Source: a virus
Length of the DNA: 34,438 bases
Strand: one strand, 5' to 3'
Virus record (IMG/VR): IMGVR_UViG_3300034062_002177
Coordinates: 1 to 34,438 of that record
Within the stretch, counting starts at the first letter, position 1, and every line of letters starts with the position of its first letter. A model generated the notes under the pieces. It was not told the origin of the DNA. It made no database searches and worked only from the letters and a program-made list of their open reading frames with translations. This document shows, in pieces, positions 1-34,438 of the stretch. Both the position numbers and the translations under genes were made by a program.

Positions 1-152
1 ATCTGTGCCACTTGTGCCTCGCTATGTGTCCTGCTATTCCGCGCGTATGGGATCAGTGAGTCGGTTTTGAGTATTTCTATTTTCGGTTTGTTTTTCATGA
101 CGTAGTTTTCTCTTGACGTGTTTTTTTCTGTTGGTAAAATCTTGTTTATCAC
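1..152 (-). CDS. ParB-methyltransferase fusion, N-terminal fragment cut by the window edge
   Basis: Only about the first 50 codons are present. They match the N-terminus of the complete gene at 31425-32741, with a GTG start at 152-150 whose GTGA overlaps the stop of the MuF-like gene. The part seen covers the leader and the beginning of the ParB-like domain. The codon-level match to the full copy (one Asn/Thr change at residue 3, silent changes nearby) supports the GTG start. The break is the edge of the sequence, not a biological truncation. Confidence 0.85.
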   Translation of the reverse strand, partial: MINKILPTEKNTSRENYVMKNKPKIEILKTDSLIPYARNSRTHSEAQVAQ

Positions 153-1036
153 ATCCTTAGCGCCTGTCTCAGCGCATCGAGTGTTGGTTTGCCGTCTCTG
201 CCGATTGCCTGCGGTCCGAGCCTGTCGGTGATCGTCTGCCGTGCCTCGTTTGCCAGTTCGGGCGTGAGGTCGTCAATGTTTGCATCGACTCCAGCGTTGA
301 ATTGCTTTCCGAGGTCAACGCCGAATTGCGCGACGTTCGGAGCTTTGACTCGCTCGCCTTTTCGAACCAGCTTGCGGCGCTCGGCTTCGGCACGTTTGAC
401 CGGCTCTTGGATCATGTATGAGTTAAAGCCAAACGGACCCCATGGCACGTCGAAGCCGCCGATGTCTGCTGCGTTTTGGAACTGCCAATAGGCGAAGTCA
501 TCCCATCGTCTCACGTCACCCTCAGCTTCGACATGGCGCTGCCGCTTGATGCGAGCACCTGGTCGTCGAACGAAGCGTGCCGCGGGATTGAGATTGAGCC
601 AGTCCTCATTGCGCATCCTGCCCTGCCATTGAGCGAAGGTTGATGCTTGTTCGAGGTTGGTATTGTAAATGAGTTGTAAGCGAGCGTTTGAAATAACGTT
701 GGTGATTTTCTGATCCTTGTAGTCTGCCGGTGTTGCCAGTCCTTCCTGAATCAAAAACTCTGCCGACTTCTCACGGAACTTGGCGAGTCCTGTCTCTTTG
801 TAGGCTGTCACGATCTCGCCCGTGTTAACGTCCACGATCTCCTCTGTGGCATCCGCTTGCCAATCCAGCAACATGTTCCGCATCTTGTTGAGAACTCGCG
901 CTGAGGTCACTGTGGCGCTGAAAAACGAACGATTGCGTATTGCCGGTGCCATCGCCGACCACTCACGCCAACGAAACCACGAAGGCGTCACTTTGCGCCG
1001 TGATAGGTTTTCGATTGCTTGGAGGAATAAGTTCAT
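149..1036 (-). CDS. MuF-like minor head (head morphogenesis) protein, left copy
   Basis: This 295-aa protein is nearly identical to the one at 32738-33625 (4 residue differences), although the DNA differs at many silent sites. The central part follows the Mu gpF/SPP1 gp7 minor-head pattern: NTNLEQASTFAQWQ at about residues 124-137, an R/H-rich stretch with RQRHVEAEG near 165-173, then DDFAYW and a GPFGFNSY segment. In Mu-like phages this protein sits inside the prohead near the portal and helps assembly or DNA ejection. The ATG overlaps the winged-helix gene's stop (ATGA), and its own stop overlaps the methyltransferase GTG. The usual position is just after the portal gene; here it precedes the terminase genes. 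Confidence 0.75.
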   Translation of the reverse strand: MNLFLQAIENLSRRKVTPSWFRWREWSAMAPAIRNRSFFSATVTSARVLNKMRNMLLDWQADATEEIVDVNTGEIVTAYKETGLAKFREKSAEFLIQEGLATPADYKDQKITNVISNARLQLIYNTNLEQASTFAQWQGRMRNEDWLNLNPAARFVRRPGARIKRQRHVEAEGDVRRWDDFAYWQFQNAADIGGFDVPWGPFGFNSYMIQEPVKRAEAERRKLVRKGERVKAPNVAQFGVDLGKQFNAGVDANIDDLTPELANEARQTITDRLGPQAIGRDGKPTLDALRQALRM

Positions 1037-1308
1037 CTCGTTGATTCTGCGCTGGTCAGTTCGGCGATTGCTCGCTTGCCTGCTGCGGTGAGGTGGTATG
1101 TCGAAGGTCTGCCAGCTCGCTTGGCAATGTAGCCCTTTTGAGTCAGGCTCCAGAGCTTGTTATTGACAAAAACCAAGCTTGCTTTGGCTTGAGTGGCGAT
1201 CTCACGCATGGTTCTCCCATCGGTGATGACGAAGATTTGCGCTTCGCTGATTCCGATTCCGAGCATGTAGAGTTTGCCGACAATGGCATGAACCGTGGTA
1301 GTGGTCAC
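1033..1308 (-). CDS. Small winged-helix DNA-binding protein, left copy
   Basis: This 91-aa protein begins at a GTG. It differs from the right copy by one residue (Arg/Lys). A helix-turn-helix is suggested by TMREIATQAKASLVFVNNKLW, followed by a wing-like KRAGRPSTYHLTAAGKRAI, as in MarR or phage winged-helix regulators. The reading frame stays open upstream to 1461 in this copy, but the right copy has a stop there, so I start at the shared GTG. No Shine-Dalgarno lies before it. A short ORF ends in the GTGA overlap, and a weak -10-like TATGTT lies just upstream. Its position between early and head genes suggests a late-gene regulator, which is inference. Confidence 0.7.
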   Translation of the reverse strand: MTTTTVHAIVGKLYMLGIGISEAQIFVITDGRTMREIATQAKASLVFVNNKLWSLTQKGYIAKRAGRPSTYHLTAAGKRAIAELTSAESTR

Positions 1309-1388
1309 GCAAGCAACATACAGAAATTCGAGCGGTTGGCAAGCGTGAAATCGGATCGAGTTCGCCCCTGCTCCTCGCGCCTGAACAT
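1305..1388 (-). CDS. Possible 27-aa coupled ORF before the winged-helix gene, left copy
   Basis: It begins ATG-TTC-AGG (MFRREEQGRT...) and its TGA overlaps the GTG of the winged-helix gene (GTGA). The same ORF with the same overlap exists in the right copy with five residue changes. The start codon lies inside the loop of the 1364-1402 hairpin and has no Shine-Dalgarno. Most differences change the amino acid, so selection on the peptide is not evident. It may serve only to deliver ribosomes to the GTG. Confidence 0.3.
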   Translation of the reverse strand: MFRREEQGRTRSDFTLANRSNFCMLLA

Positions 1389-1402
1389 GCGGGAGCAGAG
1401 GC
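1364..1402. promoter_or_regulatory. Conserved hairpin between DnaA-like and winged-helix genes, left copy
   Basis: GCCCCTGCTCC at 1364-1374 pairs with GGAGCAGAGGC at 1392-1402 (one mismatch), with an inner CGC/GCG. The same hairpin is kept at 33953-33992 although surrounding bases differ. No T-run follows on either strand, so it is not a standard terminator. It may control translation or RNA processing at the early/late boundary. Confidence 0.5.
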
Positions 1403-1417
1403 GTTAGTTCCCGTCCA

Positions 1418-1696
1418 TCACTCGATGGGGAGATTGTTGATTGCCGCTTGCACGGCATCATAAGCGCTGATCATGGCTCTGGCTTTCTCGATCTTCTTGC
1501 AGTTCGACCAGACCGTATCATGACCGGCGCTGAAAACTAGTCCGATCCGAGCGAATGTCCAGCCTCGGTCACGCATGACAGCCTGCACGACTGCTCTGGC
1601 ATCCGCTGCTTCCTGAAGTCTTGTCTTTGTTGTGACGAGATCAGGATCGACGCCCATCTCGGCGCTGACGATTTCGATGATGTCGGAGATTTTCAT
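1418..1696 (-). CDS. DnaA domain IV-like DNA-binding protein, diverged left version
   Basis: This 92-aa protein resembles only the C-terminal DNA-binding domain of DnaA: MKISDIIEIV, then TKTRLQEAADARAVVQAVM, then RIGLVF. Where DnaA has the DNA-reading signature (D-H-T-T-V), this copy reads SAGHDTVWSN, so the signature is altered. The right copy keeps DHTTV. The two differ at 32 of 92 residues, while the genes on both sides are nearly identical. The start is the ATG in an ATGA overlap with an 18-aa ORF; longer in-frame extensions were rejected. It may bind the phage origin or regulate transcription, but it has no ATPase domain. Function of this altered version is uncertain. Confidence 0.65.
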   Translation of the reverse strand: MKISDIIEIVSAEMGVDPDLVTTKTRLQEAADARAVVQAVMRDRGWTFARIGLVFSAGHDTVWSNCKKIEKARAMISAYDAVQAAINNLPIE

Positions 1697-1749
1697 GGTT
1701 TTTGTTTGTGTCGTTTCCTCATCCCATCCCATTGTTGGCGCGGGGTCAT
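1693..1749 (-). CDS. 18-aa mini-ORF linking two genes by ATGA overlaps
   Basis: The ORF reads MTPRQQWDGMRKRHKQKP. Its ATG overlaps the stop of the zinc-ribbon gene (ATGA at 1746-1749), and its TGA overlaps the start of the DnaA-like gene (ATGA at 1693-1696). Its last twelve residues repeat the end of the 51-aa protein at 2174-2329 (WEGMRKRHKQKP). The base differences in the Arg codons are silent in this frame. It looks like the leftover tail of the 51-aa gene after insertion of a cassette, kept as a ribosome carrier. Whether the peptide itself acts is unknown. Confidence 0.5.
   Translation of the reverse strand: MTPRQQWDGMRKRHKQKP
1694..1731. repeat. 38-bp junction repeat, copy A
   Basis: It matches 2175-2212 with three mismatches, and the match extends to the same junction at 34283-34320. 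It covers the start codon of the following gene and the CA-rich leader that encodes RKRHKQK. Together the two copies flank the extra 143-aa gene. Confidence 0.8.
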
Positions 1750-2177
1750 GCGTCAAATCTCTCGCAAGATCCTAGTTTGTATTTACGTTTTGCCAAGTTG
1801 CGAAAAGCTGGATTCCAGTGGTTAAACCCAATTTTTTTTGCACAGTCATGAATTTTCCTAAGCGTTACAAGTCGCGGAGAAAAATGACTTTTTGTGATAA
1901 TCCGCGCAACATGCGCTTGTTTTTGTTTATTAGTCATTGTTTCAATCTGCGCCTTTGTTGGCTGCGGCAATGGTTCTGGTTCTGGCTCTTCGCATCCGCA
2001 TTTGCTGCATGTTAGCAAGTTGCTAGTGCAAGCACTGCATGGCGGGTTTATGTGACATGAGCAATTCTCGACTTGCGGATATTGCATGATGCCTTGATGG
2101 CATTCGGGACATTTGCATCCCTCTTCAAATTTATTATTCATGTTGCGTGTTGATGGTTTATTTTGTTTTTTACTCAT
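1746..2177 (-). CDS. Cysteine-rich zinc-ribbon-like protein, present only in the left variant
   Basis: This 143-aa protein starts at the ATG that overlaps the 51-aa gene's stop. Residues about 20-62 hold many paired cysteines (CKCPECHQG, CSCH, CSAC, CSKCGC), typical of zinc-binding ribbons. An acidic/proline linker (EEPEPEPLPQP) and a basic C-terminal half (LAKRKYKLG) follow. It lies within the 481 bases missing from the right-end copy and is flanked by the 38-bp junction repeats, so it behaves like an inserted cassette. The stop forms an ATGA with the 18-aa ORF. A nucleic-acid-binding role is likely from the composition; the family was not recognised. Confidence 0.7.
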   Translation of the reverse strand: MSKKQNKPSTRNMNNKFEEGCKCPECHQGIMQYPQVENCSCHINPPCSACTSNLLTCSKCGCEEPEPEPLPQPTKAQIETMTNKQKQAHVARIITKSHFSPRLVTLRKIHDCAKKIGFNHWNPAFRNLAKRKYKLGSCERFDA

Positions 2178-2329
2178 GGTTTTTGTTTGTGCCGTTTTCT
2201 CATCCCCTCCCACGATAATTCGTAGGCTCTCTCCCATGCGGGGTTGCGATTGACTATCAACACCCACCAAATGCTCCTGCGCTTGCGGAAAACGTGCGAG
2301 ATCCGCGCTTGCTTTTGTTTGTTTTTCAT
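2174..2329 (-). CDS. 51-aa basic protein with junction tail, left copy
   Basis: It runs from ATG at 2329-2327 (ATGA overlap with the gene before) to TGA overlapping the next ATG. The sequence is strongly basic (MKNKQKQARI, FRKRRS, ending WEGMRKRHKQKP) with a Trp-rich middle (SIWWVLIV). The right-end copy at 34282-34437 differs by two residues (Leu/Val and the final Pro/Gln). The gene downstream differs between copies: zinc-ribbon gene here, DnaA-like gene there. So this gene's 3' end is a fixed junction onto which different genes are joined. Function unknown; the basic nature would suit nucleic-acid binding. Confidence 0.6.
   Translation of the reverse strand: MKNKQKQARISHVFRKRRSIWWVLIVNRNPAWERAYELSWEGMRKRHKQKP
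2175..2212. repeat. 38-bp junction repeat, copy B
   Basis: It matches 1694-1731 with three mismatches at an offset of 481, exactly the length difference between the two terminal copies. This is what recombination or insertion at a short homology would leave. Confidence 0.8.
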
Positions 2330-2547
2330 GGTTTCAATTCTTCTAACGCTCGTTTCATTTGCCCAATTTCTTCTTCCATGCGCTCGGCTCTGATGCGGTT
2401 CGATCGCGTATCTCTGCCTAGATTTGAATCATAATCGGCTAGTAATTCCTCGGTGTTCTCGATGCCAATTTTTAGAGCATCACGCGCTGCATAGATAACG
2501 TCTTTTGGCAACGTCCACATTTCTGGTTGATATGTTTGGTTTTTCAT
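2326..2547 (-). CDS. Hypothetical 73-aa early protein
   Basis: Start is ATG 2547, with GGAGG four bases upstream and an ATGA overlap with the preceding gene. A longer in-frame start at 2652 was rejected for lack of a binding site. Visible features are MWTLPKDVIYAARDALKIG at the N-terminus and a charged helical C-terminus (RIRAERMEEEIGQMKRALEEL) likely to form a short coiled coil. It belongs to the chain of small early genes. Family not recognised. Confidence 0.65.
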   Translation of the reverse strand: MKNQTYQPEMWTLPKDVIYAARDALKIGIENTEELLADYDSNLGRDTRSNRIRAERMEEEIGQMKRALEELKP

Positions 2548-2723
2548 TTTTCCTCCTTCCATTGCCAAGTTGTTTTTCCGTCTGATGCAATCACATACTC
2601 TGCAAATCCACGTTCTACCGCTTCTTTTTGCGTTCTCGTTTTTTCTAGCCAATTACAAAAAAGCGTTGCGCTCAAAACAATGACGGATACAGCGAAAAAG
2701 CAAGTCCATTTTGAATCACTCAC
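2544..2723 (-). CDS. Small membrane protein, 59 aa
   Basis: GTG start at 2723, chosen because AAAGGAGG lies five bases upstream. The start overlaps the preceding gene by 8 bases. Residues about 7-24 (CFFAVSVIVLSATLFCNW) form one membrane helix, followed by a charged tail ending KTTWQWKEEK. It is probably an inner-membrane protein with its C-terminus in the cytoplasm (inference). The stop forms ATGA with the next gene. Family not recognised. Confidence 0.65.
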   Translation of the reverse strand: MSDSKWTCFFAVSVIVLSATLFCNWLEKTRTQKEAVERGFAEYVIASDGKTTWQWKEEK

Positions 2724-3147
2724 TTGCGCCTCCTTTCCACGCGAGCGCATCTTGCCAGCCGTGGCGGTAGGTCTGAGCGTAGGTTTGCAATCCGCAACGC
2801 CCAACGTGCTTGCGATACGCGTCAGCAATCGCATCTTGCATGTCGATCTTTTTGCTGGTGTCAGCAATATGATCGGGATGCCGCGCTGAAACGTCCGCTA
2901 GTGGCTCGCCTTGTGGCTCAACCCACTCCAGCAAGCTGTCTTGCCAGTCGTCAGCGTATGGCGGGTGGTTTAACCGCTTAGGAGGTCCTCCATTTCCCCA
3001 AATGTGAGTCCACCCTTGTCTCGTTGGACTCTCATCGTGGTGGATCACCTTGCCGTTTGCATTCTGCGCGATATACCTTGGATTCGCAATCCCCGCCGCT
3101 TTACAGGCTGCAAGCAGGGAGTCTGATAGTTGTTTTGTCATGTTCAT
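2716..3147 (-). CDS. Hypothetical 143-aa early protein
   Basis: It begins MNMTKQLSDSLLAACKAAG and overlaps the preceding gene by ATGA; a second Met at residue 3 is possible. Many Trp residues (TRQGWTHIWG, DDWQDSLLEWVE, HGWQDALAW) and a C-terminal helix-rich segment with YRKHVGRCGL are visible. No catalytic motif is evident. It sits in the small-gene part of the early operon, where phages often keep host-takeover or anti-defence genes, but nothing here proves that. Confidence 0.6.
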   Translation of the reverse strand: MNMTKQLSDSLLAACKAAGIANPRYIAQNANGKVIHHDESPTRQGWTHIWGNGGPPKRLNHPPYADDWQDSLLEWVEPQGEPLADVSARHPDHIADTSKKIDMQDAIADAYRKHVGRCGLQTYAQTYRHGWQDALAWKGGASE

Positions 3148-3347
3148 AATCTCGATATTTGATACTTCAAAAAATCCGCTTGCGTTAGCAGTCCGATGAT
3201 TTCCGAGTGTTTGCGGTCGATCTCGATGAGCTCGTCAATCGGAAACGATGCAAACTCTGGTCGCAGCATTATTGCCTCAAGCTTGTCGAACTGCCCCAGC
3301 AGCTCAGCCTCCAGCGCGGTTGCTAGTTCTAAGGCGCGTTCACTCAT
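3144..3347 (-). CDS. Hypothetical 67-aa helical protein
   Basis: ATG at 3347 has AAAGGAGGT five bases upstream, a strong ribosome binding site, and also an ATGA overlap. The sequence is almost entirely helix-forming and acidic (ELATALEAELLGQFDKLEAIML, IDELIEIDRKHSEIIGLL). It is probably a small dimerising or coiled-coil protein. Family not recognised. Confidence 0.65.
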   Translation of the reverse strand: MSERALELATALEAELLGQFDKLEAIMLRPEFASFPIDELIEIDRKHSEIIGLLTQADFLKYQISRL

Positions 3348-3685
3348 GGCAGACCTCCTTTCGCTTGCTCGATCAAATCCTTGATAGCTTGTAATACCTT
3401 AAATCCGTGCGCTGACTTATGCTCCTGAGGTGTAACGCCCAGTAGTTCTCCAGCGTATTGGATGAGGCTGAATGCGCCATCGCGTTGCTCTGTTACTCTG
3501 GCAATCTCGCGTTCAAGCGTTTGTATTGCCGCTTTTGCCGCTTCTCGCTCGTAGGGGTCGATCTGCTTAGTCATTTCGGCAAGCTCACGTTCGAGCTTCT
3601 GTGCGTCCTGAATTGGCACCATGTATTCGCCGGAGAAAGCCATGCGCGTAGCGGCGTCTATGCGCGGTGTGTCACTCACTGTCAC
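3344..3685 (-). CDS. Coiled-coil early protein beginning with a DTPRID motif
   Basis: GTG start at 3685, supported by AAGGAGGTGA six bases upstream and a GTGA overlap. The N-terminus VSDTPRIDAATR followed by QKLERELAEM resembles the protein at 4846-5196 (ETDTPRTDEVAE, ERLERELNKV), so the two look like paralogues of a common phage family of unknown role. A coiled coil covers about residues 25-70. The C-terminal part (AGELLGVTPQEHKS) has no clear match. Confidence 0.65.
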   Translation of the reverse strand: MTVSDTPRIDAATRMAFSGEYMVPIQDAQKLERELAEMTKQIDPYEREAAKAAIQTLEREIARVTEQRDGAFSLIQYAGELLGVTPQEHKSAHGFKVLQAIKDLIEQAKGGLP

Positions 3686-3882
3686 TGGTCACCTCCTTTC
3701 GCGCCGTATGCGCTGCCTTGCGCGTCCGATCCGTCGAGGTCGGTCGCTGGCAGATCGAAGCCGGTGTCCTCGCGGTAGAGTTGGATTAGAACTCTCAGCC
3801 AGAGAACTGCGTTGATGACTGCGATCAGAGTCGCGATGATTCCGACCGTTAGAATGATGGTGTCTGTGGTGTCTAGTTTCAT
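3682..3882 (-). CDS. Single-pass membrane protein, 66 aa
   Basis: After a short polar start (MKLDTTDT) a hydrophobic stretch at about residues 9-35 (IILTVGIIATLIAVINAVL and on) makes one membrane helix. An acidic, Gly-rich cytoplasmic-type tail (TDLDGSDAQGSAYGAKGGDQ) follows. The ATG overlaps the upstream small gene's TGA, and the end carries the ribosome binding site of the next gene. A role at the membrane, for example a superinfection or lysis helper, is only a guess. Confidence 0.65.
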   Translation of the reverse strand: MKLDTTDTIILTVGIIATLIAVINAVLWLRVLIQLYREDTGFDLPATDLDGSDAQGSAYGAKGGDQ

Positions 3883-4052
3883 GGTTGTGCGTTTTCTTTG
3901 GCGAGTGATTCGATTTTGCCAGTGAGCCAGCCCAGATACTCTGCATCGTTATCTGGTCGCGGCGAATAAATAGCGTTGCGCAAGTCTGTCATTGCGTATT
4001 CGAGCAGGAGCTTTGCCTGCGCTTCGGTTAGTTTTTCGATGTATTCGATCAT
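3879..4052 (-). CDS. Hypothetical 57-aa early protein
   Basis: It runs from ATG 4052-4050 (MIEYIEKLTEAQ) to a TGA forming ATGA with the membrane-protein gene. The sequence is helical with IEKLTEAQAKLLLEYAMTDL and a later GWLTGKIESLAKENAQP. The start is preceded by a CCAACTACCAAC leader rather than a Shine-Dalgarno, and by the 4068-4097 hairpin repeat. Family not recognised. Confidence 0.6.
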   Translation of the reverse strand: MIEYIEKLTEAQAKLLLEYAMTDLRNAIYSPRPDNDAEYLGWLTGKIESLAKENAQP

Positions 4053-4067
4053 GTTGGTAGTTGGTTG

Positions 4068-4097
4068 AGTTTGCGCGTAGCAGTCGCGCCCCTGATT
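4068..4097 (-). repeat. 30-bp hairpin repeat in a 5' leader, copy 1
   Basis: It matches 4308-4337 with three mismatches. On the coding strand it reads GGGGCGCG, a short loop, then CGCGC, giving a five-base-pair GC stem. It stands directly upstream of the 3879-4052 gene. Two copies in the same relative place, each before a small gene, suggest a regulatory or RNA-processing hairpin. Confidence 0.7.
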
Positions 4098-4112
4098 TTG
4101 ATTTAAGCGCCT

Positions 4113-4292
4113 TTATTCGGCTGGATAGCGCATTTCACGGAGTTTCTCGACGCCTACGATGACCTCTTTTCGGCCATAAGTGACCTCAAAATACTGAGGG
4201 CCAGTCGAATTGTTAAGCAGTCTCACGGCGGCGAGCACTTTTTTGCCATTAACCGTCAGGGTTGTGCGCTTGTTGGTGTTGTATAGTTTCAT
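4113..4292 (-). CDS. Hypothetical 59-aa early protein
   Basis: It starts MKLYNTNKRTTLTVNGKK and ends REMRYPAE. Alternating beta-type sequence (TLTVNGKKVLAAVRLL, QYFEVTYGRKEVIVG) suggests a small beta-rich fold. It lies alone between the two copies of the 30-bp hairpin repeat and does not overlap its neighbours, unlike most genes here. No Shine-Dalgarno is visible. Family not recognised. Confidence 0.6.
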   Translation of the reverse strand: MKLYNTNKRTTLTVNGKKVLAAVRLLNNSTGPQYFEVTYGRKEVIVGVEKLREMRYPAE

Positions 4293-4307
4293 AGCGGTGT
4301 TTTGTTA

Positions 4308-4337
4308 AGTTTGCGCGTTACAGACGCGCCCCTGATT
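4308..4337 (-). repeat. 30-bp hairpin repeat in a 5' leader, copy 2
   Basis: Partner of 4068-4097. Here the stem is six base pairs (GCGCGT/ACGCGC), and the loop bases differ while the stem is kept. It lies just after the stop at 4345 and before the 59-aa gene. Confidence 0.7.
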
Positions 4338-4344
4338 GCGGTTA

Positions 4345-4536
4345 TTACTTGCTTGCGAGTTCGCGTCCTGCGTTGATTGCTGCGTCACCCATGCGAGTGT
4401 TGCCTTTCAGGATTGCGTGACTGTGTGCCACTGTGTTTGCTCCTTCGCCGTGCGTGTTGTGCTGCTCAAATGCTGCGATGCAGATTTCGATTCCGTATTT
4501 TGCGATTGCGTTTTTTGTTGCTGGTGTAAGTTTCAT
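4345..4536 (-). CDS. Hypothetical 63-aa early protein
   Basis: It begins MKLTPATKNAIAKYGIEICI and contains a GEGANTVAHSHAI segment and a C-terminal INAGRELASK, a pattern I recall from unnamed small phage proteins. It is the first gene after the promoter at 4575-4604, with a leader of about 30 bases rich in C and A (GAACACCTCAAAATT) and no Shine-Dalgarno. Function unknown. Confidence 0.65.
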   Translation of the reverse strand: MKLTPATKNAIAKYGIEICIAAFEQHNTHGEGANTVAHSHAILKGNTRMGDAAINAGRELASK

Positions 4537-4574
4537 AATTTTGAGGTGTTCGGTTGTTGCCCTGCGGCGCGCTC

Positions 4575-4604
4575 ACAATACACTGATTCCTTGCAAATTG
4601 TAAA
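4575..4604 (-). promoter_or_regulatory. Leftward early promoter
   Basis: On the minus strand TTTACA (4604-4599) and TATTGT (4580-4575) are separated by 18 bases. The -35 box and the start of the spacer (GCTTTACAATTTGCAAGG) match the promoter at 11918-11947 almost exactly. Expected transcription start is about 4568. It lies in the 100-base gap between 4536 and 4637. Confidence 0.6.
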
Positions 4605-4636
4605 GCGATTTCTTCAATAAAAGAGAAAATAGTTCT

Positions 4637-4849
4637 CTAGCCTTTATTTACCAATGGTTTTTTTTCTGGCTCAATGTGAAATTCGCACCAAAAAGCGATG
4701 ATCGCAGGCGGTTCAATGTAGTAATTTACGTCGTTTCTCGGTGCTGTCCTGCGCAGGCAGTTCTCGCATCCTTCGCGCCAGCCCCATGTTCCGTCCTCGT
4801 CAAAGCCCACGCCTCGACATCGGGCAACGTCATTTGGTAGAGTGTTCAT
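4637..4849 (-). CDS. Cysteine-containing 70-aa early protein
   Basis: It starts at an ATGA overlap. CRGVG, then GWREGCENCLRRT, then a YIEPPAIIAFWCEFHI segment give four cysteines that could bind a metal. This arrangement of GCxxCLRRT followed by a PPxIxxFxCE end recurs in small unnamed phage proteins. Function unknown. The gene ends just before the promoter region of the next group. Confidence 0.65.
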   Translation of the reverse strand: MNTLPNDVARCRGVGFDEDGTWGWREGCENCLRRTAPRNDVNYYIEPPAIIAFWCEFHIEPEKKPLVNKG

Positions 4850-5196
4850 GGTTCAGTGGTTAGTTTCTTCGCTTCCGCAATCGCTCTGGTGAGCCTTGGA
4901 TGCATCATGCTCGCGCCTTCGTGTCTGCTGATCTCGTCGGTCAAGTTGCGCAGTGCTGCCATTGCATTGTTTAGCTCTCGCTCTAGTTGCTTGCTTTTAG
5001 CTTCATGTTCCATCGACTCAAAATGTCGTGCATTGGATGAACTTATCGCCGCCGTCAAACTCGCATTTAGATTATTGCGCTCTGATGTCACCTTGTTTAG
5101 CTCTCGCTCTAGTCGCTCTGCGTGATTTAACATTTCGGAATACCAGTAGCCTTCAGCAACTTCATCCGTCCTCGGCGTGTCTGTTTCTGTGTTCAT
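4846..5196 (-). CDS. Coiled-coil early protein, DTPRTD paralogue
   Basis: Start at ATG 5196 in an ATGA overlap (a longer frame to 5232 was rejected). This 116-aa protein begins MNTETDTPRTDEVAEG and continues in long heptad-like helices (HAERLERELNKVTSERNNL, QLERELNNAMAALRNL). It shares its opening and LERE pattern with the protein at 3344-3685. Such proteins are frequent in phage early regions without known function; a structural or protein-binding role is likely. Confidence 0.65.
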   Translation of the reverse strand: MNTETDTPRTDEVAEGYWYSEMLNHAERLERELNKVTSERNNLNASLTAAISSSNARHFESMEHEAKSKQLERELNNAMAALRNLTDEISRHEGASMMHPRLTRAIAEAKKLTTEP

Positions 5197-5525
5197 TGTT
5201 CTGTTGGTTTGTAGTTTGAAAATGTTTCCCATGTAGCAAGCAATCGCGGAATAACTGCAATCGCTTTTTCAATGTCAGAACTAAGTGAGTAATTTTTCAG
5301 CTCCAGCCATGTGCCGTCATTAGCCTCTCCGCAAAGCTCAATCTCGAAAGATTCATTGTCGTCGTGTTTGTAGTAGTTTACACAAACCTGCATACCCTCT
5401 TTGTCGTCGTTGCAACTGCACCGCGTTGGGGTGTTGTATCGCTTGTAAAAGCAGCGTGCATGTGGTTTGAATCGGTTTGGATATTCTGTCCATCCTTCGT
5501 TTTTTAGGTGTTGTATCGTGTTCAT
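5193..5525 (-). CDS. Hypothetical 110-aa early protein
   Basis: It begins MNTIQHLKNEGWTEYPN. A middle part carries cysteines (RCSCNDDKEGMQVCVNYYK) and beta-rich sequence (FEIELCGEANDGTWLELKNYSL). The C-terminal helix (DIEKAIAVIPRLLATWETF) completes it. No family recognised. The leader contains no Shine-Dalgarno. Confidence 0.6.
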   Translation of the reverse strand: MNTIQHLKNEGWTEYPNRFKPHARCFYKRYNTPTRCSCNDDKEGMQVCVNYYKHDDNESFEIELCGEANDGTWLELKNYSLSSDIEKAIAVIPRLLATWETFSNYKPTEQ

Positions 5526-5543
5526 TTTGTTTTGGCTCTGTGG

Positions 5544-6074
5544 TTAAAACGATTGTTCGTCTGTCGTGTCGGTCTTGGTCGGATCGAAGCCGAGGTATGA
5601 CCGGAAGTCCAGCCCATCGCCGAGGTGTCCCAGTTTCGCTCTGGTTTGCTGCTTGATCTGTGAATGAAGCGCATCGACCTCTTGCCGACCCGCGTAGTAT
5701 GCCTTTTGTTCAGCCTCAGCGTGCGTTCCCTCGCGTTCTGCGTTGCGTATGGATAAATTATACCCGCGCACGACCAAATCGCGAATTTCGGCACTTGTGA
5801 AGCCCATGCAGAAGCCTGACATTTGCTCGCCCAGGCACATGAGCTTTTTCACCTTGCGAATCTCGCCGTCCTTCCAGATTGCTTTTGGGGTGAACATGTT
5901 GCTTTTCCGCAAGTCCTCGATGAAGTCCTTTCGGCATTTTGGATCCTTGTGGAAGTTGTCGAGACGTTCGGCAATAAGCCAGACGGCATCGCATGATCGG
6001 CAATACATGCCGCGTGAGGTAGGGCGCGTGCAATTGATGCAAGGTCGAGTGTGTAGTTTCGTTTCTGTTTTCAT
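5544..6074 (-). CDS. Zinc-finger-like early protein, 176 aa
   Basis: Near the N-terminus two CxxC pairs (PCINCTRP, YCRSCDA) make a probable zinc ribbon, followed by a helix-rich body with more cysteines (KLMCLGEQMSGFCMGF) and a long charged segment (RNAEREGTHAEAEQKAYYAGR). It directly follows the replication-initiator-like gene with an ATGA overlap, so it may act in DNA replication. Family not recognised. Confidence 0.65.
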   Translation of the reverse strand: MKTETKLHTRPCINCTRPTSRGMYCRSCDAVWLIAERLDNFHKDPKCRKDFIEDLRKSNMFTPKAIWKDGEIRKVKKLMCLGEQMSGFCMGFTSAEIRDLVVRGYNLSIRNAEREGTHAEAEQKAYYAGRQEVDALHSQIKQQTRAKLGHLGDGLDFRSYLGFDPTKTDTTDEQSF

Positions 6075-7087
6075 GAGCCGTAATAGAGTGAGTCTTTAGA
6101 GTTTGGAGCGCGGTAGCCTGTGGCTTTCTTCCAGCGATCGCAAGCTGTCCAAATGCCGCTGAGAGATTCGCAGAACTTGCTGCGGTTGTCTGGTCGAAAA
6201 TATCCTTCGGCGTTCGATTCGAAATACGCTTTTAAGATTTGCAAGTCATCATCGGTGAGTGCTGCGAGCTGTTCCTTGTATTTCGTCAGCGCGGCGCGAT
6301 CCTCATTGTTCCACGGTATCTTTTGCCATGAAGTTCTGATGCTGTCGATTGCGCCCATCAGTAAAATGGCTTTGTCGTCTGGAATTGATGTGGATGTTGC
6401 CGCTGCTTGCATGGGTGTATTTTCCCATTGCGCGTTTGTGATCCAAATGTGCGCACCTTCGGAAAAGCCGTCTATCCATTTCGCTGATGCATTCCAAGCC
6501 GCCAATGATTGCTGCAATGTTTCAATCGATGGTTTGATTTTGGTTTTTCGCCATGCTTCGGCAAATTGTTTTTTGCTGGAACGCTCTCTGCTTTTTGGAG
6601 GAAACAAATCCCAAATGGTTTTCAAAATCTCACTTTCGTCCGATGAAATCGGGCAAGAGATCAATTCCATTCCTTTTCCTTTACCTGTTCCCTTGTTCCC
6701 TGTTCCTTTCCTTTCCAGACGGTATTCATCCTGTATTGATACGGTATTGCTACCGTAGTCGAAAAACTCCTTTATCTTGCTTGTTTTTGGCTTATTGATG
6801 ACCTGATGCAAAAGGAAACTAGGTATCCTGCCAATGTCTCCATGGCTTTCATGTTTTCGCAGTTCGACATACCCTATTTCGGACAGCTCCCGTATTGATA
6901 CGGTAGTAATACGGGAATCGTCATCCAATGGTCTGATGAGATTTCGTATCATTCTGGCATCTGCGAAAAAATAACCTTCATCATCTGCTACGTTCAATAA
7001 TCCGATTGCAAGTAGCTTTGTGCTGTCGCTTTGCTTCGACATAACGGGATGCGCCCAAAATTCTGGTTTGATTGTTCTAATCCTCAT
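6071..7087 (-). CDS. Replication initiator-like protein (phage O / DnaD-like)
   Basis: The 338-aa protein opens with MRIRTIKPEFWAHPVMSK and GLLNVADDEGYFFADARMIR, the typical start of phage replisome-organiser proteins with an N-terminal winged-helix DNA-binding domain. A short KGTGNKGTGKGKG linker near residue 130 separates this from a helical C-terminal half (IWDLFPPKSRERSSKKQFAEAW, IETLQQSLAAW), as in DnaD-like proteins that load host helicase at the origin. No phage helicase or polymerase was found, so the host enzymes are probably recruited. A structured leader and a promoter lie immediately upstream. Confidence is high for replication, less for the exact family. Confidence 0.75.
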   Translation of the reverse strand: MRIRTIKPEFWAHPVMSKQSDSTKLLAIGLLNVADDEGYFFADARMIRNLIRPLDDDSRITTVSIRELSEIGYVELRKHESHGDIGRIPSFLLHQVINKPKTSKIKEFFDYGSNTVSIQDEYRLERKGTGNKGTGKGKGMELISCPISSDESEILKTIWDLFPPKSRERSSKKQFAEAWRKTKIKPSIETLQQSLAAWNASAKWIDGFSEGAHIWITNAQWENTPMQAAATSTSIPDDKAILLMGAIDSIRTSWQKIPWNNEDRAALTKYKEQLAALTDDDLQILKAYFESNAEGYFRPDNRSKFCESLSGIWTACDRWKKATGYRAPNSKDSLYYGS

Positions 7088-7090
7088 CGG

Positions 7091-7165
7091 TAAAATAAAA
7101 ATCCCGCCACGTTTGCAGTCTCCACCTAGGTTTCCTTAGATTCCTAGAACTGCACCCATGGCGGG
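7091..7165 (-). promoter_or_regulatory. Nested hairpin with T-tract before the replication gene (possible attenuator)
   Basis: Three nested stems are visible: CCCGCCA (7103-7109) with TGGCGGG (7159-7165), TGCAGT (7114-7119) with ACTGCA (7149-7154), and CTAGG (7126-7130) with CCTAG (7143-7147). On the minus strand the outer stem ends in GGCGGG followed by ATTTTTATTTT, the form of a factor-independent terminator. It stands right before the ATG at 7087, after a promoter. It could attenuate replication-gene expression or be part of the origin. Confidence 0.6.
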
Positions 7166-7182
7166 GAAAATGTTAAGTTTGT

Positions 7183-7205
7183 AAATCACGGTGGAGATGT
7201 GATTT
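7183..7205. promoter_or_regulatory. Palindromic candidate operator
   Basis: AAATCAC at 7183-7189 and GTGATTT at 7199-7205 form perfect seven-base arms 9 bases apart. It lies just downstream of the 7226-7253 promoter and upstream of the replication gene's hairpin, a usual place for a repressor site. The binding protein is unknown. Confidence 0.4.
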
Positions 7206-7225
7206 TGCCACTTTCGTGACACGGA

Positions 7226-7253
7226 AATTTAACCTATGTCTGCCGGTTGTAAA
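7226..7253 (-). promoter_or_regulatory. Candidate leftward promoter before the replication gene
   Basis: Minus-strand TTTACA (7253-7248), preceded by ATGC as in the 11918-11947 promoter, is followed after 16 bases by TAAATT. It overlaps the end of the 7229-7618 gene. The -10 match is only fair. Confidence 0.4.
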
Positions 7254-7618
7254 GCATTTTTTCTTTGTTTGTCGATCAGCCGTTGCAGATTGCCCTCGAT
7301 CTCCAGTGCCTCAGCGCGTCCTCGATCCGTCAGAATGTAGTTATAGACGGTCTGCGGCGAATTGCCGGCGCGTTGCTGGCAGTCTTGAATGATGAATTCC
7401 GCGGCGTCCTCCCAGCGCTGTGTGAATCGGTAGTTCACGATCATCTGAGATTGCGGGTCGATTTCTGAGGTTTTCACCGGTCTATCGAACTTCAGCAACT
7501 CCAGCAGCAGGATCGCGCGGGAGATTTTGTGGTTGAGAATGAAAGGTGGAAGTTCCTTCCGTGCTTGATCCTCACAATTCATCTTGCGAAGTATATGTAG
7601 TAGTTTCAGTGGTTTCAT
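7229..7618 (-). CDS. Hypothetical 129-aa early protein
   Basis: Start at ATG 7618 in an ATGA overlap with the resolvase gene. Helical N-terminus (MKPLKLLHILRKMNCEDQARKE), then KISRAILLLELLKFDRP, and a C-terminal TVYNYILTDRGRAEALEIE that resembles the wing and last helix of winged-helix proteins. It could be a DNA-binding regulator acting between recombination and replication genes. Family not recognised. Confidence 0.6.
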   Translation of the reverse strand: MKPLKLLHILRKMNCEDQARKELPPFILNHKISRAILLLELLKFDRPVKTSEIDPQSQMIVNYRFTQRWEDAAEFIIQDCQQRAGNSPQTVYNYILTDRGRAEALEIEGNLQRLIDKQRKNALQPADIG

Positions 7619-8118
7619 AGTTTGCGTCTGTAAAATTCTGCGATGAGCGCGGCGTCGACCAGCCCTTCGTGAGCCTTCTTGCTGCGCGGTGTGGCGAGCC
7701 AATCCTCATCGTTCCATATTTCGCGCGCTTTCGCCCTTGCATACGCTTTTGTCTCGCCTTTCGGCACGACACCCAGCATGACGCTCTGCCATGTCCTAGG
7801 CGCGATTCTGACGTGTCTGATGCCGCATGATTCGAGTATGCCTCTGATGGCTCCGTAGCAGTCCCACATCGAGCATAGAGCGAGAGTGCCAGGCGAGTGC
7901 TTGCTGGGAGTTTCAAGTGCCACCGCGACCTCGTCGGAGTATTGAAATTTCTCGATCCATTCGCAGACGGCGATTGCGTCGCACTCCCTGCTGGTGCCGT
8001 TGGTTCTTGTCGGCATGAGAATACTGTCGAGAACCATACCGCTGTATGCTGACAGTGCTACAAGAGCGCCGCTGATCCCGTTGTCGATTCCAATTATGAT
8101 GTCTGGTTTTTCTTTCAT
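7615..8118 (-). CDS. RuvC-like Holliday junction resolvase
   Basis: This 167-aa protein has the RNase H-fold resolvase layout: IIGIDNGISGALV at residues about 6-18 (first acidic residue), VAVALETPS in the middle (Glu), and KKAHEGLVDAALIAEF near the end (Asp), with PRTWQSVMLG between. Start is ATG 8118, in an ATGA overlap; an upstream in-frame start was rejected. With RecT, exonuclease and SSB nearby it would resolve branched DNA during recombination-dependent replication or before packaging. Confidence 0.8.
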   Translation of the reverse strand: MKEKPDIIIGIDNGISGALVALSAYSGMVLDSILMPTRTNGTSRECDAIAVCEWIEKFQYSDEVAVALETPSKHSPGTLALCSMWDCYGAIRGILESCGIRHVRIAPRTWQSVMLGVVPKGETKAYARAKAREIWNDEDWLATPRSKKAHEGLVDAALIAEFYRRKL

Positions 8119-8330
8119 TTCGTTTGTTTCGTTTGTTTGTCTATTGTTCCCACGGTAGCGCCGCAGTCGATGCAGACGAGCCGACCGTTGCGCTCCATCG
8201 GTGTCCCGAATTTGCACACAGGGCAGTCAGGAAGGTCTGCGTAGTTCGGTGGAGCAAAGAATAATTGCCCAGCCGGTGAGTGAGCGTCCTTGATCGTTTG
8301 CCCGCTTTGTATTCCGTGTTGATGTTTCAT
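8115..8330 (-). CDS. Small zinc-ribbon protein, 71 aa
   Basis: CPVC and CIDC pairs (residues about 36-56) define a zinc ribbon. The end, KQTKQTK, comes from the CAAACAAA-rich stretch that precedes the next start codon. It is located between exonuclease and resolvase genes, with ATGA overlaps on both sides. Probably nucleic-acid or protein binding; no specific family recognised. Confidence 0.65.
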   Translation of the reverse strand: MKHQHGIQSGQTIKDAHSPAGQLFFAPPNYADLPDCPVCKFGTPMERNGRLVCIDCGATVGTIDKQTKQTK

Positions 8331-8512
8331 TTGCTGTAGTCCTTTTTCACGAACCTCCTCCAGTGTGCCTCGATCCGCCGCTGCACGATGTCTCTGACTT
8401 CCTCGTCATTGACCTTCACAGCTGCTGCGGTGATTCTGATGGCAAGCCGCTCGTCTTTCGGAGCAGCCTGCCACCATTGGCGGAGTTTCTCAATTGTCTC
8501 CGTCTCACCCAT
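8327..8512 (-). CDS. Hypothetical 61-aa early protein
   Basis: A charged helical protein (TIEKLRQWWQAAPKDERLAIRI, EEVRDIVQRRIEAHWRRFV). Its start shares one base with the exonuclease stop. The position inside the recombination cluster suggests an accessory role, but no motif proves it. Confidence 0.6.
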   Translation of the reverse strand: MGETETIEKLRQWWQAAPKDERLAIRITAAAVKVNDEEVRDIVQRRIEAHWRRFVKKDYSK

Positions 8513-9138
8513 TACCGTCGTATTGCTTCGAGGATCTTCGGCATTTCCTGTTCATATTCCGATGCGAATGAGAGCGCGGCGAGCTTGATTTTGTCGGTGT
8601 AGTCATCCCAAGTCACCGGCAGAATGAGCGGTCGAAGCCCGGGGAAGTAGGACATGAAAAACCACGTCTGAATGCCGGTGATAGCCATGCTGAAGTGAAC
8701 TTGCGGTCGATACTTGGCGGGTAGCTCACCGTCGAGCAAGTAGTCAACGTGCGTATCAACGCTCGGACATTTGATCTCCAGCCCGTGAATCACTTCGTCT
8801 ATCATCATCAGCCCGTCTGGTGAGCAAGCCAAGCACGGATGAAGCATCGATTGTAGAAGCCCCACGGTATCGACAGCATAACCTGTGATCTCGGTGAACT
8901 CATCGCGAGCGATCGGCTCGTGGTCATGTCCCCACTGCGTCGCTGCGTTACCGGCGAAGGCGTGAGGGTCGTCGAGCAGGCACTCGCGAGCCAGTTTGCG
9001 CATGAGTCCCTTCGATGCCGCTGCCAGTTTGCCAGTTGGCGTGATGATACCAGCCGCTTGTGATGCCGTCAATTTGCCCTTACGAGCGTTGAGCCACTCC
9101 TCGGTGCCTTGATCGAGGTTGACGATGTGATAGTTCAT
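8512..9138 (-). CDS. YqaJ-family (lambda exonuclease-like) recombinase nuclease
   Basis: The 208-aa protein shows the YqaJ pattern: GTEEWLNARKGKLTAS near the N-terminus, WGHDHEPIARDEF, then CSPDGLM and GLEIKCPS, which supply the Asp and Glu-x-Lys of the PD-(D/E)XK active site, and PAKYRPQVHFSMAITG after it. Such 5'-3' exonucleases make single-strand tails for the annealing protein RecT, whose gene lies 260 bases upstream. AAAGGAGGAGGC precedes the ATG. The pair forms a complete Red-type recombination system. Confidence 0.88.
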   Translation of the reverse strand: MNYHIVNLDQGTEEWLNARKGKLTASQAAGIITPTGKLAAASKGLMRKLARECLLDDPHAFAGNAATQWGHDHEPIARDEFTEITGYAVDTVGLLQSMLHPCLACSPDGLMMIDEVIHGLEIKCPSVDTHVDYLLDGELPAKYRPQVHFSMAITGIQTWFFMSYFPGLRPLILPVTWDDYTDKIKLAALSFASEYEQEMPKILEAIRR

Positions 9139-9398
9139 GCCTCCTCCTTTCTAGCTGCTAGCATTGCGTCTGCGTATTCATAACACGTTGATGCTTGAAC
9201 TATTGTGTCATCGCTTCTTTCTTCCTCTGCATTGCCATACTTAGCAAGCAATCCCTGCAAAGCCGCCGCCGCGAAGTAGTCGCGTAGAGTCATTCCTTCT
9301 GCACTGTGCATGATCTCGCAAGGTCTCAGCCATCCGTGAGATTCGCTAAATATTGGAGTTACTGGAAACGCCGCCCCGCCATCTTCAATCTTGCTCAT
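9135..9398 (-). CDS. Hypothetical 87-aa phage protein between RecT and exonuclease
   Basis: It starts MSKIEDGGAAFPVTP and contains GMTLRDYFAAAALQGLLAKYG and ADAMLAARK, a pattern common to small conserved phage proteins of unknown function. AAGGAGGTGA lies before the ATG, inside the end of recT. It is coupled by ATGA to both neighbours. Confidence 0.7.
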   Translation of the reverse strand: MSKIEDGGAAFPVTPIFSESHGWLRPCEIMHSAEGMTLRDYFAAAALQGLLAKYGNAEEERSDDTIVQASTCYEYADAMLAARKEEA

Positions 9399-10165
9399 GC
9401 CTCACCTCCTTCCTCTGTCGTGGCTTCGATCGCTGGCAGCATCGGCGCGAACGGATTGATTGCCTCGGCACGAACTGTCGGAGTGACGTTGCGAGCTTGT
9501 GCAAACTCACGATCTTCATCCGTGCGGATCGCGTCTTGGATCTCAGGTGATAGCGGTAGCCATTTCGATGCTCGGCGAAATACGGTCTTTTTTGCCATCT
9601 CGTCGAAGTCTGACACCCACGGTCCAGAGTTCCCAGCGCGGGAACGCTTGCGGATGCCTTCAACTTCATCGCGCGTCATGACCTCGCACTTCTCACTGCC
9701 GTCCTTGAATGTCACGATGACATAGAAAGCGTAGGCGTTACCGCGTGGCGCTTTGTAGTCAACGACATGCTGCTCGATCTTGCCGCGGTTGACGACGAAT
9801 TGATCTTGCTCGCAAACTTTGTCGGCGTGAATGCTAGTGACCGTGCCGCTGCGCATGACCAGCTCGGCAATGCCTTTGTAGTCGAGAATGAGCGTGCATT
9901 CTTTGCCGTAGGGTATCAAGTGCGCTCTGCGACCGTCTGGTTCGATGCCTAGTGCGCTTAGATCCAGCAGACAGCGCATGAAGCTTTCGGGCGTGCAGTC
10001 CTGCAACTTCGGCGTGCGTGTCAATGCTGTGATGGCAACGCGAGCGAAGCGGTCTGCGCTCAGGTGCTTTGGCAATGCCAGAGCGAATTGGTTTTTGACG
10101 TTATCCTCGGAAAGCAGTCCTTTGAGTGTCCGAGGTTTGGCGATTTGTGTGTTTTCTGTTGTCAT
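9395..10165 (-). CDS. recT: RecT-family single-strand annealing protein
   Basis: The 256-aa protein follows the RecT layout: LKGLLSEDNVKNQFALALPKHL at the start, then RVAITALTRTPKLQDCTPESFM, LGIEPDGRRAHLIPYG, and a C-terminal DEMAKKTVFRRASKWLP. It binds single-stranded DNA and anneals homologous strands, working with the YqaJ-type nuclease downstream. The start is preceded by CCAAACTACCAC rather than a Shine-Dalgarno. Its last codons (TEEGGEA) encode the ribosome binding site of the next gene. Confidence 0.93.
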   Translation of the reverse strand: MTTENTQIAKPRTLKGLLSEDNVKNQFALALPKHLSADRFARVAITALTRTPKLQDCTPESFMRCLLDLSALGIEPDGRRAHLIPYGKECTLILDYKGIAELVMRSGTVTSIHADKVCEQDQFVVNRGKIEQHVVDYKAPRGNAYAFYVIVTFKDGSEKCEVMTRDEVEGIRKRSRAGNSGPWVSDFDEMAKKTVFRRASKWLPLSPEIQDAIRTDEDREFAQARNVTPTVRAEAINPFAPMLPAIEATTEEGGEA

Positions 10166-10193
10166 GTGGTAGTTTGGTTGGTTGGATTAATTG

Positions 10194-10961
10194 TTATGCT
10201 CTGAGGATTCCCATTTTTTCATTTTTTAACGATGCGACTAGTGCTTTTGTGCATTTTATAAGTCTTTCTTTTTGCATCTCACTTCCGCCCTTTATCTTGG
10301 TTGATGTTGCAATGTAATTTCTCAAGTGGTATTCTGGCATTGACTTGTCTAGCATTTCGCCAGTCTCCACTTTCGACATGAAGTCAACTATTACACTTTT
10401 CAAGTCTGGTCTGATTTTTAACTGCATTACAAAGCTGGCAAGAAATGGAGCAGCAAAAAACGATGCGCTTTTAGGAGCATTCGTGATGATTTCGATCTCG
10501 TCTTGATACTCGCTAATCACTTGCATCAGCTGACTGTTGCTAAACGATCCTGCCCATTGATTTTTCTCATATTTCATGATAATATTGCCAATTGCTGGAG
10601 CCGCTCGACTGACTCGAAATCCGAACGCAAAGTGCAGCATATCTCTTGCTGATCTCTTGGAGTGAGCGTCAACCGCGATTTGCACGTTGTCCTCTAGTCC
10701 GTGTACAATGAGCAATGGCACTGCAGGATATTCACACAGCTTGATGGCTTCTAACCGATGCTGTCCATCAGCTAAAACGCCAGACTTTGTAATTCCAATG
10801 CCTTGATTAGTTAGCATCCATTTCCCAGCTTTGATGTCATCTGCATACATCTTAACCGTTCTGGATTTAAGGCTGCGATTGTTGGTGTTCATTGCCAGCA
10901 ATGAGTCAACAAGTTGTTTTGTTGCGGTTCTGACTTCCGCGTGTGGTTTGATTTCTGTCAT
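10194..10961 (-). CDS. ParB-like phage protein
   Basis: At 255 aa, it has KSRTVKMYADDIKAGKW and then GVLADGQHRLEAI, the ParB/sulfiredoxin-type core motif, in the first third. The remainder is helical without a clear DNA-binding domain. Such proteins are frequent in phage early regions; some ParB-like domains are nucleases or CTP-binding. The leader reads AACTACCAAACTACC before ATG. It is a second ParB-type domain in this genome beside the methyltransferase fusion. The role is unknown. Confidence 0.7.
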   Translation of the reverse strand: MTEIKPHAEVRTATKQLVDSLLAMNTNNRSLKSRTVKMYADDIKAGKWMLTNQGIGITKSGVLADGQHRLEAIKLCEYPAVPLLIVHGLEDNVQIAVDAHSKRSARDMLHFAFGFRVSRAAPAIGNIIMKYEKNQWAGSFSNSQLMQVISEYQDEIEIITNAPKSASFFAAPFLASFVMQLKIRPDLKSVIVDFMSKVETGEMLDKSMPEYHLRNYIATSTKIKGGSEMQKERLIKCTKALVASLKNEKMGILRA

Positions 10962-10974
10962 GGTAGTTTGGTAG

Positions 10975-11076
10975 TTAGAATGCGAATGCGTAAAAAAGTG
11001 CTGCGATGCCGAATCCGGTTGCGACTCCGAATGCGTAGACAGCGATGATGCCTAGTATTGGTGGATTTTCGTTCAT
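10975..11076 (-). CDS. 33-aa hydrophobic membrane peptide
   Basis: It begins MNENPPILGIIAVYAFGVA and ends LFYAFAF, nearly all of it one membrane helix. It fits neatly in the gap between the SSB-like and ParB-like genes, with a CCAAC-type leader, and its TAA lies 14 bases before the next start. It may be a small membrane toxin or holin-like helper, but composition is the only evidence. Confidence 0.45.
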   Translation of the reverse strand: MNENPPILGIIAVYAFGVATGFGIAALFYAFAF

Positions 11077-11104
11077 GTTGGTTTTATGTGATTATTTTAC
11101 CATT

Positions 11105-11461
11105 CTAAAAAAGCACGTCATCTCCATCGTCATCGTCATTCATTGGAGCCTGCGGTCCTCGACCCGTGCTGGTTGGTGCCGAGCTGCTGCCGAACTCCAA
11201 AGTCTTACCATTGCCGATGTAGATCTTTGTAGCCTTAGCCTGTCGTTCTTCCTTCGTTTGTTGCAGCGCGATGTTGTGAGTGTTTTTGTAATCGTCGATC
11301 TCTCTGCGCTCGGTGAGGTCGCAGTTTAGGTATGCTCCCTTTTCCCCGATATAGACCGCAGGGTGAGGGATGGCAACATGCAAGCTTCCGTCCTTCGCTG
11401 TGAATTTGCGTGCGCCGGGTATCTTCAGTAGATCAATTTTTAGTGGGTGTATAATGCTCAT
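11105..11461 (-). CDS. Single-stranded DNA-binding protein-like
   Basis: This 118-aa protein has a beta-rich N-terminal part (FTAKDGSLHVAIPHPAVYIGEKGAYLNCDL), a flexible Gly/Ser/Pro linker (SSSAPTSTGRGPQAP) and an acidic tip NDDDDGDDVLF. An acidic tail ending in a hydrophobic pair is the hallmark of bacterial SSB C-termini (DDDIPF type), which recruit recombination and repair proteins. Its place at the head of the RecT/exonuclease genes agrees. The fold itself was not confirmed from sequence. Confidence 0.65.
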   Translation of the reverse strand: MSIIHPLKIDLLKIPGARKFTAKDGSLHVAIPHPAVYIGEKGAYLNCDLTERREIDDYKNTHNIALQQTKEERQAKATKIYIGNGKTLEFGSSSAPTSTGRGPQAPMNDDDDGDDVLF

Positions 11462-11649
11462 TTTGTCAGTCTTGGTTTGGTTTCGATTTTGAGTTCGCCG
11501 GTTAGAACGCGGTCAATGCCTGAGAAGATCAGAGCCTTGGCGACGCTTGCCGGTTTTGTGTTTGCACGCTTGGCAGCAGCGCGTAGCTGTGCAAGCCCTT
11601 CGTGTCCGAGCGCGATTGTGACCGCGCCTCTTTTGTTTTTTGGTATCAT
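11458..11649 (-). CDS. Ribbon-helix-helix-like small regulator
   Basis: From ATG 11649 (ATGA overlap): MIPKNKRGAVTIALGHEGLA, where GAVTIAL would be the beta strand and the following LAQLRAAAKRANTKPASVAKALIFSGI the two helices of a ribbon-helix-helix fold. At 63 aa it has the usual size. It is the second gene after the early promoter and is the best candidate in the window to bind the nearby palindromes, which is inference only. Confidence 0.5.
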   Translation of the reverse strand: MIPKNKRGAVTIALGHEGLAQLRAAAKRANTKPASVAKALIFSGIDRVLTGELKIETKPRLTK

Positions 11650-11885
11650 AGAGAAAGAAGTTGGTTTCTGAGATTGGCTGAGATCACCATGGTTGAGTCG
11701 TCGGCACTGGCAAAGCGATCGCGGTGCATTTCTGAGCATGTAATGACCCAGTGCGCTCTGTCGTTGTAAGGAGCCACAATGCGGTAGTAAGTGCCGCTGA
11801 GCTTCTTGATCGTGACCTCTTTGGTCTTTGCGTCAACGGTTATGACGTTCGGGTTCTCGGTTTTCTGGTAGTGTAGCAGGTTCAT
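11646..11885 (-). CDS. First gene of the early operon, hypothetical 79 aa
   Basis: ATG at 11885 follows an AACTACCAAGAAA leader; the predicted transcript start is about 26 bases upstream. It begins MNLLHYQKTENPNVITVDAK with a central YYRIVAPYNDRAHWVITCSEMHRDRF and an ISANLRNQLLSL end. A longer in-frame start at 11960 lies upstream of the promoter and was rejected. It is mostly beta-rich. Function unknown. Confidence 0.65.
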   Translation of the reverse strand: MNLLHYQKTENPNVITVDAKTKEVTIKKLSGTYYRIVAPYNDRAHWVITCSEMHRDRFASADDSTMVISANLRNQLLSL

Positions 11886-11917
11886 TTTCTTGGTAGTTGG
11901 TGTCGGGTGACGCGCAA

Positions 11918-11947
11918 AGAATAGTCGAAAACCTTGCAAAGTGTAAA
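11918..11947 (-). promoter_or_regulatory. Main leftward early promoter
   Basis: Minus-strand TTTACA (11947-11942), 18 bases, then TATTCT (11923-11918). The box and spacer start (GCTTTACACTTTGCAAGG) are nearly the same as at 4575-4604. An A/T-rich stretch upstream (about 11950-11995) could act as an UP element. Expected start near 11911, giving a 26-base leader to the first gene. Confidence 0.65.
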
Positions 11948-12008
11948 GCATAAATCGCAATTATTTTTCAGATTTTTTATTTTTCTATATTCTACAAGGG
12001 TTCCAGAA

Positions 12009-12050
12009 CGGGAAATTTGCACTTCCCGAACGGGAAATCTGAAATTCCCG
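12009..12050. promoter_or_regulatory. Two tandem 20-bp palindromes, probable operator
   Basis: CGGGAA (12009-12014) pairs with TTCCCG (12023-12028), and CGGGAA (12031-12036) pairs with TTCCCG (12045-12050). The two palindromes have identical arms, identical 8-base spacing and a 22-base period, about two helical turns. They lie between the leftward early promoter and the rightward small-RNA promoter. This is the form of a dimeric repressor site bound by two dimers. Confidence 0.7.
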
Positions 12051-12060
12051 TGTCAACCAT

Positions 12061-12080
12061 ACGTCCGATTTACGTCCGAT
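12061..12080. repeat. Tandem 9-bp direct repeat with 11-bp period
   Basis: ACGTCCGAT occurs at 12061-12069 and again at 12072-12080. The one-turn spacing would place two identical protein contacts on the same DNA face, upstream of the plus-strand promoter. Confidence 0.5.
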
Positions 12081-12107
12081 GATACCGGTCATGCTCGATA
12101 TCTGAGC

Positions 12108-12135
12108 TTGAATTTACCCGATTCTCTGGTATTAT
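12108..12135 (+). promoter_or_regulatory. Rightward promoter for a small RNA
   Basis: TTGAAT (12108-12113), 16 bases, then TATTAT (12130-12135), five of six matching the -10 consensus. Expected start is about 12142. No acceptable protein gene follows, but a structured stretch and a terminator do. Confidence 0.55.
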
Positions 12136-12141
12136 TCTCGC

Positions 12142-12297
12142 GAACTTGCGAAACGCAGCATTGCGCGTAGTAAGTGGGATTCCCGCCCCGACTGAAAGTT
12201 GGCTCCATGTCATGACGAAAGCTAGGTCGGGTGCGGGTATCCAATCTCAGCAGATCCCCCAGGCCTCTCGACGATGCACACTTGGGGGATATTTTTT
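12142..12297 (+). ncRNA. Putative structured small RNA on the plus strand, about 155 nt
   Basis: Between the 12108-12135 promoter and the terminator at 12254-12297 lies sequence that folds strongly. A TGCG-AAA-CGCA hairpin is near the start. A 15-pair stem follows: GGAT (12177-12180) with ATCC (12239-12242), CCCGC (12182-12186) with GCGGG (12233-12237), and CCCGAC (12187-12192) with GTCGGG (12226-12231), enclosing a 33-base loop with the palindrome GTCATGAC. The terminator hairpin ends it. It is the only plus-strand gene candidate. Short ORFs inside lack ribosome binding sites. I do not recognise an RNA family. An immunity or regulatory RNA is possible by analogy with antisense control RNAs of P4 and P1, but no complementary target was found by eye. 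Confidence 0.5.
12254..12297 (+). terminator. Factor-independent terminator, rightward
   Basis: ATCCCCCAGG (12254-12263) pairs with CTTGGGGGAT (12281-12290), ten pairs with one G-T, followed by a T6 run at 12292-12297. The T-run exists only on the plus strand, so it stops rightward transcription although no rightward protein gene precedes it. Confidence 0.75.
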
Positions 12298-12311
12298 CAC
12301 AAAACTGATAG

Positions 12312-12342
12312 AAAAAAACCCCGCCAGTGGTCACTAGCGGGG
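12312..12342 (-). terminator. Factor-independent terminator of the late operon
   Basis: On the minus strand CCCCGCTAGTG pairs with CACTGGCGGGG around a two-base loop (one mismatch), followed by TTTTTTT. It lies about 95 bases after the last late gene and ends leftward transcription before the control region. It faces the rightward terminator at 12254-12297. The stretch 12343-12436 holds no gene; a TTGACT-like box is seen in it but no convincing promoter. Confidence 0.9.
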
Positions 12343-12436
12343 CTGAATGGCTAAGTCTGGTTCGCTTCGCAAGAGTCGCGCAACTAGCACTGTCGCGGGA
12401 AAACCTAGCGCAATCGGGCGCGGAGTCAAGGCATAA

Positions 12437-12721
12437 TCACGCTTTGCCAGTAGCGTCCGAGTAAGCGTTGCACTGCTTGCCGTTGAGCTTGATTTTTCGA
12501 CTCTTCAGCTCGCCAAGTTTGACCAGCTTTTTCAGCTCCCACCGACTGGAGTCATAGGTGGTATATAGCCCAAGCTTTTTCAATTTTTCGATGTATTGTT
12601 CAGTCGTGAATTCGTCGGCACGCAACGGCGATGCTGTTGCCATCTCCAGAGCCTTTTCAAGTGCGCTCAGAGAATCCCTTGTGGACTGATCCAGATTCCG
12701 TTTTCTTTTGTAACTTGCCAT
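12437..12721 (-). CDS. Last gene of the late run, 94-aa winged-helix-like protein
   Basis: It begins MASYKRKRNLDQSTRDSLSA and overlaps the end of the phosphoesterase gene by 55 bases in another frame. EFTTEQYIEKLKKLG, then SSRWELKKLVKLGELKSRKIKLNGKQCNAYS, looks like a helix-turn-helix with a beta wing. It may be a DNA-binding regulator. The long overlap is unusual here, but the protein-like composition supports it. Confidence 0.6.
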   Translation of the reverse strand: MASYKRKRNLDQSTRDSLSALEKALEMATASPLRADEFTTEQYIEKLKKLGLYTTYDSSRWELKKLVKLGELKSRKIKLNGKQCNAYSDATGKA

Positions 12722-13398
12722 GCTGTCCAGTCTCCTGTCTTGGTGTTAATAATGCCATACAAAAAGCCGTTGCGATGCCCTAGCTTTGCTGGCTGTCGAT
12801 CGCTGTAAGTGAGCTTGTCGAGGTCTGCCATGCAAGCCACTGAGAACGCTTTGCCGCCTTCAACGTGCCGAGCTGTATGCTCATCCTTCGTGTGGCAGTG
12901 ACCGTGCAAACATTCGCCCCAGTTGTCGTAATGCGCCTTCGCTGGGTAGAGAGTAGAGCGGAAGCCGTGAATGAGCTTCGGACCGCCTTCGGGCAGTCTC
13001 AAAAACTTCGTGACCTTGTATTCGCAATAGGTAATTTTTCGGCGTTTGAATTCCTTTTCCGATGCCACCACAAGCTCCTCGCATCGCTCACGTAACATGC
13101 CGTCAGCGCAATGCGTGGCGTATTGGTAGATTCGATCATCATGGTTTCCCAAGGTTAGGAAATTGGGTTTGTATTCGTCGAGGAAGTTCAGACCTTCGAC
13201 ATAGTCATCGGCAATGCCAAACGCTTTTTCTTCCTGGCTGGCACCACGGCGAAGCGGTGAAAAGTCCCAGAGATCGCCCAGGTGGATCCTGTAATTTGGT
13301 TTCCACGTTTCGCAGAACGCTAGCAAAACCTTTTTTGACGAATGAGAAACTAATCCTCCGTGGTTGTCTGCTGCGACGATGAAACGTTTGTGGCTCAT
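12667..13398 (-). CDS. Metallophosphoesterase
   Basis: The 243-aa protein has the calcineurin-like motif series: VAADNHGG (residues 8-15), HLGDLWD (40-46), TLGNHDDR, and ECLHGHCH further on. These residues bind two metal ions and hydrolyse phosphoesters. It starts at ATG 13398 sharing one base with the endolysin stop; an upstream in-frame start was rejected. Phage members of this family include phosphatases and nucleases. Its location after lysis genes is unusual for a DNA enzyme and gives no clear substrate. Confidence 0.85.
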   Translation of the reverse strand: MSHKRFIVAADNHGGLVSHSSKKVLLAFCETWKPNYRIHLGDLWDFSPLRRGASQEEKAFGIADDYVEGLNFLDEYKPNFLTLGNHDDRIYQYATHCADGMLRERCEELVVASEKEFKRRKITYCEYKVTKFLRLPEGGPKLIHGFRSTLYPAKAHYDNWGECLHGHCHTKDEHTARHVEGGKAFSVACMADLDKLTYSDRQPAKLGHRNGFLYGIINTKTGDWTAWQVTKENGIWISPQGIL

Positions 13399-13895
13399 TA
13401 TATTGTAAATGTGATCCAATCCCGAACGTCTTTCACGTTCCTAGTTCTTACCATGACACATCCGCCATCGCGCGATCCTTTGGCGTTTGTGTTGCCTTCG
13501 ATTGTCTGAAAATTGCCAGCCTTTGTCGGTGCTGAAATGGCGATGCCGCAATGGCTCGTGGAGTGTAGTGAGAAAATGCCGATTGCTTCGCCTGTGTGGC
13601 TCCTGCGCGTCTTTGTGCTGCGATCCTGAGCGAGACTCCATTCGTCGAATCCGTAAGCCGCTGCGGTCTTTGGACGCGCAAATGTGAGCTTGCTACCATG
13701 CTCCTTTTCCCATCGTGCCATTGCCTCGCGAACGACCCAGCAAATGAATGCCGCGCACCATGCCCAGCCCGTGCCATCGAGCGAGGTAGCCGCTTGGTAT
13801 TGTCCGACTCTCTCCCCCGTGTTGGTGTAGCCGATTTCTTTGGTGCCGACTTCTTCGTTGGCAACTTCGCGGATGTGTTCGCTGAGTGTTTTCAT
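13398..13895 (-). CDS. CHAP-type endolysin
   Basis: From ATG 13895 (ATGA overlap) the 165-aa protein shows a CHAP peptidase pattern: GWAWCAAFICWV with the catalytic Cys at residue 47, SHCGIAI with His 115, and EGNTNAKGS with the third polar residue at about 133-135. It would cut peptidoglycan peptide bridges or the amide bond. There is no signal peptide, so it needs the holin-like protein two genes upstream. No separate cell-wall binding domain is present. Confidence 0.82.
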   Translation of the reverse strand: MKTLSEHIREVANEEVGTKEIGYTNTGERVGQYQAATSLDGTGWAWCAAFICWVVREAMARWEKEHGSKLTFARPKTAAAYGFDEWSLAQDRSTKTRRSHTGEAIGIFSLHSTSHCGIAISAPTKAGNFQTIEGNTNAKGSRDGGCVMVRTRNVKDVRDWITFTI

Positions 13896-14350
13896 AGTGC
13901 CTTGCTGTGGACTGTCTTGTCCTTCTGCCAAAAATCCAAGCCGAATCCCATGACCGCCTGGTAATACACCTCCGAAAGCGGAAAGCGATCCTTGCGCATT
14001 AGCGAGCGGAAAAGCCCGTTTACTTGATCAAACGTTAGCTTGAAATGCTTGGTTGCCGAAAACTGGAAAAGCACGTCGTGAACTAGCGATGCGTGGACGT
14101 TGGTCGCCGTGTCTGGAGTGCCGAGCCACACACCTAGCACCTTGCGTTTGGGACTGCACCCGTTCCATGCGTAGTTTGGTGAGACATAGAGAATGCCCTC
14201 CTCGATTGTCGCCCAGACTCGCCCAGATCGGTCACAGAACGCCGCATTGCGGTGAAAAAACGGCAATGGCGTGGCGATGATCCGCTTCGTGACAAAGCGA
14301 TAAACATTGCTGTCTGTGGTTTTCGCGTAGTCTGTGCCGAGCTTAATCAT
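13892..14350 (-). CDS. DUF1353-like protein in the lysis cassette
   Basis: From ATG 14350 (152 aa) the protein has an N-terminal beta part (VYRFVTKRIIATPLPFF) and then the features of DUF1353: YAWNGCSP, SLVHDVLFQF, a helix with FDQVNGLFRSLMRK, and a C-terminal YYQAVMGFGLDFW. The conserved HD and following helix suggest a metal-binding fold. The family often sits beside lysis or tail genes, but its role is not established. It is coupled by ATGA to both neighbours. Confidence 0.65.
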   Translation of the reverse strand: MIKLGTDYAKTTDSNVYRFVTKRIIATPLPFFHRNAAFCDRSGRVWATIEEGILYVSPNYAWNGCSPKRKVLGVWLGTPDTATNVHASLVHDVLFQFSATKHFKLTFDQVNGLFRSLMRKDRFPLSEVYYQAVMGFGLDFWQKDKTVHSKAL

Positions 14351-14553
14351 TTGTCTCGATGTTGAATTGTTTTCCAGAAGCAGCCATGCGCCCCGCATCC
14401 TCCGCTTAGTCGCGTAACGTCTTTTTCCAATGCCTGTATGCGATACATAAGCAGCGAATAAATCAGCTTTCCCAATGCGCCAACTATGCCGCAGAGCGAG
14501 AGAAAACCCGTCAATGCCCAGCCGATCGGGATCGTGAAATTTGCTTCATTCAT
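14347..14553 (-). CDS. Probable holin or holin-like membrane protein, 68 aa
   Basis: One hydrophobic segment at about residues 9-36 (IGWALTGFLSLCGIVGALG and on) is followed by a short coiled-coil part (IQALEKDVTRL) and a tail with cysteines (GGCGAHGCFW). Small size, one membrane helix plus coiled coil, and a position two genes before the endolysin fit a holin or anti-holin. Topology alone cannot prove it. Confidence 0.55.
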   Translation of the reverse strand: MNEANFTIPIGWALTGFLSLCGIVGALGKLIYSLLMYRIQALEKDVTRLSGGCGAHGCFWKTIQHRDK

Positions 14554-14882
14554 GCTTCAACTTCTTGCTTTGGTGCTACATATGCAAACGCTCCGTTTTC
14601 AAAAATCCAGTTTGCTGGCATAGTAGTCGGTGCGCGAGTTGAGAATCGCTCGTCACCAAGTGAATTAAGCAACTCGTTGACCGCAACGCCTGCTTTGGTA
14701 TTGAGTTCAAAAATAGCCAGATTCCGTGCTACGTTCGCATTCAACTCTGCCAAGATTTCATCGGCATTGCGCTGCCAAAATATTTGATACTGGGTATTCA
14801 AAACTGACGCTAAAAAGTGCGTGGCTTCCGCACCTGCGAGAAATCCGCGCTCTAGGACGGAGTGATATGGTATTGTGATCAT
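14550..14882 (-). CDS. Hypothetical 110-aa protein between fibre and holin genes
   Basis: It starts MITIPYHSVLERGFLAGAEA, has a helical middle (NADEILAELNANVARNLAIFEL) and a C-terminal RAPTTMPANWIFENGAFAYV. It may be a small structural protein or fibre helper because it directly follows the fibre gene. The sequence itself gives no motif. Confidence 0.6.
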   Translation of the reverse strand: MITIPYHSVLERGFLAGAEATHFLASVLNTQYQIFWQRNADEILAELNANVARNLAIFELNTKAGVAVNELLNSLGDERFSTRAPTTMPANWIFENGAFAYVAPKQEVEA

Positions 14883-14888
14883 TTATTT

Positions 14889-16331
14889 TTAATTTTTATG
14901 CATTTTTAGGCATGAACCTTTTTTAATTGTAACGGCAGTTGCAGAGCTTGTTTGTTGCGCGGCTTGCAAATAAACGACTCCTGCAGTGCCAGATGTTTGT
15001 ATAATAAATTTGATGCTAACCATTCCACCATTAGCTGCTGACACTAGGGAATTTAGTGCGCCAAAGGCCAGATTGCTAATTCCGTAGGTATAATTTGCTG
15101 TTGACCCATCATTCGATGATGCAAAAAGCTGAATTATTCCAGTTGTGCCTGATGGGACGGAAAGAGTAAATTTGCTGTTTCGTGGAGAAGCAGCGTTGTT
15201 AACATGCAATGTTGCCTCCAACATGTATTGCGAATTTGCGCTCACATAAAATCCAAGGTAGGCAATGCCATCTGGATTTTTTGATGCAGTCATAGGTATC
15301 GACTGGTATGTCGTGTTGTTGGTTATCTCTAAATCAGAATCCAAAATCGCTACGATTGGTGAGCGAGTCACCACATCGTTGAGTGTTATCAAGCTCGTAG
15401 CCGCTGGAGTCCCTGTCCCTGCCGATGTCGGGCGAGTCGTCGATGTGAATGCTGCGCTGCCGCTCATCGTTGGTGCGTCGATTGTCGGCGATGTAGCAAA
15501 AACCAATGAGCCGCTGCCCGTTTCGTCGGTGACTGCTGCGGCAAGATTCGCGCTGGTTGGCGTGGCGAGAAATGTTGCTACGTTTGCCGCTGGAGTTGTC
15601 GTTGCGAGCGTTGTAAGCCCAAGAGCCGTTCTATGCGCTGCCGCCGCCCCTGTGCCGTAGGTGTAGCTTGTGGTGTTAAAGGTGGTCGCCGTTCCGCTTG
15701 GAATAGTCAGGTTACGCCCTCCCGCACTCCAAGTGAGGCATGGTTGCATACTGCCATCGACAAGCGATGCGCCGCCGCTTTCGACTGCTGCAAAGTTGGT
15801 GCTTTTTACCGCTGCGCTCGCGTGAGTTGTCTGGATGTGAGCCGCTGATCCTGCGGTTGAAATTGTAGCGTTGGCGCCTAGAGTTCCCATCGTTGCATTT
15901 GCGCCTGCTGTCGAGATTCCAGCGTTTGCACCAGTAGTGTAAATAGATCCACTTGCGCCAGATGTGTAGATTGTTGCGCTATCTCCCGATGTGCTGATAT
16001 GTGCGTCTGCGCCTTGGGTATAAATTTTAGCAGTCGATCCAAGCGTAAAAATTTCCGCGCCATCGCCCTGAGTGTAGATATGAGAGTATTCGCCGTCTGT
16101 GTAAATCTCGCCGCCTACTACCTCCAAGTCGCCAAGTGATAAATTTGCCGTGCCATCGCTTGTCGTTGCGCTGGTTACGGAGTTCGGTCCAGCAGGTCCT
16201 GTGTTACCTGTCGCGCCGGTGTCGCCTTTCGGTCCGATGTTCATCACGATGAGATCCGGCTCGGTATTGCTACCGACCTGCACTTGATCTGGTCCGCTGA
16301 AAACGCGCACTTCTACTTTGTCAAAGCTCAT
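14889..16331 (-). CDS. Tail fibre with collagen-like and 9-residue repeats
   Basis: From ATG 16331 (ATGA overlap) this 480-aa protein has an N-terminal strand-rich part, a collagen-like run at residues 33-50 (GPKGDTGATGNTGPAG), and then about eleven 9-residue units at residues 75-173 of the type HIYTQGDGA or KIYTQGADA. The later part has the fibre-type segment AAAVTDETGSGSLVFA, and the C-terminus is Ser/Thr-rich beta sequence. It is likely a trimeric receptor-binding or side fibre. The repeats would form a beta-helix stalk. An upstream in-frame start was rejected. Confidence 0.75.
   Translation of the reverse strand: MSFDKVEVRVFSGPDQVQVGSNTEPDLIVMNIGPKGDTGATGNTGPAGPNSVTSATTSDGTANLSLGDLEVVGGEIYTDGEYSHIYTQGDGAEIFTLGSTAKIYTQGADAHISTSGDSATIYTSGASGSIYTTGANAGISTAGANATMGTLGANATISTAGSAAHIQTTHASAAVKSTNFAAVESGGASLVDGSMQPCLTWSAGGRNLTIPSGTATTFNTTSYTYGTGAAAAHRTALGLTTLATTTPAANVATFLATPTSANLAAAVTDETGSGSLVFATSPTIDAPTMSGSAAFTSTTRPTSAGTGTPAATSLITLNDVVTRSPIVAILDSDLEITNNTTYQSIPMTASKNPDGIAYLGFYVSANSQYMLEATLHVNNAASPRNSKFTLSVPSGTTGIIQLFASSNDGSTANYTYGISNLAFGALNSLVSAANGGMVSIKFIIQTSGTAGVVYLQAAQQTSSATAVTIKKGSCLKMHKN
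15813..16109 (-). repeat. 27-bp period coding repeat in the fibre gene
   Basis: About eleven degenerate units encode I-(Y/S/F)-T-x-G-x-x-A-x. Every third or fourth position is hydrophobic, with Gly and Ala at fixed places, as expected for a narrow beta-helix. Unit number could change by slipped recombination. Confidence 0.75.
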
Positions 16332-16645
16332 AAATTCGGGGTGTATTTTGGTCTGATTTTCTGCGTCCACTGATGGATCACGACCGGCACCGTGCTAGTC
16401 GAGATTTGCACGTCTGCGCCGTAAATTCCTGCCGGTATTTCAGAGGTCGAAACGTTGATGAGAATCACTCCGTTCGCCGGTGTCGGTATCGTTGGAGAAA
16501 GGTTGAGAATCACTTCACCATTGACTGATGACCGCATGACTCCCTGGACGGTTTTTCCCGTCAGGTCGTAAGGATCGCCATTGAGCGTAGCGGTAAAACT
16601 CATGGAGATGTTTTCCCCTTTATATACTTCGTAAATTGGCAACAT
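16328..16645 (-). CDS. BppU N-terminal domain-like baseplate/fibre adaptor
   Basis: At 105 aa it reads YEVYKGENISMSFTATLNGDPYDLTGKTVQGVMRS, then ANGVILINVSTSEIPAGIYGADVQIS, the beta-sandwich pattern of the N-terminal domain of baseplate upper proteins that plug receptor-binding proteins onto the tail tip. It stands alone here, directly before the fibre gene, so it probably anchors the fibre. Its stop overlaps the fibre ATG. Confidence 0.65.
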   Translation of the reverse strand: MLPIYEVYKGENISMSFTATLNGDPYDLTGKTVQGVMRSSVNGEVILNLSPTIPTPANGVILINVSTSEIPAGIYGADVQISTSTVPVVIHQWTQKIRPKYTPNL

Positions 16646-16664
16646 GACTTTGACGGGTTATATT

Positions 16665-17372
16665 TTATTTCTGAGAATTTGCAAGCGTAAAGTTGAAGTC
16701 GTTGAGGCGCTTCATCGCCAGCGTGATTTCGAGAGCGCGGTCTTTCCAGCCCGATTTCGGCACATTGCCAAAGGTCAGCACGTCGAACTTCGCGCAGTCC
16801 ACCGGGTCGAACGTCTGCGGAACTGCTGAGAAAGCGCCGCCGCTCGGATCGAAATCGTGGAGCTTGTGTCGGATGTTCAAACGTTTGATTGACTGCCAGA
16901 TGAGAACGTCCTCTGGTCCGTGTGGGTCATCCATTGATGCGAGATCATCACGCACTCGTCGAGCTGCATCGCGGGTCAGAGAGTAGCAGCAGCCGAAAGC
17001 CTCGCGCCGGTTCATCGTCGTAGAACAAACTCCGCTGCTGATGCCTTGGAAGCGATCCACTCGCTGGATGATCGTGTCACTGTCGAGCTTGAAGGCATGT
17101 CCCGTGTGAGTGAGCCTCATTGCCTCATACAAGCACTTGGCAATGCCTGCTGCGCACTCTGTGCCGTTGAGATTGCCGCGGCGGTTGAAGTCGCTCTGGA
17201 AATACAATCCACCTTGTGATTCGACCCATGACCAGACGGCATGTCCCATCGGGTGCTTTGCGTCGTCGATCACGACTGGCAGAAGTCCTGCGATTTTCGC
17301 CCCTCTCACGCACTCACGGAGAGGAAGCGAATCTGCTGAGTAGGTGAAAATGCAAGCTGGAATTAGCGCCAT
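16665..17372 (-). CDS. Glycosyltransferase-like protein inside the tail genes
   Basis: The 235-aa protein resembles a GT-A glycosyltransferase: N-terminal strand ACIFTYSAD, then an acidic DxD site FKLDSDTII (residues 97-99) for metal and sugar nucleotide, and HGPEDVLIWQ (near 150-159) where the catalytic acidic residue is expected. It overlaps the upstream tail gene by 10 bases. A likely use is adding sugar to the fibre or another tail protein, or to a host receptor; neither is shown. Lipopolysaccharide-type transferases are the alternative relatives. Confidence 0.6.
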   Translation of the reverse strand: MALIPACIFTYSADSLPLRECVRGAKIAGLLPVVIDDAKHPMGHAVWSWVESQGGLYFQSDFNRRGNLNGTECAAGIAKCLYEAMRLTHTGHAFKLDSDTIIQRVDRFQGISSGVCSTTMNRREAFGCCYSLTRDAARRVRDDLASMDDPHGPEDVLIWQSIKRLNIRHKLHDFDPSGGAFSAVPQTFDPVDCAKFDVLTFGNVPKSGWKDRALEITLAMKRLNDFNFTLANSQK

Positions 17373-18301
17373 AAGATTGAGCCTTCGTGAATTTGGATTA
17401 GTAAGCCGTTTCCGTCGCTGTATGCAATCGGAACGTATTCAAGATGTGTTGCATTCGCAGGTAACGAAGTCGCGAAGAATGGACCTGTAACTGCTGTAAA
17501 ATTCGATCCTGATTTCTCAATTTCAACATAGACGTAACCAAGTTTCGGGAATGCCGGTGAGAGCGTTACTGCCATGTTGAAAGGCTGTGAATCGCCGTAT
17601 GTAGTCTCACCGTAAGCGGTCGAGGTGAAGGTTCCGCTCGGTGAGTCGGGCGAGTAATCCGCTGAGCGTGTTGCAACGTCATCCGTGCCGTCATTGATTT
17701 GCGCGGTGCCGTCTGAATTCGTGGTCAGCAGCCATGTCGTGTTCGTCCACTCGCGAAATGCAGTCAGAGCGTATTCGCCATCGAGCGCCGTGCCTCTGGA
17801 GGTCAGCACATTCGCCGTGCTGGTGCGCCTGACGCCGTCGTAGCTGATGTCGAGCGTGAATGCTGTCCCGCCGTTGTATGTATCCTCTCCGAACGTTGTA
17901 GCGGTAAAGGTGCCGACCGGCGCGAAAGTGAATGAGCCTGAGAACGTCGCGATTGCTGTGTTTGTCGGATCGACGATTTCCGCTGTGCCTGCTCCGAAGT
18001 CTGCAACGACTTTGTTTCCCACTGAGTCGGTCCATTCGTCAGTGTCCGTTTGTCCGAACCAGCCGACGGGTGATAGGGTCGCGGTGATCGTGCCAGATGA
18101 TTTGACGCTGCCCCCGCCTCCTCCGAGGAATATCGGCGCGGCGCTCGTGCTTGTTCGCAAGTCCTCGGTCGCTGTAAGTAATGACGTCGGCGTGCCTCCC
18201 ACGATGTAGTGTGTGCTGGTTGCTGCCTTCAAATCGACAACATACCCGCCATTACAGAGAATGTTTCCGTTCGAATCAACTGTGCAAAGAAATTGGGTCA
18301 T
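17363..18301 (-). CDS. Tail-tip structural protein with an internal repeat
   Basis: This 312-aa Thr/Ser-rich beta protein contains two related halves: VGTFTATTFGEDTYNGG near residue 126 and SGTFTSTAYGETTYGDS near residue 223. A Gly-rich GGGGGS lies near residue 60. The C-terminus (YVPIAYSDGNGLLIQIHEG) is typical of tail-tip proteins. It is located between hub and glycosyltransferase genes and starts by ATGA overlap. Probably part of the baseplate or a carrier of fibres. Confidence 0.6.
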   Translation of the reverse strand: MTQFLCTVDSNGNILCNGGYVVDLKAATSTHYIVGGTPTSLLTATEDLRTSTSAAPIFLGGGGGSVKSSGTITATLSPVGWFGQTDTDEWTDSVGNKVVADFGAGTAEIVDPTNTAIATFSGSFTFAPVGTFTATTFGEDTYNGGTAFTLDISYDGVRRTSTANVLTSRGTALDGEYALTAFREWTNTTWLLTTNSDGTAQINDGTDDVATRSADYSPDSPSGTFTSTAYGETTYGDSQPFNMAVTLSPAFPKLGYVYVEIEKSGSNFTAVTGPFFATSLPANATHLEYVPIAYSDGNGLLIQIHEGSILWR

Positions 18302-20271
18302 GGGTTAAATACAATGTTGTCTTGTGAAGTCCTGCGGATTTTGTCGGTGAAGCTGCGGTAGTCGAGACGAGGTGGAGTGCCAAGCGTCAAGTCAGTGGTG
18401 CCGTTCTTCAGGTCGAGCGTTTCCTCTGCGACCATGGCACCCATGCTGGCAAGCTCGCTGCGTGTGTTGTCAAGATTGACTTTGCAGCCTCGGTATCTTG
18501 TCCCGCCTGCGGTCTGCTCAGTGATGCGCACCGTGCCTTCGTAGGGGATGAAATTCATCGTTGTGAGCAAGTTTGCCGCGAGGTTCGCCGGTGGAGAAAT
18601 GAAAGAATAATCGGCAGGAGCAAACACCTTCGTGCCGAGGATTCGATACGGAAAGCCCGATCTTGTCGCTGGTCCTGTTGATGTCGAGTATGTCGCTGCC
18701 TTTGTCGTGCCGTTGTAGCCCGTAATCGTGGCGATATACCAAACATCGTTCACTCCGTCTGGTCCACCTGACCCTGGCTTCTGCATGTAGGCGATTCTCA
18801 TGCCTGTGTAAAAGCCGTTAATCGAGCTTGCTGTCGATGCAAGGATCAAGGTTCCCGTGGTCGTGCCAGTTTGAGTGGTTCCATACATGTGCGGCAGCGT
18901 CGAACTGCTGGTCGTGTAGCCTTGCACCGTGTATTCGCCACCGACTAAAATGTAGTGAAAATCGCCATCCCAGAATTTATCTTTTTCAGTGCTACTCAAG
19001 GAAGCGATCCATGGCGGTAAAGAGTCGTTAGGAATGTAGCTGAATGACTGAAACTTTTGGTCCTTCCACTCATAAATCCATTGCCCTGATATGACGATAG
19101 GTTTGAGATTGTGTGCTGTAATTGCCCACTCTGGCAAGTTGTCGGAAAGGATCAACTGAGATCCAAGAGTCGCAGGCTGCCCTGTGTCATCAGTAACCGA
19201 CGCCGCCGGTTGTGTGTATTGCACAGATCGAGTTCCGCTGAATGAACCAGTCGAAGGACTTCTGCCGGATGAATAGCCGCTGTATTGTCGCTGCCCTTGC
19301 TGGATGTTGATGCCGGTAAAGCGTAGCCCGTTGGCGACCGCTCCTGCAAATTCTGATGATGACAGAACGAAGTCCTCGAACTGCGTGGAAAGCGGGAAGC
19401 CTGTGAGCGTTGCGGAGTCGAAATACTCGCTCGGCAGGAAGGTATCAAGTTCTGGACCGCTGATGGTGAGAACTTGAACCTTGCCCGTTGCTGCCGTGCC
19501 TGATGATTGAGTCTGGTAGCTGGTCAGTCCGTTGGTGTCTCGCGTGACGTAGGGCAGAACGACCTGCGATACTTGCAGTTCGATCATCGGGTTGATGTCG
19601 AAATCTTCCACCGGCGAGGTGCCGATAGTCAGCGTTCGCGTGGTCGCTACTGCCCGTCTGACGACGTTGAAAGTCGGCGTGGCGTTCGTATAGTCGAAAT
19701 AGGTCATCGTGTCAGGAACGAGCCTCACAAGCTCACTAATGACCTGCGCACAAGTTGACTGGTTGAGCGTTACGCGTGGAATGTCGAAATAAGTTCCCAC
19801 CGTGCTACCGCCTGCAATGTTTGCCATCGGAGCGCCAAGTGAAACGCTCGTATCAATCGCTGTCTGGATCGCCGTGGTCAGATTCGTCCCGCTTGTTGCA
19901 TCACCGAAAACTCCAGTCAGTCGATTCGCACTTGCTCCGGCGCCATCGGTCTGACTGGTGACGTAATTGATGCGCTCCAAGAACCACCAGGCATTGCTGA
20001 CTGTGACCGTGATCGAGTTGTTCGACGTGGTTCGCACGTTGGTGACGTAGCCGATGAAGAATCGCGAGCCGTTGCGGAATAGATCGACTCTCTGAGCGTA
20101 GGTGGGAATCGTGTAGCTGACGACATTCTCTGGTGAGATGTTCATCACCAATTCATCGGTGCCGACGCTGCGGAAGGTCAGAGATGCGTTTTCAACTGCA
20201 CGCTCTGCCAGAGTCTTGGAGGTTGCATCCCAAGCCTTTCCTGCTTCTCCTGTGATGGTCCAAACTGGCAT
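18298..20271 (-). CDS. Tail hub / baseplate protein
   Basis: This 657-aa protein follows the tape measure gene directly (TAATG overlap). The N-terminal region (RVDLFRNGSRFFIGYVTNV) and the segment with ITVTVSNAWWFLERINY resemble tail hub proteins of the gp27/siphophage Tal type, beta-rich and built on tail-tube-like domains. The C-terminal half is longer and less typical. It probably closes the tail tube and holds the fibres. No peptidase motif was seen. Confidence 0.6.
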   Translation of the reverse strand: MPVWTITGEAGKAWDATSKTLAERAVENASLTFRSVGTDELVMNISPENVVSYTIPTYAQRVDLFRNGSRFFIGYVTNVRTTSNNSITVTVSNAWWFLERINYVTSQTDGAGASANRLTGVFGDATSGTNLTTAIQTAIDTSVSLGAPMANIAGGSTVGTYFDIPRVTLNQSTCAQVISELVRLVPDTMTYFDYTNATPTFNVVRRAVATTRTLTIGTSPVEDFDINPMIELQVSQVVLPYVTRDTNGLTSYQTQSSGTAATGKVQVLTISGPELDTFLPSEYFDSATLTGFPLSTQFEDFVLSSSEFAGAVANGLRFTGINIQQGQRQYSGYSSGRSPSTGSFSGTRSVQYTQPAASVTDDTGQPATLGSQLILSDNLPEWAITAHNLKPIVISGQWIYEWKDQKFQSFSYIPNDSLPPWIASLSSTEKDKFWDGDFHYILVGGEYTVQGYTTSSSTLPHMYGTTQTGTTTGTLILASTASSINGFYTGMRIAYMQKPGSGGPDGVNDVWYIATITGYNGTTKAATYSTSTGPATRSGFPYRILGTKVFAPADYSFISPPANLAANLLTTMNFIPYEGTVRITEQTAGGTRYRGCKVNLDNTRSELASMGAMVAEETLDLKNGTTDLTLGTPPRLDYRSFTDKIRRTSQDNIVFNP

Positions 20272-21701
20272 TATTTTGTTGGGATGTTGCTGATCTTCTC
20301 TTTAAGCCCTTTGATTTGATTAGACATTTGCTGCATTTTCACCGCGATCGTATCATTCAGGGTCACAAGCTCGCGAAGTGATTCTAAGCTGCCTTCCTGA
20401 CCCGTTTTGAGCGAACTCATGAGAGTTCTGAGATTGCCTGAAATTGTGACTTGATCTTTGGCATTGATGACCCCATCGATTGCCGCTTGCCTGATCTCAT
20501 CCTTCGCCTGCTGCTGGAGCGGAGTGACTGCCTGAAACTCGTCAATTTCCTTGACGATTTCAGCCGCTCCTTTTGTGATACTTTCGGTCGCAGTGCTGAG
20601 CGCTTGTGCTTTGGTCGTGAGGTCGAACTTCTCGTTGATCTTCGCAATCTGTGATGCTGAATCTTCAACTAGATTTTGAAGAGATGATGCTGAAACAATC
20701 GCTTGATTTGTAATCTCTGCGAGCCGCTCAGGTGCTTTGTTGATGATATCATAAATGCCGCCGATTTCTTTTTTCAGCGCGTCCATCTCTGCTGTTAAAG
20801 CGTTCGTTTTACCAGATGTCTCATCTTCTCCGAGCGTTCCAGCGTCTCGGCTTTGTGCATCCATTCTGCGACTGAAATTTAGAGATGACATGAGTTCTTG
20901 CTGCCTTTTTTCGAGTTCAGCAAGTCGCTTTTGCGCCTGATCGGTCTGACCTTGCACTTCTTGGTATTGATCTGAAAATTGCTTGTAACGTTCGCGAGCG
21001 ACTGTCACTTGATTCTCAATGTCTTGTATCTGTGCAGCCTTTTGTGCTTCTGCCTCTGATTTTCTGATTGCCGCTAGTTGCTTTTCAGCGTTCACAATCT
21101 GCCCTGTGGTCTGAAGGTATTTTACCGCCGCTACTTCCAGAGCTGATTGTGATGCGATGATGGACGAGTCAGCTTCTTGACGGTCTAAACGTGCTTCGAG
21201 CAAGTCCACTTCCACCTCACGCAATGACTGCGCAATGCTTACTTGGTTTTTCAACTGTGCGTTGAAGTCCTCGATAGATTTCTTAGCCTGATTGTCAAAC
21301 GCTTCTTTGAGCTTTTCGCTCATGTCCTCCATTGCCTCACCTGTCATGGCTGCATTTTCAGCCATGGTCAAAAATACCTTAGTGGCGATGGCACCCACTG
21401 CTATCAATGCACCTGCGATTGCGCCAGTCGGTCCAAATGTTCCGAGTAGCTGCGGAGCTTGCTGTGAGAATGCCGTTAGTGCGCTAGTTCCTCCGCTGAC
21501 TTGAATCGCAAAGTCTTGTATTTGAAAGCCAGCTTGTCCTGCTAGAGATCCGATCTTGCTTGTCGATGCTGATGCTGCGTTTGTTGCTGCCGCTGCTTTT
21601 GTAGATGACGCAGCCAACTTGTCCATGTCAGTCGCGGTCTGCTTCGCGCCTGTCCCGCTTGCAGTTGTGTTGATCTTGATATCGACGTTCTTCGCTGCCA
21701 T
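20271..21701 (-). CDS. Tape measure protein
   Basis: At 476 aa, it has a low-complexity Ala/Thr/Ser start, the tape-measure signature GFQIQDFAIQVSGG and SQQAPQLLGTFGPTGAIAGAL (residues about 55-100), one hydrophobic stretch, then a long coiled coil. No lytic enzyme domain is inserted. By the usual relation between tape measure and tail length this is a short one, so the tail should be short for a siphovirus (estimate only). Confidence 0.82.
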   Translation of the reverse strand: MAAKNVDIKINTTASGTGAKQTATDMDKLAASSTKAAAATNAASASTSKIGSLAGQAGFQIQDFAIQVSGGTSALTAFSQQAPQLLGTFGPTGAIAGALIAVGAIATKVFLTMAENAAMTGEAMEDMSEKLKEAFDNQAKKSIEDFNAQLKNQVSIAQSLREVEVDLLEARLDRQEADSSIIASQSALEVAAVKYLQTTGQIVNAEKQLAAIRKSEAEAQKAAQIQDIENQVTVARERYKQFSDQYQEVQGQTDQAQKRLAELEKRQQELMSSLNFSRRMDAQSRDAGTLGEDETSGKTNALTAEMDALKKEIGGIYDIINKAPERLAEITNQAIVSASSLQNLVEDSASQIAKINEKFDLTTKAQALSTATESITKGAAEIVKEIDEFQAVTPLQQQAKDEIRQAAIDGVINAKDQVTISGNLRTLMSSLKTGQEGSLESLRELVTLNDTIAVKMQQMSNQIKGLKEKISNIPTK

Positions 21702-21704
21702 GGC

Positions 21705-22448
21705 TTAGTATTTACCGAGGATTGTTACGTTTTGCAAGACCGAAACACCGTTCTGAGCGAGATTGACCACGCATGAGACGCTGCTGAGCGTTTTCGAGTT
21801 CGAGATTGTCGGCGCTACTCCAGAGGCTGTCGTTCCGCTTGTTGCCCCGGTGATGTTCGGCGATGGTGTGCCGTTCGTCGTGACCAGAGCAAGCGTAGCG
21901 TCATTGGCTTCTGCCTGCCGCTTCGTGATGATGACATTCGCGCCTGAGCTGGTGATGATGTAGCGGAAGGCGATGCTTGAATTTGCGTTGAGCGAGGTCG
22001 CCAGCTTCGCCGCGTATTGTGTCGGCGTGTCGCCCGATAGCACTGCGGTCGTGCCGCTTGCTGTCACGTCAACGGAAGTAAATGACCAGTTGATGTTGCC
22101 AGCTTGTGTCGTGGTGCCGACACATACAAGCGTTTCAACTTGCGCCGTGCCTGCTGCTGTCAGCCTGCCGATCGTGACCGTCTGGCTCGCCTGTGAGAGC
22201 AAGCCTTGAGGCATATTGAGCAAGTAGTTCTCGGCGTCGGTCAGACTTGAGAAGGTCAGCACGCTGCTGAAACTAACAGTCGTGCTGGAACCTCCTCGGA
22301 AGAACTGGTCGAACTGGTCAGCTTCGATGTATTGCACCTGTTGGAAGTTCGGCTCAGCCGAGATTGAGAAGTTGGACGTTTCGCTTCTTTGACCGTCGCC
22401 ACCGGCGAGGTCGTAAGCAATCGCGCCGCGCTGGAGTCTTACGAACAT
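21705..22448 (-). CDS. Tail protein of unknown class before the tape measure gene
   Basis: The 247-aa protein is beta-rich and Thr/Ser-rich (STTVSFSSVLTFSSLTDAENYLL, SQTVTIGRLTAAGTAQVETLV) with Ig-like features in the second half. It occupies the place where tail assembly chaperones are normally found but does not look like one, and I saw no slippery frameshift site. It may be a second tube-like or decoration protein. Confidence 0.55.
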   Translation of the reverse strand: MFVRLQRGAIAYDLAGGDGQRSETSNFSISAEPNFQQVQYIEADQFDQFFRGGSSTTVSFSSVLTFSSLTDAENYLLNMPQGLLSQASQTVTIGRLTAAGTAQVETLVCVGTTTQAGNINWSFTSVDVTASGTTAVLSGDTPTQYAAKLATSLNANSSIAFRYIITSSGANVIITKRQAEANDATLALVTTNGTPSPNITGATSGTTASGVAPTISNSKTLSSVSCVVNLAQNGVSVLQNVTILGKY

Positions 22449-22451
22449 GGC

Positions 22452-23366
22452 TTATGCGGTTACTGCTGCGACTGTGAAAAGTGCTACTGGTGCGCCGCTG
22501 CTGAATGTCCGCTTGGCGCTCATGGTTAGCGTGCCGAGTCGGTTGTCACTCGCTGAGAAGTTGCGTTGAAGCTCGGTGACTTGAACCGCTGCTGCATCGA
22601 AGTTCAAGCCGCCTACAGTGGTGGTCGAAATGTCGAGTGCGCTCACTGCCAAGTCCTCACCTGCGCTGAGGTTGTCGAAGAACGTGTCAAAGTCGAGTTG
22701 ATCGATGCCTGTCGGAATGCATGAGATGTTGCATCCGAGATTGCCCATGCTCATGTCAACAGTGCCGACGCCGTCAACCACAACTGGATTGAGCGACAAA
22801 TCAAAACTGATCTCGAAGCCGTCTTGACTGAGAAACGGATCGAGCGCTCCGAGCGTTGCAGTATAAGGTGCCGTTACAATCAATGATGGGTCGAATCCTG
22901 TGCCGATGCTCGCGCCAGTCGTGGTCGTGTAGTAGTCCTCGATGTTCTGCGGATCGCCGTCTTTTTTAAGCAATCCTGTGAACTGCACCGAGCCGAACGC
23001 GGTCTTGGTCGCGCTGCACGAGATGGTCGGCATCTGCGTGATCTGAGCGTTGAGGATCGTGTAGGTTTTATCAACTGATACGATGACAAGGTTCTTGTCG
23101 GTCGAGCCGTAAATGCTGGCTCCCATTGCAGTGTTGCCATGCGGGAAGAGAACTGCGAGCGCCTCGATCTCGCCTACCGGCTCAAATTCAACAACGATGG
23201 TGAAGTCGGTTTTCGACTTGCTCACGATGCCGTATGCGTCGGTTTCTTTATCGAATGTCGAGTTAGTCGTGGTCAGCACTACTCCTGCTTTGGAGTAGAA
23301 GGTCTGCGAATCATAGGTGACTTTGCAAGGACCGCGAACGATGGTGGTTCTGTCGAATGTTGGCAT
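22452..23366 (-). CDS. Probable major tail tube protein
   Basis: The 304-aa beta-rich protein has FDRTTIVRGPCKVTYDSQTFY, then TDFTIVVEFEPVGEIEALAVLFP, and a duplicated layout later (DGFEISFDLSLNPVVV). Size, composition and order (after connector genes, before tape measure) match the tail tube monomer. The assignment rests on position and fold impression. Confidence 0.6.
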   Translation of the reverse strand: MPTFDRTTIVRGPCKVTYDSQTFYSKAGVVLTTTNSTFDKETDAYGIVSKSKTDFTIVVEFEPVGEIEALAVLFPHGNTAMGASIYGSTDKNLVIVSVDKTYTILNAQITQMPTISCSATKTAFGSVQFTGLLKKDGDPQNIEDYYTTTTGASIGTGFDPSLIVTAPYTATLGALDPFLSQDGFEISFDLSLNPVVVDGVGTVDMSMGNLGCNISCIPTGIDQLDFDTFFDNLSAGEDLAVSALDISTTTVGGLNFDAAAVQVTELQRNFSASDNRLGTLTMSAKRTFSSGAPVALFTVAAVTA

Positions 23367-23372
23367 GATGGT

Positions 23373-23858
23373 TTAGCGTGTTGGAGTTGTATTTTGTAGC
23401 CCCACGGGGCAATTGAAAGTGATGATTTGTTGAAGCATCGGAGGCGTTGCGTCCTCCTGCATTGAGTCGAAAGTAAGAACGCCGCCGGTGAGTGAATCGC
23501 CGTTTGTATCGACTGGTTTGTGATGATGCAGAATGCGAGCCACTGCCTCGCCGATCTCTGTTGCGCTTGGTTTTGACATGTTCCCAGCTTGCTGTCTCCA
23601 GACGCTTGGAATCTCCGAGCATGTCACCGAGAATGTCGCCGAGTCCATGTATGGTCCGGGTGTGTCAGGTGACGATGCCTCACTCTGCGAAAAGTTGACC
23701 ATGACGAAAGCGCCTGCCTTGCTCATTGCATTCTCGATCTCGCGGTCGATGTCTTTGTGATCCTGAACCAGAACGGGAATAATCGGCACGGTGCGGAAAT
23801 ACGCGTGATCTTTCAGCGTCTTTGCCATGCTTTCGACTATCTGACGTATGACGCTCAT
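23373..23858 (-). CDS. Head-tail joining / tail terminator-like protein
   Basis: This 161-aa protein begins MSVIRQIVESMAKTLKDH and has IDREIENAMSKAGAFVMVNF plus FSVTCSEIP, recalling the Mu gp37 / tail-terminator class that caps the tail at the head end. It follows the gp36-like gene by an ATGA overlap, as in Mu-like clusters. Moderate confidence. Confidence 0.55.
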   Translation of the reverse strand: MSVIRQIVESMAKTLKDHAYFRTVPIIPVLVQDHKDIDREIENAMSKAGAFVMVNFSQSEASSPDTPGPYMDSATFSVTCSEIPSVWRQQAGNMSKPSATEIGEAVARILHHHKPVDTNGDSLTGGVLTFDSMQEDATPPMLQQIITFNCPVGLQNTTPTR

Positions 23859-24307
23859 GGTGATTCTGAGAAATTCATGACAGCAGCGCCGCCATAGCGA
23901 AAAGAACTGCCAGAAGTGGCAGCGAATGATTCGGCTCCGGTATCATCGGAGTCTGCGTTGTTGTTGGCAAGGTCATCGAGGTAACTGTTGGCTTCCTCAA
24001 CTGCTCTGCGTCGATCATCGCCGTTGAATTCAGCCAGCGAAGGGTAGGAATCTGTCAACTCTTGGCGTGAGAGATTGTATGCGTGTCGGCGCGCTCCCGG
24101 TGGGACATACAAGTTCGTATTGACCACTGGAGGCAATCCACGCTTGCGACGACCTGAGTTGACGCGTGAGGCAATGTCTTGTGCTACGCTCGTGAGGATC
24201 TCCTGTGCTTTGTCCTCGGGTGTCGGACATTCGGCAAGTAAACGGTTGAACTCCTCGGTTGAGAGTCTATCACGAAGTGCGGAATATGTTAGAGCGAGCC
24301 AAGCCAT
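23855..24307 (-). CDS. gp36-like head-tail connector protein
   Basis: The 150-aa helical protein has LTYSALRDRLSTEEFNRLLAE, then LTSVAQDIASRVNSGRRKRGLPP, a segment with RHAYNLSRQELTDSYPSLAEF, and RRAVEEANSYLDDLANN. This is the arrangement of DUF1320 (Mu gp36-like) connectors that bridge portal and tail. It follows the cement-like gene. Confidence 0.65.
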   Translation of the reverse strand: MAWLALTYSALRDRLSTEEFNRLLAECPTPEDKAQEILTSVAQDIASRVNSGRRKRGLPPVVNTNLYVPPGARRHAYNLSRQELTDSYPSLAEFNGDDRRRAVEEANSYLDDLANNNADSDDTGAESFAATSGSSFRYGGAAVMNFSESP

Positions 24308-24330
24308 GGTGATTTGAGTTTCAAGAATTT

Positions 24331-24365
24331 AGGGCGACGGAGGAAACTACCAACTCCGTCGCCCT
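24331..24365. promoter_or_regulatory. Perfect 12-bp hairpin after the capsid genes
   Basis: AGGGCGACGGAG (24331-24342) pairs with CTCCGTCGCCCT (24354-24365) around an 11-base loop. It lies in the 79-base gap downstream of the cement-like gene. There is no T-run on the minus strand, so it may be a weak terminator or an RNA-stabilising end that raises capsid expression relative to later genes. Confidence 0.6.
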
Positions 24366-24386
24366 TTGCACACAAGTTCCAACGGA

Positions 24387-24785
24387 TTAGAACAAAAGCT
24401 TGGCGACCATGTTGCCAGTAACCGTGCCAGCCGAGGCGGTCATCGTTTGAGCGATGCGCACATAGCGACGGGTGTTAGCTGGAACGCGGAAGCGAACCTC
24501 TTTGGCAACGATGCCAGAGGCAGTAGCGGTCTGAGTCGTGCTGATTGCTGGATCAACGGCAGCCCATGAAGAACCGTCGGCGCTGTCTTGCAGAGCGTAG
24601 GTCACGACTTTGGTGTCGGCGATGCCAGCGGCAGTTGGAGCGGAGAGCGAGAAAACTACTCGCTCGATGTCGCCACCAACTACTTGCTCAAGGTCAAATG
24701 CTGCGGTGTTAGCACCTGCCTGCGCGATAGCCACAGTAGAGGTGTAATTCTTGTCTTGAAGGTTACGATTGAATTCGAAGCTCAT
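24387..24785 (-). CDS. Capsid cement / decoration-like protein
   Basis: The 132-aa protein is beta-rich and Ala/Thr-rich (SFEFNRNLQDKNYTSTVAIAQAGA, VRFRVPANTRRYVRIAQTM, ending TGNMVAKLLF). Order directly after the major capsid gene and the form of the C-terminal half (lPxxxRYxRI...TaG) resemble the Bbp16-type capsid cement proteins. It probably stabilises the mature head. Family assignment is tentative. Confidence 0.6.
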   Translation of the reverse strand: MSFEFNRNLQDKNYTSTVAIAQAGANTAAFDLEQVVGGDIERVVFSLSAPTAAGIADTKVVTYALQDSADGSSWAAVDPAISTTQTATASGIVAKEVRFRVPANTRRYVRIAQTMTASAGTVTGNMVAKLLF

Positions 24786-24803
24786 GATTTGATATGGTTA
24801 GAA

Positions 24804-25742
24804 TTAGCTGAGGGTTTCGGTGTCAACGATCGAGTCGGTGATGATGATTGGAACTCCAAAGGATTCCGTTGGCACACCTGGAAGAATGCCGGTGAAGGCT
24901 TCCTGCTTGGTGGATGGGGTTGTGTTCCGGCTGACTTGCAACTGGAATGCGGAACGACGCGACATGAGCAAGTGAGTCGGACGCTCGCCAACTGGGAACT
25001 TGCTGAGCAGCTCGGCAATCTTGGCGTCTGTGCATCCTTTGCCGCTGTCTGCGGTGAGGTCTTTCAAACGACCGATTGCATGTTTGTTGACGCACTGGAA
25101 GCCGATCCAAGCGGTGAGGTCAGCGATGAATGCTGCGTAGCGCTTAGCGTCTGCATCAACTGCGTCACCTTCACGGAATGGCGAAAGGTCGAAGGTTGTG
25201 CCGTTGCCGTAAACGTATTGCACGCCTGTGTTTCCAGCCTTGATGGCATAAACCGAGGAACCAGTCGCGGAGGTTGTTCCGCCTGCGTCAACTACGATGT
25301 CGCTGCCGAGAGCGCTAACCAATGTTTGCAGACCAGCGAAGCCTTTCGAGCTTGCATTGTCGCCATAGATGGTTTGTGTTCCGACGGTTGTCAGAGCAGC
25401 GCGCATCACACCCATTGCCTCGATGGCTTGGAGAGCCTCGGCACCGTCCTCATAACCGTAAGCAACAGCCTTATCGACTTCAACGCGAGCGGAGAGAATG
25501 AAGCACTCAACGAGACGCTCAGTGAAGTTGGATTTGGTTGCGTCCGTGCCTTCGTTGGCTTGACGGAATGCAACGCTCGGGCGACTGTTGCGGGTCACTG
25601 TCTTGTAGGACGTGCCGCGGATCGTGCGAGCCGGAATGATTGTTACCTCAGGTGAGGCACTGGCGACTTCCTCAATCAGACCGACGATGGGATCATGTCC
25701 GTTGAGCTTGGCAAGGTCTAACAGAGTTAGGTTGTTTGGCAT
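24804..25742 (-). CDS. Major capsid protein
   Basis: The 312-aa protein shows a major-capsid pattern: LLDLAKLNGHDPIVGLIEE, IIPARTIRGTSYKTVTR, PSVAFRQANEG, and DKAVAYGYEDGAEALQA, then the APDO-like end GVPIIITDSI. It is preceded by the protease/scaffold and followed by the cement-like gene, the standard head order. An HK97-type fold is expected. The N-terminus has no separate scaffold extension, consistent with a scaffold in the upstream gene. Confidence 0.85.
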   Translation of the reverse strand: MPNNLTLLDLAKLNGHDPIVGLIEEVASASPEVTIIPARTIRGTSYKTVTRNSRPSVAFRQANEGTDATKSNFTERLVECFILSARVEVDKAVAYGYEDGAEALQAIEAMGVMRAALTTVGTQTIYGDNASSKGFAGLQTLVSALGSDIVVDAGGTTSATGSSVYAIKAGNTGVQYVYGNGTTFDLSPFREGDAVDADAKRYAAFIADLTAWIGFQCVNKHAIGRLKDLTADSGKGCTDAKIAELLSKFPVGERPTHLLMSRRSAFQLQVSRNTTPSTKQEAFTGILPGVPTESFGVPIIITDSIVDTETLS

Positions 25743-25754
25743 AGTATTGTTTGT

Positions 25755-26750
25755 TTAGTGAGATTGGTTTTGAGCTTTGAAGGATGCTTCGACGAGTGCG
25801 AGTCCTTTGAGTTCGGTTTGTTTGGTGCCTTCTTCAGCTTTACCGGCGAGAACGGTTTCTCCGTTAACTGGCTTGGATGGGATGGCGTTGAGAATTTCGA
25901 CAGAGTTCTTGTCGGCTTTGATTTGAGCCTTCCAGAATGACTTGGCTTTTTCATCTTGCGGAGCGATGCGACCAGCTTTGACAGCCTCGTCGATCACGCT
26001 GTCAGCAGCTTTGTCCTCGATCTCAGCAAGTGATGCTTTGAGCGTTTCCACTTCGCTGGCGAGAGCGTCACGCGATGCGGTGACTGTCTCCAGTTCGTTG
26101 GCGTGGTTCGCAGCAGCTTGCACCGCGTCGGCTTCCTTCGTCATGTAGCCAGCCTCGATCTCAGCGATCTTGCTTTTCATGGCTTCGATTTCGAGCTTCG
26201 CAATTTCCATTGCTTTCTCCGGGTCAACATCCTCGGCAACAAGACCGAGTTCGATTAGTGGTTTGATGTCCATATTGGTTTCGTTGTATGATGCGGCGAT
26301 CTTTTCCATCGCCTCGAATGCTGGCTCGTTAACGAGCGAACCGATCTCGCCATGTGTCGGCAGACCTGCTGGCGTGCCGTTTGCAAGTAGAAAGTTTGGC
26401 GAGAAGTAGGAGTAGTCCTTGCCTTCGACGGCGCTCTTGCCTGCCTGCGTCCACTCGATTTCGAGAACCAGACCGACGCCTGATTCGTATCGGAATTCTT
26501 TCGGGATGAATGATGCAGGACCGGCTTTGTGATCGAAGCCTGCGAATGGTCGCACGTTGCGAGATTGGCGAGCTTGCAAGTCGCTTGCGAATGCAGCTAG
26601 GATCGACTCATCGACCGTGACCTTGCGCTTGGCAGCCTTGCCATTGACGGTGGCATGAATTTCATGCTCGCCTTCAGGGAGATATACAATGCTCTCAGCC
26701 AAAGCTTCCACTTCGGTCTGGAATGATGCACTGATGATTTCGTTCGCCAT
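25755..26750 (-). CDS. Mu gpI-like prohead protease fused to scaffold
   Basis: This 331-aa protein has an N-terminal protease region with FAGFDHKAGP and EIEWTQAGKSAVEGKDYSYFSPNF (residues about 70-122), as in Mu-like prohead proteases. After about residue 165 comes an acidic coiled coil (MEIAKLEIEAMKSKIAEIEAG, RDALASEVETLKASLAEIE), the scaffold. Such proteins build the prohead and then cut themselves out. A scaffold-only product from an internal start is known in Mu (gpZ); here an internal start is not obvious. Confidence 0.82.
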   Translation of the reverse strand: MANEIISASFQTEVEALAESIVYLPEGEHEIHATVNGKAAKRKVTVDESILAAFASDLQARQSRNVRPFAGFDHKAGPASFIPKEFRYESGVGLVLEIEWTQAGKSAVEGKDYSYFSPNFLLANGTPAGLPTHGEIGSLVNEPAFEAMEKIAASYNETNMDIKPLIELGLVAEDVDPEKAMEIAKLEIEAMKSKIAEIEAGYMTKEADAVQAAANHANELETVTASRDALASEVETLKASLAEIEDKAADSVIDEAVKAGRIAPQDEKAKSFWKAQIKADKNSVEILNAIPSKPVNGETVLAGKAEEGTKQTELKGLALVEASFKAQNQSH

Positions 26751-26797
26751 TTCGAATAGAAGATTACCACCCGATTCTGGCTTGTAATTACTTTTTA

Positions 26798-27403
26798 TTA
26801 AGTAGTGCCTTCGACCTGCGCAATGATGCTTTGAAGCGCTCCGTTCGCGAATGCGTTAATGTAGGATTGCTCCGGTGGCAGCGCGTTCTTCCATGGCTTC
26901 TGCGTGATGGATTTCTTCATTACGAATACCGGCTTGATACCGGTGGGAGAGTTTTCATCTGCCTGCGCTAGCACGCCCTTGACCGCGAATAGAGGGGCGA
27001 TTGTTCGGCTGTATGTCCGAGCTGTCAGCCCGTGCGCCTCTGGCACAATCGGGATCGTGAGGAACTTTGCACGTCGCGCGGTGATCGTCCCGCCGGTGAC
27101 TTTGTGTGAGAATCCTATGGCACCTTTGCTGCGCAGCGTCACGCCTGATCCACTCGCTCCCATGATCGACCAACTTCCTGAGACTTTGCGCCACCACTGA
27201 GTTTTTTTCCTACCTGGACCATGAGTCGGAAGCGATGGATTTTCCCAAAGCCTCGATCCGTTCATGTTGTAGTATTTTTCGACGACTTCCAGAGCATCCT
27301 GAGCGCCGGTGAGAACCGCGACCTTGCGCACCGATGCCGATTGTAGGCGGATCATCGATGCCTTCACTGGATCGAGTCCTGTGGCTGTTATGGTGATCTT
27401 CAT
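26798..27403 (-). CDS. Phage virion morphogenesis protein (Mu gpG-like)
   Basis: The 201-aa protein resembles the virion morphogenesis family: DALEVVEKYYNMNGSRLW, GSWSIMGASGSGVTLRSKG, FSHKVTGGTITARRAKFLTIP. It is involved in head completion or tail joining in Mu-like phages. The ATG overlaps the previous gene. The 47 bases after it (26751-26797) hold no gene and no clear promoter. Confidence 0.6.
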   Translation of the reverse strand: MKITITATGLDPVKASMIRLQSASVRKVAVLTGAQDALEVVEKYYNMNGSRLWENPSLPTHGPGRKKTQWWRKVSGSWSIMGASGSGVTLRSKGAIGFSHKVTGGTITARRAKFLTIPIVPEAHGLTARTYSRTIAPLFAVKGVLAQADENSPTGIKPVFVMKKSITQKPWKNALPPEQSYINAFANGALQSIIAQVEGTT

Positions 27404-27639
27404 AGTTCGCGCTCCAGTGATTTGACGATTGCCGTGCCGATCTCATTCTCCAGCGACGTTTCAAGCGCTCGTTTGTCGAGTAGGAAAAATAACTGCGGAA
27501 TGCGCTCGATGACTTGCTCGACTTCGATCTGAAATGCGCCTGCCGTCATGGTATAGCTCTTGTCGATCAGGTCAGCAAAGATCTGATCCACCGGCGAGAG
27601 CCATTGCCCCGCGACCTCACGCATCTGTTCATCAGTCAT
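27400..27639 (-). CDS. Hypothetical 79-aa protein after the portal gene
   Basis: Start at ATG 27639, overlapping the portal end by 8 bases; a longer start inside the portal gene was rejected. The sequence is helical and acidic (MTDEQMREVAGQWL, FQIEVEQVIERIPQLFFLLDKRALETSLE). It lies between portal and morphogenesis genes, so a small connector or chaperone is plausible. Family not recognised. Confidence 0.6.
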   Translation of the reverse strand: MTDEQMREVAGQWLSPVDQIFADLIDKSYTMTAGAFQIEVEQVIERIPQLFFLLDKRALETSLENEIGTAIVKSLEREL

Positions 27640-29257
27640 TCTCGATCTGTTTGAGCTTTGCGTTTGCCCATTCTCTGCCAGCGTCGCCGCCCCAGCCGTG
27701 CCATGCCTGCCAGCCCTTGCCTTTTTCGTCCCATGTTTCACCTTTTTTGTCGACCTCATGGCGAGCAAAGAATGAAACCATGCGCTTCACTGTCTCGGCT
27801 GATAGCTCGGAACGGTTCGAGATGTCCCGAGCGCGTGCAATGCCGACCGATGTCATACCACGCTGTGATGCTGGCTTCTGCCTGCGAATCTCAAGTGCGT
27901 CTTGTGCTGCCTTCGCCATGTCCTCGGTCGGTCGTAGGTCAATGTCAGCGCGTGCCGCCTCGGTGATTTCTGGCAGCAACGGAAGCGGATCTTCGACTTC
28001 GCCGAAAAGCGCCTCGCCTTCTTGCGGTTCAGAAATTCCGAGTTCGTTGTAGATCCATTTGTTCGAGACTGGAAGCCCGATGTCCTTCGTGACGATCTTG
28101 ATGCGCTCGGCGATTGCCTTCTCATCCTTTGGCTTCGGAATGACGATTTCAGCGTAAGGCATGTCCTCGCTGGCAATTCCTGCGCCGTAGTTCATCCGCA
28201 CGATGGCAGGGATCAACTGTGTTGTCACGACCTGCCCGATCCATGTCGCGACCGCCTGCAAAATGTCGCCGCGAACCGTAGCATGGACGTCGCCAAGCGC
28301 TCGGCTTCCGCTGTCACCCACGTCTGTGGTTAATGTCTGCCCAAGCATCAGAATGTCACAAGCTTTGTCCGACTCGTTCATCAGAGCCACCTGTGGCAGC
28401 GATTCACCACCTTTGATGCCGTCCATGATCGAGAACTTGACCCCGGGTCCAGTGACAGCATAGCCGCTAGTGCCGATGTTTTCGAGCATCTCCTGCGCTT
28501 TCATCATCGCCTCGTCGCTGCCGTCTGTTTCCGCATGTCGCCACGGGATCGAATACAACTGCGCGTATTGCATGAACCAGCCCAGCCCGTAAATTGCACC
28601 GAGCCAGAACTTCGTGAGCGCTCGGAGGTTTGCCGAGTGGATTGGATGACATCCCCCTTGCTGCCAGATTGCAATCAAGAACTTGTCGGGCGGGAAGTCG
28701 ATGAGCGTGTCGCAGTTGACGCCGTTCGGTGCCATCATGAGCCTGTCGATCTCATTCGATGCTGATGGATAGGCGAGATACTTAGCAGGCACTGGAGCGT
28801 AGCAGCGCGGTGAAACGATTCCGTTTTCGGTGTGCCATATGATTTCCACCACGCTGATTCCTTTCGCGTAGGCGTCAATGAGCGCCTTCATCATGCCCTT
28901 TGTGTCCAGTTCCCAATGGCTTGGGCGTGGAGCATACGATTCAAGCGCTCGTTCTACTGTCTCATGGATCTGCAATGCCTGCGGTGTCGGCTCCTCGGCA
29001 CCTTCGCGAATACCTGGCTTGATCTCGATCTGCAATGCCGTGACATTACCAGCGATCTCGTTGATGCACTTGCGCAGACGTGACCAAGAATCGACCATCA
29101 TGCGGAAAAGTCGATCCTGATCCTCCAGCTTGCCAGTGCGCACGTTGCGCAGGATACTACGCACCTGCTCGGGCGTTACATTGGCAAGGTCATAGTCCTG
29201 CGTGCGGTAGGAAGCTGGCAAAGGCGCTACGATGCCCTTTCGTTCGTCTGCGGTCAT
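27632..29257 (-). CDS. Portal protein (DUF935 / Mu gp29-like) with a C-terminal extra domain
   Basis: The 541-aa protein has the Mu-type portal pattern: LFRMMVDSWSRLRKCINEIAG, ALIDAYAKGISVVEIIWH, SANLRALTKFWLGAIYGLGWF and DVGDSGSRALGDVH. It forms the ring through which DNA enters the head. The last 60 residues (LSAETVKRMVSFFARHEVDKKG, then AWHGWGGDAGREWA) form a compact extra domain seen in various phage head proteins, not part of the portal core. Placed directly after the large terminase gene. Confidence 0.82.
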   Translation of the reverse strand: MTADERKGIVAPLPASYRTQDYDLANVTPEQVRSILRNVRTGKLEDQDRLFRMMVDSWSRLRKCINEIAGNVTALQIEIKPGIREGAEEPTPQALQIHETVERALESYAPRPSHWELDTKGMMKALIDAYAKGISVVEIIWHTENGIVSPRCYAPVPAKYLAYPSASNEIDRLMMAPNGVNCDTLIDFPPDKFLIAIWQQGGCHPIHSANLRALTKFWLGAIYGLGWFMQYAQLYSIPWRHAETDGSDEAMMKAQEMLENIGTSGYAVTGPGVKFSIMDGIKGGESLPQVALMNESDKACDILMLGQTLTTDVGDSGSRALGDVHATVRGDILQAVATWIGQVVTTQLIPAIVRMNYGAGIASEDMPYAEIVIPKPKDEKAIAERIKIVTKDIGLPVSNKWIYNELGISEPQEGEALFGEVEDPLPLLPEITEAARADIDLRPTEDMAKAAQDALEIRRQKPASQRGMTSVGIARARDISNRSELSAETVKRMVSFFARHEVDKKGETWDEKGKGWQAWHGWGGDAGREWANAKLKQIEND

Positions 29258-29303
29258 GGTGAGAACGGCATAACATGCAATGCAGCCAATGGCAAGCTCA
29301 AAT

Positions 29304-30653
29304 TTACAGAGCGTTAAACCCTCGGACGGTTCGACTGGCGAATGTGTTCCTCGATGTGGTAACCGATGCCGCTCCCGTCATGGCTCCGCTGATGCGACTG
29401 CCGAGTGCAATGCAAGCAAGCAATGCGTCCGCACGGTCCGGTGATTTCATGCTTTTCGCTGCCATCTTCTCCTTCGATTCGACTCTCAATTTACCCGTTT
29501 CGTTCCACTCGCTTTTCCGCGTGGTGATCTGCGAGAATGTCATCGGATCGAGTTCGCCGACGTGTATTCTCCCGCGCTCCAGCTCACGACTGGCAACGTG
29601 CCAGACCTGCGCGATCAGGTTTGCGTATTCGTCTTTCTCACTCGCTGGCTTGCCGCCGTGGAAGCGGTTGATGTGCCAGCCAAGCTCGGCGAACTGGTCA
29701 CAGAAGCCGGTGCCTAGTCCGTCGGCGTCTCCCCAAATCTGACCGGCGGTGAGTCCTTCTGTTTGAAACATCTGTATGAATTCGCGTGCCGCCTGCACTG
29801 TGTCCCGCTCCTGCCATGCTCGTATGATGCGTGCGTGATTCCCGCGGCGAATTGCCAGAACGTTTTCATCTCGTCCCGCGGCGAAGTCACAGAATGCTAC
29901 GATCTCACCGTGAGCGTTTGGTTTCGGCTGTGCATCGAGTGCATTGCGTAGCAAGTCTGGAGCGAGAACCAAGCGGTCGAAGTCCTCGGTGAACTCGGCG
30001 AGGTGCTTTGAGCGGTAGAGCGGATGTGATTCGCCATACTTGATTCTGTCCAGTTCCCGCTTCTCCGCGCTGATGTGAGCGCAGTCGGTCGATGGCACCC
30101 TGATCGTCTTGTAGAGGCTGGAGTTCTTGTGGAAGCTGTCGTAGAACTGACCGCGCGGCGCACCCGGTGACGACACCCAAAGTTCCATTTTACGCGTGCA
30201 TCGGTCGAACGCTTCGAAGATAGCGTCTGGAACCGTCTTGGCTTCGTCAATGATGAGAAAAACTGGATCCACGTCTCCGCCGATCTTCGGGTGATGTCCT
30301 TCCGCTCTCCCCGGGTTATCGGTCGAGAAGCCGAAAGCATAGCCGCCCTCGGGCGTTCGTAGCTCCTCGCTCATGAATCGCCAATGCGGGAACCTGTGCT
30401 GATAGACCTTCACCGCGCCCCAGAGTTGCTTCTCGATCTGCATCCATGAGCCGCTGGTGAAAATGCACTGCCCACGCGGGAACTCATGCAGGAACCAAAG
30501 CACAAGCGGCGCCACAAGCCGCGCCGTCTTGCCGCTGCCGTTCGCTGCGACCACGCTGGTCGGCTGTTCCATCGCGACCGACTCCATGGCTTCGCACTGC
30601 CAAAGGTATGGCACAATTCCTAGAACACGGACGCAGAACTCTGTCGGGGTCAT
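29304..30653 (-). CDS. terL: Terminase large subunit
   Basis: The 449-aa packaging motor carries Walker A AANGSGKT (residues 36-43), Walker B VFLIIDEA (131-138), a coupling SSPGAP motif, and the RNase H-like nuclease part with AFCDFAAGRDENV, IWGDADGLGTG and a final PDRADALLA. The acidic residues of these segments would form the metal site that cuts concatemers. It overlaps the GIY-YIG gene by ATGA. The 46-base gap to the portal gene holds no convincing promoter. Confidence 0.92.
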   Translation of the reverse strand: MTPTEFCVRVLGIVPYLWQCEAMESVAMEQPTSVVAANGSGKTARLVAPLVLWFLHEFPRGQCIFTSGSWMQIEKQLWGAVKVYQHRFPHWRFMSEELRTPEGGYAFGFSTDNPGRAEGHHPKIGGDVDPVFLIIDEAKTVPDAIFEAFDRCTRKMELWVSSPGAPRGQFYDSFHKNSSLYKTIRVPSTDCAHISAEKRELDRIKYGESHPLYRSKHLAEFTEDFDRLVLAPDLLRNALDAQPKPNAHGEIVAFCDFAAGRDENVLAIRRGNHARIIRAWQERDTVQAAREFIQMFQTEGLTAGQIWGDADGLGTGFCDQFAELGWHINRFHGGKPASEKDEYANLIAQVWHVASRELERGRIHVGELDPMTFSQITTRKSEWNETGKLRVESKEKMAAKSMKSPDRADALLACIALGSRISGAMTGAASVTTSRNTFASRTVRGFNAL

Positions 30654-31015
30654 ACAAATGATGGCATTTTTGACATTTCCCTTTGTTTCGATTCAGAATT
30701 TAGCGCGTAGAACATTTCTATCAAGTTATCGTCACTTAGCCCTTTTTTGTTCAATGGCGGCTGTAATCTGATGATTTCACACGCTTCCGCGTAGTTCATG
30801 TATGCTTCGCGCTCCTCGTGGTGCAGTCCTCGTGCCCATTGATCGTGTGAAGTCACTCCCACCTCATCAAAGCATTTCGAGACTGAGTGCATCGAAATTC
30901 TCCTGCGGATGTCTCGCGTTTGCCCTACATACTGTATCGCGCCATCCAGATAAAGTCTGTAAATGACGTATTTTCTGCCGTATTTCGCAGCAAGTCTTTC
31001 GATTAGCTCTTTCAT
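30650..31015 (-). CDS. GIY-YIG nuclease between the terminase genes
   Basis: The 121-aa protein has the GIY-YIG core: KYVIYRLYLDGAIQYVGQTRDIRRRI near residues 15-40, with the expected Arg after it, followed by HEEREAYMNYAEACEII, where the catalytic Glu could lie. It is joined by ATGA to both terminase genes, which argues for an integrated function rather than a recent homing insertion. HNH nucleases next to terminase are needed for packaging in HK97-like phages; this could be an analogue. A homing endonuclease is the alternative. Confidence 0.78.
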   Translation of the reverse strand: MKELIERLAAKYGRKYVIYRLYLDGAIQYVGQTRDIRRRISMHSVSKCFDEVGVTSHDQWARGLHHEEREAYMNYAEACEIIRLQPPLNKKGLSDDNLIEMFYALNSESKQREMSKMPSFV

Positions 31016-31428
31016 TTTTTCGCTTTGCCCTTTGCTAGTTCAACGAGTGCGGCAAGATTGACTTCCTGCTCTGGCGAAAGTGAAACAGTCGCTTGAGTAA
31101 TCGGAGCGCCGTCTGGACCGCTGATCTCTTGCTTGTCAGCCTGTCCGAGCATGTTTTTGCCGAGGAAAATGAGCATCGTGACATTGCCAGCGAGCGCCAC
31201 CTCGATCTGTTTTTTCCGCAATCTCGTTTTCCCGTTCTCCCGTCCTTTTGTAATTTCAGCCGCAAAATTTCGTTCAATCGTGTCCGTGGAACAATTACAC
31301 GCTGCCGCAATCTCCTTGTTGCTGCACCCGATGGACGCGAGCTGTTCAACCAGCCGAGGATCGACGTTCGCCTTTGGTCTGCCTACTTTCGCTGGTTCAG
31401 TATCGATTGGTTTCTTTTTGCTGCTCAT
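31012..31428 (-). CDS. terS: Terminase small subunit
   Basis: The 138-aa protein has a basic start with GRPK, a helix-turn-helix (QLASIGCSNKEIAAACNCSTDTIERNF at residues about 29-55), and a helical oligomerisation part (RLRKKQIEVALAGNVTMLIFLGKN). A charged C-terminus follows. It recognises the packaging start and hands DNA to the large subunit. Order with the GIY-YIG and large terminase genes confirms it. Confidence 0.8.
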   Translation of the reverse strand: MSSKKKPIDTEPAKVGRPKANVDPRLVEQLASIGCSNKEIAAACNCSTDTIERNFAAEITKGRENGKTRLRKKQIEVALAGNVTMLIFLGKNMLGQADKQEISGPDGAPITQATVSLSPEQEVNLAALVELAKGKAKK

Positions 31429-32741
31429 GATTCATATGATTCTATTGCGGAGCCTTCCTGCTGCGCTTTGAGTTCGTCGAACGTCTTGCCGCTGGCTTCG
31501 TGGATCGCCTGCTTGCCAGTGAAGTCCTGCCAGCGTTTTACTATTACATCGTTGTAATCAGGAGAAAGCTCCATGAGGAATCCACTCTTCCCTTTCTTTT
31601 CACACGCAAGAAGCGTCGAACCGCTACCTCCGAAAAGATCAATTACGGTTTTGCATTCCTTGCCGTATTCATCAAAACACCATTCAGCAAGCGCAACTGG
31701 CTTCTGTGTAGGATGCACACGCTTTTGCCCATGCTCCGAAGCTTTAACCATTCCGTTCCACATATGCTGAAATAATCGGACAGCGGTTTTTTGATTCGTC
31801 CACGCAAGTTCTGCGTCCGCAAAATTACCAGAATTCTTCTTGTCCCATACTATCCAGCAGGAAGAGTTCGGAAGGTGTGAGGCGTAGTAGTTGCCGCCCC
31901 ATATAATTTCAACTACTGCTCCTAGTGTTGCGATTACCTGTATCGCCTCAACCGCTGTGTCAATCGTTTCATCCCCAATCACTTGCGAGAAGTTACTTGA
32001 TTCTATCACATTTGATTTGTCCCTTTTCTCGTTTTTCTTTCCCCCGAAAGCACCGCCCCCCCCTACCTTCTTTCCGCTAACAATAGAAATGCCATAAGGA
32101 GGATCAGTAAAAACCATGTCGGCCTTCTGCCCATCCATCAGCTTGTTCACCGCATCAATGCTCGTTGAATCCCCGCACATTAGCCGATGATTTCCCATGA
32201 TCCAAACGTCTCCGAGCACAGTCACCGGATTGACTGGTGGTTCTGGCACCTCGTCTGGATCGGTTTCGCCTTCGATTGTTTCTGTGAGCAAGTCGGCAAG
32301 CTCTGATTCATCAAAACCAGTCAGAGATAAATCAAAATTGTCATCTTGCAATTCTGCCAACTCCAGCGCAAGCATTGAATCATCCCATCCGCTGTTGAGT
32401 GCCAGCTTGTTATCAGCGATGACGTAAGCCTTGCGCTGCGTCTCTGTCAAGTGATCCAGTCGAATGCACGGCACCTCGGTGAGTCCGAGCTTCTGCGCTG
32501 CCATGATGCGACCGTGACCGGCGATGATGCCGTTCTCTGCGTCGATCAGCACCGGGTTAGTAAATCCAAACTCTCGGATGCTGCCTGCAATCTGTGCCAC
32601 TTGTGCCTCGCTATGTGTCCTGCTATTCCGCGCGTATGGGATCAGTGAGTCGGTTTTGAGTATTTCTATTTTCGGTTTGTTTTTCATGACGTAGTTTTCT
32701 CTTGACGTGTTTTTCTCTGTTGGTAAAATCTTGGTTATCAC
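31425..32741 (-). CDS. ParB-like domain fused to an N6/N4 DNA methyltransferase
   Basis: A 438-aa fusion. Residues about 24-120 hold a ParB-like domain (SLIPYARNSRTHSE, GIIAGHGRIMAAQ). From about residue 175 comes a DNA methyltransferase with DPPY at about 213-216 (catalytic motif IV), then HPTQKP and DLFGGSGST near 370 (S-adenosylmethionine binding), the beta-class order. A Gly-rich loop (VGGGGAFGG) follows DPPY. It starts at a GTG in a GTGA overlap with the MuF-like gene; an internal ATG at 32687 is possible. Likely methylates phage DNA to avoid host restriction or mark packaging. No partner endonuclease is visible. Confidence 0.88.
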   Translation of the reverse strand: MITKILPTEKNTSRENYVMKNKPKIEILKTDSLIPYARNSRTHSEAQVAQIAGSIREFGFTNPVLIDAENGIIAGHGRIMAAQKLGLTEVPCIRLDHLTETQRKAYVIADNKLALNSGWDDSMLALELAELQDDNFDLSLTGFDESELADLLTETIEGETDPDEVPEPPVNPVTVLGDVWIMGNHRLMCGDSTSIDAVNKLMDGQKADMVFTDPPYGISIVSGKKVGGGGAFGGKKNEKRDKSNVIESSNFSQVIGDETIDTAVEAIQVIATLGAVVEIIWGGNYYASHLPNSSCWIVWDKKNSGNFADAELAWTNQKTAVRLFQHMWNGMVKASEHGQKRVHPTQKPVALAEWCFDEYGKECKTVIDLFGGSGSTLLACEKKGKSGFLMELSPDYNDVIVKRWQDFTGKQAIHEASGKTFDELKAQQEGSAIESYES

Positions 32742-33625
32742 ATCCTTAGCGCCTGTCTAAGCGCATCGAGCGTGGGTTTGCCGTCTCTGCCGATTGCTTG
32801 CGGTCCGAGCCTATCTGTGATGGTTTTCCGTGCTTCGTTTGCCAGTTCTGGCGTGAGGTCATCGATGTTTGCATCGACTCCAGCGTTGAATTGCTTTCCG
32901 AGGTCAACGCCAAATTGCGCGACGTTCGGAGCTTTGACCCGTTCGCCTTTTCTGACCAGCTTTCGGCGCTCGGCTTCGGCTCGTTTGACCGGCTCTTGGA
33001 TCATGTATGAATTGAAGCCGAACGGACCCCATGGCACGTCGAAGCCACCGATGTCTGCTGCGTTCTGAAATTGCCAATAGGCGAAGTCGTCCCAGCGTCT
33101 CACGTCACCTTCTGCCTCAACATGTCGCTGCCGCTTGATGCGCGCTCCCGGGCGCCGGACAAAGCGTGCCGCGGGATTGAGATTGAGCCAGTCCTCGTTT
33201 CTCATTCTGCCTTGCCATTGCGCGAAGGTTGACGCTTGCTCTAGGTTGGTGTTGTAGATCAGTTGTAAGCGAGCGTTTGAAATGACGTTGGTGATCTTGG
33301 TGTCCTTGTAGTCGGCGGGCGTCGCCAGTCCTTCCTGAATCAGAAACTCCGCGGAACGCTCGCGGAACTTGGCGAGTCCTGTCTCCTTGTAGGCTGTCAC
33401 GATCTCGCCCGTGTTTACGTCCACGATCTCCTCTGTGGCGTCCGCTTGCCAGTCCAGCAACATGTTGCGCATTTTGTTCAGAACGCGCGCTGAGGTCACT
33501 GTGGCGCTGAAAAACGAGCGATTGCGAATAGCCGGTGCCATCGCCGACCACTCACGCCAACGAAACCACGAAGGCGTCACTTTGCGCCGTGATAGATTTT
33601 CGATTGCTTGAAGGAATGAGTTCAT
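32738..33625 (-). CDS. MuF-like minor head protein, right copy
   Basis: This 295-aa protein differs from the left copy at four positions: Ser/Leu 3, then Arg/Lys (FRERSAEF), Thr/Gln (KDTKIT) and Lys/Gln (EARKTI). Family evidence is the same (NTNLEQASTFAQWQ, RQRHVEAEG, DDFAYW). DNA changes are far more often silent than not, so both versions have been kept functional by selection. It is followed by the complete methyltransferase gene through a GTGA overlap, which makes this the intact late-operon context. Confidence 0.75.
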   Translation of the reverse strand: MNSFLQAIENLSRRKVTPSWFRWREWSAMAPAIRNRSFFSATVTSARVLNKMRNMLLDWQADATEEIVDVNTGEIVTAYKETGLAKFRERSAEFLIQEGLATPADYKDTKITNVISNARLQLIYNTNLEQASTFAQWQGRMRNEDWLNLNPAARFVRRPGARIKRQRHVEAEGDVRRWDDFAYWQFQNAADIGGFDVPWGPFGFNSYMIQEPVKRAEAERRKLVRKGERVKAPNVAQFGVDLGKQFNAGVDANIDDLTPELANEARKTITDRLGPQAIGRDGKPTLDALRQALRM

Positions 33626-33897
33626 CTCGTTGATTCTGCGCTGGTCAGTTCGGCGATTGCTCGCTTTCCTGCTGCGGTCAGGTGGTATGTCGAAGGTCTG
33701 CCAGCTCGCTTGGCGATGTAGCCCTTTTGAGTCAGGCTCCAGAGCTTATTGTTGACAAAAACCAAGCTGGCTTTGGCTTGAGTGGCGATTTCGCGCATAG
33801 TTTTCCCATCGGTAATGACGAAGATTTGAGCTTCGCTGATTCCGATGCCAAGCATGTAGAGTTTGCCAACAATGGCATGAACCGTGGTAGTGGTCAC
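33622..33897 (-). CDS. Small winged-helix DNA-binding protein, right copy
   Basis: 91 aa from GTG 33897; an in-frame stop upstream excludes a longer form in this copy. One residue differs from the left copy. Upstream, TTGCCA and TATCTT are 16 bases apart, with the -10-like box ending just 6 bases before the GTG, so a leaderless transcript is conceivable, as is coupling from the 27-aa ORF. The stop overlaps the MuF-like ATG. Confidence 0.7.
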   Translation of the reverse strand: MTTTTVHAIVGKLYMLGIGISEAQIFVITDGKTMREIATQAKASLVFVNNKLWSLTQKGYIAKRAGRPSTYHLTAAGKRAIAELTSAESTR

Positions 33898-33977
33898 AAA
33901 AGCAAGATACAGAAATCTGAGCGCTTGGCAAGCGTGAAATCGGATTGAGTTCGCCCCTGCTCCTCGCGCCTGAACAT
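33894..33977 (-). CDS. Possible 27-aa coupled ORF, right copy
   Basis: Same layout as 1305-1388: ATG in the hairpin loop and TGA overlapping the GTG of the winged-helix gene. In this copy the frame is open further up to an ATG at 34004 that shares a base with the DnaA-like stop, giving 36 aa. The left copy loses that extension by a one-base difference. Confidence 0.3.
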   Translation of the reverse strand: MFRREEQGRTQSDFTLAKRSDFCILLL

Positions 33978-33992
33978 TGCGGGAGCAGAGGC
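33953..33992. promoter_or_regulatory. Conserved hairpin, right copy
   Basis: GCCCCTGCTCC (33953-33963) pairs with GGAGCAGAGGC (33982-33992). The stem is unchanged from 1364-1402, while the loop has one extra base. Confidence 0.5.
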
Positions 33993-34003
33993 ATTAGTTC
34001 CCA

Positions 34004-34285
34004 TCAGTCACTCGACTGGGAGAGTGTTAGCGCGGTTTTTGCCGCATCGTAAGCTTTGACCATGGCACGAGCCTGTTCGATCTTGCGGCAGTTGTGCATA
34101 ACTGTGGTGTGATCCGTGCCGAAAACGGTGCCGATGCGAGATAAGACCCATCCTCGGTCACGCATGACAGCCTGCACGACTGCGCGAGCGTCTGCTGCTG
34201 CTTGGACACGCGTCTTGCTAGTCACAAGCTTTGTATCCACGTCCATTTCATTTGCGACGATTTCGATAATGTCTGAGATTTTCAT
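34004..34285 (-). CDS. DnaA domain IV-like DNA-binding protein, right version
   Basis: This 93-aa protein matches DnaA domain IV well: IIEIVANEMDVDTKLVTSKTR, ADARAVVQAVMRDRGW, RIGTVFGTDHTTVMHNCRKIE. The TDHTTV stretch is the DnaA-box reading signature, intact here and altered in the left copy. The AAA+ part of DnaA is absent, so it may bind DnaA-like boxes in phage or host DNA and compete with, or recruit, host DnaA. Start is ATG 34285 in an ATGA overlap with the 51-aa gene. Confidence 0.78.
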   Translation of the reverse strand: MKISDIIEIVANEMDVDTKLVTSKTRVQAAADARAVVQAVMRDRGWVLSRIGTVFGTDHTTVMHNCRKIEQARAMVKAYDAAKTALTLSQSSD

Positions 34286-34437
34286 TGTTTTTGTTTGTGC
34301 CGTTTTCTCATCCCCTCCCACGATACTTCGTAGGCTCTCTCCCATGCGGGGTTGCGATTGACTATCAACACCCACCAAATGCTCCTGCGCTTGCGGAAAA
34401 CGTGCGAGATCCGCGCTTGCTTTTGTTTGTTTTTCAT
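34282..34437 (-). CDS. 51-aa basic protein with junction tail, right copy
   Basis: Complete within the window (ATG 34437-34435). It ends WEGMRKRHKQKQ, with TGA overlapping the DnaA-like ATG. Two residues differ from the left copy. Its direct junction to the DnaA-like gene shows the arrangement without the zinc-ribbon cassette. Confidence 0.6.
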   Translation of the reverse strand: MKNKQKQARISHVFRKRRSIWWVLIVNRNPAWERAYEVSWEGMRKRHKQKQ

Positions 34438-34438
34438 G

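Follow-up and report, generated by a model that had tools for sequence, protein, structure and literature searches.

What would a phage gain from a small structured RNA encoded opposite to the genes around it? The question is raised by a 34,438-base virus record (IMG/VR IMGVR_UViG_3300034062_002177), which was analysed over its full length and is referred to below as the window. Here, a 550-nt gap (11886-12436) flanked by leftward genes carries an RNA gene on the plus strand. An earlier interpretation of this DNA, made without database searches (the sequence-only reading), had taken it for a possibly new small RNA, perhaps a phage regulatory or immunity RNA. We argue, with a probability of roughly 0.7, that this small-RNA gene of the phage is built around an orphan AbiF antitoxin hairpin, a decoy that would neutralise the AbiF of the host in trans. 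This proposal comes close to the suggested regulatory or immunity role, in a more specific form.

The locus includes the following features:

12060..12087, plus strand: direct repeats TACGTCCGAT... / TTTACGTCCGATGAYACCG, immediately 5' of the promoter
12108..12135, plus strand: promoter TTGAAT (12108-12113), 16 nt, TATTAT (12130-12135), from a consensus scan
12141..12177, plus strand: 5' hairpin module with an internal loop, pairs 12144-12149/12170-12175 and 12154-12157/12162-12165
12177..12245, plus strand: long interrupted stem with a 31-nt loop, 12177-12193 with 12225-12242, 16 pairs, from the fold
12254..12290, plus strand: abiF-type antitoxin hairpin (RF03085-like), doubling as terminator, outer stem 12254-12261/12283-12290
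12292..12297, plus strand: T6 run, transcript end, from the sequence
12317..12344, minus strand: terminator of the converging leftward operon, from a terminator scan

An RNA gene opposite to its neighbors

The promoter, the interrupted stem and the terminal hairpin with its T6 run are all present on the plus strand where the sequence-only reading had placed them, the stem having 16 pairs and a 31-nt loop instead of the 15 pairs and 33 bases given there. The -10 element is of the extended type, preceded by TG (TGGTATTAT), and the predicted start is at about 12142. Taken by itself, the promoter match is no better than those in shuffled sequence (6 found versus 4.8 expected in the consensus scan). 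In the relatives, however, which are viral contigs reached through the neighboring proteins, either the identical promoter or an alternative one (TTGACA/TATTCT) occupies the corresponding place. The repeats at 12060-12087 are kept as well, with a varying copy number, and might represent a candidate operator, iterons or other regulatory sites. Further upstream, at 12008-12050, GGGAAATCTGC-type repeats lie within a conserved leader 5' of a leftward gene. On the other side, the leftward operon on the right has its own terminator (12344-12317), so that the RNA gene is a self-contained, insulated convergent unit.

The plus strand of 12142-12300 folds with a z-score of -2.96, 1 of 200 shuffles being equally good, and the fold of the minus strand is weaker (z -1.73). 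Protein coding on the plus strand was considered and rejected: no plus frame stays free of stops across the relatives, hence the locus is non-coding. Neither a tRNA nor any other Rfam family was found in the window at the gathering threshold, and the phage DNA collection contained no near relative of the window. The reality of the locus is settled by the recurrence of the promoter and the terminal hairpin in more than 20 related phage contigs and by compensatory changes in the 5' and terminal hairpins. Thus, the claim of a structured plus-strand RNA opposite to the genes is strongly supported by the fold, the relatives and the compensatory changes. Elsewhere in the window, a minus-strand gene (31425-32741) encodes a fusion protein of a ParB-like nuclease domain and a DNA methyltransferase.

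The terminal hairpin is of the abiF type

The Rfam family RF03085 (abiF RNA) matches positions 12255-12290 of the window at 32.0 bits under a lax threshold, that is, below the curated gathering cut-off of 37 bits, with an E-value of 9.6e-6 when the whole genome record is searched. In view of this score, we class the hairpin as an abiF-type homologue and not as a curated RF03085 member; the cut-off is passed by 15 of the 24 phage contigs with such an RNA, up to 52.9 bits in contig L153. The window hairpin possesses the consensus stem, the inner short helix and the conserved loop of the family, except that the inner helix has lost its closing pair and that a G.A stands at 12262/12278, a position that is paired in most copies. 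On the plus strand at 5322-5341, inside a leftward gene, part of the abiF loop is weakly matched (15.4 bits, E 0.12); this match and a similar weak one in the relative G002 are probably due to chance.

Across 19 sequences, 98.6% of the cells of the terminal hairpin pair, slid controls collapse, and 22 double-change cells are seen as compared to 5.5 in shuffles, none of 500 shuffles reaching 22. The stem pairs covary and the loop is nearly invariant, although this invariance is partly built in, since part of the set was collected through the loop pattern. In L028 and L031, both found via proteins, the loop is identical in type and the stems are compensated. Such variation is the reverse of what would be expected from a plain terminator. 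The T-run and the capacity to terminate, as originally described, stand; the view of this element as a mere terminator does not, because it appears to be an informative antitoxin-type hairpin. Likewise, the RNA is indeed a small RNA but not a wholly new one, given that its terminal hairpin is of the abiF type; accordingly, its target is likely to be a host toxin protein rather than the early leaders that had been considered.

Exchangeable modules around a constant hairpin

Two blocks stand out as conserved when the relatives are aligned, one being the repeats 5' of the promoter and the other the terminal hairpin (12246-12297); the stretch between them is swapped for other sequence in many relatives. 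Both the 5' hairpin and the long stem precede the abiF hairpin in the window and in some ten relatives; in L003, L031, L038, L110 and L150, the 5' hairpin is the sole element ahead of it in the one transcript; in L026 and L217, a different leader comes ahead of the long stem; and in L024, L027, L028, L056, L123 and L139, the hairpin comes almost directly after the promoter. The persistence of promoter and hairpin where the upstream modules are absent, as in L024, where the promoter leads straight to the hairpin, counts in favor of the decoy. Contig L153 shows the order 5' hairpin, abiF hairpin, long stem, second abiF hairpin, so that a single transcript (9279-9449) contains two abiF-type hairpins with differing 3'-strand types. 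The unit was not found beside the flanking genes of the window in L031, L038, L110, L118, L136, L150, L151 and L153. The terminal hairpin is, then, the constant element among the relatives.

The 5' hairpin, which was found in 20 viral contigs, is itself supported by covariation: in a set of just 8 sequences, drawn from a small number of lineages, pairing holds in 97.5% of cells, and the 8 double-change cells were equalled in 0 of 500 shuffles. A motif for the long stem was detected in 17 viral contigs; of these, 16 come from the phage set studied, and the match in L218 looks like chance. The long stem is 96.6% paired across 11 relatives, but with single-sided changes only and zero double changes, so that covariation speaks neither for nor against it; the changes include G-U pairs that could not form on the minus strand, which favors the plus strand without amounting to proof by covariation. 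Compensating changes in related phages, named by the sequence-only reading as the check on the stems, are therefore seen in the 5' and terminal hairpins and not in the long stem. The sequence-only reading had also named a stem that is not conserved in related phages as grounds for refutation: the long stem is indeed absent in many relatives (L024, L003, L031, L038, L056 and L110), and the terminal hairpin is retained in them.

Neither of the two upstream modules is in Rfam, and their models (R1 and R2) gave no convincing match in 289 Verrucomicrobiales genomes; the best R1 match, L215, lies within a 704-aa reading frame and was taken as chance. The 5' hairpin pattern had zero matches in the bacterial genome contig collection. 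Mimicry of a CRISPR repeat by the long stem was also considered and set aside, there being scattered single matches and no arrays in the 289 Verrucomicrobiales genomes, a comparison that diverged repeats could escape. Both modules appear to have no known counterpart among RNAs.

Additional elements were observed in some relatives. An extra promoter-RNA-terminator unit lies 5' of the 5' hairpin in L003, L110, L153 and L158, with the terminator GACCGCATC...GATGCGGTC and a conserved loop GCGTTGGGANNNCTCAGCGG; a search pattern for this second terminator was dropped, as it also matches unrelated sequence (L219-L222). In L012 (2854-2925, minus strand, and adjoining sequence) and at the corresponding site and strand of L011, tRNA-like genes stand in place of the abiF RNA; one of these is scored as a tRNA by Rfam (35 bits) and neither by ARAGORN, and the other one has an apparently unusual anticodon loop. 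It can be imagined, as a rather doubtful extension, that the locus functions as an RNA cassette for counter-defence, assembled in a mix-and-match manner, with each module (the 5' hairpin, the long stem, the GACCGCATC unit of L003, L110 and L153, the tRNA-like genes of L011 and L012, and one or two abiF hairpins) serving as a decoy for a different RNA-controlled defence, the modules being swapped as defences change.

Antitoxin-type hairpins without a toxin

Is there a toxin for this antitoxin? No Abi_2 gene (PF07751) was detected in the window record, and no HEPN protein was found by Pfam among the ten proteins around the RNA. Unlike the norm for RF03085, the hairpin is not directly upstream of an AbiF/Abi_2 gene; a toxin and an RNA antitoxin encoded together, as in type III toxin-antitoxin systems, are thus not seen in the window. 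Of the 80 different viral contigs in which the abiF loop motif was found, some of them short, 78 likewise lack Abi_2; this set was defined by the loop motif, and the covariance model did not score every member as abiF. The remaining two, G338 and G355, have the toxin adjoining the RNA, as in ordinary AbiF operons, which shows that the search detects real AbiF systems. Matches to abiF RNA in phage genomes should, therefore, not be taken for complete AbiF systems.

Orphan abiF-type RNA occurs in many unrelated phages, isolates included. Hairpins were found in the Aeromonas phages PZL-Ah8 (50.1 bits) and PT2 (44.4 bits), in the Salicola phage CGphi29 (50.1 bits) and, below the cut-off, in the Rhizobium phage Pasto (30.3 bits), none of the four having Abi_2. 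In the T7-like PZL-Ah8 and PT2 (L223, L226), the hairpin is located immediately ahead of the capsid assembly gene and, in PZL-Ah8, directly behind ACTATAGGGATAACAC, which by its sequence we take to be a T7-type promoter. For the cyanophage S-CREM1, an abiF sRNA was reported earlier (PMC9964418). A region of the lactococcal phage sk1 has been reported to protect another phage from AbiF, according to a title cited in PMC12737573; no abiF-type hairpin was found in sk1, and sk1 was dropped as a precedent.

Could the hairpin be what is left of a decayed AbiF system, or else a terminator that moves from phage to phage, with no function against AbiF? The absent toxin gene, the score of the window copy under the cut-off and the T-run that ends the hairpin and would enable it to terminate transcription all fit such an origin. 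However, compensatory stem changes combined with a near-fixed loop are not expected from decay or plain termination, and the hairpin is found in unrelated phages and behind its own promoter in phages whose other modules differ, so that we regard this explanation as improbable. A still less probable one is that the RNA is an antisense sRNA that base-pairs with phage or host genes, the abiF-like hairpin being just an Hfq-type terminator tail. The size, the promoter and the T-run would suit a bacterial sRNA, and the two 5' modules are left unexplained by an antitoxin; yet what is conserved across the relatives is the abiF loop, with no variable seed, and L024 and L056 have the hairpin alone behind the promoter.

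AbiF in the likely host and a possible decoy mechanism

The window terminase shares 60-62% identity with copies from Luteolibacter and 45% with that of an Akkermansia phage; judged solely from this similarity, the host most likely belongs to the order Verrucomicrobiales. Abi_2 was found in 52 of 289 Verrucomicrobiales genomes and abiF RNA in 17 of the 289, a lower bound in view of the stricter filters used for the RNA. By comparison of coordinates, 11 of these 17 genomes have the RNA immediately 5' of Abi_2 and in the same orientation, and the T-run at the end of its hairpin lies a few dozen bases ahead of the Abi_2 start codon. The likely host order thus has AbiF systems that bear such hairpins. 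One host AbiF retains an RNxxxH motif and is related over its length (E 2.8e-48) to PDB 8vz6, an Abi family protein solved with its ncRNA (PMC12737573). The first hairpin of L153 is identical to the host hairpin L176 at 44 of 46 positions, and the window hairpin agrees with the nearest sampled host hairpin in 38 of 48 aligned columns (about 80% identity); the phage RNA looks like the antitoxin RNA belonging to a defence present in the host group. Some host abiF promoters (L175, L176, L182, L183) apparently contain a palindrome, TCGCACATTGTGCGA, between -35 and -10, possibly an operator for AbiF induction.

Taken together, these observations describe an abiF-type hairpin with a fixed loop and a covarying stem, set behind a promoter opposite to the genes, in phages that lack AbiF. 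The presence of an antitoxin-like RNA without its toxin gene suggests that the phage probably disarms an abortive-infection defence of the host. In C. difficile, AbiF is neutralised by the abiF RNA RCd22, which acts both in cis and in trans through binding of the protein; the stem is required for this, whereas its precise sequence is not (PMC12373285). The selection pattern of the phage hairpin matches this requirement, which, together with the antitoxin mimic of phage PhiTE (see below), argues for a decoy antitoxin. The RNA would be made from the phage's own promoter during infection and would bind the HEPN ribonuclease AbiF, replacing or outnumbering the antitoxin RNA of the host; AbiF would be held inactive, and abortive infection would fail. 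The 5' hairpin and the long stem would be accessory modules of the same transcript, with candidate roles in RNA stability, avoidance of processing by AbiF, or action on other targets. Against the decoy, we count the window score below the cut-off, the G.A at 12262/12278, the identity of only about 80% to the nearest sampled host hairpin, the assignment of the host from terminase similarity and the case of sk1. It seems least probable of all that the RNA tames AbiF for the benefit of the phage, keeping it off for the phage itself and usable against competitors, or is an RNA-only partner of a prophage AbiF in the same cell: whole AbiF operons do exist in some prophages (G338, G355; see also PMC12373285), but no co-resident toxin is known, and orphan hairpins are also found in T7-like phages annotated as Autographiviridae, which are expected to be lytic.

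Comparison with known systems

AbiF is common in bacteria and is regarded as the ancestor of Cas13. With the RF03085 RNAs (RCd22, PbAbiFr), the window RNA shares the two-part hairpin, the loop GCCUCUC...GA.GC, the bulge in the 3' strand, the covarying stem and the T-run terminator; it differs from them in having no adjoining abiF toxin gene, a promoter of its own that is not linked to a toxin, the extra 5' hairpin and long stem, and a copy that scores under the cut-off. In the pseudo-ToxI of phage PhiTE, likewise, a phage non-coding RNA resembles a host type III antitoxin RNA, and it was shown to block abortive infection by ToxIN via antitoxin mimicry (PMC3475682). There, the toxin is ToxN instead of the HEPN protein AbiF and the RNA fold is different; such a block by the window RNA is a prediction. 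The RNA anti-CRISPRs, or Racrs (PMC10651486), are also solitary phage RNAs that mimic the RNA part of a host defence, but they imitate CRISPR repeats, and the long stem of the window has no match to a repeat array. The abiF sRNA of S-CREM1 (PMC9964418) is an annotated member of the same family in a lytic phage; it consists of the hairpin only and, in the available part of that source, is an annotation with no assigned role against AbiF.

Hence, mimicry of a type III antitoxin by phage RNA and the annotation of abiF RNA in one phage were already known. As far as the literature searched shows, the novel points are the proposed action against AbiF, the breadth of such RNAs across phages and the composite RNA with 5' modules; no phage answer to AbiF in the form of an RNA was found in that literature. 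If the decoy proposal is correct, a hairpin of some 40 nt enables many phages, T7-like ones included, to disarm AbiF, which would then be a real selective pressure on phages, and such hairpins would make it possible to test directly whether AbiF is a defence against phages. RNA mimicry would, in that case, extend from ToxIN and CRISPR to the HEPN toxins.
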